Below are positions 1 through 40,944 of a DNA stretch of 40,944 bases, piece by piece. Under the pieces are notes generated by a model. The model ran no database searches, was not told where the DNA came from, and worked only from the letters and a program-made list of their open reading frames with translations. How positions within the stretch are numbered: position 1 is the first letter of the stretch; every line of letters starts with the position of its first letter. Both the position numbers and the translations under genes were made by a program. The stretch is from positions 1 through 40,944 of IMG/VR virus record IMGVR_UViG_3300025889_000270. One strand, given 5' to 3'. The stretch is from a virus.

Positions 1-132
1 GAAGCAGTAACACTACTTGAGAATCACAACAAGTGGCGCAGAGGTGATGATACTTTAGAGATGGCAGAGCCTAAAGATTTAGGAATGGCGATTGAGTTGA
101 TTGTAGAACATTTTAACACCAAAGAGAAATGA
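1..132 (+). CDS. small early phage protein, 5' end outside window
   Basis: An open frame runs from the first base to a TGA at 130-132, giving the last 43 residues. The visible part includes LLENHNKWRRGDD and ends in HFNTKEK. Short proteins with an 'ExHNxWRRG' core are common in phage early regions, but I know no function for them. The stop overlaps the next start as ATGA, so the two are translationally coupled. The frame extends off the left edge, so start and length are unknown. Confidence 0.6.
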   Translation, partial: EAVTLLENHNKWRRGDDTLEMAEPKDLGMAIELIVEHFNTKEK

Positions 133-139
133 AAGAAGT
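111..139 (+). repeat. gene-junction repeat, copy A
   Basis: TTTTAACACCAAAGAG followed by AAATGAAAGAAGT spans the end of one gene and the start of the next. It is nearly identical (two differences in 29 bases) to 563-591 and is related to 325-352 and 1047-1066. Each copy carries the C-terminal codons (N)TKEK/R, the A/G-rich leader and the ATGA start-stop overlap. Confidence 0.7.
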
Positions 140-350
140 TAGAGAAACATCCAAATCATTTGAGACTCAAGTATTAGATAGGCTTGCGGCATTAGAACAT
201 CAAATGGGTATTGTGATGAATGAAGTTTATTGGCACTCAAGTTTTGATGTGGAGTCTAATCGGAAGAAAATATTCCTAAAAGGAAGAGTTGATGACCTTG
301 AGTTACGGATTAGAGATTTAATAGAAACCTTTAAAACAAAAGAGAAATGA
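129..350 (+). CDS. small charged hypothetical protein (73 aa)
   Basis: This is a 73-residue, highly charged and probably helical protein with no signal peptide or membrane segment. I do not recognise the family. The middle (residues about 15-35) has a heptad-like pattern (VLDRLAALEHQMGIVM) suggesting a short coiled coil. It starts in an ATGA overlap with the gene upstream and ends in an ATGA overlap with the gene downstream. Its last residues, FKTKEK, match the ends of its neighbours (FNTKEK, FNTKER), which shows the junction is a repeated unit. Confidence 0.65.
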   Translation: MKEVRETSKSFETQVLDRLAALEHQMGIVMNEVYWHSSFDVESNRKKIFLKGRVDDLELRIRDLIETFKTKEK

Positions 351-352
351 AA
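325..352 (+). repeat. gene-junction repeat, copy B
   Basis: AAACCTTTAAAACAAAAGAG followed by AAATGAAA is a diverged copy of the junctions at 111 and 563. It again joins an FKTKEK C-terminus to a new start through ATGA. Confidence 0.55.
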
Positions 353-589
353 ACACCAATGCAAGAGTTGATTGAGCAACTCAATGAATTAGAAGCAAAG
401 TTAACCTCATTAGAGGATGCAATGTATCGTGGAGGCGTAAGAAACGCTAAACGATTAGCAGAGGAACTACTTAAGAAAGAGAAAGAAATCATCTGCAACG
501 CCTTTAGTGATGCACAACACGGAGCAGTTGAGTCAAGATGGACTGCTGAAGAATACTTTGAAGAAACCTTTAACACCAAAGAGAGATGA
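347..589 (+). CDS. small helical hypothetical protein (80 aa)
   Basis: This 80-residue protein has an N-terminal helical, leucine-rich stretch (ELIEQLNELEAKLTSLEDAM, residues about 5-25) that looks like a coiled coil, followed by a Lys/Glu-rich helix. No known family is recognised. The start is fixed by the ATGA overlap with the previous gene. The C-terminus FNTKER repeats the end of the two upstream genes. An opposite-strand frame over the same bases (331-579) has no supporting context and is treated as its shadow. Confidence 0.65.
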   Translation: MKTPMQELIEQLNELEAKLTSLEDAMYRGGVRNAKRLAEELLKKEKEIICNAFSDAQHGAVESRWTAEEYFEETFNTKER

Positions 590-591
590 AA
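563..591 (+). repeat. gene-junction repeat, copy C
   Basis: CTTTAACACCAAAGAG followed by AGATGAAAGAAGT differs from copy A at two bases, including the MKEV start codons of the following gene. A fourth, shorter relative (CTCCAAAGAGAGATGAAAAC) lies at 1047-1066. Confidence 0.7.
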
Positions 592-822
592 GAAGTAGAA
601 ATCTTTATCAACCGACTTAAAAGAATAGGTATTGAGCTTGAGTTAATGGGTAATATACCTTGGATTTATTTACACAAAGTAAATGGTAATAGAATACTGC
701 CTGAGGATTACAATGCTAATCACGGTTATACTATTGCTTGGCATCCTGTTAGGTTAGGTGAAGAGATACATCTTGATAGTGATTTGAAACGAACATTTGA
801 AGTGATTAGAAAATATAAATGA
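586..822 (+). CDS. small hypothetical protein (78 aa)
   Basis: This 78-residue, apparently globular alpha/beta protein includes GNIPWIYLHKVNGNRI and, near the end, HPVRLGEEIHLDSDL. I do not recognise a named family, though short proteins of this look are frequent in Bacteroidota phages. It begins in the repeated MKEV junction and is coupled by ATGA both to the gene before and to the gene after. Confidence 0.65.
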   Translation: MKEVEIFINRLKRIGIELELMGNIPWIYLHKVNGNRILPEDYNANHGYTIAWHPVRLGEEIHLDSDLKRTFEVIRKYK

Positions 823-1046
823 AAGCAACATTAGAGTTTAATCTACCTGAAGACCATATTGATTTTGAATTGGCAGTCAATGGTGCTAAAGCACAAGCAA
901 CCCTTTGGGAGATAGACCAATGGTTAAGAGCACAGTACAAGTATATGTCTGACGATGAATACAGTAAGGACAAATACGAAGCATTTGAGAAGTGCAGAGA
1001 CCAGCTTCGTGAGATTATGTTTGAGAATGGATTAAAATTTGAATAA
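819..1046 (+). CDS. small acidic hypothetical protein (75 aa)
   Basis: This 75-residue acidic protein opens with MKATLEFNLPEDHIDFELAV and continues with a Trp/Tyr-containing helical part (WEIDQWLRAQYKYMSDDEY). The 'FxLPEDxxxFxxAxxG' opening is a pattern I associate with small phage proteins of unknown function, often next to replication genes. The start is set by the ATGA overlap at 819-822. Confidence 0.65.
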   Translation: MKATLEFNLPEDHIDFELAVNGAKAQATLWEIDQWLRAQYKYMSDDEYSKDKYEAFEKCRDQLREIMFENGLKFE

Positions 1047-1058
1047 CTCCAAAGAGAG

Positions 1059-1232
1059 ATGAAAACAAACTACGAAAAAACAAGAACGGCTGAAGGCCGT
1101 GAGGCTATCACTGAGATAGCGCGCTACGCGGCAAAGAATATGTTGCGTACTAAAGGTAAATCAACTCACTACGCTAAAATATTAGATGCTTGCCGTAGAG
1201 ATATAATTGATTACGGCATTGAGCAAGATTGA
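1059..1232 (+). CDS. small hypothetical protein (57 aa)
   Basis: ATG at 1059 to TGA at 1230-1232 encodes 57 residues: basic, with TRTAEGREAITEIARYAAKN in the first half and CRRDIIDYGIEQD at the end. The start follows the CCAAAGAGAG leader shared with the upstream junctions, which is the main support besides continuous reading in the same direction. No family is recognised. Confidence 0.55.
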   Translation: MKTNYEKTRTAEGREAITEIARYAAKNMLRTKGKSTHYAKILDACRRDIIDYGIEQD

Positions 1233-1311
1233 TATAGTTTTAGCACTATTGGTAATCATACCTTGGAACGCTTATCTTATATACAAGATGAGAAAAGACC
1301 GCACAGACTAA
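1219..1311 (+). CDS. tiny single-span membrane protein (30 aa, TTG start)
   Basis: A TTG at 1219 opens a 30-residue frame: MSKIDIVLALLVIIPWNAYL and then IYKMRKDRTD. It has one strongly hydrophobic segment (about residues 4-22) followed by a basic tail, as in small phage inner-membrane proteins. It overlaps the end of the preceding gene by 14 bases. The next gene also needs a TTG start, so such starts are plausible here. The frame is short and could be chance; the clean hydrophobic/basic layout is the only positive evidence. Confidence 0.4.
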   Translation: MSKIDIVLALLVIIPWNAYLIYKMRKDRTD

Positions 1312-1357
1312 ATACGACGCGGTATTTATAATAACAGTGTAATTTAATTATATCCAA

Positions 1358-2215
1358 TTGAGACAGCTAAAAATTACCCAGCAGATCACTGTTCGGGAGA
1401 ATAAATCTATTACCTCGTATTTTAACGAAATCAGTAAATACGATCTTATCGAAGCAGACGAAGAAGCAGAGCTTGCAGAGCGAATACAACAAGGTGATAA
1501 AAAAGCACTAGAACGACTAGTTAATTGTAACCTTAGATTTGTAGTATCTGTAGCAAAACAGTATCAACGTAAAGGTTTATCGCTTGAAGACTTAATAGGC
1601 TATGGCAATGTAGGTCTTATAAAAGCTGCAGAAAGATTCGATCACACTAAAGGATTTAAGTTTATATCTTATGCAGTGTGGTGGATAAGACAATCTATAA
1701 TGCACGCGCTTGGCAACGAGTCAAGATCAATACGTTTACCGCAAAATCAACTCCAGTTACAGAGAAAAATTGGAAATGCAACAATAGAGTTTCTACAGCA
1801 GCATGAGCGTTTACCAACAGACGAAGAAATTGCAAAAATAGTTGACGAGCCTGTTGATAAAGTTTCTTTCTTAAACAACAACAACTTTACAGGTATTAGT
1901 GCTGATGCACCTATGGCAGGCGCTGAAGATAACTACAATATGTATGACCGTATGGCATCAGACTCCGTAACAGACGCTCATCTACAAAGTGAATCTTTAA
2001 GTAACGATGTAAAGGCTATATTCAAAAAAATGCCTAAAAACGAAGCATTTGTTATCAAAAATCACTTTGGTATTGGCGGTGGTCATCAAATGTCATATGT
2101 AGAGATCGGTGAGATACTAGATTTGAGCTCAGAGCGCGTAAGACAAATCAAAGAGCGCGGTTTAAGACGTATTAGAAACAACGATTGGCATAAATTACTA
2201 CAAGACTATGTATGA
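1358..2215 (+). CDS. RNA polymerase sigma factor, Bacteroidota primary (RpoD) type
   Basis: This 285-residue sigma-70 factor should redirect host RNA polymerase to phage promoters. It starts at TTG (1358): the resulting MRQLKIT opening is the conserved N-terminus of flavobacterial RpoD, and no ATG lies nearby in frame, which fixes the start. Region 1.2/2 covers about residues 17-118 (NLRFVVSVAKQY, GLSLEDLIGYGNVGLIKAAE, FKFISYAVWWIRQSI). Region 4 is at about 243-272 (YVEIGEILDLSSERVRQIKE). Length and lack of a long region 1.1 match the roughly 287-residue flavobacterial RpoD. The region 3 linker is diverged (GISADAPMAGAEDNYNMYD). It overlaps the next gene by 8 bases. Promoter recognition has probably shifted, but this cannot be read from the sequence alone. 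Confidence 0.93.
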   Translation: MRQLKITQQITVRENKSITSYFNEISKYDLIEADEEAELAERIQQGDKKALERLVNCNLRFVVSVAKQYQRKGLSLEDLIGYGNVGLIKAAERFDHTKGFKFISYAVWWIRQSIMHALGNESRSIRLPQNQLQLQRKIGNATIEFLQQHERLPTDEEIAKIVDEPVDKVSFLNNNNFTGISADAPMAGAEDNYNMYDRMASDSVTDAHLQSESLSNDVKAIFKKMPKNEAFVIKNHFGIGGGHQMSYVEIGEILDLSSERVRQIKERGLRRIRNNDWHKLLQDYV

Positions 2216-2825
2216 TAATATCTTAACTCAAAACAGTAAGCTTAAAAAGACCAGTAAGTTAGCTATGCGTAGGGTTTTAAACTTCGGTATACCCGCGTAT
2301 AAATCTACAACTGGTAAGATCACATGCCCTTTTGCTGATGAATGTATCAAGTACTGCTACGCTCGTAAAGGCACGTTTAGATGGCCTAACACTATAAATG
2401 CTTACGAACATAGGTTTCGTATCGCTCGTAGCCCAGACTTTGAGACTATAATGAACGCAGCGCTACTCATTAAAAACCCACACTTTGTTCGAGTACATGA
2501 CTCAGGAGACTATTTTAGCGAAAAATATATAGATCGTTGGTTCAGTATTATGCGAGCTAACCCAAACGTAAAGTTCTACTCCTATACTAATAGTGTGCTT
2601 TTAATGAAGATGTATGATAAAGGTATACCTGAAAACTTTGATTACATACTCAGTACAGACGGTAAGCACCGCAAGTACGTAGATAAGTCTACAGACAGGC
2701 ACGCAGTTATATTCAACACGGTAGAAGAACTAGAAGCAGCAGGCTATGTCAACGCCTCTGAAAACGATTTACTAGCTACACGATGGTACAGTGAAAACAA
2801 AAAAGTTGGCCTTATAAAACACTAA
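2208..2825 (+). CDS. GP88-like protein with Cys cluster (205 aa)
   Basis: This 205-residue protein resembles the phage 'Gene product 88' family, whose function is unknown. The recognisable core is a cysteine cluster C40-x5-C46-x3-C50 (CPFADECIKYCYARKG), then an alpha/beta part with VRVHDSGDYFS and YSYTNS segments. The YCYA cysteine cluster recalls metal- or iron-sulfur-binding proteins, but the spacing is not the radical-SAM CxxxCxxC. It overlaps the sigma gene by 8 bases (ATG inside the TATGTATGA end), so it is probably co-expressed with it. The family assignment is from recall of the motif only. Confidence 0.65.
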   Translation: MYDNILTQNSKLKKTSKLAMRRVLNFGIPAYKSTTGKITCPFADECIKYCYARKGTFRWPNTINAYEHRFRIARSPDFETIMNAALLIKNPHFVRVHDSGDYFSEKYIDRWFSIMRANPNVKFYSYTNSVLLMKMYDKGIPENFDYILSTDGKHRKYVDKSTDRHAVIFNTVEELEAAGYVNASENDLLATRWYSENKKVGLIKH

Positions 2826-2830
2826 ACGCT

Positions 2831-3079
2831 ATGACAAGAGAAGAAATGCAAGAGCTAGCTAGGCTAATAGTAAAGTATATGTTTGAAGAGATAGACTCTC
2901 AAGCCAAGAACAACGACGCTCTGTTACGAGATATAATAGACAAGGACGATATTATTAAAGAGATAGAACGTTTACAACATCTAGTACTAGAATGTGAGAA
3001 AACTGAAGATTACGAAACAGCTATTCACTATATGGATAAAATAACATCTCTTGAAGCACTATTAAAATCTAAGTTATGA
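2831..3079 (+). CDS. small helical protein with UVR-like segment (82 aa)
   Basis: This 82-residue acidic, all-helical protein starts 5 bases after the previous stop. The C-terminal half (IKEIERLQHLVLECEKTEDY followed by ETAIHYMDKI) looks like a UVR motif, the short helical hairpin of UvrB/UvrC and ClpA/C-type proteins, which mediates protein-protein contacts. The resemblance is by pattern only. It ends in an ATGA overlap with the next gene. Confidence 0.6.
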   Translation: MTREEMQELARLIVKYMFEEIDSQAKNNDALLRDIIDKDDIIKEIERLQHLVLECEKTEDYETAIHYMDKITSLEALLKSKL

Positions 3080-3282
3080 TCAAGAATTATTTAAGAAAAC
3101 GTAGACACGTTAGATTTATACATAGCCGTATATATACCCTTAAGTACGAAATGCTTAATATGTCATTGAAAATGACTGATACCTCTAATGAAGATGATAT
3201 TTTAGATATCATCGATAATATGAGGAATAAAGCAGTATTATTTAAAAAGTATAACAGAAAAATGAAATGGTTGCAGTTTTAA
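3076..3282 (+). CDS. small basic hypothetical protein (68 aa)
   Basis: This 68-residue, strongly basic protein (YLRKRRHVRF near the N-terminus, KKYNRKMKW near the end) has an acidic middle (SNEDDILDIIDN). No family is recognised. The start is set by the ATGA overlap with the UVR-like gene. The basic ends would suit nucleic-acid or RNA polymerase contact, but this is speculation. Confidence 0.6.
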   Translation: MIKNYLRKRRHVRFIHSRIYTLKYEMLNMSLKMTDTSNEDDILDIIDNMRNKAVLFKKYNRKMKWLQF

Positions 3283-3325
3283 AAACTGTGACAATAGGCT
3301 ATTAATATAATCTAGTAAGGGGCTA

Positions 3326-3943
3326 ATGTCACACTCAAGGCTTGATCGTCTTAACAGGATGAAGGTTGTGTACCGTAAAGACCCTCACTCTGATAAACCA
3401 ACTGAGGTTTACTGGTGGGGTCGCTTTTATGAGTATGGAACCCATCAATGCTTTGATTTATTTAGAAGCAAAGCTAAAATAACGACGTACAAGTCCTTAA
3501 AATGGCACAGCATCGTATTAAAGTATCTCAACCAAGAAATGTCAAAGGATAAGTTTAGAGATGTTTTATATTACATAGGTAATCCTTTAAATGAATTCAT
3601 TACATTTGAGATAAGCGAGCTAATTATAGAAGACATAATAAAAAACCTTGATACTTATGACTTCAGAATAGCACCAAAGAATAAATCAAGGAAAATTATA
3701 TTTAATGACGGCGTTCCGTTAACCATCAATGAAAAGCTAAAGATCGTTGGTAGTCTTATTGGCAGAGGCAAACGCTTCAGCGAAGAAGACATCTACGAGT
3801 CAATGCTATACATAAATGGTTGTGGCGACAAAATAACGGTGAGTAAAATAGCTCGTATGCTTGGTTGCTCAGACCGTACCATACATCGGAACATGAGTAA
3901 TCAATTAAAAGAAGAAAAAGATTTACTCAATGCGTCATTATGA
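3326..3943 (+). CDS. helix-turn-helix protein coupled to second sigma factor
   Basis: This 205-residue protein has a C-terminal helix-turn-helix (about residues 172-195: VSKIARMLGCSDRTIHRNMS), the 'IAxxLGxSxRTxxR' pattern of replication-initiator and regulator DNA-binding domains. The N-terminal part, rich in Tyr/Trp and Lys, is not recognised. It begins 43 bases after the previous gene behind a TAAGGGG leader, one of few SD-like sites here, and ends in an ATGA overlap with the sigma gene, so it could act with it in transcription control. Alternatively it is a DNA-binding replication protein. Confidence 0.6.
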   Translation: MSHSRLDRLNRMKVVYRKDPHSDKPTEVYWWGRFYEYGTHQCFDLFRSKAKITTYKSLKWHSIVLKYLNQEMSKDKFRDVLYYIGNPLNEFITFEISELIIEDIIKNLDTYDFRIAPKNKSRKIIFNDGVPLTINEKLKIVGSLIGRGKRFSEEDIYESMLYINGCGDKITVSKIARMLGCSDRTIHRNMSNQLKEEKDLLNASL

Positions 3944-4698
3944 AAAAATACGACCCGCGTACTTACGCGTCTTACAAGGACAGTGTAAGCGCAGCAAGGG
4001 CTAGAATTAAAAAAGAAACACTAGCCAACTTAAAAAGAGATGAAGTAATTACAATGTACCTACCGCTCGTTGAAAATATCGCCAGAAAGTTCTCTACTAG
4101 CCATCAGGCTAGCGGTGTAATGAGTCTAAACGATATGATACAAGAAGGCTCGATAGGTTTGATAATGTCATATGATACTATCAACTGGGAAAAAATCAAG
4201 CAAAGTCCAGATCCAGAGCGTACCATACGATCTTTCTTTTCTAAAAGAATAAAAGGTGCAATACGTAGAGCTATTGACAAAAACAGAGGTGACATACGTA
4301 TTCCAGAGCATAAGTTAAACGAGATACGAAAAGACAACGGCAAAGACAAGAAGTTAATGCAAATGTTCTTTAACAGTGTGTTCTTGTCTATAGATGAAAA
4401 GTTAGAGAATGACGAAGATTATTCTAACCAAGTTGTCGACAATTCTAAGCCATATATGATACACAAGATCAACGATTATCTTATGGACCTCATGTCAAGG
4501 GTTTTAGAGGAGAGAGAGTATGAGGTTGTAAGGTTATCTTACGGGTTAGACTGCGACAAGCATTCTGCCAAACAGATCGCTGAAATCGTCGGCATAAACG
4601 TCGATACCGCGCACGTACGCGTGTCTCAGATAAAACGTAATGCACTGGAAAAATTAATTGAGCGCGTAGATCGAAACGCGTTGTTAGAGTTCATGTAA
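3940..4698 (+). CDS. divergent sigma-70 family factor
   Basis: This 252-residue protein has the sigma-70 layout: region 2 at about residues 34-115 (MYLPLVENIARKF, SLNDMIQEGSIGLIMSYDTI, RTIRSFFSKRIKGAIRRAID) and a region 4 helix-turn-helix at about 205-242 (SAKQIAEIVGINVDTAHVRV, SQIKRNALEKL). It is far from the RpoD-type factor upstream and lacks the conserved WWIRQ region 2.3/2.4 signature, so it probably recognises a different promoter class, perhaps late genes. It starts in the ATGA overlap with the helix-turn-helix gene and is followed directly by a tRNA gene. Confidence 0.85.
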   Translation: MKKYDPRTYASYKDSVSAARARIKKETLANLKRDEVITMYLPLVENIARKFSTSHQASGVMSLNDMIQEGSIGLIMSYDTINWEKIKQSPDPERTIRSFFSKRIKGAIRRAIDKNRGDIRIPEHKLNEIRKDNGKDKKLMQMFFNSVFLSIDEKLENDEDYSNQVVDNSKPYMIHKINDYLMDLMSRVLEEREYEVVRLSYGLDCDKHSAKQIAEIVGINVDTAHVRVSQIKRNALEKLIERVDRNALLEFM

Positions 4699-4710
4699 TG
4701 TAAAACCAAA

Positions 4711-4784
4711 GCGCTTGTAGCTCAGCTGGATAGAGCATCTGCCTTCTAAGCAGACGGTCACAGGTTCGAATCCTGTCAGGCGTA
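4711..4784 (+). tRNA. tRNA-Arg (TCT anticodon)
   Basis: A complete cloverleaf is present. The acceptor GCGCTTG pairs with CAGGCGT (two G-U pairs), the D stem is GCTC/GAGC, the anticodon stem is TCTGC/GCAGA with loop CTTCTAA (anticodon TCT at 4745-4747), and the T arm is ACAGG-TTCGAAT-CCTGT. The discriminator is A at 4784 and no CCA is encoded. It reads AGA, an Arg codon used heavily in these AT-rich phage genes. Confidence 0.95.
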
Positions 4785-4800
4785 CTAAAAACAAGTTGTT

Positions 4801-5265
4801 ATGAAATTAGAAGTTTTAAGATTTAGTAGTGAAAAAGACAGTACAAATGGGTTATTATTCGATGTCTCAGACGGGCGTTCATTCCTTTGTTACACCCTTG
4901 AAGATGAACACAGAGACAAAAAAGTTATGGCTGAAACTAGAATCCCTGCAGGAACATACCGGATTACTCTCCGGACGACTGGAGGATTTCATGGACGATA
5001 TTTAAAGAAGTATGGCTCGATGCACAAAGGCATGCTTTGGGTTCGTGATGTTCCTAATTTTGAGTATATTCTTATTCACACTGGTAATACTGATGAGCAC
5101 ACTGCTGGGTGCCTCATTGTTGGTGATAGTCAACAAACTAATTTTGGTGAAAGTGACGGATTTATTGGTTCATCTACTCAAGCTTACAAAAGAATTTATC
5201 CGCCGATTGCAGCGGCTCTTGAAGCAGGAGAAGAAGTAACAATCACATACATCGACTTTGATTAA
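4801..5265 (+). CDS. DUF5675 family protein (154 aa)
   Basis: This 154-residue protein looks like the DUF5675 family found in many phages and genomic islands. It is beta-rich with conserved ETRIPAGTYRITLRTTGGF (residues about 45-63), an H75 region and a H93-TGNTDEH-H100...GC104 block. The His...GC arrangement recalls L,D-transpeptidase/YkuD-type catalytic sites, so an activity on peptidoglycan (lysis or entry) has been a natural guess, but it is unproven for the family. It stands alone between two tRNA genes rather than with the late genes, so it may act early or have its own timing. Confidence 0.7.
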   Translation: MKLEVLRFSSEKDSTNGLLFDVSDGRSFLCYTLEDEHRDKKVMAETRIPAGTYRITLRTTGGFHGRYLKKYGSMHKGMLWVRDVPNFEYILIHTGNTDEHTAGCLIVGDSQQTNFGESDGFIGSSTQAYKRIYPPIAAALEAGEEVTITYIDFD

Positions 5266-5268
5266 AAA

Positions 5269-5327
5269 AGCGGGGGTATTTTATTAATTTAAACTAAAAA
5301 ATGAAGTGGTTATTCATAGCCCCCGCT
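5269..5327 (+). repeat. 8-bp GC inverted repeat ahead of tRNA-Met
   Basis: AGCGGGGG at 5269-5276 is perfectly complementary to CCCCCGCT at 5320-5327, separated by a 43-base AT-rich loop. It lies between the stop of the DUF5675 gene and the first base of tRNA-Met. In a transcript it would form a GC stem just 5' of the tRNA, possibly a processing or stability element. There is no T-run, so it is not a standard terminator. Confidence 0.5.
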
Positions 5328-5330
5328 AAC

Positions 5331-5403
5331 GCTCTTGTAGCTCAAAGGTTAGAGCACTTGACTCATAATCAAGCGGTTGTAGGTTCGAGCCCTGCCAGGA
5401 GCA
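5331..5403 (+). tRNA. tRNA-Met (CAT anticodon)
   Basis: The acceptor GCTCTTG/CAGGAGC is fully paired (one G-U), the D stem is GCTC/GAGC, the anticodon stem CTTGA/TCAAG has loop CTCATAA (anticodon CAT at 5364-5366), and the T arm GTAGG-TTCGAGC-CCTGC has discriminator A. The paired 1-72 position argues for an elongator rather than an initiator. An Ile tRNA with lysidine-modified CAT cannot be excluded. Confidence 0.93.
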
Positions 5404-5454
5404 CAATACTTTAAATTTTTTTTGTATATTTATATAACAGTTAAATCAAACACC

Positions 5455-5991
5455 ATGGGAAATCTACATGAAAAGCTGTCTTTAATACAGCGGGACTTTA
5501 AGTCCAAGAAAAGCCGATACAATAGTTTCGGTAAGTACAACTACAGAAGTGCCGAAGACATTCTTGAAGCACTTAAACCAGTCAACAAGCAATACAATGT
5601 GTACTTCACTATTACAGAAGAACATTGTGGCTTCAGTGAAGCAGTACCAATGATCAAGTCTACCGCTACAATCTTTGACGGTGACAGTGGCGATAGTATA
5701 AGCGCTACAGCTATTGTCGGTGTAGACTTACTACAAAAAGGTATGCAAGTGCCTCAAGCTTTTGGCTCTGCGAGTTCATACGGTAAAAAGTACGCTTTGG
5801 GTAACTTATTACTCATAGATGACACCGCTGATGCAGACGCTACTAATAATCACAGCAAAACAAAACCAGAACTAAAAGGTGATGATCTTGAAAAAGCAGT
5901 AGCTTATATCAAGGGTGGTGGTAGCGTAGCCGCAATCAAGTCTAAGTACAGCTTGACAAAAGAAATAGAACAACAACTCGCAACACTCTAA
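5455..5991 (+). CDS. ERF-family single-strand annealing protein
   Basis: This 178-residue protein (from ATG at 5455) belongs to the ERF group of recombinases, which anneal complementary single strands during phage recombination. Signature parts are LIQRDFKSKKSRYNSFGKYNY near the N-terminus, YRSAEDILEALKPV, and the Gly/Ser/Tyr block FGSASSYGKKYALGNLLLID (about residues 105-124), which matches the 'GSxxSYxRRYAL' ERF/Rad52-like core. A longer reading from TTG at 5422 would add 11 residues from the AT-rich leader and is unlikely. It is followed after 1 base by its natural partner, an exonuclease. Confidence 0.88.
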   Translation: MGNLHEKLSLIQRDFKSKKSRYNSFGKYNYRSAEDILEALKPVNKQYNVYFTITEEHCGFSEAVPMIKSTATIFDGDSGDSISATAIVGVDLLQKGMQVPQAFGSASSYGKKYALGNLLLIDDTADADATNNHSKTKPELKGDDLEKAVAYIKGGGSVAAIKSKYSLTKEIEQQLATL

Positions 5992-5992
5992 T

Positions 5993-6733
5993 ATGAAAAG
6001 AGAGGAGATAATCACCAAGTTAAACGATGACGAGCACTACTATGGTGAGTTCGGTAGACGTTACTTGAGCAACTCTGATATCAGAACACTGCTCACAAAC
6101 CCGCTAATGTTTAAAACACCTACTGAGAAAACTGTACCTATGTTGGTTGGTGGTTATTTCCACACTCTTGTTTTAGAACCTGACAAACTAAAAAGTTTTA
6201 AGGTTATAGAGAGTTCAACCCGTAACACAAAGGCTTATAAAGAGATGAGTGACGGTGAACTATGTTTGTTACAGAAAGAGGCTGATCAGTGCGAGTTGAT
6301 GTCAGATGCTTTGTTAGCAAACGATGTGTGCAGAGAAATGATTAGAGGACATGCTAAGTCTAACATAGATTATGAAGTACCAGGTCTTTGTGAGATCGAG
6401 GGACACATGTGGAAAGGCAAAGCAGATATTCTAAATCACGACCTACAATTAATTATAGATATAAAGACTACTTCTGACTTAGGTAAGTTTAGAAAGTCTG
6501 CATATACTTACAATTATGACTCTCAGGCCTATATATATCGCAAGATGTTTGGTTATGACATGGTATTTATTGCTATTGATAAGTCAAACAATCATATAGG
6601 TGTGTACGATTGCTCAGATAACTTCTTGATTAGTGGTCATGATAAAGTTAAAAGAGCAGTTGAAGCGTATGAGTTGTTCTATCAGAACGACTCTTTTGAT
6701 CCAGAACAGTATTTTATTAACGAAACACTTTAA
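5993..6733 (+). CDS. RecE/Exo VIII-like PD-(D/E)XK exonuclease
   Basis: This 246-residue nuclease fits the phage exonuclease VIII/RecB-like PD-(D/E)XK group. GGYFHTLVLEPD (H57) is the conserved early histidine motif, GKADIL gives D145, IIDIKTT gives D156-x-K158, and YDSQAYIYR gives Q178. Such enzymes resect double-stranded DNA so that the ERF protein encoded 1 base upstream can anneal the strands, a two-component recombination system. The next gene, an SSB-like protein, completes the module. Confidence 0.87.
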   Translation: MKREEIITKLNDDEHYYGEFGRRYLSNSDIRTLLTNPLMFKTPTEKTVPMLVGGYFHTLVLEPDKLKSFKVIESSTRNTKAYKEMSDGELCLLQKEADQCELMSDALLANDVCREMIRGHAKSNIDYEVPGLCEIEGHMWKGKADILNHDLQLIIDIKTTSDLGKFRKSAYTYNYDSQAYIYRKMFGYDMVFIAIDKSNNHIGVYDCSDNFLISGHDKVKRAVEAYELFYQNDSFDPEQYFINETL

Positions 6734-6736
6734 GCC

Positions 6737-7045
6737 ATGGCAGGTATTGTAAAAGCGTCAATCGACTTGACGAAGATTCCCAAAGAAAAAATCGTAGATG
6801 GGAAAAAAGGCAAGTACATCAACATTGTACTAAACATTAACAATGATCCAGATCAGTTTGGTAACCAAGCATCTGTAGTTGTAGATCAAACAAAAGAAGA
6901 GCGTAATGCTAAGGAAGCAAAAGTTTACTTAGGTAACGGTAAAGTTATGTGGACAGATGGTCAGTTCCCTGATCCAGTTCCTTACGAGGGTAATCAACAG
7001 AGACAGCAACCAAAACCTGCGCCAGTAGACGATCTACCATTCTAA
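6737..7045 (+). CDS. SSB-like single-stranded DNA-binding protein
   Basis: This 102-residue protein has a small beta-rich N-terminal part (KGKYINIVLNINNDPDQFGN), a Pro/Gln-rich linker (GNQQRQQPKPAP) and an acidic tail VDDLPF. That layout (compact domain, disordered linker, DD-x-PF tip) is the hallmark of bacterial SSB, whose tail recruits replication proteins. The domain is shorter than a standard OB-fold SSB and not clearly of that family. Position between the recombination pair and the primase-helicase supports the role. Confidence 0.72.
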   Translation: MAGIVKASIDLTKIPKEKIVDGKKGKYINIVLNINNDPDQFGNQASVVVDQTKEERNAKEAKVYLGNGKVMWTDGQFPDPVPYEGNQQRQQPKPAPVDDLPF

Positions 7046-8758
7046 ATGCAAGTAAACACGACCGAGATTAATGGTTTTGAAATCGATGTATTCAACCATT
7101 ATGATCTTGAGACGGGCAAGACACAGGGGATATGTCCCTTGTGTTCTGCCGATCGCAAGAAAGAAAATCAGAAGAAAGCATGTGCTTCGTATGATTGGGA
7201 ACGCGGTCTTGGAACTTGCCATAATTGCAATGAAACATTCCAACTACACACTTTTAAGAGAAAAGGCTCAGCAGATAAAGTCTATGTAAGACCAGAACCT
7301 GTAGAGATATCTCCGGTAAGTGAGAAAGTTGAGACTTGGTTTAGCAAAAGAGGTATAAGCGTCGCAACACTGAGTAACTTAAAAGTTACATCTGGTGATG
7401 AGTTTATGCCTCAAACAGGTAAGACCGAAAGCGTAATAAAGTTTAACTACTTCATTGCCAATGCTTTAATAAATGTAAAGTATAGAGATGGACGTAAGAA
7501 CTTTAAACTTTATAAAGGCGCTGAGAAAGTATTCTATAATCTAGACAGCATAGCTAATACTAGCGAGTGTGTTATAGTTGAGGGCGAAATGGATGTTCTT
7601 AGCTTACACGAAGCTGGTGTTAGAAACGTTGTATCTGTACCTAACGGTGCTACACTTGGTAATAACAACCTTGACTACTTAGATAACTGTATTGATTACT
7701 TTGTAGACAAGGAAAAGATTATTATAGCTGTAGATAACGATGAGGCAGGACAAGCGTTGCAAGCAGAGCTTATTCGTAGGCTAGGTGCTGAAGTTTGTTA
7801 TGTAGCAGACTTTAGCCCGTGTAAAGACGCTAACGAGTACTTAATTAAGTACAACAAAGAAGATCTATCTGATATAATACATAAAGCAAAACCCGTTCCA
7901 TTAGAGAACGTTACTACGCTTCGTGATATAGAAGATGATATAATCGACTTTGTTCAGAATGGGTTTAAACCTGGATTTCAAATAGGTTTAGATAACTTTG
8001 ATAACATATTTAGCACGTATACAGGTCAGTTCATAACTGTTACAGGTATTCCATCAAGTGGTAAATCAGACTGGGTAGATCAAATGTGTGTTGGTTACAA
8101 CCGTAACTATGGTTGGAAAACAGCATACGCATCTCCTGAAAACACACCTACATATCTACACGCACATAAGCTTGTAAGAAAAATATGGGGCGGTATGCCT
8201 CATAAGTCTGATATTGGTACAGAGCATTGGAAAAAAGTTACTGACCATGTCAACGACAACTTCTTTTTTATAGACATGGAGCGTTATAGTTTAGATGCAG
8301 TTCTTAAAAAAGGCGGTGAGCTAGTTAAACGTAAAGGTATAAAGTGTCTTGTTATCGATCCTTTTAATAAAGTTAGAGACCTAAAAGGCAATCAAAGTGA
8401 CGTTAATATATACACCATGGAGTATCTCACTAAAATTGAGATATTTGCTAAAAAGTATGACGTGCTTGTTGTTATAGTCGCTCACCCAACTAAAATGTAC
8501 AAGGACAACAATGGAAACATTGAAGAACCTACCATGTATAACATTAAAGGTGGTGGTGAGTGGTACGATGCGTCTTACCACGGTTTGCTTGTACATAGAA
8601 ACTACGAGCAAAAGACAGTTAAGGTAAAAGTGTTGAAAGTTAAGTTCCAAAATCTGGGAGATAATGGAGCTGAGGCACACTTTAAATGGGATGTGAACTC
8701 AGGATTATATATGCAAATACCTGATATAAATGAGCAAGCATTACCTTGGGAAAGTTGA
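7046..8758 (+). CDS. T7 gp4-like primase-helicase
   Basis: This 570-residue replication protein combines primase and DnaB-type helicase. The N-terminal zinc finger has C30-x2-C33 and C58-x2-C61. The TOPRIM core has E180 in VIVEGEMDVL and D230-x-D232 in IIAVDNDEAG. The helicase Walker A is GIPSSGKSD (about 334-342), Walker B is CLVIDPFN (about 434-441), followed by VVIVAHPTKM. The length matches T7 gp4 (566 aa). It starts directly after the SSB-like stop. It should unwind and prime DNA for a replicative polymerase that is not in this window. Confidence 0.93.
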   Translation: MQVNTTEINGFEIDVFNHYDLETGKTQGICPLCSADRKKENQKKACASYDWERGLGTCHNCNETFQLHTFKRKGSADKVYVRPEPVEISPVSEKVETWFSKRGISVATLSNLKVTSGDEFMPQTGKTESVIKFNYFIANALINVKYRDGRKNFKLYKGAEKVFYNLDSIANTSECVIVEGEMDVLSLHEAGVRNVVSVPNGATLGNNNLDYLDNCIDYFVDKEKIIIAVDNDEAGQALQAELIRRLGAEVCYVADFSPCKDANEYLIKYNKEDLSDIIHKAKPVPLENVTTLRDIEDDIIDFVQNGFKPGFQIGLDNFDNIFSTYTGQFITVTGIPSSGKSDWVDQMCVGYNRNYGWKTAYASPENTPTYLHAHKLVRKIWGGMPHKSDIGTEHWKKVTDHVNDNFFFIDMERYSLDAVLKKGGELVKRKGIKCLVIDPFNKVRDLKGNQSDVNIYTMEYLTKIEIFAKKYDVLVVIVAHPTKMYKDNNGNIEEPTMYNIKGGGEWYDASYHGLLVHRNYEQKTVKVKVLKVKFQNLGDNGAEAHFKWDVNSGLYMQIPDINEQALPWES

Positions 8759-8759
8759 T

Positions 8760-8981
8760 ATGGGAAGCTACGAGTTTACTGCAGAAGAATATAAAGCTAG
8801 AACATGGTGCAACAGAAATGATATTTGGATGACGCCACTAGCTAAGAACAATAAACAGTGGTATATAGAAGTCAGAGTTAATGGAGACATTAGACAATCA
8901 CCCGGAACATATGGGAAGGATGAAATATGGAAAAAATGCTTTGACTTTTATATGTACTACTATAATAAGTTGAATAAATGA
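8760..8981 (+). CDS. small hypothetical protein (73 aa)
   Basis: The start chosen is ATG at 8760, one base after the helicase stop. A longer start at 8730 would overlap the helicase by 29 bases and is less likely. The 73 residues are rich in Trp/Tyr (CNRNDIWMTPLAKNNKQWYI, then KCFDFYMYYYNKL) and look like a small globular domain. No family is recognised. It ends in an ATGA overlap with the ThyA-family gene. Confidence 0.6.
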   Translation: MGSYEFTAEEYKARTWCNRNDIWMTPLAKNNKQWYIEVRVNGDIRQSPGTYGKDEIWKKCFDFYMYYYNKLNK

Positions 8982-9622
8982 AAGATAGATTTTGGGACGC
9001 TAATGAAGCGTTTGAGTACTACTTAGATCTCATACGGCAGTTTGGCTGGAAAACAGATGTTGGTACTAAAAAAATAAGCAACGTTGGGTTTCACATAACA
9101 AATCCAGAGAAAAACGAAATAAGAACACCAGAGCGTAAATGGAGTAAAGAGTACGCAGAAGCTGAGTGGCAGTGGTACTTATCCGGTGATCGTCAAGTAT
9201 CTAAACTAGGTGAGATATACGGTAAGGTTCCAGTAATATGGGAGAAGATGGCCAATAGCGTTGGTGATGTAAACTCTAATTACGGTTGGCAATGGGAACG
9301 CGAGCATCAAATTGATTATGTCGTGTCAGAACTCAAAGCAAATCCAAGTAGTAGAAGAGCAGCTATAAGCATATACGACGGCAAAGAGTGGTCACACTAC
9401 AGAAAAGACACGCCTTGTACTTTTGCTATACACTTTTCTATTGCATCAGGCCATCTAAACATGACCGTTATGATGCGCTCTAACGATCTCTGGTTTGGTT
9501 TCTGCAACGATCAGTACTGTTTTTCAGAACTACAAAAGATGATCGCAGAGAGACTGTCTATGCCAGTAGGTGAATACTACCACTTTGTTTGTGACTTACA
9601 CTTATACGAAAAACACTTATAA
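8978..9622 (+). CDS. thymidylate synthase / pyrimidine hydroxymethylase family
   Basis: This 214-residue member of the ThyA superfamily methylates or hydroxymethylates the C5 of a pyrimidine nucleotide using methylene-tetrahydrofolate. Visible parts are SSRRAAI (phosphate-binding Arg 126/127), TPCTF with the catalytic C147, RSNDLWFGF (167-175) and DLHLYEKH (206-213). Aligned without gaps to E. coli ThyA, D178 falls where N177 selects uracil; T4 dCMP hydroxymethylase also has Asp there. The protein is about 50 residues shorter than ThyA. The exact substrate (dUMP or dCMP) is therefore open. Confidence 0.82.
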   Translation: MKDRFWDANEAFEYYLDLIRQFGWKTDVGTKKISNVGFHITNPEKNEIRTPERKWSKEYAEAEWQWYLSGDRQVSKLGEIYGKVPVIWEKMANSVGDVNSNYGWQWEREHQIDYVVSELKANPSSRRAAISIYDGKEWSHYRKDTPCTFAIHFSIASGHLNMTVMMRSNDLWFGFCNDQYCFSELQKMIAERLSMPVGEYYHFVCDLHLYEKHL

Positions 9623-9625
9623 ATT

Positions 9626-10396
9626 ATGTATTATATTTATCATATCCCTGGTAAAAAGATTGGCGTGGCGCGTAATCTTAAATACAGGGTAACGCTAATG
9701 CAGGGTTACCAGCCTGGCGAGTATGAAGTACTTGATCAAAGCGACAGCATTGATTACATTTCTAATCGGGAAATAGAGCTTCAGAAAGCGTATGGCTACG
9801 CGGTAGATCCAGTATTGTACAAAGATCTTTTTAAATCATATAATAAAAACAATGCCATGATTACATTTAGTAGCCAGACGACGACTTTTCCGTTCGAGAG
9901 AAAAGACTTAAGAGAAAAATTAATAGCTTATATAGGCCATTCTTGGATGACAGAGGATGGTTTATTTACTATTGATAAAGAAACCATTGACTGGATCGCG
10001 AAGAACGCACAGAAGTCAATGTTTGATAAAGAAAAAAGTTACATATATAATAAAGCATTTGCTGAGTACTTATCTGAAAAAGATAGTGTAGAGACCTCAG
10101 AAGTGTTTGATAACATCCGCAAGTGGGCAAAAGACCGGGGTCTGTACGATAAAGGGGATGTGAAGACGCAGTACGTTAAACTCATGGAAGAAGCAGGAGA
10201 GTTAGCGCAGTCTATTATCAAACAAGATGATGTTGAGTTTGTAGACGCTATAGGGGATATAGTTGTCGTATTAACGAATTTAGCTCATTTAGGTGGCTAT
10301 ACTATTGAGGAGTGTATTGATGCTGCTTACACGCAGATCTCTACAAGAAAAGGTGCGATGGTTAATGGTTCATTTGTAAAGCAAGAGTCTTTATGA
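9626..10396 (+). CDS. GIY-YIG-like domain fused to MazG-type NTP pyrophosphohydrolase
   Basis: This 256-residue two-domain protein carries a C-terminal MazG-type helical NTP pyrophosphohydrolase at about 158-250 with the metal motif E189-x2-E192 ... E204-x2-D207 (MEEAGELAQS, VEFVDAIGDIVVVL). MazG proteins clear or convert nucleotides, and phage versions may manipulate host nucleotide pools or (p)ppGpp. The N-terminus (MYYIYHIPGKKIGVARNLKY then R, and EIELQKAYGY at about 49-58) has the strand pattern of a GIY-YIG nuclease-like fold, with YIY...KIGVA in place of GIY...YIG. Catalytic competence of this half is uncertain. An ATGA overlap links it to a second small helical protein. Confidence 0.78.
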   Translation: MYYIYHIPGKKIGVARNLKYRVTLMQGYQPGEYEVLDQSDSIDYISNREIELQKAYGYAVDPVLYKDLFKSYNKNNAMITFSSQTTTFPFERKDLREKLIAYIGHSWMTEDGLFTIDKETIDWIAKNAQKSMFDKEKSYIYNKAFAEYLSEKDSVETSEVFDNIRKWAKDRGLYDKGDVKTQYVKLMEEAGELAQSIIKQDDVEFVDAIGDIVVVLTNLAHLGGYTIEECIDAAYTQISTRKGAMVNGSFVKQESL

Positions 10397-10635
10397 AACA
10401 GAAAACCATTGATTTCAGAGACCCAGTTGTCGAAAAAGTAGTAGACAAATTTGTAGACAGATCTAACGTAGGCTACAAAAAGTACGGTGTTACGCTTGAT
10501 GAGGAGCGTAGAAAAAAGATTAAGGACTTAGCAGATTATTTGAACGACGTTCAGGAAGAACTAATGGATGCCATCTTGTATCTCCAAGCTGCTAGAGACG
10601 AGCTTAAAGATATGAATGATGAAGAAAAGGACTAG
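10393..10635 (+). CDS. small helical MazG-like protein (80 aa)
   Basis: This 80-residue all-helical protein contains SNVGYKKYGVTL and then QEELMDAILYLQAARDEL (about residues 53-70). The 'GxxKYG...EExxDxxxY' pattern is seen in small phage proteins related to the all-alpha NTP pyrophosphohydrolases. Only part of the metal motif is visible, so the activity is uncertain. The start lies in the ATGA overlap with the MazG fusion, consistent with a shared nucleotide-metabolism role. Confidence 0.62.
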   Translation: MKQKTIDFRDPVVEKVVDKFVDRSNVGYKKYGVTLDEERRKKIKDLADYLNDVQEELMDAILYLQAARDELKDMNDEEKD

Positions 10636-11095
10636 AAAAAAAGGTCCGGTACGTGCAAAGAAAGTAACATATGACGGCATAAATTTCCAAAGCGGGTTAG
10701 AGAAGTACATGTATGTGGCTCTACGAAAAGCAAAAATAAAAGCGTCATACGAGGGACAAAGCTTTGAACTGATACCAGGCTTCATGTTTAAAAACAAATC
10801 TTACGAAAGACAATCAAATGGTAAGGGAGGATATATTGAGAGAGGCAATAAAAAGATACGTGCAATCACCTATACACCGGACTTCGTCGGAGACGATTTC
10901 ATCATCGAGTGTAAAGGAAGAGCAAACGAATCTTTCCCAATTAGATGGAAGTTGTTCAAGCGACACGTCGCGATGAACATGCCTGATGTAACTTTATACA
11001 AACCTCAAAATCAAAAAGAATGCGACGAGACAGTGCAGCTTATTCAAATAAAAAGAAGGGCAAAGCAAACAATGCTTCTAAAGGATACGAGATGA
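10616..11095 (+). CDS. T7 endonuclease I-like PD-(D/E)XK nuclease
   Basis: This 159-residue nuclease resembles T7 gp3, a Holliday-junction resolvase, and related phage endonucleases. The N-terminus is very basic (MKKRTRKKGPVRAKK). It is followed by INFQSGLEKYMY (E29), TYTPDF (D89) and IIECKG (E98-x-K100), the full E...PD...ExK catalytic set. It overlaps the previous gene by 20 bases; the start is MM at 10616/10619. It probably resolves branched DNA made by recombination and replication before packaging. Confidence 0.83.
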   Translation: MMKKRTRKKGPVRAKKVTYDGINFQSGLEKYMYVALRKAKIKASYEGQSFELIPGFMFKNKSYERQSNGKGGYIERGNKKIRAITYTPDFVGDDFIIECKGRANESFPIRWKLFKRHVAMNMPDVTLYKPQNQKECDETVQLIQIKRRAKQTMLLKDTR

Positions 11096-11190
11096 GGCAA
11101 GTGGACAGGTATGTTAAATGGTGTATGAACACCAAAGGATATATCAGATTTAAAGAACTAGAAAAAATAACAGCCAAATACGGTTTATAA
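11092..11190 (+). CDS. tiny basic protein (32 aa)
   Basis: This 32-residue frame (MRQVDRYVKWCMNTKGYIRF, then KELEKITAKYGL) begins in an ATGA overlap with the nuclease gene and ends in a TAATG overlap with the next gene. Coupling on both sides is the main evidence that it is translated. No family is recognised. Confidence 0.5.
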   Translation: MRQVDRYVKWCMNTKGYIRFKELEKITAKYGL

Positions 11191-11378
11191 TGCAAGAAAC
11201 TTACTGGGAGGTATCCTTTGGTTTTTACCCTGGAATATTATTAGGTTTTAGAACCTATCAAGAAATGGACGATGTGAAGTGGGAAGATGACCCAGCAATA
11301 CTGATCGAAAGAAATCATGTGCTTTACATCCCTTTCGTGGACATGTGTATAAGAGTATTAACACTTAAAAAAGATTAA
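11190..11378 (+). CDS. small hypothetical protein (62 aa)
   Basis: This 62-residue protein contains YWEVSFGFYPGILLGFRTY and DHVLY-like strands typical of small beta-sandwich phage proteins; no function is known. The start overlaps the stop of the 32-residue gene by one base (TAATG), and it is followed one base later by another small gene. Confidence 0.62.
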   Translation: MQETYWEVSFGFYPGILLGFRTYQEMDDVKWEDDPAILIERNHVLYIPFVDMCIRVLTLKKD

Positions 11379-11379
11379 A

Positions 11380-11481
11380 ATGTCAGACGACTTTCAAGAT
11401 TTTGTTGACATGCTAGAGCAAGCTGAGCAACCTGCTTGTAATTTAGATAACCCTGAAGACTGTGAGGCCTGTGGCTCGTAG
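11380..11481 (+). CDS. tiny acidic Cys-containing protein (33 aa)
   Basis: ATG at 11380, one base after the previous stop, encodes MSDDFQDFVDMLEQAEQPAC followed by NLDNPEDCEACGS. It has three cysteines, two in a CxxC at the end, and a strong acidic bias. It is too short for family assignment. Tight spacing supports translation. Confidence 0.45.
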   Translation: MSDDFQDFVDMLEQAEQPACNLDNPEDCEACGS

Positions 11482-11575
11482 TAAAAAGAAAACAGCACCA
11501 AAAAGTAATAAGAGCAATTGGTGTGTCGTAGCTCCTAAAGAATGTACTTGCAAAAATGGTTGTAATGAGAGATAA
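11471..11575 (+). CDS. tiny basic Cys-rich protein (34 aa, GTG start)
   Basis: GTG at 11471 inside the end of the previous gene reads MARSKKKTAPKSNKSNWCVV and then APKECTCKNGCNER. The Lys-rich N-terminus and four cysteines (C18, C25, C27, C31 in the C-terminal half) look like a small zinc-binding knuckle. The start codon is non-ATG and the frame is short. It overlaps both neighbours by about 10 bases, in keeping with this packed region. Confidence 0.42.
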   Translation: MARSKKKTAPKSNKSNWCVVAPKECTCKNGCNER

Positions 11576-11735
11576 CAGAGTAGATAGTATACTACACGAA
11601 TTAGCGATCCTACACAGTAATGTAGGAACAGACTCCACAAGAGAAGAGTTAGATATTATTTATAATAAAGAAAATTACTTGAGAAGAAAAATAGCGGAAA
11701 TAGACCCAGAATTAGAGGAAAGACTTTTCCCTTAA
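11565..11735 (+). CDS. small helical hypothetical protein (56 aa), last gene of early strand
   Basis: ATG at 11565 to TAA at 11733-11735 gives 56 residues of charged helix (DSILHELAILHSNVGTDSTR, then RRKIAEIDPELEERLFP). This looks like a short coiled coil. It is the last + strand gene, 60 bases before the bidirectional terminator. Opposite-strand frames here (11375-11640) have no start context and are regarded as shadows. Confidence 0.5.
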   Translation: MRDNRVDSILHELAILHSNVGTDSTREELDIIYNKENYLRRKIAEIDPELEERLFP

Positions 11736-11794
11736 AAATTATTGGGTATATTAGCTAAGTCATTGCTCCCAGGTTTTGATTAAACACTGTTTTT

Positions 11795-11825
11795 AAAACC
11801 AGCTGCGAAAGTGGCTGGTTTTTTT
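11795..11825. terminator. bidirectional intrinsic terminator between converging gene blocks
   Basis: AAAACCAGC plus TGC, a GAAA tetraloop, then GTG plus GCTGGTTTT forms a 12-bp stem (inner TGC/GTG with G-U pairs). It is followed on the + strand by a run of seven T (11819-11825) and flanked on the - strand by A-T pairs giving TTTT after the stem. It sits exactly where the + strand early genes and - strand late genes meet; the stop codon of the - strand gene lies in the T-run. Confidence 0.85.
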
Positions 11826-12915
11826 ATCTAAACTGGTAGTTAATCCCTGCTTTGATCTCAAAGACTTCTTTATCCCAGTACTTCATATACTCGCCTTCTG
11901 CGAATATACCCCAGTTCAATCCTATCTTATAACCTATAACTCCACCGAAGTTGTAGTCGATCCATTGCCCTGGTATAAAATGATTTGTATTTTCTAGCTC
12001 ATCAGCAAACTGCTCGTAGGAAAACATATGATCTCCTATAATATGTTTGTGCCACGGTAGCATACTTGCCCATGAATGAACCCAAAAGTCTTCTGAGTAG
12101 TGATAATAATCAATACCGATTATAGCTGATAAGGAGCCAAGTGCGCCAATGCCAGCGAGTTGCTCTGCATTATATGCATTTACAATATCGCCGTATATAT
12201 ACTTTCTAAAATCAAGATCAGTGTCAGCAACTTTGTTACCGTCTGGATCTAACCAGTACCAGTCAAAATTGTCTACCTCGTCGTCGTTATCGTAATCGAT
12301 ACCGTAATATATATCTTCATAACCCATATCACGCACTAGGTCCCACCACGGGCTAGTAGCCAAATATTCTGCAATAGGATTGTAACCATAAGCTTGGTGC
12401 TGTCGTGCTGCAACACCTAAACTAAAATCTACTTCGCCAACACGCAGTCTTCCTCTCACCTCAACTTGAGTGTAATCCAGGTTAACTAACCCCTGGTTGA
12501 ACAGCTCTGCTTTTACCATCCAATACTTACCTAAGTATCTGAGGAAGTAACGCTGGTTTATATAGTCGTTTCCTTGTTGTCTGCCGCGATCAAATTGAGC
12601 TAAGTACTCAAACCCCTCAACAGCACCAACAGTTGCGAATAAAGATGTTGTAGATTGGTTATGACCATCGTAAAATGGGTTTTGTCTTTTCTCGTAATCG
12701 TAACGAGCTACACGGCGAATGCCAAATGTATATCTGTAATCAAATGGGTTTTCAATAGTTATATCCATTAGGTCCCCACCTTGAGAAACAAAGTACTCTG
12801 ACTGTGCTTCCATTGGCGACGCTCCGTACACACTGGTGTACAACGTGCTGTACTTTAACAATCCCTGCCCAAACGCTGAGGTTGATATAAAAAATGTTAT
12901 AAGTAAATTTTTCAT
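11824..12915 (-). CDS. secreted outer-membrane beta-barrel-like protein
   Basis: This 363-residue protein has an N-terminal signal peptide (MKNLLITFFISTSAFG, probable cut before QG). The body alternates aromatic and polar residues (RYTFGIRRVARYDYE, NQRYFLRYLGKYWMVKAELF) and ends in a strand with C-terminal aromatic-plus-Arg, KAGINYQFR, as in outer-membrane beta-barrels. An insert rich in Asp (DYDNDDEVDNFDWYW, about residues 203-217) could bind calcium or sit outside the cell. It is the last gene of the late transcript, 2 bases after the thioredoxin-like gene. I recall related proteins in uncultured marine phages. Roles in lysis or receptor masking are guesses. Confidence 0.65.
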   Translation of the reverse strand: MKNLLITFFISTSAFGQGLLKYSTLYTSVYGASPMEAQSEYFVSQGGDLMDITIENPFDYRYTFGIRRVARYDYEKRQNPFYDGHNQSTTSLFATVGAVEGFEYLAQFDRGRQQGNDYINQRYFLRYLGKYWMVKAELFNQGLVNLDYTQVEVRGRLRVGEVDFSLGVAARQHQAYGYNPIAEYLATSPWWDLVRDMGYEDIYYGIDYDNDDEVDNFDWYWLDPDGNKVADTDLDFRKYIYGDIVNAYNAEQLAGIGALGSLSAIIGIDYYHYSEDFWVHSWASMLPWHKHIIGDHMFSYEQFADELENTNHFIPGQWIDYNFGGVIGYKIGLNWGIFAEGEYMKYWDKEVFEIKAGINYQFR

Positions 12916-12917
12916 GC

Positions 12918-13268
12918 TTAAAACTTATTAGCCCCGGTTAGCTGGTCAACTTCTTTTTGTATCTCACGATAATCTATATGGCTAAGCGATAAATTAATAC
13001 CAGCCTCCCATCTTGTAATTTCTTCACCGTTTTTGTACAATATTAATGTAGGCACTGATCTTATGCGCTCATCTTGCTTTAGCGCAGCATTGTTATCTAT
13101 AGATGCTTTAAATATTTTAGCATCTTTAATTTTAATAACGTCCACATAATTATTTGCGGAGTTGAAGCTCGCGTTGTAATGCACCAAAACTACGCCACGT
13201 TTACTAATAGTACTAGAAGCAAAAGAACATAGTGAAAATGCAATCAGCAGAAGTATTGTCTTTTTCAT
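12918..13268 (-). CDS. secreted thioredoxin-fold protein lacking the CxxC
   Basis: This 116-residue protein has a signal peptide (MKKTILLLIAFSLCSFASS) and a thioredoxin fold: strand GVVLVHYNA, helix, strand AKIFKASID, then the cis-proline motif SVPTLILYKNG (P73) and a C-terminal helix. Where thioredoxins have WCxxC it has NASFNSANN (about 32-40), with no cysteine, so it cannot act as a disulfide oxidoreductase. A scaffold, chaperone or binding role in the periplasm is more likely. It lies between a one-TM protein and a beta-barrel-like protein, spaced by 1-2 bases. Confidence 0.72.
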   Translation of the reverse strand: MKKTILLLIAFSLCSFASSTISKRGVVLVHYNASFNSANNYVDVIKIKDAKIFKASIDNNAALKQDERIRSVPTLILYKNGEEITRWEAGINLSLSHIDYREIQKEVDQLTGANKF

Positions 13269-13269
13269 A

Positions 13270-13545
13270 TCACTTCATTTCAAATAGTCTCTTTTCCATT
13301 TTATTGAGCTGCTCTTTAATATCGGCTACATCATCTTGCGTATTCATGATAGTCTCACGTATTAGCTGATCTTTAAGATCGTATTCCATTCTGCCAACCT
13401 CAGCAGGTGGCAAAAGCTTAGCTTCTTCAATACCTGCTTGTAAGTCAAAATACCCAAGAGTAAATATTCCGACTGCAGCCATAATAGCGCCTATAGTTTT
13501 TAGGGACAACCCTATCACGGTGTTTTCTGAAATTTCTTTTGCCAT
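13270..13545 (-). CDS. single-TM protein with coiled-coil tail (holin/envelope candidate)
   Basis: This 91-residue protein has one membrane segment at about residues 10-33 (IGLSLKTIGAIMAAVGIFTL) and a charged C-terminal helix with coiled-coil pattern (DDVADIKEQLNKMEKRLFEM). The layout fits a single-span phage membrane protein such as a holin-like or spanin-like component, but there is no lipobox and no adjacent lysozyme. It begins the three-gene envelope cassette and follows the giant virion gene by 48 bases, a gap in which I see only a weak 5-bp hairpin. Confidence 0.62.
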   Translation of the reverse strand: MAKEISENTVIGLSLKTIGAIMAAVGIFTLGYFDLQAGIEEAKLLPPAEVGRMEYDLKDQLIRETIMNTQDDVADIKEQLNKMEKRLFEMK

Positions 13546-13593
13546 TTCTAGTAATGCTTATATCTTGTTTTGTTCTCTTTTTTATAGGATTAC

Positions 13594-16500
13594 CTATTTA
13601 TTAATTCTTTTATTACCAACTTTCTTTTTATTAACTCTCTTGTTACTGACCCTTCTATCACCCTTAATAACCTCTTCTCTCGATTGTCTTGAATCCGGAG
13701 CGCCAGGTATTTGGTAATCAGGCCAACCTAAGAACATTAATACTCTTTCGTGAGCGTCGTAATCAGCTGTAAAATCAAAAGTGTTATAGTAATTTTGGAA
13801 CAACTGTCTAACACGGTCGGTTGGTATATTGGCTAAAGATAAAGCTTGTACAGCTATCTCAAAATATTCTGGACCAAGCTCCTCTAAACCATACCCGCGT
13901 CTATATTTATTTTTAGCTTCTTTAGCCCAAAATTCAATTTGACGTATTCTTCTTGCTTTTGCATCAGCTGGAGGCGCTAATTTAGCGAGAGCATATAAAA
14001 CATTTCCTTCGTCAAAACCCTCTTGTTCTAAAAACATAGCTGCGTTTTTAACACCTGTAACCATGTGGCCGCTAATACCAAATCCACGTAAAAGTGAATC
14101 AAAATAACCATTAGCCATGTTTATTATTTTTCTTTCTCTTTCCTTGTCGTCGTCTTCTAAACCAAGTAAGAATCCAGTTTGCTGAAGTATGTTGAAAGCC
14201 AAGTGTTGAAGCATTCCATAATAAACAATTCTAGCCGCTAGAACTTTAGGGTCTCCAATACCGTTCTTCATACGCATAATATCTTTTTTCATTATACGTG
14301 CATACTGCATCTGAGTGTTAGCAAACATTAAGAAGAAACGACCACCAGTAGAAGCTTGTTGTTCAGATATTCTTTCTGGTCTAGATGACTGTTGTGACTC
14401 ATCTGTTTTAAACATGAACTGTTGGAACGCTTTTTCTTCAGCGTCTTTTACAATCTGCTCGTCATCGGAGATTTTGTTTTTTGCTTGATCTATATCGTTC
14501 TTAGCCACTTCGAGTGATTGCTGTGCTTGGTAAAGATCGTTTTGAAGTTTCTGTAGATCTTTCTGAGATGCATCACCGTTTAAAATATCCTTTTTAGCCT
14601 TGTTTATTAAGGTTCTTATATCTTTTATTTTATTAGATATCTGATTAGCTTTTTGCTCATTTTGCTTAACAAGTGCTCTTCCATTATTAAGCTCTTCTAC
14701 AAACTTCTCAACACCATCATTATCTAAACCAGTATAAGCTCTTAAATAAGCGTTTACTTTATTTCTGTAGTAAGAAGCACCACCCAATGCAATTGCTGTA
14801 GAATCACCATATTTAGTAAACACATACCCTTTTGAAAGTATAAGCGCTAGCATAGCTCTAAATTTATTAGAAGCTGTCTTAGTCTTATCTATGATCTCAG
14901 CTTCATTTATATCCATCTGAAGACCATTTCTACGCGCTAGCAAGAAATCACTGTTCATTATATACATGAAGTCGCTAACAAACTGGGGGAAGTTTGCTAA
15001 AGCTTTAGACGCTGCTAGTAGGTTATTATCAACGTAGTCAATGTAATTTGTGGAAGAGATTAACTGTAGGATTGCTGATCTAACGTTACCAAACATTACA
15101 ACACCAGCAGTACCGTTCATGAAGTCAAATATTGCGCGGGTTGTTTTACTGAGTTGTTCAGTTCTATTGCTACCAGCTTTTATTCTTTTCAATGTACCCT
15201 CAAGAGCTTTGGTATACTTATAACCAAGAGCATACTTGAGTTTGTTCATGTTATCCTCATTGAACATAACCTCAGAGTTTCTAATAAACTCATCGTAATA
15301 AACCCTTCTACTATTCTTCTTCAATGCTTCTAGTATATCATCTTGTATACTACCAAGCCACCAGTCGCCCTTTGGTTCAGCATACTTATGCTCTTTAGTT
15401 ATAAGCATAACTTTTAAAGCTATAGTCTTGAGATCTGGATTCTTTATTATGTGAGCGTTAAACGCTTTTCTAACTTCAGGGTCTAAACCAGTATCATGGC
15501 CGAGTCTCTCAAATATATAAGCTCTAAGTACTGATTCACCAGAATACTGCATTTCAACGCCATCTGATCTCTTAAAGTCAACTGCTGTTCTTTTTAGGAA
15601 AGAGAACGTTGCTTTATAGGTTTCTCTAATGTTTTTAAAAGATTTTAGAAGTCTAATTCTTTCTGAATCATAGTTGAAGTTAGCCATCATCAGAGGCTCT
15701 ATCAAATACTCATATAAGAAAGACAGGTGTTTTTCACCTTGTTTACCCTTGCCAACTAGATAATTTTCTAATAAACCAAAGAAGTCTTCAGCAGCCGGAG
15801 TTATAATCTCTCTTCTAGTTGTTTTCTTTGATCTCTCGTCAGCTGTAATAGCATCAATCATACTTTCTGACTTGATACCAAACAACTCTTCTATCATGTC
15901 GTTCATCTGCTTGTTTAGAGCAGCTGCCTCACGTTCTTGTTCTTCTAGTCTTTGTTCTTTAGCTACTTCTTCTTCCGTTAGCATTTTACTGCTAACTTTT
16001 TCTCTAGTATCACTAAGTATAGACGATAGCTTTTCAGTAGTCTTAGCAGTAAGTCTTTTTTTCTTACGCTTAAATTTCTGCTTGTTAGCTTCTTCTCTAC
16101 CCTTTTTTTCTTCGCTTGATTTTTTCTTTCTTTTAGACTCTTTTAGATCTTCACCTAGTTTTTTAAGATCAGCAATGACACGCTGTATTCTGTTATGCTC
16201 GTTTAATTTAGCGAGGTCTAGTGTCTTACTAAAGTTACCAGTACTGAAATCGTACAAGAAGAAATTATTAGACGATGTTTGGAAACCTGGTTTTAATGTA
16301 CCAGGTAATGAAGGTCTAGTCATGTTGATAAACCTACTAAATGGTGTCACATCGTTGAAAGACTTCTCGTCAATCATAGATAACTCCATTTCGTTCAGAT
16401 AACCAAGCTTTTCTAGTTTAGTCTTGTATTTCTTGTTAGCTATTATAGAAGCACCAAGTACATCAGGTGAAATTGGGTTTCTATTAGAGTAAGTTCCGTT

Positions 16501-19500
16501 ACCAAGTATATGCTCAGCTATAGATGAAATCATATACTCATGTGTGGTAGAAGGTATAATACCCTCATTGTTTATAGCTATAGTAGCTTCGCGATCAGTG
16601 TTTGTTAGTTTAGTAACCTGCTTAGAGCTAAAAGCTAAAAACTCTTTACCAGGTAAGAAATCAGCACCGCTAGCTATTGGACTGTTGAATACAATGCCAT
16701 CGTAACCCTGTTCTATTAAAACTCTAGGTGTTAAACCAGAAAGAGCAGCGCGCATGAAATCATCTTTATCGTTCATCTCATACGGGTTCATTATCTGAAC
16801 AACATAAGCCTCTGTTTTATCTCTATCGTTTCTACGTCCCTCTCTTCTTAAAACCTCATTTTGAGTATAAACTCTATAGTTATCAGAGTATGTTTCTAAC
16901 TCAGCAAAGTAATGACCCTCTCTATCATTATACTCTATAAACATGTCGTCAACAGGCCCAGTTCTGTATACAACATGTGCGTTTTCACCAATATCATACC
17001 TGTCAAAATCAACATCAGACTGGATAGCAACAGGTAACATACCTAGCTTGAGTAAGTTTTTGTTGTCTAATGCTTTAAGTATATTGACTACATCATTGTA
17101 GTTTATAGCGTTGTCGTTGTAGAGCGATTTTGTATCTTCAACTATTCCTTTTAATATATCATTATAAGGTTTCAGTCTTTTTCTTATCTCCTGAGCATAA
17201 CCAACAGTTGACTTGCTAACTTGTTTTGCGTCAGAAAAAGCAAGGCTAAGCTCAACAGTAGGATTAAATTTAGGTAGCTTTTCCTCAAAGTCTATTCTAG
17301 CGTTTACCATAGAGTTGGCTAGTAATATTAGTTCATTTGACGGGCCAATACCAACACTGTTGTACTCACCATATTTATAACCATAATCACCATCAAGCTC
17401 TTCACCTGTCATTGATCTGTAGTCTTTGTCGATACCTATTTCTCTAGCAATGTAACCTTGGTAATCACCTTGTATCCCGTAATCGTTCTTTATCTTTTTA
17501 TTTATAGCCTTTACGTGATTAACATAATTTGCTGGGTCTATTACGGAAAGAACATTTTCAACAGCAACTTTGGTCTGTAACACCTCAGATAACATATCAA
17601 TATTCCTGTTACCGAGATCCATTGGTGTAGCGTTTTCCAGATATTCTTGTAAAGCATTAAAGAATTTTTGCGTTACAATGTTGTTAAGAGTCATATCAAC
17701 AGGCACCTGTATTAACTCGTCTATTAAAGAGTCAATTTCTGTCTGCGTTGAACTTATCTTACCTAAATAACCAGATGCTTTTAAGTAATCATTTAAACCC
17801 TTGTTGAATACTTTATTTTTAGCAATGTCTGTCAAAACATTTACCGCGTGGTAACTGTATGCATCGGAAACTTTTTTATTCTGCTCAACATTATATCTAG
17901 TCTTATTGTTGTGCAGAGACATTATAAAGTTTGCAGCTTTCTCAGATAGATACTTAACAGAGTTTGGATCTAACACTGTAGGTAGAGTCTGTTGTATCGA
18001 GTCCTCTATAATAGTAGACATATAGTCTCTTATATCAGCTTTTGTTTGCGTGTTAACACCAGCGTGCATAGCCATGTTCTGAACTATAGCTGGGTTTACC
18101 AAACGCTCCATTAGATCTTGTATCTCTTGATCTCTAGTTATCAAGTCAGCAGCATCCATTGGACTCATGCGGTTGCTGAACTTAACGTTAGGGTCTCTGT
18201 TTATAACCTGAGCAACCCTAGCAACAACAGCTGAACCTTTGTATTTTTCAGAAGCCTCTGCGATCTCGCTCATCATATCCATTGGATCAGCACTACGCTC
18301 TTTACCTCTAGCAGTAAAGAACTTCTGAGTTGGGTTCTTAAGCACCTCTATTGCAGCGTCAAAACCAAGTGTCTCAGCCATTGCTTCAACAATAGACTTT
18401 TTACGCTGGAACCACATGTTCTGAGACATACCAACAGCGTTGTACCAGTTTTTAAACTCTTGATACGTTGGCGTCTTTAATATCACTTTAGGATTACCAG
18501 CTTTAGGATCGTCAAGCATTAGCTCTAGTGATTCTCTATAGTTGTATCTAAGTGGTTTTCCAGTTTTAGGGTCTCTTAGTACTTCGTAGAAAGGAGTTAT
18601 CTTTCTGTTTGTCAATGTTTTTAGATCAAATATCTGTGGTATCCACTCGTATGCTTTATCTAAGAACTCTCTGTAACCCTGCTTTGTACCGACAACTTCT
18701 TCAAGAAGATACTTGTACAAGTACTCTTTAAATACGTTTTTAAAGTAGTTTCTAAACAGCACTGGTTGCTCCATAGCCATTTCAGCTAAAGTACCAGGTC
18801 CAGAAACCTCTTCAAGAGCTAGCATACCATCCATAACAGCTTTACGGACCATGTTCATTTGCTCTTGGTCAAACTCCAATATACGACGTAGCTTACTGAA
18901 TGTAACTTCTTCACTGAAATCAAGAGCCTCGCCCATGCCCATACCGTTGCTGTCTTCGGATATAGACATGTCGTATACATCATCAATACTAGACTCAAAA
19001 CCTCTACCAGAGGTAGCTTGTAGTGCTCTGTCAATAATACCGTATCCGTTTTGTGTAGTCATGTTTAGACCTAGGTATGTATTGATATAAGCAAGCAATG
19101 AATCGTTTTTAGACTCGTCGTAAGACATTATCAAACCTAAAACACCATCGTTACCGATTTCTCTACGTGTATCTTTTCTCTGGTTCCAGTTGTACAGAGA
19201 GTTAGCTATAACGTCTTCTTCAAGAGATCTAGCATTAGGTCTTTCGTAGTAGTTGTGTTTTTTAAGTATACTTCTAACTAGGTTTCTGAAGTAATTCTGA
19301 CCCCTAGAAGATTCATACTCTAGTATACTAAACGCCCAGAACTCACCGTACTGCTCTCTGTTATCGTATATCTCTTGTATTTCTCTAGAAACTCTAGCCT
19401 GATCTTCTGTTGGACCTGTTCTTTTAGATTCCATTACAGACTCAGCATACTTAGCTGTGTATCTAGGTGATTTAGACTCGGTTAGTTTACCTTTAAAACC

Positions 19501-22500
19501 TTGTTCAGCGCCTTTAACAGTGCCCTTACCAAGACCTTTACCTAAAACTATATTTCTCTTGTACCCAGATATCCATCTGATAACATCCTCACCAGTGTCT
19601 AGATTAACCTCAGTGTTGTATGTTTTACCAAACCACTCGTTTATATGTCTACCTACTTTTTGAAGTAAATTTTCGTTCCAAGCAAGTTGAGAATCACCTT
19701 CAAATGTAAATGAATCACCAATTATATTAAGTAGCTCATCACGCTTGCTCTTGTTATCGCTTAGTCTATAAGTTTTTTCTAGATTGTCAAGTACGGACTT
19801 TACATTACCTTTTATTTTTCCAGATCTAGAAAGATCTATCAATGCATCTCTTGTGGCGAAATAAAGGTTATCAACTATAGCTTGATCATTGTCAAGTGTT
19901 TTCTCCCACAGATGGTGTTGAAGTTCGTGAGCAGCAACATCCGTGTTGAAATCAGTATCGTTTATAGAATCGGTTATGATGTATTGAGAACCATCTTTAG
20001 TCAAGAAGAAACCATCAGTTACAGTTCCTTGAGTACCGTCCATTTGAGCAACCATATCTTTAACGGCTTGCTCGTACTCTTGTTTTTGCTTATCTGTTGC
20101 TTTGTTACCTGGATATACTATTCCTTGGTCAGCCAGTCTAATAACAGCAGCCTCCTCATATGTGCCAACCGCTTTTATACCAGCGTTAACTTTCTTAGCC
20201 GCGTTTAAAGTGTTGTTGAATATATTAGAGAATCTAGTAAAATTCTTATCAAACACTTGAATATGGCTTAACGCTGATGCAGCGAATAAACCACCTTCTA
20301 GATCGTATTTTTTTACTTTTTTAAGCCTTCTCTTTAATTGCTTTATTTTAGCCTGGTCAACATCTTTTCTACTAGTTGCTTTAGCAAGCGCTTGTATTGC
20401 TTGTTTATGCAGCGACGTTGCTCTTAAGCTAAACGCATCGTACTCTTCGCCTAGCTCTTCTTTAGCTTCTGATTTTCTTTTTATTTTCTGAAATTCAACT
20501 TCAGCTCTAACCCAGTCATTAGCGAGATCTTTATCTTCTCTAACACTAGAAGGTATTGACGTATTGGCGTTTTGAACGAATCTAAGATCATTCATCTGCT
20601 CGTCAAACTCTTCTCTTGTTAGTTCATTATTGTCAAGCTTGACTCTTAGATTCTGAGCAAAGTAATTGTACATAGCCTCAGAGCTCTTAGGATCGTACTT
20701 ACCTCTAACCATGTTGAACGCACTCTGCATTTCATTCATAGTGTAAGCTCCTATAGAACCATAAGTAGGCATAGCCATACCAACAGTAAAGCCCATACCA
20801 CCAGCCTCTAACACTCTGTTCATGTCTATTTTACCAACATGCGCTTGTGTTAAAACTTCCTGTGTTACCTCAGTCCAGAACTCATCCCAACCAGCACCAA
20901 GTGAAGCTCTACCTTGATTTATGATACCGGTACCGGCTTGTTTCATTGTTTGTCTAAGGTTCTGTTGCATTGCGCCTCTAGCAAAAGAAGCTATAGTGCC
21001 TCTAGATGCTCCCCTTAATACATTGATACCTAAAGCAGACTTGCTTATAGATCTAGCACCAATGTACTCAGCAACACCACTGGCAGTACCAACAAACATA
21101 GATCCCTCACCAAGTTTGTTTGATGAGTCAGACTCTACGATGTCTAGTAACATAGCTGGTGTTAGCTCGTTATCGTTTACGCCAAATTTCTTTTTGGCTC
21201 TATCTGATATAACAGAAAAGTAATCTTCACCAGCCATCTGAACAGCTGGTATACCACCAAAAGATATCATAGCACTAGCCATTTGAGGTAATTGCTCAGA
21301 GACCATACCACCTATTTCTTTTACAGTAGCAGCGAAGCCATTGGCTTCAAATATATCGTTCATGGTGCCTTTGTTGTAAGACATATCGACAGCCATGCGA
21401 TTGATTACATTGTTGTATCTTTTAACCCACTCTACTTGTTGGGTTTTTATCATATCTTCTTGTTGCTCTCTAGCTTCTTTCCAAGTAGTTTGTTTTAAAC
21501 CAGGAGAAGGGTTTATTGTAGGGTATTCTTTTCCGTAAGGTTGAAATATACCTTTTTTATCAATAAAACCTTGTTGATCTTCAGACCAGCCTTTTTCATC
21601 AGCAGCCTTGAGCATCTTGTTATGGTTGTAGCTTACCTTTTGCAGGTCAACATCCATCAATCCGCCCTTTTCTATACCAGTAACTATAGACCTTAAACCA
21701 CCCCATGTTTTCACAAGATCTATACCGAATAGTTCCATAACAGGACTAAACAGAACGAAGTTATCTAGATCAGAAACCCAACCAGGTGTGTTAGTTTCAA
21801 CGTTGTAAGCAGAGTAGTTATTGTCGTGATAAAAACCTAACTGATCATTAACCTTCTTAATGTTGTTAGTTATGTTTTCATCTTTAAAGAAATTACTGTA
21901 GTAGTAATCGTTTATTTCTTGAAGATAACGTTCAGCGTTAGGACTATCGTAGTCAAAAGAACCATCTTCTTTTACAACGCCATACTTTTCTGCTATTTGA
22001 GCCGAGTGTTCTTTAGCTTTAGGTTTAAAATTTTCTTCAAATTCTTTTCTTACTAAAGCAAAGTCCTCGTCGTTCTCCATGTAGTCAACGATAACAGCAT
22101 CATTAAACTGAGACACCATTTTTTCATTAGAGTAATCTAATATCTCATCAGTTTGAAGGTTGCCAGTTTCTACATCAACTAAAGCTCTTCTATTTATCTT
22201 TTTAAGGTTATCAGATTTCATAACCTTTTCAACAGACGACATTACCTTACCAGAGTATTTTTCGTCGTTGTGGATCTGCTCTACAAACTTATGGTCTGTT
22301 ATTACAGGTGTAAATACAGTTGTTTGATCAACGGGTTGTGAAGTATCGGGTGTGTATAATTTAAACTCACCCATTTGATTCTGGTTATCTTCTGTATTCG
22401 ATCCCGATGAATAGTTTTCCGAAAACGAAGCCATATCTTGCGTTAGCCCCTCGGACGGTTTCACTGGGCTCTGTGTGGTCACGTCCTGCTGATCCACGCC

Positions 22501-22650
22501 CTCCGTCTTTGCTGAATCATCAACCTTAACCATGCCTGCCATAGAGACGTAGTCGTCTACAGTGTATGAAGCATCGTTTTTAGTATTGTAATCATCTACA
22601 ATAGCCTGAATATCATCTAGGCTGTATAGGCTTCCTTCGTATTCGAACAT
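13594..22650 (-). CDS. giant polyvalent virion protein: zincin protease plus ADP-ribosyltransferase-like domain (3018 aa)
   Basis: At 3018 residues this is the largest gene and probably an internal protein carried in the capsid and injected with the DNA. The N-terminus (about 50-120) is low-complexity, Ser/Asp/Gln-rich. A zincin metallopeptidase motif HELQH is at 908-912, with a plausible downstream Glu ligand in RDELLNIIGD. At about 1885-2010 a segment matches the ART-PolyVal ADP-ribosyltransferase pattern (HVVYRTG ... GHYFAELETYSDNYRVYTQ ... GYDGIVFN ... FLAFSSKQV). A Lys/Glu-rich stretch lies at about 2140-2260 and a coiled coil at about 2650-2745. C-terminal amphipathic helices (about 2780-2960) could be membrane-active. 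Short FS motifs (F1251, F1491, F1805) lie between blocks. Domain boundaries are estimates. Confidence 0.8.
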   Translation of the reverse strand: MFEYEGSLYSLDDIQAIVDDYNTKNDASYTVDDYVSMAGMVKVDDSAKTEGVDQQDVTTQSPVKPSEGLTQDMASFSENYSSGSNTEDNQNQMGEFKLYTPDTSQPVDQTTVFTPVITDHKFVEQIHNDEKYSGKVMSSVEKVMKSDNLKKINRRALVDVETGNLQTDEILDYSNEKMVSQFNDAVIVDYMENDEDFALVRKEFEENFKPKAKEHSAQIAEKYGVVKEDGSFDYDSPNAERYLQEINDYYYSNFFKDENITNNIKKVNDQLGFYHDNNYSAYNVETNTPGWVSDLDNFVLFSPVMELFGIDLVKTWGGLRSIVTGIEKGGLMDVDLQKVSYNHNKMLKAADEKGWSEDQQGFIDKKGIFQPYGKEYPTINPSPGLKQTTWKEAREQQEDMIKTQQVEWVKRYNNVINRMAVDMSYNKGTMNDIFEANGFAATVKEIGGMVSEQLPQMASAMISFGGIPAVQMAGEDYFSVISDRAKKKFGVNDNELTPAMLLDIVESDSSNKLGEGSMFVGTASGVAEYIGARSISKSALGINVLRGASRGTIASFARGAMQQNLRQTMKQAGTGIINQGRASLGAGWDEFWTEVTQEVLTQAHVGKIDMNRVLEAGGMGFTVGMAMPTYGSIGAYTMNEMQSAFNMVRGKYDPKSSEAMYNYFAQNLRVKLDNNELTREEFDEQMNDLRFVQNANTSIPSSVREDKDLANDWVRAEVEFQKIKRKSEAKEELGEEYDAFSLRATSLHKQAIQALAKATSRKDVDQAKIKQLKRRLKKVKKYDLEGGLFAASALSHIQVFDKNFTRFSNIFNNTLNAAKKVNAGIKAVGTYEEAAVIRLADQGIVYPGNKATDKQKQEYEQAVKDMVAQMDGTQGTVTDGFFLTKDGSQYIITDSINDTDFNTDVAAHELQHHLWEKTLDNDQAIVDNLYFATRDALIDLSRSGKIKGNVKSVLDNLEKTYRLSDNKSKRDELLNIIGDSFTFEGDSQLAWNENLLQKVGRHINEWFGKTYNTEVNLDTGEDVIRWISGYKRNIVLGKGLGKGTVKGAEQGFKGKLTESKSPRYTAKYAESVMESKRTGPTEDQARVSREIQEIYDNREQYGEFWAFSILEYESSRGQNYFRNLVRSILKKHNYYERPNARSLEEDVIANSLYNWNQRKDTRREIGNDGVLGLIMSYDESKNDSLLAYINTYLGLNMTTQNGYGIIDRALQATSGRGFESSIDDVYDMSISEDSNGMGMGEALDFSEEVTFSKLRRILEFDQEQMNMVRKAVMDGMLALEEVSGPGTLAEMAMEQPVLFRNYFKNVFKEYLYKYLLEEVVGTKQGYREFLDKAYEWIPQIFDLKTLTNRKITPFYEVLRDPKTGKPLRYNYRESLELMLDDPKAGNPKVILKTPTYQEFKNWYNAVGMSQNMWFQRKKSIVEAMAETLGFDAAIEVLKNPTQKFFTARGKERSADPMDMMSEIAEASEKYKGSAVVARVAQVINRDPNVKFSNRMSPMDAADLITRDQEIQDLMERLVNPAIVQNMAMHAGVNTQTKADIRDYMSTIIEDSIQQTLPTVLDPNSVKYLSEKAANFIMSLHNNKTRYNVEQNKKVSDAYSYHAVNVLTDIAKNKVFNKGLNDYLKASGYLGKISSTQTEIDSLIDELIQVPVDMTLNNIVTQKFFNALQEYLENATPMDLGNRNIDMLSEVLQTKVAVENVLSVIDPANYVNHVKAINKKIKNDYGIQGDYQGYIAREIGIDKDYRSMTGEELDGDYGYKYGEYNSVGIGPSNELILLANSMVNARIDFEEKLPKFNPTVELSLAFSDAKQVSKSTVGYAQEIRKRLKPYNDILKGIVEDTKSLYNDNAINYNDVVNILKALDNKNLLKLGMLPVAIQSDVDFDRYDIGENAHVVYRTGPVDDMFIEYNDREGHYFAELETYSDNYRVYTQNEVLRREGRRNDRDKTEAYVVQIMNPYEMNDKDDFMRAALSGLTPRVLIEQGYDGIVFNSPIASGADFLPGKEFLAFSSKQVTKLTNTDREATIAINNEGIIPSTTHEYMISSIAEHILGNGTYSNRNPISPDVLGASIIANKKYKTKLEKLGYLNEMELSMIDEKSFNDVTPFSRFINMTRPSLPGTLKPGFQTSSNNFFLYDFSTGNFSKTLDLAKLNEHNRIQRVIADLKKLGEDLKESKRKKKSSEEKKGREEANKQKFKRKKKRLTAKTTEKLSSILSDTREKVSSKMLTEEEVAKEQRLEEQEREAAALNKQMNDMIEELFGIKSESMIDAITADERSKKTTRREIITPAAEDFFGLLENYLVGKGKQGEKHLSFLYEYLIEPLMMANFNYDSERIRLLKSFKNIRETYKATFSFLKRTAVDFKRSDGVEMQYSGESVLRAYIFERLGHDTGLDPEVRKAFNAHIIKNPDLKTIALKVMLITKEHKYAEPKGDWWLGSIQDDILEALKKNSRRVYYDEFIRNSEVMFNEDNMNKLKYALGYKYTKALEGTLKRIKAGSNRTEQLSKTTRAIFDFMNGTAGVVMFGNVRSAILQLISSTNYIDYVDNNLLAASKALANFPQFVSDFMYIMNSDFLLARRNGLQMDINEAEIIDKTKTASNKFRAMLALILSKGYVFTKYGDSTAIALGGASYYRNKVNAYLRAYTGLDNDGVEKFVEELNNGRALVKQNEQKANQISNKIKDIRTLINKAKKDILNGDASQKDLQKLQNDLYQAQQSLEVAKNDIDQAKNKISDDEQIVKDAEEKAFQQFMFKTDESQQSSRPERISEQQASTGGRFFLMFANTQMQYARIMKKDIMRMKNGIGDPKVLAARIVYYGMLQHLAFNILQQTGFLLGLEDDDKERERKIINMANGYFDSLLRGFGISGHMVTGVKNAAMFLEQEGFDEGNVLYALAKLAPPADAKARRIRQIEFWAKEAKNKYRRGYGLEELGPEYFEIAVQALSLANIPTDRVRQLFQNYYNTFDFTADYDAHERVLMFLGWPDYQIPGAPDSRQSREEVIKGDRRVSNKRVNKKKVGNKRINK

Positions 22651-22661
22651 GTGAAAAATTT

Positions 22662-24134
22662 TTATGGTCTAAACTGACTGTTTGTTATCAGCTCTTCAAA
22701 AGTAGGCAATGTACTCTGTCTATCACTAAGATCACCCGACATTAATATTGCTTTATCAGAAACATCATCAGAACCAAACTGATATCTAATTATTTGGTCT
22801 CTTAACATACGTTGTTGTCTAGGATCAGTTAAATCTATGTTGACTACATCTGTATGTCGAACAACCTCAGAACCACCTCTACCCTGCTCTGTACCTGTTT
22901 TAACTAAATATTCTATTTCTAGGAAGTCTTTAGTTTTACCACCTCGGATTCTTTGAATTTTTCTAGCGTTTGTAACTTCTTTACCCTTGTATTTAGTACC
23001 AATAAGTGTGTTCACCTGCGTACCCATAGGTTCCACGTCTAGACTAAGTATGTTTTGTAGTTCGTCTTGTGCTTGAGAAACGTATCTACCAGCCTGTCTT
23101 AATTTCTGAACCTCACCTTTAGTCATACCAGGTGTTTCATACGTACCCTCAATACCATCAGCAGAAGTACCTGTTAAACCAGCTGCTTTTTTCTTTTCAG
23201 CAAGAGATAAAGACCTAGCTATAGCTCTATTGTCATTTCTGTTTTCTTTTGCTACCAACGCCTTATATCCATCATTAGCAGTCTGACCTAACATAGCAAC
23301 GTACTGATCCTCAACAAATTGCGAAAGCTCTTTAGTTCTTTCAGGGTTGTAGAGCAAGTCTTGATCTTGAATACCAAGACCACCAGGCATAATGTAGTCG
23401 TCTGTTGCCATTGATAAAACAGCATCTCTACCACCTTTTGATAACGCATTTCTAATCTGCATACGCACGACACCTTCTTTACCCTTGTCCATGGGTTGAC
23501 CAGCGTTATACAGTGTGCTATTAAGATCGATAAGTGATTTGGCTGTTTCAAAGTCTTTAGTAGCGTACTTAGGTGCATCATCAAGTGTAGCACCTTCACC
23601 AAACATTAATCTACCAGATTCAGATATGCCTAAAGGTAATTGGTCTGTAGTTAGATTTGTCATGAACTCGACAGCTTCTGGTCTTGATCCCTCTGAAATA
23701 AAACCCTTATCGTAATCATTGATATAGTTGTACTTCATCTCTTTTAGCTTCTCAAAGTCTTGGTCAAGATTTTTGAAAGCCATAGTGATACGGTTCATGT
23801 TAGAAACAGCCTCAGCATAAAGAGGGCTAGATGCTCCTTCTCTCGATGCTATTTTAGCATTTTCAAAGAACTCATCTTTTAGACCAACAAGATACTTGTT
23901 TGTCGCGTCTCTCATACTAACCGGTACTTTATCAAGATCTACATTTGTAGGCATACTCTCGATAAACTGACCCATCGTAGCATCAGATGCCTGTTTTCTA
24001 GCAGCGTCTTGCTGGCTGGTGTCCATCATCTGAGCACCAGCTAAAACACCTTTAGCACCAGAATCACTGATATAACCCTGATAAACATTGCCTACATTAG
24101 GCATAGCTGTTGTATTATTTATCTGTTTAGCCAT
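22662..24134 (-). CDS. internal virion / cargo-type protein (490 aa)
   Basis: The start chosen is ATG at 24134 (MAKQINNTTAMPNVG), which overlaps the stop of the previous gene in ATGGCTAA. A longer frame from 24212 would run 85 bases into that gene. The 490 residues are polar and largely helical, with no membrane segment (DASQQDAARKQASDATMGQF, then a long helix around SRNMQ-like charged stretches and a beta-rich end). Position between a T7 gp14-like helical protein and the giant protein suggests an internal core or ejected protein. No family is recognised with confidence. Confidence 0.62.
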   Translation of the reverse strand: MAKQINNTTAMPNVGNVYQGYISDSGAKGVLAGAQMMDTSQQDAARKQASDATMGQFIESMPTNVDLDKVPVSMRDATNKYLVGLKDEFFENAKIASREGASSPLYAEAVSNMNRITMAFKNLDQDFEKLKEMKYNYINDYDKGFISEGSRPEAVEFMTNLTTDQLPLGISESGRLMFGEGATLDDAPKYATKDFETAKSLIDLNSTLYNAGQPMDKGKEGVVRMQIRNALSKGGRDAVLSMATDDYIMPGGLGIQDQDLLYNPERTKELSQFVEDQYVAMLGQTANDGYKALVAKENRNDNRAIARSLSLAEKKKAAGLTGTSADGIEGTYETPGMTKGEVQKLRQAGRYVSQAQDELQNILSLDVEPMGTQVNTLIGTKYKGKEVTNARKIQRIRGGKTKDFLEIEYLVKTGTEQGRGGSEVVRHTDVVNIDLTDPRQQRMLRDQIIRYQFGSDDVSDKAILMSGDLSDRQSTLPTFEELITNSQFRP

Positions 24135-24798
24135 TTGGTTGTGGTTGTTCTGGCACTCCGAAGAATGCGTTAACTCCAGGTCCTCTACCACCAGTTCTCT
24201 TGAGATATTCATGTGTCTGGCCTATACCGGCTGAAGTAAGTTGACCAATTCCTTGGAAAGCTTGAGCTGTAGCAGCTTCTCTCTCAGCTCTAGCTTGACC
24301 AAACATTTGAGATGCCATGTTTAATTCCCCTACAGCTTGATTTCTTTGCATGTTTCTAGAAAGAACTTCACCTTGACGCTCCATTGATTGGTTTTGCATA
24401 GCGCCTTGAGCGGTTAAAGCTTGGTTTCTGGCTTCTTGATTACCTATACGAGCGCCGGCTTGAACAGCGTTTTGTGACTGTTGGTTTGCCATAGCTTGCG
24501 CCAATGAAGCAATACCGCTGCCACCAGCTGCACCGGAAAGTTGGTTCATAGTGTTAGCCATACCTTGTTGCTGCTGTGAAGCAATAAAGTCTGCCTCCTG
24601 TTGGTTAACAGTTAAATCCTCATATGCGTTTTCCATATTGAGGTATGGGTTTGTGGTATCCAGGTTTTGGTAGTTAGTCATTGTACGCTCAAAATCAGCC
24701 TTAGACGTGTCGTATCTTTCACGTCTAGCCTTTCTTCCGTACAGTGTCTGGCCTACACTTAGTAACCCGGCTGCCGCTAAATATGCTGGAAATGCCAT
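24127..24798 (-). CDS. T7 gp14-like internal virion protein (223 aa)
   Basis: This 223-residue protein opens with a short hydrophobic segment (FPAYLAAAGLLSVGQTLYG, residues 3-21) and continues as a Gln/Ala/Met-rich helix (SGIASLAQAMANQQSQNAVQ, RNQALTAQGAMQNQSMERQG). This is the composition of small podovirus internal or ejected proteins such as T7 gp14 and P22 gp7-type proteins, which help build the channel for DNA entry. It overlaps the following gene by 8 bases. The assignment rests on composition and position. Confidence 0.6.
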   Translation of the reverse strand: MAFPAYLAAAGLLSVGQTLYGRKARRERYDTSKADFERTMTNYQNLDTTNPYLNMENAYEDLTVNQQEADFIASQQQQGMANTMNQLSGAAGGSGIASLAQAMANQQSQNAVQAGARIGNQEARNQALTAQGAMQNQSMERQGEVLSRNMQRNQAVGELNMASQMFGQARAEREAATAQAFQGIGQLTSAGIGQTHEYLKRTGGRGPGVNAFFGVPEQPQPNG

Positions 24799-24830
24799 AA
24801 CTTATATTCTTAAATTATTATTACATGTAG

Positions 24831-27800
24831 TTAACTACTGACAAATATCTCTGAGTTAACTGCAAATAGTTCTTTATTGTTTCCTGTTGTTTGTGTCATC
24901 TCAACTAACGCGTAGTATCCAACTATACCTGATGTGTTAATTTGGCTATTCTTAACAAAGAACACAAAATCACCATCCTCTATGCTAGTACCACCATCGT
25001 CGTAAACTATACCTTCAGTGTTGTTAACGCTAACAAGCCATTGACCACCACTTTGGCTTACGTCTGTACAATTACCTATTTTGTACACATTGCCATTTGA
25101 TTTTTGGTAAAAAACCAAATCATCGGCAGCCTCTTGTAAAGATACATTTATCTCGTTATTAAAGAAAAGTTCCATAGTTGGCGTTACTGCCCCAATAATG
25201 TCCACAGTATCTATACCTTGTACTGAGAATTCACTGGTATCTAGTGTACCTGTTTGAGTACTGTTGTTCCAAGAATCTACTCTACCCCTAATATAGTTGT
25301 AGTATATACCTTCTTTATTTTTCCATGTAACAACTTCACCGTCTTGCTGGTCTGTATCAACAGTCGCTGTCCAACCATCATCACCTTCGTATGATAATGT
25401 CTTAAAGTTCTTTATTCTAGAAGGCTCATCATTATGTATCAATATAACAGATGTGTTATACTGTGTACCATAGAAGTTAGATCGAGTAGTATTGGTATGA
25501 GAGTATAGATTACCGTTTTTGAATGTATAGTATATATTATTCAAAGAAGCCCCACACTCTGGCACAAAGCTCAATCTAGTTGACCAACCATCTACGTTTT
25601 CTTTAAACGCTAATGTCTCACCGTTTAACGTAACATTGTAAGATGATCCGTCTTCATCATACGAGCCGTGTATATGACCGTTATGTACATCTAGAGCGTC
25701 GGTAATGTAATCAGACATACCTTTACCAGATATTTCAGTGATACCGTCTCTAGACAGTCTTATAACAGCTCTACGAGCCTTATCTACAAAGTATGCTCTA
25801 AAACCAAAGCTAACAAAAGACTCTGGATTCTTAGATATACCATACTCACCAACATAAGGTGTTGTTTGTCCAAGCACCCTGTTAGTTGCCACAAGGTTTG
25901 GATTACCATCAGCGTTATACAAAGCGTCTTTGTTAGCTAGTACTCTAAATACCTTATCTTCACATAGTACGATGAGATCGGTATCTCTAGCATGTAGCTT
26001 CTGTATAGTCCCGTATATTGGGTTTAAATCTTTGGTAATAGACTCAGCTGTATTAAACTGGTTTAGGTTGTTTACACCTGAAGTAGAGTTGTATATGCCA
26101 CTGTATATCATACCATGGCCTCTTCTCTCTTGAGAGTAAACCTCTTCGATGGTACTAGAAGCTTTAACACCTTTACCCATTGTCTTGGCGTTAAAGTCGT
26201 CTCTAATTCTATTAGATTCAACACCGTTGCCAAAAGAGTACACATTGAAGTAATCTAACACTTGCTCTGTTTGCAACTGAGCGATTGGTATTGCTTCTGT
26301 AGCTTCGAAGAATATATCTAGATCAATAGCCTCGTTTGGTTCAACTTCAAAAACAGTAGGGTTAGGAGAACTAAGTGTAATAGTGTTCTCATCAAAGACT
26401 ATAGGTAATAACCTTTTTCTTTTAGATATCCTTACAGCGTCAGCTGTAAAGTCCCCATCAGTAAAAGGTGTAGTCATTTTTATGTTCCAGTAGTAACCTG
26501 TTTCATCGTCAGTGTCTCCAGAAGACAATGGTTGTCTGTCGTAACTACCTTTCGTAACAGTATCTACAATATATAGTGAGCTCCAAGAGTCATCAGTACT
26601 ATTTTGGAACTGAATCACATCACCACTGCTAATAGCCGCATCGAATGCATTACCGTTAGTGCCAAAGTCTATATTATTACTGTCGTATGGTGCAAAGTAG
26701 AAACCAAACAAGTCAGAACCAATTGTTGGCTGACCATGTGAGTCGATGCTTGGTTGAGCGTTAGCATGTTCTTCCCAAGCAAACATATCTAGAGTAGCAG
26801 GTGGCGTGTCGGTAGCATCTGGATCATCAGACAGTGTGTTCTGTATATAAGGAACTCTCTTTAAACCGTCTTGCTCATAATCACTAGGGTCATTTGTAAA
26901 GTTGTATATAACACTTTCTTCAAATAGAACATCTCTGTTGATCTTAACAAAGAATCTTCCCTGGTATTCTTTTCTAGCTTCTTTTTCTTTTTTGTACACC
27001 TCTACAGTAAACCTATCAGAGCTAGAAAGACTTTGTATAAAACCAACATCAGTTAGTTTTTCTTTTGTTGTTATCTCGTAGCAATCATGTGAATCACCAG
27101 TATAGCCACCTCTTTCTATCTCGTAAAACTGGCTAGCATTGGTACCTTTTCTAAATCTTATGTAAGAATCGTAATCAAAAGAATCAAAGAACTCTGGATT
27201 TTCAGCTGATGTTGGTCCTTCAAACTTGAACGTCTTTAAGTTGTTAGCGACTGGAGTATCAGAACCTTTAACCACCTCTGAGCCTGTGTTGTAGACTCTT
27301 TTTATAGAAACAGCATCTGGTACTTCATTCTGTATATCTAAGATCTTGTATCTAGAAGGCGATATAACAGGTTCGTCTGAGTTGTGTTTTTTCTTAAGTG
27401 TAAGAAAGTCTCCTTCCTGTACTTTATTACGCTCAGCACTTGGCATAGACAACCAAACAGTACCGTCTGAATCATCAGCATAGTACCTATCAAGCACGAT
27501 GTTGTAGTATTCGTTAGATATGTCCTTAACGTAGTATTTAAAATGTGTCGCCCAAGAAGGAGCGTCTTGACCAGACTCAGCTTTGATTCTATTAACCTTG
27601 CTTGATTTGTCTATGTCTACCTTTACAGTAGAGTAATCATTCGTGAATACAGGTGTTTCTCTACCATTAGTATCTAAGTAGACAATACCTACCTGGTAGT
27701 TTCTCAAAGATTTTACACTCGACTCAGGTGTTTTAACACTTGTTATAGAGCTTGACTGTAACCTAACCGTAATATCAGCTTCATCAGTAATGTTGTAACC

Positions 27801-29111
27801 CTGAACGTAGTTACCGTAAACAAGTCTATTACCTATAACCTCTTGAGATTTAGCTTTTAATGGAACGTTGTCGTAAGCCCTCAGTAACTGGTTAGATTCC
27901 ACTAGGTTGCTAATCAGTTCTGACGTTATGGAGTAACTTGTTCTTGTAGTAGGTATAGATTCTACCTTGTACACATTGGGTGATGAAGAGTCTTTATATA
28001 AAATCTCTACGTACTCTACGTCGGATGGTGGTGTTTCAAACCCGCTTATGGTCAATTGCCTTAGGTTGTTTACCATGCCGGTATTATACGCGTTCATAGA
28101 TATATACCTAAAATCACCGGGTACAAAAACAGCGTTAGTCCAAGGTGAAAAACCAGAGACTTCGCCATCAATGTATCTCCATCTGTAAGCAAACCTAGGG
28201 AAAGACAACTCAAACATTGGTCTTTCTTCTTCAAGGATACACTTCCATGTATACTCTATAGATTTTATATCAGACGATATAGACTGGATAGTACCAGTAA
28301 CGAATCTCAATAAAGCACCGGTTATAGAAACAACTTCTATTCTAACCTGGTACTCATCCTCGTAATTATTATCGTTTATCTCGCTAGCTGTCAGTACGAT
28401 GATATCACCAGCTTGCCAGTTGGGAGAATCACTTACGGTAAAAGAAATAGAGCTACCTACTTCTCTAGGTACTTTATTACCGTTATAAAGCTCTGTAAAG
28501 TCTTGTTGAGCGGTTACATAGTTCAAGCCAGAGCCAACACCAGATCTAGTAGTTGAAGAAGCCACATAGTGTGGCCTTTCGTTTGGTTTTTTCTTTATAA
28601 CAGTAATATCTGAAGCTATAAAGTCTCTACCATATACAGTCGTGTGGTCTTGACCAGTTTGGTTTGTACCGGACTTAAATCTTGATATTAGTATTTTTCT
28701 AGGCTCATTAAGATCATCTGTCCACATGAGCATACCATCGAACACGTTTATGCCAGTGATTAAGTTGCCGATGCTAAAGTTTAATACACTGTTGTAATCC
28801 ACTATAACAAAAGATACAACCTCGTTTGACTCATTGTACTCTAAAACAAAGTCACCTTCGTCTGCGGTTACAAACCAATATATCTTATTATTCTGTGTGT
28901 CTTTTACATTACCAATACAGGTAGCGTTTGTAAAGTTAAATGAAGACTTGGCTGTGTTACCAAGAACACTTTCTATAGCGCCAACATCAGACCCCTCTGA
29001 ATCGCTTATTTTTACGTTTAAGGCATCTCTGTATTCACCATTTGGTACTAAGCGCTCATCGAGATCCTTGTTCATCTTACCCGATGTAAATACTCTCTTC
29101 AACTCTGGCAT
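24831..29111 (-). CDS. giant tail hub/nozzle protein (stabilization-protein type, 1426 aa)
   Basis: This 1426-residue, beta-rich protein has N-terminal residues ELKRVFTSGKMNKDLDERLV and GEYRDALNVKISDSEGSDVG, which I recall from large tail-tube/stabilization proteins of crAss-like and marine podoviruses, functionally comparable to T7 gp12/P22 gp10. The first third has propeller-like repeats (IYWFVTADEGDFVLEYN, MLMWTDDLNEPRKILISRF). A later block (GTIQKLHARDTDLIVLCEDK, then YGISKNPESFVSFGFRAYFV) resembles the conserved C-terminal part of such proteins. It probably forms the distal tail below the ring proteins encoded just upstream, 3 bases away. Confidence 0.72.
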   Translation of the reverse strand: MPELKRVFTSGKMNKDLDERLVPNGEYRDALNVKISDSEGSDVGAIESVLGNTAKSSFNFTNATCIGNVKDTQNNKIYWFVTADEGDFVLEYNESNEVVSFVIVDYNSVLNFSIGNLITGINVFDGMLMWTDDLNEPRKILISRFKSGTNQTGQDHTTVYGRDFIASDITVIKKKPNERPHYVASSTTRSGVGSGLNYVTAQQDFTELYNGNKVPREVGSSISFTVSDSPNWQAGDIIVLTASEINDNNYEDEYQVRIEVVSITGALLRFVTGTIQSISSDIKSIEYTWKCILEEERPMFELSFPRFAYRWRYIDGEVSGFSPWTNAVFVPGDFRYISMNAYNTGMVNNLRQLTISGFETPPSDVEYVEILYKDSSSPNVYKVESIPTTRTSYSITSELISNLVESNQLLRAYDNVPLKAKSQEVIGNRLVYGNYVQGYNITDEADITVRLQSSSITSVKTPESSVKSLRNYQVGIVYLDTNGRETPVFTNDYSTVKVDIDKSSKVNRIKAESGQDAPSWATHFKYYVKDISNEYYNIVLDRYYADDSDGTVWLSMPSAERNKVQEGDFLTLKKKHNSDEPVISPSRYKILDIQNEVPDAVSIKRVYNTGSEVVKGSDTPVANNLKTFKFEGPTSAENPEFFDSFDYDSYIRFRKGTNASQFYEIERGGYTGDSHDCYEITTKEKLTDVGFIQSLSSSDRFTVEVYKKEKEARKEYQGRFFVKINRDVLFEESVIYNFTNDPSDYEQDGLKRVPYIQNTLSDDPDATDTPPATLDMFAWEEHANAQPSIDSHGQPTIGSDLFGFYFAPYDSNNIDFGTNGNAFDAAISSGDVIQFQNSTDDSWSSLYIVDTVTKGSYDRQPLSSGDTDDETGYYWNIKMTTPFTDGDFTADAVRISKRKRLLPIVFDENTITLSSPNPTVFEVEPNEAIDLDIFFEATEAIPIAQLQTEQVLDYFNVYSFGNGVESNRIRDDFNAKTMGKGVKASSTIEEVYSQERRGHGMIYSGIYNSTSGVNNLNQFNTAESITKDLNPIYGTIQKLHARDTDLIVLCEDKVFRVLANKDALYNADGNPNLVATNRVLGQTTPYVGEYGISKNPESFVSFGFRAYFVDKARRAVIRLSRDGITEISGKGMSDYITDALDVHNGHIHGSYDEDGSSYNVTLNGETLAFKENVDGWSTRLSFVPECGASLNNIYYTFKNGNLYSHTNTTRSNFYGTQYNTSVILIHNDEPSRIKNFKTLSYEGDDGWTATVDTDQQDGEVVTWKNKEGIYYNYIRGRVDSWNNSTQTGTLDTSEFSVQGIDTVDIIGAVTPTMELFFNNEINVSLQEAADDLVFYQKSNGNVYKIGNCTDVSQSGGQWLVSVNNTEGIVYDDGGTSIEDGDFVFFVKNSQINTSGIVGYYALVEMTQTTGNNKELFAVNSEIFVSS

Positions 29112-29114
29112 GCC

Positions 29115-29981
29115 TTAGTGTTTTATCTGCTTAGACTTACCTCTTAATGTTTGAGTTAACTCTTCTAGCTTGATGTTTGATAATCTAAGTTTAGCGTTTC
29201 TTGTAGCCGCAAACTTTTCTTTCTTAAATCTACCAATAATATACTCAGGTGTATTAGCTCTAGTAGATAAAATAGCATGAGCGATGTGCTTGTAAACTGC
29301 TTCTTCAACAAACTTATGTACTTTCATCTCAGAGTCTGTAGCAACTGAATCGCTTATGTATTTTATAGTGATTGTTTGACCAACCATCTCAGAACCAAAA
29401 TGAACTTTACTTTTTATATCATCAATGTAAAAAGTACCGTTGATCTGAGCGTATTGTGGATCAATACCAAATCTGCTGCCGTATGTTGCATCAAATTCAG
29501 GTGCGTCATCTGTCGCCGTGTTGTCTGTAGTACCAGCTTTGTATTTAGTCCATGTATCTGAATCTGAAGCCAACACTAAATTACCACTACCATCAAACGT
29601 GTAGTCATAATTAGCCGCTTGTACAATAGCTGATGGATTAGATGTTTTATGTGCTGGGTAAAGTATTCTCTCTATACCAGAATCATCTAACCAAGTAAAC
29701 TTAACATAGTTTACATAGTCGTGCGGGAGCGCCATCGTAAGTGACGGCGGTATTTCGATTTCATAAGACTTGTACGATCTGAGCGTGTCATAACTAAGTT
29801 CCTGCAAAGCCCTATGTGCGTGAAATGCCACATCAGTTCTCTTTATTTTAGATATTATCTTATCTTCACCGACATAAGCAATTATAAAGTTATTGATGAG
29901 ATCGTCTACGCTTATAAACTGATACCCACCAAAGTCGGATCCGGTGTAATAATCTTCTTGTGTTCCTGTAAACAATCCCAT
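29115..29981 (-). CDS. ring/adaptor-type head-tail connector protein (288 aa)
   Basis: This 288-residue protein has an N-terminal helical bundle (SVDDLINNFIIAYVGEDKII, RTDVAFHAHRALQELSYDTL) followed by beta strands (SYEIEIPPSLTMALPHDYVN), the architecture of head-completion and T7 gp11-type adaptor proteins. The 'xxxxLPxDYVxYVK' part is a pattern seen in such connector proteins. It is 3 bases from the next gene and 3 bases from the previous one. The role is inferred from architecture and order. Confidence 0.65.
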   Translation of the reverse strand: MGLFTGTQEDYYTGSDFGGYQFISVDDLINNFIIAYVGEDKIISKIKRTDVAFHAHRALQELSYDTLRSYKSYEIEIPPSLTMALPHDYVNYVKFTWLDDSGIERILYPAHKTSNPSAIVQAANYDYTFDGSGNLVLASDSDTWTKYKAGTTDNTATDDAPEFDATYGSRFGIDPQYAQINGTFYIDDIKSKVHFGSEMVGQTITIKYISDSVATDSEMKVHKFVEEAVYKHIAHAILSTRANTPEYIIGRFKKEKFAATRNAKLRLSNIKLEELTQTLRGKSKQIKH

Positions 29982-29984
29982 TTA

Positions 29985-30677
29985 TTATTGCTTTTCTTCT
30001 TGTGTATCTCTAACTTCTTCTTGTGTAGCTAACTGGTAAATACTGAGGTCTCTAATCTCAACACCACAGAGAGCGAGTATATTAATCACCACGTCAGTTT
30101 CTTCTGATGGGTGTAGTTCAAAATCAACAGAACCAGTAGCTTTATACTGCGCGTTACCTAAAACAGTATTGTAGTTCCATATAACTTTGGCTGGTTTCTT
30201 AATGTAGTTGATTGTAACAGTTTTACTATTGTCAAACTCATTGCTACCGTAAACCTTGAAACCACTAGTATCTTTAGTGTATATAGGTCTTGAATCTGAT
30301 GGCTTAGCAATTGGTGACTGAGCTATATACAAGTATTCGTTCTTATTTACTCTCTCAACTTCTTTGTTAGAGTATATCAAAGTACCAACTCTGTATAGAT
30401 CGCTAGGAACTTGAAAATAACCAGCACTATAGGATAGTGTACCTGTTTTTTCAAACTCGCTTATTTTTTCGTTTAGATTATCAAGCATGTCAGAGTACTC
30501 AGTATCGTTACCGTGTAGTCTTCCAAACTGATTTATATCATAAAAGTACTGCTCGAAAATATCAAGCTGTACTTGGTTGGCAAAAAGGTTGAACTCTTCT
30601 GGTGTCACATAACCTCTTTGTTCTTTATTGAGTATCGCCAGTACCCTTTGGTATACAGTATCTACGCTTATTGCCAT
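29985..30677 (-). CDS. ring/adaptor-type virion protein (230 aa)
   Basis: This 230-residue protein opens with MAISVDTVYQRVLAILNKEQ and RGYVTPEEFNLFANQVQLDI, then has FQVPSDLYRVGTLIYSN and a beta-rich middle. The same N-terminal layout occurs in ring or connector proteins of crAss-like and marine phages. The C-terminus is Gln/Glu-rich (TQEEVRDTQEEKQ). It follows a strong inverted repeat at 30691-30728 that lies in its 5' leader. Confidence 0.62.
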   Translation of the reverse strand: MAISVDTVYQRVLAILNKEQRGYVTPEEFNLFANQVQLDIFEQYFYDINQFGRLHGNDTEYSDMLDNLNEKISEFEKTGTLSYSAGYFQVPSDLYRVGTLIYSNKEVERVNKNEYLYIAQSPIAKPSDSRPIYTKDTSGFKVYGSNEFDNSKTVTINYIKKPAKVIWNYNTVLGNAQYKATGSVDFELHPSEETDVVINILALCGVEIRDLSIYQLATQEEVRDTQEEKQ

Positions 30678-30690
30678 TGTTTATCTTTTT

Positions 30691-30728
30691 GTTGAAGGGG
30701 TGACCTATTATATAAATCACCCCTCAAC
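30691..30728 (-). repeat. 12-bp hairpin in leader between virion genes
   Basis: GTTGAAGGGGTGA (30691-30703) and TCACCCCTCAAC (30717-30728) are complementary except for one extra base, with a 13-base AT-rich loop. On the - strand transcript the stem is followed by AAAAAG, not by T's, so it is not an ordinary terminator. It sits just after the stop at 30732 and 14 bases before the ATG at 30677. RNA processing or stability control between two virion genes is possible. Confidence 0.65.
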
Positions 30729-30731
30729 CAT

Positions 30732-31496
30732 TTATTTCAACCTTTTTTCGATGTTTTGGTAAATTTCAATACCATCATCGGTTTTAAAGAAGGCTGCTAG
30801 TGCCGAATATGGGTTTTCATCAAACGGTACAGTCATAACTTTTCTACCGTTACTTGCCCAATTAAACGTACGTTGATCATCACCTAGTTTTAGTATTCCA
30901 GCTTCTACAGCTCTGATACCAAAGTTTCTGATCTGAACGTTTTCATCATTAGCTAATTCTATCAACAAACTAGGGTTTCTCTTAGCAAACACCATGATGT
31001 CGCGTTTAAGTTCCTTAGATGTCATCTCATTGACCTTAGAACCGTATTCTACTCTCAGTATCGCTTCAGCCATGTCTAAATCCATACCCGCTGCTAGGTT
31101 AAGAGCATTCAGCTCGTTCTCAATGTAGTCTAGCTCATCAACAGCTTCTTTGACAGCATCAAACTCTGAATATAGCGTACCTCTCAACGGGTGATACAAC
31201 GATAGCAATTTCTGCAAAGCTTGATTTTGTCTTGGTACAAACAAAGTACCATCTCTAAAAATAATATGAGCCAAGGTAACTGGTCCTTCTTGTTCATCAG
31301 CGAACGGAGAAGGCATGTTTGTAGCATACCTTAGTTCTCTTTGATAACCTTTTTCTTCATCAAACCAAAGTAAAGGTCTCTTTTCAGTGTGACGTGATGG
31401 TAATGTCATCACAATCGGTTGCTTATTACCAGCTAGGTAATAAACACGGTCTTTCATCTCCCAGCTAATTGCTGGTTGTTTTGTTTTAGTTGCCAT
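30732..31496 (-). CDS. virion-associated protein, unknown (254 aa)
   Basis: This 254-residue, largely alpha-helical protein has an N-terminal beta part (DRVYYLAGNKQPIVMTLPSR, ITLAHIIFRDGTLFVP-like strands) and a helical C-terminus with LSLYHPLRGTLYSEFDAVKE and AKRNPSLLIELANDENVQIR. I do not recognise the family. Its place directly after the capsid gene, beyond that gene's terminator, and before the ring-type proteins suggests a minor head or neck protein. Confidence 0.55.
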   Translation of the reverse strand: MATKTKQPAISWEMKDRVYYLAGNKQPIVMTLPSRHTEKRPLLWFDEEKGYQRELRYATNMPSPFADEQEGPVTLAHIIFRDGTLFVPRQNQALQKLLSLYHPLRGTLYSEFDAVKEAVDELDYIENELNALNLAAGMDLDMAEAILRVEYGSKVNEMTSKELKRDIMVFAKRNPSLLIELANDENVQIRNFGIRAVEAGILKLGDDQRTFNWASNGRKVMTVPFDENPYSALAAFFKTDDGIEIYQNIEKRLK

Positions 31497-31509
31497 AATA
31501 TGATATTAT

Positions 31510-31559
31510 AAAAAAAGAGTAAGAATTACCCCCGTCCGAAGACGAGGGCAAAATCTTAC
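31510..31559 (-). terminator. strong intrinsic terminator after the major capsid gene
   Basis: On the - strand, CCCTCGTC-TTCG-GACGGGGG makes an 8-bp stem capped by a UUCG tetraloop closed by C-G. It is flanked by GTAAGA/TCTTAC that can extend it, then a T-run (31510-31516). One pair is G-U in the - strand RNA but a C-A mismatch on the + strand, so the element is built for leftward transcription. It lies 14 bases beyond the capsid stop and 14 bases before the next start, so it probably sets a high capsid-to-downstream ratio. Confidence 0.85.
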
Positions 31560-31573
31560 AGTTATTACACTTC

Positions 31574-32995
31574 TTATGCAGTAGTGTCTTTGAACAATAC
31601 GAAGTTGTTCGCGCCTTGAACACACAAACATCTTTCAGATAGCATGTGTACGTTCATTTCATCAATGTCGCTAGTGTAGTTACCACCAACAGAACCAGTG
31701 ATCCAAGACTTCATGCGACGATCGTCAGCTTCAGAAGCGCGGTAACGAACGTGCAAGAATGGACGCTGGATGTTTTTACCCAAAGTTTGGTCGTATACAG
31801 TAGAAACACCTGCTGGAACCAAGATACCGTCGATGTCACCAGTCAACCCACGAGTTGCAGCGTCATTCAAGTATTTCCAGTCAGTTTTGTAGAAATCGTA
31901 AGAACCACGACGGAAACCAGAGAAGCCCAAGTTCAATGCCATGTCTTCGCTGTTTTCGAATACTCCGTAAGAAGTACCACCTGTTCCGTAGCTGTTAGCA
32001 CGAGCCAACATGTTGTCCATAGCCAAAGAAGTACCACGATCTAAGAAAAGCATGTTTTCTTCGATAGCACCTTGCTTGTCAAGTTCTTGAAGAACGATAT
32101 CAAACTCACCCAAACCAGTCAAACCAGTAGAGTTGTTGAAGTCGTGATCATTGAACTGAAGACCTCTGCTTTCAACAGCAGCGAACAAACCTTCAGTACC
32201 ACGTACTGTAGCACCAGAAGCATCAGTGATACCAGCAGCAGCTGTAACTTTCTCTGCTTCAACCATGGTCATTTCCAAGTAGTCTTCGAAACGTAGACGA
32301 GTCTCGTGCTCAGACTTCAAGTACCATAAGTAACCAGAAGTACCCAATTCAGAAGTAACTTCAACCCAACCGATCTGAGCAGTGTCAGAACCGTTGATGT
32401 TGTACTTATCTTTCATGATGATTGGAGAGTTGCTGAACTTTTGGAAACCTGCATCGATTGATCCAGACATTCCAGCAGCACCTTTTCCAAACTCAGAACC
32501 AAATACAAACACTTTCAAGTCTGGGTTAGTACCAGCAGCAACGAAAGCAGCTGGCCAAGTGTTACTGTCGTATGGGTATGCTTCGATGCTGTTAGCAGTA
32601 ACAGACTTAACAAAAGCACGTACAGTAGTAACACCAACAGCTACAATGATAGTTTGGTTAGGGCGAATAGCGTGACCAGTGATGTTGATAGTGTTGTCAG
32701 TAGCTGTGTTAACAGTAGCAATAACCGCGTCGTTGTAAGCAACGTGCAAACGGCCTTGTTCTGTCCATACAACTTCATCAGAAGCCATTGGCATTTCAGC
32801 ACCAACCATTCTCAAGAAAGATGAGATAGATCTGTTACCGTAACGCTCTACTTCTTTTTCGTAAACTTCAGGCAAGAATTGTGAAGCGAAGTTAAAATCG
32901 TTGTCTGCAAGAGACAAGTAGTTCTTATCGAACAATGTTTTTGTTGGGGACGGGGTTAACCCTGCTGGGTATGCCCCCTGTGATGCAAAACTCAT
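31574..32995 (-). CDS. major capsid protein (473 aa)
   Basis: This 473-residue protein is assigned as the major capsid protein from its size, its place after the scaffold-like gene, and a sequence style I recall from crAss-like/HK97-fold capsid proteins (FASQFLPEVYEKEVERYGNR, FLRMVGAEMPMASDEVVWTE, RRMKSWITGSVGGNY). The leader is A-rich (TTAAAAAATG) with no Shine-Dalgarno, the usual form in Bacteroidota. Codons look more GC-rich and regular than neighbours (many AAC, CGT, GGT, AAG), as expected for very high expression. It is followed by a strong terminator. Confidence 0.82.
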   Translation of the reverse strand: MSFASQGAYPAGLTPSPTKTLFDKNYLSLADNDFNFASQFLPEVYEKEVERYGNRSISSFLRMVGAEMPMASDEVVWTEQGRLHVAYNDAVIATVNTATDNTINITGHAIRPNQTIIVAVGVTTVRAFVKSVTANSIEAYPYDSNTWPAAFVAAGTNPDLKVFVFGSEFGKGAAGMSGSIDAGFQKFSNSPIIMKDKYNINGSDTAQIGWVEVTSELGTSGYLWYLKSEHETRLRFEDYLEMTMVEAEKVTAAAGITDASGATVRGTEGLFAAVESRGLQFNDHDFNNSTGLTGLGEFDIVLQELDKQGAIEENMLFLDRGTSLAMDNMLARANSYGTGGTSYGVFENSEDMALNLGFSGFRRGSYDFYKTDWKYLNDAATRGLTGDIDGILVPAGVSTVYDQTLGKNIQRPFLHVRYRASEADDRRMKSWITGSVGGNYTSDIDEMNVHMLSERCLCVQGANNFVLFKDTTA

Positions 32996-33013
32996 TTTTT
33001 AATGTGTTTAAGT

Positions 33014-34222
33014 TTATTTTCTAATTTTCACACGCAGTCTACCTGAATCATCCCCACTAATCGCTCTAACCTTAAAGCCGCCAACTTGTGTAGTCTGCTC
33101 GTGAGTACCTCTAGGACTCATATCAACATTCTTAGAACGTTGCGAACTTTCCTTCATCGCGTCAGCTTTACCTTGTTGGTAAAAGTGATTAGCCACAGCG
33201 TCTGCGTTCATCGCTGTGAACAAGGCTTTATGATAACCCTTAGCATCTCCAATAGTACTGTCATTACCCAAAAACTTTTTGGTAAAATTACTAATGTCGC
33301 TTTGAGTCTCTTTGACCTTACCAGCATCTTTGACGTTAAAACGGTATTTCTTTTCGCCTACTTGATATTCAAAACCTTTGAAATCTTGGCTAAAGACCTT
33401 TTCAGTCTTCTGTGTAAATACCGATGCTTGCCTTTGTGCTAGCTTGGATGATTCCTCATTTTCTTTTTGGTAACGATTGAAAAAATCAACCGCTTTTTGC
33501 TGGTCTGGCGTTAACCTACTACCAGCTTTAATTTCATCGTAGTACTTGCTCTTCATATTGTTCAAGTGCTCCTTGGCACGCTGAACTTCTTCTTTGTAGA
33601 GTAGTTTCTTACGTTTAATCTCTCTTTCGTCGTCTAACTCCTCGTCGTAAGAGTAGCTGTCTTCAATCAAGAAATTAATCTCATCGTTATCAAGGTGTGG
33701 TTTAGTCACCTTGTAATATTCTTGAACAAGTTGTTGTTCATCAAGCGAGTCAACATCTTTATTTAACCTAACGTAGTCTTCTAATGAACCACCAGTCTCG
33801 TTCATAAACTCAACTAGCTTTTCTACGTTTTCAGGTAAATTAATGTTTACCTTTTCTTCTACTGTCTCTGTAGGCTCTGGCTCTACATCAACATCTTCAG
33901 CTTTTGTTTCAGTAACCTCTTCGTCTGTTACTTCTTCGAGCACCCGTACTTCTTCAACGGGCTCTCCGTCATCTTGTACGGACTCATCTTCGCTGGACTC
34001 TTCCCGTACTTCGCTGGGCTCGTCGCTTGCTGAGTTATCGGCTGTGGGTTGCTCTGACACTGGCAATTCATTGTCGGGCATCCGCACCCCGGTTTCTTCG
34101 GCATTTTCGCTTGATACATTTTCCTCTTGTTTAAAATTCCTTAAATCAACTCGGATGACACCATCATCCTCGTGTTTTGCCTGGACTTTTTCCTCCTGGC
34201 TTACAGTGTTTTCTTCTTCCAT
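33014..34222 (-). CDS. scaffold-like head protein with acidic N-terminus (402 aa)
   Basis: This 402-residue protein lies between portal and major capsid, the classic scaffold position. Residues about 1-125 are extremely acidic and disordered-looking (SDEPSEVREESSEDESVQDD, EEVRVLEEVTDEEVTE). The middle (about 200-290) is charged helix/coiled coil (KRKKLLYKEEVQRAKEHLNN), and the C-terminus is basic (GRLRVKIRK). This is the usual scaffold layout of an acidic/helical body with a basic capsid-binding end. Residues 35-98 are overlapped in the +1 frame by a separate Cys-rich reading frame, and this stretch is clearly more GC-rich than its surroundings. Confidence 0.65.
   Translation of the reverse strand: MEEENTVSQEEKVQAKHEDDGVIRVDLRNFKQEENVSSENAEETGVRMPDNELPVSEQPTADNSASDEPSEVREESSEDESVQDDGEPVEEVRVLEEVTDEEVTETKAEDVDVEPEPTETVEEKVNINLPENVEKLVEFMNETGGSLEDYVRLNKDVDSLDEQQLVQEYYKVTKPHLDNDEINFLIEDSYSYDEELDDEREIKRKKLLYKEEVQRAKEHLNNMKSKYYDEIKAGSRLTPDQQKAVDFFNRYQKENEESSKLAQRQASVFTQKTEKVFSQDFKGFEYQVGEKKYRFNVKDAGKVKETQSDISNFTKKFLGNDSTIGDAKGYHKALFTAMNADAVANHFYQQGKADAMKESSQRSKNVDMSPRGTHEQTTQVGGFKVRAISGDDSGRLRVKIRK
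33928..34119 (-). CDS. nested Cys-rich SPAK/SPYK-motif protein, overprinted on scaffold gene (63 aa)
   Basis: This 63-residue frame lies wholly inside the scaffold-like gene, +1 relative to it. It opens with MYQAKMPKKPGCGCPTMNCQ (five Cys overall) and then carries repeated Ser-Pro-x-Lys motifs: SPAKYGKSPAKMSPYKM and SPLKKYGCSKK. Such SPAK/SPYK peptides occur, to my recollection, in small structural proteins of marine Bacteroidota phages, so this is unlikely to be chance. The ATG at 34119 is preceded by AAGAGGAAA, a Shine-Dalgarno-like site, while the host gene start has none. An in-frame TAA lies just upstream. The overlapped stretch is GC-rich, as expected for dual coding. Basic, disordered, possibly capsid- or DNA-bound. 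Confidence 0.6.
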   Translation of the reverse strand: MYQAKMPKKPGCGCPTMNCQCQSNPQPITQQATSPAKYGKSPAKMSPYKMTESPLKKYGCSKK

Positions 34223-34258
34223 GTTAAAATAAAATATTAAAAGATACTATTAGTTATA

Positions 34259-36682
34259 TTACCTAGGTTCAAAATAACCTAATCCCATACCTCCAGTCAA
34301 TGTATCGTTACCAGATGATTCAAAATCTTTAGGTGGTTTGTTATTCTGTCTTTGGTCTATTAATTCACTTTGTTGTGAAGCTTGGAGTTTAGTTCTCTCA
34401 TCTTTCCTATCCTCCTTGTATTTTTCGTTTTCCTTCTGCTTGTCTAGGTCTATACCTCTTAACTGCATGTTGTACTCAAACTCTTTAGCCATCAACTCCT
34501 TCTTGATCTGAGCCTCTGTCTGTAGCTTCTGCATATCTAGTTGAGACTGCAGTTGAGCAAGTTGTGCTTTACCTTGGCTAATAACCTGTTGTTTCTGAGC
34601 TTCTGCTTGTGCAACGGCTTGCTGTGTCTGAGCGTTTGCTTGAGCTTGAGCCTGCATGTTCTGCTGAGCCATTTGCTGATCCATCTCTTGCTTCTTACGT
34701 CTACGAAGCTTTAGCAACTGGTTTGCTAGCTTAACATTCTTTATCTCTCTTACGTCAATAGCGTCTTCAAGGTTTATAGACTGTTGAGCAAGTGCTTGTT
34801 GTATATTGTTTTCAAGAAGTTGCTTTTCCTCTTCATCAGGTGCTAATTCTATGAATATACCAAAATCATGGATATGTAGGTCTGTAAGCTCATCTAGTAT
34901 ACCAACCTTATGTGCACCTATTTTGTTTATCAAAGCTTCACGCATTGGTGAAAACTCTAAAACATCTGATACCATCAAAGACAAGCCCTCTGCAAGCTCA
35001 GCTGTTAAGAACAAGCTAGACTGTAGTATGTGTCTTGTAGCAGTATTAGAATTTGCAGCAGCAAGTTTCTGAACACCTACAAGAGCATTTTTATCAGGCA
35101 TAGAACCATCACGTGCTTCATTTAATCCAGTTACATCACGGATCATCTGTAGGTAATAGTTATATGTGCTTATCAACGCCTGTATCTTTTGCCCTCCAGC
35201 ACCAGAAGTTACCTCTTGAATAGGAACTTTACCAGGGTTCATATCACCATCTGACGTGAATGAACGCCCTATGATACTACCCGTTTGGAAGAACATATTA
35301 AGTGCCTCCTGCGGATTATAGTTTGTGCCGTTACCAAGATCAATTTCAGCAAGACCATCAGCATCGATGTAGATACCATCTGGCACCATACGCGTTAACA
35401 CTTGTTGTAATTTCAAGTGTGTAAGCTGAATCATATCAGCAAAACCAGTAATTCTTGAAACTAGAGACTCGATACGGCCTTGGTACATGCGTGGTGCGAC
35501 CAAACTGTAGTTCATCTTGACCTTAGTATCATCACTCTTTGGACGCATCATATTCTTAGCCATATCCCATTTCAACAGAATGTCTGTACCTAGAATAAGA
35601 GCTCCTTCGTATAATACCTCTAGTGATCTTGATATCTTACCAAAGCTACCTTCAAGATCTACCGGTGGGTCAAACTGATCGTCTTTGATTATAATCTTAC
35701 TAGCACCTGTTGCTGTTTCTTTAACCTTGTAAACCTCATTCATGTAGGTCTTGTAGTTAAAATACAACACCTGTACAGTGTTAGCATCGATAGTATGATT
35801 GTTTCTTGGTGAGTTACTGTAGTGACCTCTGTCGTAGATACTCTTCTTAAGTATCTCGTCTAGTTGATCGTCAGTGAGTTCTGGAAACTGTTTCTTTAAT
35901 TCATTAACAGGTACGTTCTTTACCTCTCCAACGTAATATATATCATCAAAATATGGTGACTCAGAAAAAGAGTACACCATTGCTGATGGGTCAACGTATT
36001 CTACTTTAATACCTTCAGACGTATTAAATGTGTTTTTAACACATGCCATACCAAGAACAGTGAGATCATAATTAAGTCGTTTTCTTATGTTTTCGTACTT
36101 ATTGTCCTCTAGTATTGTTCTTATAGCCTGCTCCTCAGCTATCTCTACACCTTGCTTGTATGTGAGCTGCATATGTAGCTCTAGCTCTTCCATACTGTCA
36201 GGTAATTGCTCTTTTGGGTTTTCGTATAAACTAACACCAAAAGCTTCTTCAGCAAAGTCAGATAATTCTCTGGTTTGCATATCCTTCAACACGGATTCCA
36301 TGTACTGTGTTCTTTTCGATACACCGTATGGATCCTGTGCAAATGCTTTTATATCATAAGTTCTCTCAGATATACCGTTTACAACAATATCTACAAACTT
36401 TGGTATAATAGGTACTGGTTTCCAGTCTAAGTTTAGGTATGATAAATCACCGTTAATTGATAATTCATCTTTGTATTTCTGGATAGACTGCTCACCACGG
36501 GCATATTGTCTTCTGTTATGGAACGTTTCTTGGTTACTATGGAAACGATAAACGCCACCGTCCCTTTTAAACCATTCGTCCTCGATCGCTTTAGCAACCT
36601 TTAGCCCATATTCTGAGCTAACTTTTTCTAAATCACTAGCTACTTGGCTAGGAAAATAACTCTTTACAACTGACTCAGCCAT
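34259..36682 (-). CDS. portal protein (807 aa)
   Basis: This 807-residue protein directly follows the large terminase with an 8-base overlap, as portals do. The body contains TAQFP-type portal features: ARGEQSIQKYKDELSINGDL, MVPDGIYIDADGLAEIDLGN, and the helical stem part GGQKIQALISTYNYYLQMIR with DVTGLNEARDGSMPDKNALV (conserved in podoviral/crAss-like portals). The C-terminal ~105 residues (about 664-770) are a Gln/Ala-rich coiled coil (QAQAQANAQTQQAVAQAEAQ), a barrel-like extension that can reach into the capsid. It is the DNA gate and the attachment site for the ring proteins. Confidence 0.83.
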   Translation of the reverse strand: MAESVVKSYFPSQVASDLEKVSSEYGLKVAKAIEDEWFKRDGGVYRFHSNQETFHNRRQYARGEQSIQKYKDELSINGDLSYLNLDWKPVPIIPKFVDIVVNGISERTYDIKAFAQDPYGVSKRTQYMESVLKDMQTRELSDFAEEAFGVSLYENPKEQLPDSMEELELHMQLTYKQGVEIAEEQAIRTILEDNKYENIRKRLNYDLTVLGMACVKNTFNTSEGIKVEYVDPSAMVYSFSESPYFDDIYYVGEVKNVPVNELKKQFPELTDDQLDEILKKSIYDRGHYSNSPRNNHTIDANTVQVLYFNYKTYMNEVYKVKETATGASKIIIKDDQFDPPVDLEGSFGKISRSLEVLYEGALILGTDILLKWDMAKNMMRPKSDDTKVKMNYSLVAPRMYQGRIESLVSRITGFADMIQLTHLKLQQVLTRMVPDGIYIDADGLAEIDLGNGTNYNPQEALNMFFQTGSIIGRSFTSDGDMNPGKVPIQEVTSGAGGQKIQALISTYNYYLQMIRDVTGLNEARDGSMPDKNALVGVQKLAAANSNTATRHILQSSLFLTAELAEGLSLMVSDVLEFSPMREALINKIGAHKVGILDELTDLHIHDFGIFIELAPDEEEKQLLENNIQQALAQQSINLEDAIDVREIKNVKLANQLLKLRRRKKQEMDQQMAQQNMQAQAQANAQTQQAVAQAEAQKQQVISQGKAQLAQLQSQLDMQKLQTEAQIKKELMAKEFEYNMQLRGIDLDKQKENEKYKEDRKDERTKLQASQQSELIDQRQNNKPPKDFESSGNDTLTGGMGLGYFEPR

Positions 36683-38891
36683 AATTTTTTATTATCTGCG
36701 ATGTAGAACCGCTGTTTTTATATCTTGCAATACCTAGATTTATAGCTCTAGTGCTTCTATCTGGTATTGGTTTATACAAATGCCTATTACAAGCCATAAT
36801 CGCTAAACCAGAGCTAATAGAAGCATCATATTTTGTTCGCTTATTAATATCAAATCTACTCCAATCATTAAGCGTCCTATTAAGGTACATAGTACCGTAT
36901 GTTCCGTCTTCAAGCTGGCCAACTTGTTTCTCGATGTATGTCTCGATAGCAGCGGCGTGTGCTTGCTTTATATCCTCACTCGTGTTTGGTATACCACCTA
37001 TTTCTTTCTCTGTAATAGAAAGCTTGTTCCATACCTTATCTGGCCTGTTCATTGAAAAACCCCTGTAACCTCTTTGTTTTAAGAAGTATAATAACCTAGG
37101 TTTGTTATTCTCTGCTAACACAGGCATACCATAAAATACTAGAGCTTTTAGTATATCCTCAAAAAATATCTCAGCTGTTTGAGGTCTAGCTACATATTCA
37201 AGAAAAAAGTGGTTTGGAGGTGCGTTTTCCATCGAGAACTTGGTTAAACCATGTAGTGCACCATTTGAACCCTTACCATCAACTGTACCGCTAATATCGT
37301 AAGAGTCACATCCAAACGCACCAATATGTTCATTCCCAGGATACTTTACTCCATTTTTTATAATCACTCGATTTTGGAGTTGTTTATCTGGAACCCAAGA
37401 AATTATAAATCTTCCTTTAGGATCTGGTGAAAAAAACACCTTAGTATCTTTAACTCCATTTTCCCAATGGAAAGATCCACGAGTTATTAAACCATCTCTT
37501 GATATACCCTCGTTAAAGTCTATCTGATCATATATTCTAGCTAAGTTGAATATACTGTTCTTAGTTTCATCTCTAAAAGCGTGCTCTTCTGAACGAGGAA
37601 ACTGTCTATAGAATTCATTTAAAGCGTCTTGATCACCCTTTAGTCCTTCGGCTTCGTTCTCCCAGTTCTCGATAACACCGATATCAATTGGCTCTCCGAA
37701 TGGTCCTTCAACCTCTTGTTCGGGAGTGTCAAATACGGGATTACCATACTTGTCAATGAATCCCTCATAGTTCCACTCCATTGGTATGAACAAGCTGTAC
37801 AGACCAGATCTTGTCTGCCCATTTTTGTTTCTTTGCGTGACGTCTGAGTCGTAATACAACTTCTTGAAGTTCTCGCCACCTTTATCTAGAGCGTTTGATG
37901 TAGAACCCATCATACATTTCCCGATAATCCTAGAACCTAATCTAAGACAAGTCTTTGTAACGCGCCAGTTATTGAGTATGTTATCTGGTCTTTCCCACTT
38001 ACCACTTTCATCGTGCACAAGTAGTTTTAACTTCTCACCATCGTAAGAGTTATCACCAGTGTTTTTCCAGTCAATAGTAGTATCTAGACCTTCTAGTATC
38101 TCTTGATCTGTTTTCTTTATGTTCTTTCTAGTTAGTTTTGACGCTGGAACCCTATACGCTAATTCGGACTTAGGTCTGTCCATACCGTCTTGTATAGGTT
38201 TAAAAAAGAAAGGATAGTTTACAGATATAGGCACAACCTTATCGGTAAACATTTTCTTGGCATCAGCACCTGATTTAGATAGTATACCAAACCTAGCATC
38301 AGAAGAAATAGTAGCTTGGTTCACAGTCTCAGAACTAGACATAAATGAGAAACCACTACGTCTGTTCTTTAGGTAACACATACCGTAAGATCTCTTATCA
38401 GCTTTACAAGCCTCCCAGAATATGAAGAAAAGCCTATTAGCCTCACGAAAATCAGGGTGACCAACATCGATCTTTGTCCACTGAAGATACATGTAATGTG
38501 TACCGGTTATATATGTGGGTACACCGTTGTTTTTAAACCAGAAACCATTTTCCCTACGATTAAACTCTTCGTCGATGTATTCTTCCCATCGTTCTTTGAA
38601 ATCATCGGGGTAATCTTTCCAGTCAAAAACACTCTTAATATTTTTTAACTCTTTTGGGTATTCAAATGGTTGCCATCTGTTTTCTTCAAACTCGTGAACA
38701 TTTTTCTCTTTTGGCAATGCTATACACAAATTCTGTATCTCGTAAATATCACCTATCTCACCGGTTTTACTGATCACAATAAAGTCAAATTCTTTATTAT
38801 AACCGTACTCCCATTTTTTAGCGCGATTATATCTCTTAATCGTGCTCTGCTTTATAGGCTCTACTTTTTTATACAGTGTTTGCTCGTACAT
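36675..38891 (-). CDS. large terminase subunit (738 aa)
   Basis: This is the DNA-packaging motor ATPase and nuclease. The ATPase half has a deviant Walker A KNRRSGFS (about 175-182), Walker B KLLVHDE (289-295, D294/E295) and coupling motif CMMGSTSN (about 326-333). The nuclease half begins with an acidic AFGCDSYD (D529), with further acidic residues at E594 (VLAENN) and near the C-terminus (KYDASISSG). The deviant arginine-rich P-loop and length fit TerL of crAss-like and related phages. It starts in a TAATG overlap with the small gene upstream and overlaps the portal by 8 bases. Confidence 0.88.
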   Translation of the reverse strand: MYEQTLYKKVEPIKQSTIKRYNRAKKWEYGYNKEFDFIVISKTGEIGDIYEIQNLCIALPKEKNVHEFEENRWQPFEYPKELKNIKSVFDWKDYPDDFKERWEEYIDEEFNRRENGFWFKNNGVPTYITGTHYMYLQWTKIDVGHPDFREANRLFFIFWEACKADKRSYGMCYLKNRRSGFSFMSSSETVNQATISSDARFGILSKSGADAKKMFTDKVVPISVNYPFFFKPIQDGMDRPKSELAYRVPASKLTRKNIKKTDQEILEGLDTTIDWKNTGDNSYDGEKLKLLVHDESGKWERPDNILNNWRVTKTCLRLGSRIIGKCMMGSTSNALDKGGENFKKLYYDSDVTQRNKNGQTRSGLYSLFIPMEWNYEGFIDKYGNPVFDTPEQEVEGPFGEPIDIGVIENWENEAEGLKGDQDALNEFYRQFPRSEEHAFRDETKNSIFNLARIYDQIDFNEGISRDGLITRGSFHWENGVKDTKVFFSPDPKGRFIISWVPDKQLQNRVIIKNGVKYPGNEHIGAFGCDSYDISGTVDGKGSNGALHGLTKFSMENAPPNHFFLEYVARPQTAEIFFEDILKALVFYGMPVLAENNKPRLLYFLKQRGYRGFSMNRPDKVWNKLSITEKEIGGIPNTSEDIKQAHAAAIETYIEKQVGQLEDGTYGTMYLNRTLNDWSRFDINKRTKYDASISSGLAIMACNRHLYKPIPDRSTRAINLGIARYKNSGSTSQIIKNYG

Positions 38892-39169
38892 TACTTAGAT
38901 CTTCGTTCGGCAAAACCAGAGAAAGATTTTTTCTCTTCTTTTTCAACTGGTTTATTTTCTAGTATAGCCTCTTCCTCTGTTATTCTGTTGAGTATTTCTA
39001 AGGCATCTAGTATAGCCAGTTTCTTAGTAGCTGCAGCATTTTTTAGTCTGTCTGCGGAAACATCATCATCCGTATTAGTGATTATAGGTTCTTCAGCAAC
39101 TTTTATAAGCTCCTGAATAGCCTTACGACCAGCTTGGATTATACTCTTTTTTGTTTCCTTTATGTCCAT
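38891..39169 (-). CDS. small helical protein upstream of TerL, small-terminase candidate (92 aa)
   Basis: This 92-residue protein is helical and charged (RLKNAAATKKLAILDALEIL, residues about 41-60) and ends in a basic Phe-containing tail (SFSGFAERRSK). It sits directly upstream of TerL with a one-base overlap, the usual place of a small terminase subunit, but no helix-turn-helix is evident. It overlaps the end of the GroES-like gene by 47 bases, and the ATG at 39169 is the first in frame. TerS function is inferred from position only. Confidence 0.6.
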   Translation of the reverse strand: MDIKETKKSIIQAGRKAIQELIKVAEEPIITNTDDDVSADRLKNAAATKKLAILDALEILNRITEEEAILENKPVEKEEKKSFSGFAERRSK

Positions 39170-39719
39170 AATTTATGGTTATAGCTGCGGAGAGAACACG
39201 GTATAAACGTTCACCGTCTATAACAAACTCGTACTCACTCCGGGGTGTGAATCCTACCAAATCACCTTGCTGCAGACCCTGTGATTTGAGATCATCACCC
39301 AACATTTTAATCACACCAATATGTGGTTTTTCCTTATCAATAGACCACATGTCTTCTGACTCTATAGGTTTTACAAAACAAAAACCATCTAAAGCCATCC
39401 ATTCATCATATCTCTTGTAAGCGAACACTTGGTCCGGCCTACATAGATATGTATCCTCATCAAAGAAGCTTCTACTGTTTTTCTCTTTTCCTTTAACGTC
39501 GTAGAATCTTCTAAAAACATTGTGATGTACTATGACATCATCTCCAGGTATAACACCACCACAGTCGCTCAGAGGAGCTCCTATGACCGTGCCTACCCTA
39601 TTAACGTACCTATGATCTTGCAGATCGGTGTTAAGTATAAGTTCTTTTCCATCTAGATCCTTCTTATTACTAGTTCTGGATCCTTTTGGTTTAACAACAA
39701 AGTCAAAAACAGATCTCAT
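39123..39719 (-). CDS. tandem GroES-like co-chaperonin candidate (198 aa)
   Basis: This 198-residue protein appears to contain two GroES-like beta-barrels. In the first, RVGTVIGAPLSDCGGVIPGD (41-60), DVIVHHN and the end DQVFAYKR match the 'GxVxxxG...xxGDxVxxxx...diha' pattern. In the second, FVKPIE (115-120), HIGVIKMLGDDLKSQGLQQG (133-152), DLVGFTPRSEYEFVIDGERL (153-172) repeat it. Phages such as T4 (gp31) encode GroES substitutes to fold their capsid protein with host GroEL, and a role in folding the neighbouring capsid protein is plausible. The first repeat's mobile loop is not obvious. Confidence 0.6.
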   Translation of the reverse strand: MRSVFDFVVKPKGSRTSNKKDLDGKELILNTDLQDHRYVNRVGTVIGAPLSDCGGVIPGDDVIVHHNVFRRFYDVKGKEKNSRSFFDEDTYLCRPDQVFAYKRYDEWMALDGFCFVKPIESEDMWSIDKEKPHIGVIKMLGDDLKSQGLQQGDLVGFTPRSEYEFVIDGERLYRVLSAAITINYGHKGNKKEYNPSWS

Positions 39720-39940
39720 TAATACTCTAAATTATACTCTACGGCTATACCCATGTTTTTGTTGAAATCTTTCCATGGTATAACTGCATTGTCTTTAGAA
39801 ATATAGATACTAAATCTATCGTTCTCTTCTACGATGCTAACGATACTATGCCCTCCATAGACCTCTTGGCCTACGGAGTAGTGCATAGCTTCGTTTTTAT
39901 AATCTCTACCGATGCTGATCTTTCTAATCAGCTTGTCCAT
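39719..39940 (-). CDS. small hypothetical protein (73 aa)
   Basis: This 73-residue protein is beta-rich with YSVGQEVYGGHSIVSIVEEN and ISKDNAVIPWKDFNKNMG. It resembles a small SH3- or GroES-like barrel fragment but is not assignable. It shares a TAATG one-base overlap with both the preceding coiled-coil gene and the following GroES-like gene, showing a tight operon. Confidence 0.6.
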   Translation of the reverse strand: MDKLIRKISIGRDYKNEAMHYSVGQEVYGGHSIVSIVEENDRFSIYISKDNAVIPWKDFNKNMGIAVEYNLEY

Positions 39941-40194
39941 TATTCTGCTAATTTAGCTTCTTGTACAGCTTCTTCGTATTCACCGGTTTCTAAGTTAACA
40001 GTGATTGAACCGTATTCTTTTTCTAGTTTTTCCTGCTCTAGTTTCAAAGCCGCCTCTAGTTCCATTACTTGAGATACTAACTGAGACTTTTGATACTCTA
40101 GATCACCTAGTGTAGTTTTAGCACGGTTGAAATTAGCAATTGCTTCGCGTACTGCTTGCAATTCTTCTTCTTTGATTTTTTTAGCTTTTGCCAT
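39940..40194 (-). CDS. small coiled-coil protein (84 aa)
   Basis: The first 60 residues form a coiled coil (EELQAVREAIANFNRAKTTL, SQLVSQVMELEAALKLEQEK), and the end has a beta-hairpin-like EYGSITVNLETGEYEE. Proteins with this helix plus 'YGxxxVxLxTGE' ending are frequent in Bacteroidota phages and are of unknown role. It is the first gene behind the candidate late promoter. Confidence 0.65.
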   Translation of the reverse strand: MAKAKKIKEEELQAVREAIANFNRAKTTLGDLEYQKSQLVSQVMELEAALKLEQEKLEKEYGSITVNLETGEYEEAVQEAKLAE

Positions 40195-40222
40195 GGTAAA
40201 TTATTTTATTATATATCCTATC

Positions 40223-40230
40223 AAATATAA
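40223..40230 (-). promoter_or_regulatory. Bacteroidota-type -7 promoter element
   Basis: On the - strand TATATTTG (reverse of CAAATATA) exactly fits the Bacteroidota -7 consensus TAnnTTTG. It lies in the only sizeable AT-rich gap of the late strand (40195-40262), about 29 bases before the ATG at 40194. No TTG is found at the proper -33 distance, so it is a candidate only, or one read by a phage sigma factor. Confidence 0.45.
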
Positions 40231-40262
40231 TACAATTATAGATTATAATGTATTTATATCGT

Positions 40263-40478
40263 TTAAACTCCGTACATGTCGTCCCACGCGCTTAAATTAT
40301 CTATAACATATTGTCGGCACTCTTCAGCATTAGCGTATTCAGTTATACAGTCTAGCCCCCCAGTCGTACACTCTACTATCCATTTGTCTGTAGCAATATT
40401 GCTATAAGGCTCTTGAAATAAAACTTCTGCCTCCACCGCATCTTTCTGCTCAGTGGTCATCAAATAGTATGTGTTCAT
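40263..40478 (-). CDS. small acidic hypothetical protein (71 aa)
   Basis: The start chosen is ATG at 40478 (MNTYYLMTTEQKDAV), one base after the preceding stop; an earlier start at 40505 would overlap that gene by 26 bases. The 71 residues are acidic with three cysteines (IVECTTGGLDCITEYANAEE, then C near VIDNL). No family is recognised. It lies upstream of the candidate late promoter, at the end of the transcript coming from the right. Confidence 0.58.
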   Translation of the reverse strand: MNTYYLMTTEQKDAVEAEVLFQEPYSNIATDKWIVECTTGGLDCITEYANAEECRQYVIDNLSAWDDMYGV

Positions 40479-40479
40479 A

Positions 40480-40944
40480 TTAGTAAGCTGTAAATGTTCC
40501 ACCACTATTTGTTAAGCTAGGGAATGTACCGCTAGTATTCGTGGTGTTGTTTTCTAATCTATACTCAGCCAATAAATTGGTGGTTACGCCAGCATCAGAA
40601 CATGTCATTGGAGTACCACTGTTATACAGAGCTGTTACTTCTGATTGTGTTAAAGTCTTGTTATACACACTTACTTGGTCTATACCACCTTTGAATACAC
40701 TAGCATTGTTAGGTGAACTATTAACAGCATCCCCAATAGCTACGCTTCGTATATTAAAAGTTGTTAGGCTCCGAGAATTAAACTGAATGCTTTCTGGTAA
40801 TTTTGTTCCATTCCAGTATAGATTCATACCAGAAGAAGTCGTGTCTGAATTATCACGTGTGAATACTAAGTGTACAAATCCTTCACTATTTACATTGCCT
40901 CTGTTTGTAGAATACCATCCGTTACTATTTACCCCCGTAATAGA
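40480..40944 (-). CDS. LamG/concanavalin A-like lectin-domain protein, N-terminus outside window
   Basis: The frame is open to the right edge, giving at least the last 154 residues. It reads like the C-terminal part of a LamG/concanavalin A-like domain: EGFVHLVFTRDNSDTTSSG, MNLYWNGTKLPESIQF, and the hallmark GGIDQVSVYNKTLTQSEVTA with ALYNSG, then AEYRLENNTTNTSG. Such domains bind carbohydrates and are common in phage tail fibres and host-recognition proteins. Its size and other domains cannot be seen here. Confidence 0.75.
   Translation of the reverse strand, partial: SITGVNSNGWYSTNRGNVNSEGFVHLVFTRDNSDTTSSGMNLYWNGTKLPESIQFNSRSLTTFNIRSVAIGDAVNSSPNNASVFKGGIDQVSVYNKTLTQSEVTALYNSGTPMTCSDAGVTTNLLAEYRLENNTTNTSGTFPSLTNSGGTFTAY

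Follow-up and report, generated by a model that had tools for sequence, protein, structure and literature searches.

The window analysed here is the whole of a 40,944-base virus record, which is linear, lacks end repeats and is probably a fragment. Its minus-strand late block ends in three genes, here termed P3, P2 and P1 from the upstream side, which converge on plus-strand early genes and are separated by 1 nt (P3–P2) and 2 nt (P2–P1); the position and spacing given for them in a preliminary description of the window are exact. The features referred to below are as follows.

4801–5265, plus strand: DUF5675 gene, a candidate endolysin (PF18925, E=3.9e-27; phrog_1501)
11795–11822: terminator-like hairpin, found on the plus strand immediately past P1, where the early and late blocks converge
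11824–12915, minus strand: P1, 363 aa, predicted exported outer-membrane-type beta-barrel
12918–13268, minus strand: P2, 116 aa, predicted exported, thioredoxin fold
13270–13545, minus strand: P3, 91 aa, one hydrophobic segment
13594–22650, minus strand: giant late protein, 3018 aa, upstream neighbour of P3

The hairpin, which may be used bidirectionally, was the one example found in a scan for which 1.5 were expected in shuffled sequences, and is not significant by itself. The 3018-aa protein carries an HExxH-like motif (HELQHHLWE) and matches no Pfam family above cut-off; giant proteins occupy the same place before P3 in several relatives. Elsewhere in the window, the early block contains two sigma-70-type factors (1358–2215 and 3940–4698, plus strand), a GP88 family protein is encoded at 2208–2825 (plus strand; PF17338, E=2.5e-35), and a 115-aa ORF near the right end (40480–40827, minus strand) weakly resembles the terminal parts of large proteins (phrog_24074 and the virion structural protein family phrog_8510) and is perhaps a tail-fibre fragment.

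The terminase and portal of the window match phrog_6681 (5e-167) and phrog_6547 (2e-158), respectively, and its virion structural proteins likewise match phage families. Relatives of the large structural protein occur in the Cellulophaga phages phi38:1/phi40:1 and the Flavobacterium elemoA phages, and from this relatedness we take the window phage to be crAss-like. Judged by Cellulophaga phi38:1 and the other structural-protein relatives, phrog_6681 and phrog_6547 appear to be crAss-type families, and a terminase and portal of this predicted type would place the phage within the Crassvirales.

P3 has a short N-terminus, a single hydrophobic segment at approximately residues 15–33, a strongly conserved juxtamembrane segment (LP...R.EYDLKD..IR..I.NT) and a C-terminus with coiled-coil-like helical hydrophobic periodicity (shuffle fraction 0.033), which agrees with its earlier description as a single-span protein with a coiled-coil tail and leaves that architecture a prediction. 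The median length of distinct P3s is 97 aa. Matches to the window P3 in Pfam, PHROGs and NCBIfam were all weak, as were those of 20 P3 entries to PHROGs, where the commonest families, phrog_20984 (6/20) and phrog_1009 (5/20), carry no function and one entry matched a tape-measure family at 5e-4; a sequence search of the PDB gave a best E of 0.26. Across 84,980 bacterial and archaeal genomes, P3 was found in three contigs, all metagenome-assembled, two of them titled Bacteroidetes and one Gammaproteobacteria.

P2 scores barely above the cut-off for Pfam Thioredoxin (PF00085; 24.0 bits against 23.5), and its AlphaFold2 model (pLDDT 86) adopts a thioredoxin fold (VIA, Z 11.8, 1.9 Å over 89 residues). 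At the CxxC site the window P2 reads FNSAN; the cis-Pro is retained and a lipobox is absent. Modelled fold and cis-Pro together would make P2 a thioredoxin of the cysteine-free, exported kind that had been proposed, its export being judged, like that of P1, from the sequence. P2 thus resembles the thioredoxin family PF00085 in fold and cis-Pro but differs in its predicted export and its active site: WCxxC occurs in none of 138 distinct P2s, which are therefore not redox-active thioredoxins by this measure, whereas [FWY]NxxN stands at the site in 119 of them (most of the other 19 form one group of similar sequences). An NxxN universal to P2, as suggested by 62/63 sequences of a first set, is not upheld by this wider set. 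A cis-Pro-like motif, scored by a simple pattern, is present in 136/138, and a strict lipobox in 1/138. Because the cysteines have been lost while NxxN and the cis-Pro have been kept, the groove seems to be retained for binding rather than redox chemistry. Redox-dead thioredoxin folds frequently serve as binding modules, and the P2 family is predicted to show how a redox enzyme can become a dedicated binding module.

In its structural model P1 forms a barrel with 12 long strands (pLDDT averaging 72, with residues 64–99 below 50); the protein begins with an N-terminus resembling a signal peptide and ends in YQFR, as expected from its initial description as an exported outer-membrane-like protein ending in an aromatic-Arg strand. 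The model has the form of a membrane-spanning antiparallel barrel and is similar to small porins and autotransporter barrels such as NanC, KdgM, CymA, EstA and EspP (about 12 strands, Z about 10–11). Unlike these proteins, P1 has no sequence match in the PDB, Pfam, PHROGs or NCBIfam; its clear relative in BFVD is one UniProt viral entry (A0A516LKJ4; 26% identity, TM 0.68–0.71). A strict lipobox was found in none of 82 distinct P1s. OMPLA is also among the barrel matches (Z 9.2), but the residue following the conserved His of FWxH is Ser, Ala or Thr and a fixed Ser nucleophile is therefore not seen at that site, so that an OMPLA-type phospholipase was rejected.

To follow the genes beyond the window, viral contigs were searched separately with each of them or its alignment, yielding 219 contigs for P3, 217 for P2 and 431 for P1, of which the best 80 each were examined; profiles for P1–P3 took their training loci from the first searches and were then applied once to later loci. 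Starting from P3, P2 was the next gene in 77/80 loci (best 80 of 219), the other three ending there; starting from P2, P3 was directly upstream in 78/80 (best 80 of 217), the other two being cut by the contig end; and starting from P1, where the best 80 of 431 contigs added 76 new loci, both P3 and P2 were present in 71/76, the other five being cut. Every linkage miss among the examined loci is thus a contig end. As a search with any one of the genes recovers the others adjacent to it, the trio is linked beyond chance and forms a real module, and the co-conservation in related phages that the preliminary description had asked about is borne out. The spacing of P3 and P2 ranges from a 4-nt overlap to a 12-nt gap in 140/142 unique pairs.

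P3–P2 is the core of this module and P1 is optional. P1 follows P2 in many carriers, precedes P3 in others (for example, L045–L047, L147–L151, L153–L155, L225 and L253) and in a few loci is separated from P2 by one gene. It was not seen in 55/80 P3-anchored loci (best 80 of 219, some of them short), nor near P3–P2 in 10/25 P3 clusters with adequate flanks, which suggests that P3–P2 can act alone. Apart from P2, neighbour clusters lie near P3 in at most 37/80 P3-anchored loci among the matches listed. In L048 (9355–9999) and L050–L052, a lipoprotein of approximately 214–228 aa lies directly before P3 and could be the outer-membrane partner where P1 is unseen. Eight proteins (the window P1 and P3, L067 P3 and P2, L230 P1, L147 P1 and P3, and L176 P3) were compared by tblastn with 50,697 named phage records, and no match to the trio was found; the window P2 was outside this query set, and the collection may lack records that closely resemble the window.

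The carriers, which are probably mostly phages of Bacteroidota, do not share a single virion type. A comparison of backbones covered 30 of 41 carrier records that had been hand-picked for length and spread, several of them closely related, and 20/30 share their terminase and portal families with the window. The terminase of G027 and G031 belongs to a different family (phrog_38), the portal of G027 is phrog_156, a third combination of terminase and portal occurs in G040 together with a tail tape-measure protein, and G037 encodes a tape-measure protein. Given these differing backbones, the module crosses virion types.

The preliminary description saw no usual lysis set and suggested that the trio might be an alternative lysis or surface-exclusion system. 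The first of these statements is not confirmed: the window encodes a candidate endolysin in its DUF5675 gene, and the probably fragmentary state of the record has to be allowed for. In the window no gene lies between the giant late gene and P3, but close relatives have differing peptidoglycan enzymes at this slot: an M15 peptidase (L002, L022, L023, L025, L026 and L028), an amidase (L024) or DUF5675 (L027). A DUF5675 relative also precedes P3 in L040. Other neighbours of the trio or pair include a two-TM holin-like gene, a phrog_3427 holin, M15 and amidase endolysins, and u-spanin-like lipoproteins with a C-terminal TM segment, with matches to phrog_894 endolysin (2e-34), phrog_822 amidase (1.6e-57) and phrog_3427 holin (9.6e-21) and to the Pfam families Peptidase_M15_3, Amidase_2 and Phage_holin_4_1. 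Recurrent gene orders are h2-P3-P2-P1-uSpanin, h2-P3-P2-M15-uSpanin, P3-P2-M15-h3, M15-P3-P2-P1 and P3-P2-P1-M15-h3, and L144 has hol2TM-P3-P2-M15-u-spanin as adjacent genes. The labels in these orders and in the cluster counts derive from blastp to references picked among the neighbours, and the u-spanin label denotes a lipobox plus a C-terminal TM segment (of three such proteins tested, one weakly matched phrog_1804 'Rz-like spanin' at 0.0038 and two matched nothing).

By these labels, a lysis-type gene lies near P3 in 19/25 clusters with adequate flanks and none does in 6/25. The least biased test uses Pfam M15_3 or Amidase_2, because the other labels and the u-spanin query were picked among the neighbours: an endolysin of these families lies within 2.5 kb of P3 in 11/16 records that carry one (1.85 expected, P=9e-8) and in 8/12 (1.45 expected, P=1e-5) after thinning by eye to one per lineage, the expectation treating position as uniform and G004, which has no P3 match, being dropped from the distance test. 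U-spanin-like genes co-occur with the module in 11/41 records, and 9/12 of their places are within 2.5 kb of P3 (11 related records; query picked among the neighbours). The association is not obligate. DUF5675 was near P3 in 0/16 places (15 records); in G011 its gene and that of a phrog_3427 holin are 17 nt apart, and in G010 and G020 a u-spanin-like gene is found no more than about 1.1 kb from it; the phrog_3427 holin is within 2.6 kb of P3 in only 4/11 records holding both; and lysis-type genes lie 20–34 kb from P3 in G008, G010, G020, G025, G026, G036 and G040, with an endolysin at that distance in G025, G026, G036 and G040 and a holin within 1.2 kb of the endolysin in the last three. These distant endolysins and holins, the absence of DUF5675 near P3 and the 6/25 bare clusters indicate an accessory, frequently found in the company of lysis genes, rather than an obligate part of one cassette. 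A replacement of the canonical lysis set was likewise rejected, since endolysin, holin and u-spanin-like genes sit in the same records. Of the proposed alternative lysis system, the lysis context therefore survives, in the neighbouring M15, amidase, holin and u-spanin-like genes and the endolysin enrichment, and the substitution for a missing set does not; canonical lysis genes elsewhere in the genome, which had been named as evidence to the contrary, are in part present, being carried by relatives beside the module or 20–34 kb away.

We favour, tentatively and at somewhat less than an even chance, the reading that P3–P2, joined in some carriers by P1 as a partner in the outer membrane, is an accessory phage lysis module affecting the timing or execution of lysis. 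P3 would sit in the inner membrane and expose its conserved juxtamembrane segment and coiled coil to the periplasm, and exported P2 would act as a non-catalytic adaptor that binds P3 through its kept groove, with NxxN and the cis-Pro. The pair may then modulate the timing or execution of lysis beside the phage's own holin and endolysin, by analogy with T and RI of phage T4, and P1, where present, may tie or signal this action to the outer membrane. The inner membrane and the periplasm are the most likely sites of action of the core, because P3–P2 is constant, unlike P1. The earlier suggestion that the trio spans all three envelope layers is accordingly retained in part: the three proteins match the types proposed (inner-membrane, exported and outer-membrane), but spanning is unlikely to be the core function given the clusters in which P1 is unseen, barring another outer-membrane partner. 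Several results count against an accessory lysis role, namely that the charge rule gives no settled membrane direction for P3 (61/130), that no fused P2–P3 gene occurs among the loci examined, that the holin-like label h2 reflects size and hydropathy and is given by no library searched, and that DUF5675 does not lie near P3 in the places counted above.

Among known lysis systems, the nearest layout to P3–P2 appears to be that of T4, in which holin T has one TM segment, a small N-terminus and a periplasmic C-domain, and antiholin RI is periplasmic with a signal peptide (passages drawn on from PMC11413866). The hydropathy of P3–P2 fits such a one-TM protein with a signal-peptide-exported partner. 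However, no similarity was detected between P3 and T or between P2 and RI (hhalign of single sequences, probability 0.2%, E 0.26 and 0.37), T has 218 aa against the P3 median, the thioredoxin fold belongs to P2, and the T and RI genes lie about 100 kb apart in T4 whereas P3 and P2 are adjacent and often accompanied by an extra barrel. A thioredoxin-fold lysis partner does not appear in the parts drawn on from PMC10136315, PMC12596118, PMC6139136 and PMC11413866, and may exist elsewhere in print.

The main rival to an accessory role is that of a spanin, which we consider unlikely while giving it serious weight: P3 in the inner membrane, P2 in the periplasm and P1 or a host protein in the outer membrane would bridge the envelope and finish lysis where there is no spanin. 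The predicted locations fit, and P3, like the inner-membrane components of two-component spanins (lambda Rz/Rz1, T4 PseT.3/PseT.2), is a short protein with a coiled-coil-like stretch whose gene lies near an endolysin, and resembles an i-spanin in its one TM segment and helical periodicity, with an orientation that is ambiguous from charge. P3 is not too short for such a role, since the combined periplasmic lengths of two-component spanins given in the relevant section of Kongari et al. (PMC6139136) are 62–300 residues, a range that P3 plus P2 fits, and no spanin was found in 91/677 phages there. A spanin-like role could apply in some carriers, because a crude lipobox scan of 19 records, less one 1-kb tile of G019, showed no lipoprotein in several of them (for example, G000, G007, G022, G025–G027, G030 and G031); these absences are subject to fragmentary records and to false negatives, the scan having overlooked the lipoprotein that precedes P3 in G024, of the L051 lineage. 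Unlike two-component spanins, however, the module has no lipoprotein partner, its strict lipobox counts (a single P2 and no P1) being those of neither an o-spanin nor, for P1, a u-spanin; it includes a thioredoxin fold, and no similarity of P3 to Rz was detected. The window P2 and P3 were also unflagged for a lipobox and have their sole hydrophobic segment at the N-terminus, which is not the u-spanin arrangement. Unimolecular spanins, the only type reported for Bacteroidetes phages in the part drawn on of a 2025 survey (PMC12596118), are lysis-cassette and trans-envelope proteins, as those of the module would be, yet belong to a gene family of their own that is frequently encoded next to it, and this coexistence, together with the many carriers in which P1, the sole outer-membrane part, is unseen, argues against a spanin function.

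Superinfection exclusion or surface remodelling, in which P1 would occupy or mask a receptor with P3–P2 as a periplasmic helper, is less probable still. The predicted outer-membrane-type barrel is consistent with it, and the gene of a Bor-like outer membrane protein adjoins Rz in lambda, so that a lysis cassette can also house envelope genes that serve other purposes; however, the core pair occurs with no P1 in sight, exclusion does not predict enrichment near endolysin genes, and the general searches brought up no similarity to receptors. A chaperone or assembly role, in which P2–P3 would help late envelope or virion proteins to fold or insert with P1 as one client, accords with the binding functions of redox-dead thioredoxin folds and with P1 as the commonest third gene of the module, but is improbable, as P3–P2 is common where no P1 is in sight and other neighbour clusters reach no more than the share of loci given above.

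A broader formulation of the accessory lysis role, which we put forward as speculative and doubtful, is that the module represents an undescribed class of lysis machinery in which a redox-dead NxxN thioredoxin adaptor would link the coiled coil of an inner-membrane protein both with lysis proteins and, by way of a barrel made by the phage, with the outer membrane; the genes would move together between unrelated lineages of tailed phages and provide an outer-membrane or timing step in phages with no spanin. How phages with no recognised spanin break the outer membrane is described as an open question in the section drawn on from Kongari et al. (PMC6139136), and the part drawn on from a review (PMC10136315) contains little on host lysis by crAss-like phages beyond spanins and lysins. 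The trio may be an undescribed part of how uncultured bacterial viruses time or complete their exit, and, as a fixed pair and often a trio that recurs across several virion types and is absent from the named phage records searched, it offers a defined gene set for manipulation.

Further observations concern P3 and its surroundings. A 66-aa coiled-coil-like protein with a C-terminal TM segment (9788–9988 in L068, and relatives) lies directly before P3 in 10 loci and resembles XhlA in layout only. Two copies of P3 are present in each of G014 (7301–7570 and 67340–67609), G033 and G034; they are 60.0 kb apart in the first and 47.0 kb apart in each of the other two, which is better explained by genomes of these lengths having been assembled past one turn than by duplication.

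Follow-up and report, generated by a model that had tools for sequence, protein, structure and literature searches.

Evidence for a small Cys-rich, SPxK-repeat gene embedded out of frame in the scaffold-like gene of a candidate crAss-like phage

The locus

The stretch analyzed here (the window) comprises 40,944 nucleotides, positions 1 to 40,944 of the viral record IMGVR_UViG_3300025889_000270. It carries a set of head genes on the minus strand, preceded by a terminase gene (phrog_6681). The gene under study, referred to here as the host gene, belongs to this set:

34259..36682, minus strand: portal protein gene, directly upstream of the host gene (phrog_6547, E 7e-156)
33014..34222, minus strand: host gene, encoding a 402-residue scaffold-like protein, between the portal and major capsid genes
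33845..34222, minus strand: N-terminal host codons 1–126, a disordered tail (pLDDT ~30), which holds the overlap
31574..32995, minus strand: probable major capsid protein gene, directly downstream of the host gene (phrog_13704, virion structural protein, E 2e-95)

The product of 31574..32995 also matches Crass_capsid, below threshold, and the C-terminal domain of the Crassvirus muzzle (PF25729) is matched above the cut-off within 24831-29111 (E 9e-12). On these two matches, the window is a candidate crAss-like phage. Two plus-strand genes, at 1358-2215 and 3940-4698, look sigma-factor-like by eye.

The host protein has no significant match in PHROG, Pfam, or the PDB, and these searches revealed no homology to a known scaffold. 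Its AlphaFold2 model is disordered over residues 1–126 and helical from residue 131. A fold search of the PDB with this model returned nothing significant, and the fold resembles only uncharacterised phage proteins, such as one from Cellulophaga phage phi18:3. We call the gene scaffold-like because of its position between the portal and capsid genes and its predicted form, a disordered acidic part followed by a helical body. Within the overlap described below, the host segment carries a charge of -19.

The nested reading frame

The original prediction placed a 63-codon frame, shifted +1, inside the acidic part of the scaffold-like gene. The coordinates were verified: the frame lies fully within 33014-34222, in a frame different from that of the 402-residue host, which is the arrangement that defines overprinting. 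It covers approximately host codons 35–99, inside the disordered part, and has the following features:

33928..34119, minus strand: nested coding sequence, 63 residues, +1 relative to the scaffold-like gene, with a Cys-rich head and an SPxK tail
34141..34143, minus strand: in-frame stop, 7 codons 5' of the nested ATG
34120..34139, minus strand: A-rich start context of the nested gene, with A at -3, -6, and -12, determinants as in Flavobacterium johnsoniae
34057..34086, minus strand: CGCPTMNCQC, a CxCx4CxC motif (residues 12–21), kept in 17 of 19 relatives
33949..34020, minus strand: SPAK..SPAK..SPYK..SPLK repeat tail (residues 34–57)

The nested protein, MYQAKMPKKPGCGCPTMNCQCQSNPQPITQQATSPAKYGKSPAKMSPYKMTESPLKKYGCSKK, runs from an ATG to a TAA stop (34119..33928, minus strand). 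Both sequence traits that had first drawn attention to it, the Cys-rich head and the non-random SPxK motifs, bear scrutiny: the head contains the CxCx4CxC motif, a possible metal-binding knuckle judging from its sequence, and four SPxK motifs are observed against 0.24 expected in composition shuffles. The upstream in-frame stop is also where it had been anticipated, and the shared stretch is GC-rich as claimed, at 0.54, compared with 0.39 downstream and 0.38 for the whole window. Sequence searches with the nested proteins in Pfam, NCBIfam, and the PDB gave no match, and structure prediction for the SPxK protein reached a mean pLDDT of 55, leaving the fold unusable. An antisense, Ser/Thr-rich open frame of 129 residues spans the overlap region on the plus strand (33843-34232); it is probably a mirror of the acidic codons.

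Conservation in relatives

Length was rejected as evidence for a gene. When the scaffold gene is shuffled among synonymous codons, a +1 ATG frame of at least 63 codons arises in ~20% of shuffles (p ~0.2), because sequence rich in GAA and GAG reads in the +1 frame as Lys-rich code with few stops. Since length is uninformative, the case rests on comparison. Two scans of IMG/VR, in which scaffold homologues amounted to 481 stretches, yielded 19 distinct host genes that enclose the code for a Cys/SPxK-type protein. The ATG is kept in 19 of the 19, at host offsets 88-106, and so is a stop at the corresponding place. The C-terminal end, SPL[KA]KYGCS[KR]K, is kept across these relatives, with little variation at the residue that follows SP. 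Between 1 and 6 copies of [ST]PxK are present; the Cys head and the SPLxKYGCSxK end vary less than this repeat number. The most diverged member (L012) retains the Cys/SPxK character with a very different scaffold frame. At L028 4104-4370, the nested SPxK tail is enlarged to several SPxKM(M/V)K units, and the host frame stays open as acidic repeats.

A profile scan for the Cys/SPxK protein returned 19 loci, every one of them among the same scaffold loci, and the SPxK protein found no match among cultured phages. The notion that such proteins are typical of marine Bacteroidota phages did not survive this comparison, as they were seen in this clade only.

Dual-coding tests

Conserved boundaries are accompanied by a sharp loss of synonymous change, as the original prediction of an overprinted protein-coding gene implied. 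At fourfold-degenerate sites of the scaffold frame, the difference among the 19 sequences is 0.373 before the overlap, 0.041 within it, and 0.343 after it; for the 11 closest sequences, the values are 0.333, 0.003, and 0.217. Seven pairs together show synonymous differences at 18 of 341 codons in the overlap versus 343 of 2047 outside (Fisher p = 1e-9, an approximate value, as all p-values here are, given that alignment rows are related and pairs may share branches). Ten scaffold homologues that lack the frame show no such drop (0.357 vs 0.384).

The direction of selection was read from pN/pS. In the overlap, this ratio is 0.36 for the nested frame, 1.03 for the scaffold frame, and 1.22 for the third frame; outside the overlap, the scaffold frame returns 0.21. 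The substitutions are likewise displaced: 3' of the overlap, third positions of host codons take 60% of the differences, and inside it the most frequently changed are host first positions, where the nested codons have their wobble base. By these sequence comparisons, purifying selection acts on the nested frame, and over the same bases the scaffold frame evolves near-neutrally apart from staying open and acidic. The idea of constraint in two frames thus stands for the nested frame only, and the scaffold segment is best described as a tolerated linker. A meaningless frame opened by chance in acidic GAA/GAG-rich code, for which only the ~20% of equally long shuffled frames speaks, is practically negligible and was already refuted by the synonymous suppression, the nested pN/pS, the start, stop, and peptide kept in 19 relatives, and the absence of any signal in homologues lacking the frame. 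We conclude that the nested frame is almost certainly a real gene.

A second family in the same slot

Most other scaffold homologues also carry a nested +1 frame in the same place, with the product MPFKSKAQMRFLFATNPKLAKKWQKKYG... or close variants. These small, basic MPFKSKAQ (MPF) products resemble phrog_1375 (best E 5e-7), a family on which we found no papers. In scaffold groups that carry MPF genes, synonymous change is suppressed in a similar way, least strongly in one group. The window protein is like phrog_1375 in being short and basic, in occupying the same +1 slot of homologous scaffolds, and in sharing the [ST]PxKM tail found in some members. It differs in having the CxCx4CxC head in place of MPFKSKAQ, in having no profile match, and in having relatives that reach six SPxK repeats.

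The relationship between the two proteins was approached from their tails and from the scaffold tree. TPAKMSPFKM or SPSKMKNSPFKL forms the C-terminus of some MPF members, and the likeness between KYG-TPAKMSPFKM and the window's KYGKSPAKMSPYKM was equaled in 0 of 500 shuffles. Comparison of the Cys/SPxK and MPF alignments as profiles was not significant, only the tails being alike, and the window protein gave no significant profile match to phrog_1375 or other families; homology over the whole profile was rejected as unsupported. In the scaffold tree, Cys/SPxK carriers form one group (support 95/78, present in 97% of bootstrap trees) with MPF carriers around it, and the absence of any nested frame requires two changes. 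The shared slot, frame, and C-terminal tail suggest descent from the phrog_1375/MPFKSKAQ family, as distinct from membership in it. We consider it likely, on sequence grounds, that the window protein derives from the MPF family by replacement of the head and amplification of the tail. The embedded state in this scaffold lineage would be ancestral, and the window protein would be a derivative with a new head and a multiplied SPxK tail. Rather than having arisen de novo within this scaffold, the window gene probably descends from an older embedded family.

Two scaffolds (L072 and L073, offset 214-337) have a decayed MPF head with a tail, KVKNKFPKMNKTAFSRR, as in the MPF carriers L032 and L047, a second instance of a head change with the tail kept. 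Homologous scaffold lineages without any nested frame also exist (L083 and the L035-L081 clade), so the nested gene is not indispensable to that scaffold. No MPF copies were found elsewhere in SPxK genomes or in genomes lacking the frame, these records being partial. In eleven scaffolds without a nested frame (L035, L036, L041, L042, L046, L050, L066, L070, L071, L080, and L081), the scaffold protein is itself basic over an N-terminal stretch (e.g., GGDMKVKPKKPKQLGKQE) that precedes the KVDL motif. This in-frame stretch might substitute for the lost basic protein.

Giant genes and standalone copies

With the MPF alignment as query against IMG/VR, the best 80 loci were examined. The MPF gene is nested +1 in at least 76 of them, in 65 cases within scaffold-size hosts, all homologous to the window's host, and in 11 within larger or giant ones; in a 77th locus (L141), it lies in an open host that runs past the contig end. 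For 54 of the 65 scaffold-size hosts, the fourfold difference is 0.032 in the overlap vs 0.507 outside. A scan of bacterial genomes with the scaffold found it in one metagenome-assembled contig only, in the MPF version (L126); this contig, binned in the MAG 'bacterium TMED88', has a homologous phage scaffold gene with a nested MPF frame.

The giant hosts include genes of named phages. In Elemovirus, a cultured phage of Flavobacterium sp. BAL314 (NC_055853), the MPF gene sits +1 in the giant gp18 (52379-52507; L093 20380-20508), and in phage MW202828, it sits +1 in a giant gene annotated 'reticulocyte binding/rhoptry protein' (9602-9724; L125 5603-5725, minus strand). The nested gene is unannotated in both records. 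The Elemovirus MPF match is present in 68 Flavobacterium phage records of the collection. As in the window, gp18 holds an unannotated +1 nested gene in an acidic region, but the host is a giant structural gene instead of a scaffold, and the nested protein is of the MPF type. Protein searches connect gp18 with the scaffold hosts at 20-26 bits, a similarity that we read as the host-frame shadow of the common nested gene (DAVQEQSTDESVL...).

When gp18 is compared with its homologue in L127, the overlap shows 12 differences, 10 of which affect the nested wobble base; pS is 0.083 within the overlap vs 0.619 outside. These values bear on the proposal that the constraint acts on DNA or RNA, such as a packaging site, an RNA structure, or a regulatory element, and not on a protein. 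A GC-rich island of ~190 nt in an AT-rich gene speaks for such an element. However, reading frames and start codons should be of no consequence to it, and it accounts neither for the clustering of differences at the wobble base, nor for the nested-frame pN/pS, nor for repeat-unit insertions and deletions that occur in whole codons and preserve both frames. We regard it as extremely improbable.

A query centred on standalone members found 44 standalone and 26 nested +1 copies among 80 loci, although part of the 26 may be artefacts, long frames that open spuriously in GC-rich contigs. In one T7-like contig (L204), the standalone gene stands just before a scaffold gene of a known type (phrog_1052/1018) and the capsid gene. 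Elsewhere, standalone copies often have terminase or portal genes beside them, and some adjoin nucleotide reductase or ParB genes. In L220, L224, L230, L231, L238, and L240, the MPFKSKAQ segment is the in-frame N-terminal part of a longer protein.

Probable read-through of the host frame and the nested start

A nested codon that ends in T and is followed by one starting with AA, AG, or GA creates a stop in the host frame. Such junctions occur 0 times in 2424 opportunities among 123 distinct nested frames of both types, and T ends 354 of the 3429 other codons. Standalone relatives do use T at stop-making junctions (8/21, 6/15, and 1/16). The host frame is therefore probably read through, and over the overlap it would yield a disordered, acidic, and otherwise nearly unconstrained linker.

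The original prediction also gave the nested gene its own Shine-Dalgarno-like motif. AAGAGG indeed stands 4 nt 5' of the ATG, but relatives have AAGAAG, AACAAG, and others in its place. As the motif lacks conservation and does not represent the mode of initiation expected in Bacteroidota, we rejected it as evidence. Initiation in this phylum depends little on Shine-Dalgarno pairing and is favoured by A at -3, -6, -12, and -13 (PMC6847099). What is conserved is this A-rich context: A occupies -3 in 85%, -6 in 85%, and -12 in 100% of nested starts, whereas the remaining internal ATGs in these genes reach 41, 43, and 49%. These figures call for some caution, as they come from related sequences whose host codons are purine-rich at these positions. 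The context supports independent initiation at the nested ATG, and the nested protein would accordingly be made from its own start on the late structural mRNA.

A +1 ribosomal frameshift from the scaffold start, giving a fusion of the scaffold N-terminus with the SPxK protein, would suit a frame that lies +1 relative to translated code. We consider this very unlikely: the open stretch 5' of the ATG measures just 7-16 codons, the ATG and its A-rich context are preserved in all lineages, and standalone relatives share the same MPF start.

Possible functions

A genuine small gene embedded +1 in the scaffold-like gene, combined with the reading of its descent given above and the reading of its function given here, is the best explanation of the sequence data, and we hold it with high confidence as a whole. 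The functional part is its weakest step. Tentatively, the nested protein may be a small, basic accessory that is produced alongside the scaffold and takes part in assembling the head or packaging DNA. This role appears the likeliest because the gene sits among head genes and because of the neighbours of its standalone relatives; the nucleotide reductase and ParB neighbours of some standalone copies mean that a head function is not secure.

The prediction that the same bases encode an acidic scaffold tail and a basic product is borne out, the nested proteins having charges of +10 to +19 and the host segments -11 to -22 in the lineages checked. Binding of the basic protein to the acidic tail had already been raised as speculation; in a fuller version, it would also regulate scaffold assembly or release. 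The opposite charges in every lineage checked, the placement of the overlap within the disordered tail, and the standalone relative adjoining the scaffold gene in L204 are compatible with it. The charges follow, however, from the code itself, AAG AAG being read as GAA GAA, and so need no binding; relatives also lie inside giant genes, and the host segment evolves near-neutrally. Binding of this kind seems improbable to us.

A role outside the particle, for example in host transcription or defence and timed with the late genes, would suit the small size, the basic character, and the possible metal-binding knuckle of the protein, as well as the location of some standalone relatives away from head genes. 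The repeated placement within structural genes, and the many standalone relatives near terminase, portal, or scaffold genes, count against such a role, which we judge rather unlikely. It is doubtful, though conceivable from the sequences, that the family is a portable out-of-frame gene that moves between unrelated long structural genes, always in the phase that turns its Lys-rich code into a stop-free, acidic, disordered linker of the host protein. The host protein would then bear the gene as cargo code, and in scaffold hosts the two products would form a charge-complementary pair made at a fixed ratio.

Relation to known overprinted genes and significance

In phage lambda, Rz1 is embedded +1 in Rz. 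The window gene resembles this pair (PMC5295617, PMC6139136) in being a gene wholly inside another, in a different frame, with both probably translated in the window. Rz and Rz1 are functional partners in lysis, whereas the nested family occurs in two unrelated kinds of structural genes, and the host product is near-neutral in the overlap. Classical viral overprinting involves internal overlaps on the same strand in the +1 frame, with disorder in the overlapping region, and it is the inner frame that arose de novo and varies more (PMC8227390). The nested gene shares the same-strand +1 internal arrangement and the disordered overlap. It departs from the classical case in that the inner family is widespread and more conserved, and the outer segment looks later and tolerated. 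The usual picture of overprinting is reversed here because the inner gene is the conserved one.

The occurrence of a related family in the same frame of two unrelated kinds of structural genes, in many phages, indicates that the arrangement is old, recurs, and is no accident. Annotation misses fully embedded genes, and at this locus the cultured Elemovirus has no such gene in its RefSeq record. Caution is also warranted in comparing unrelated phage proteins, as similarity between their long acidic linkers can be the shadow of a hidden gene. The cultured Elemovirus system makes the expression and function of the nested gene testable.
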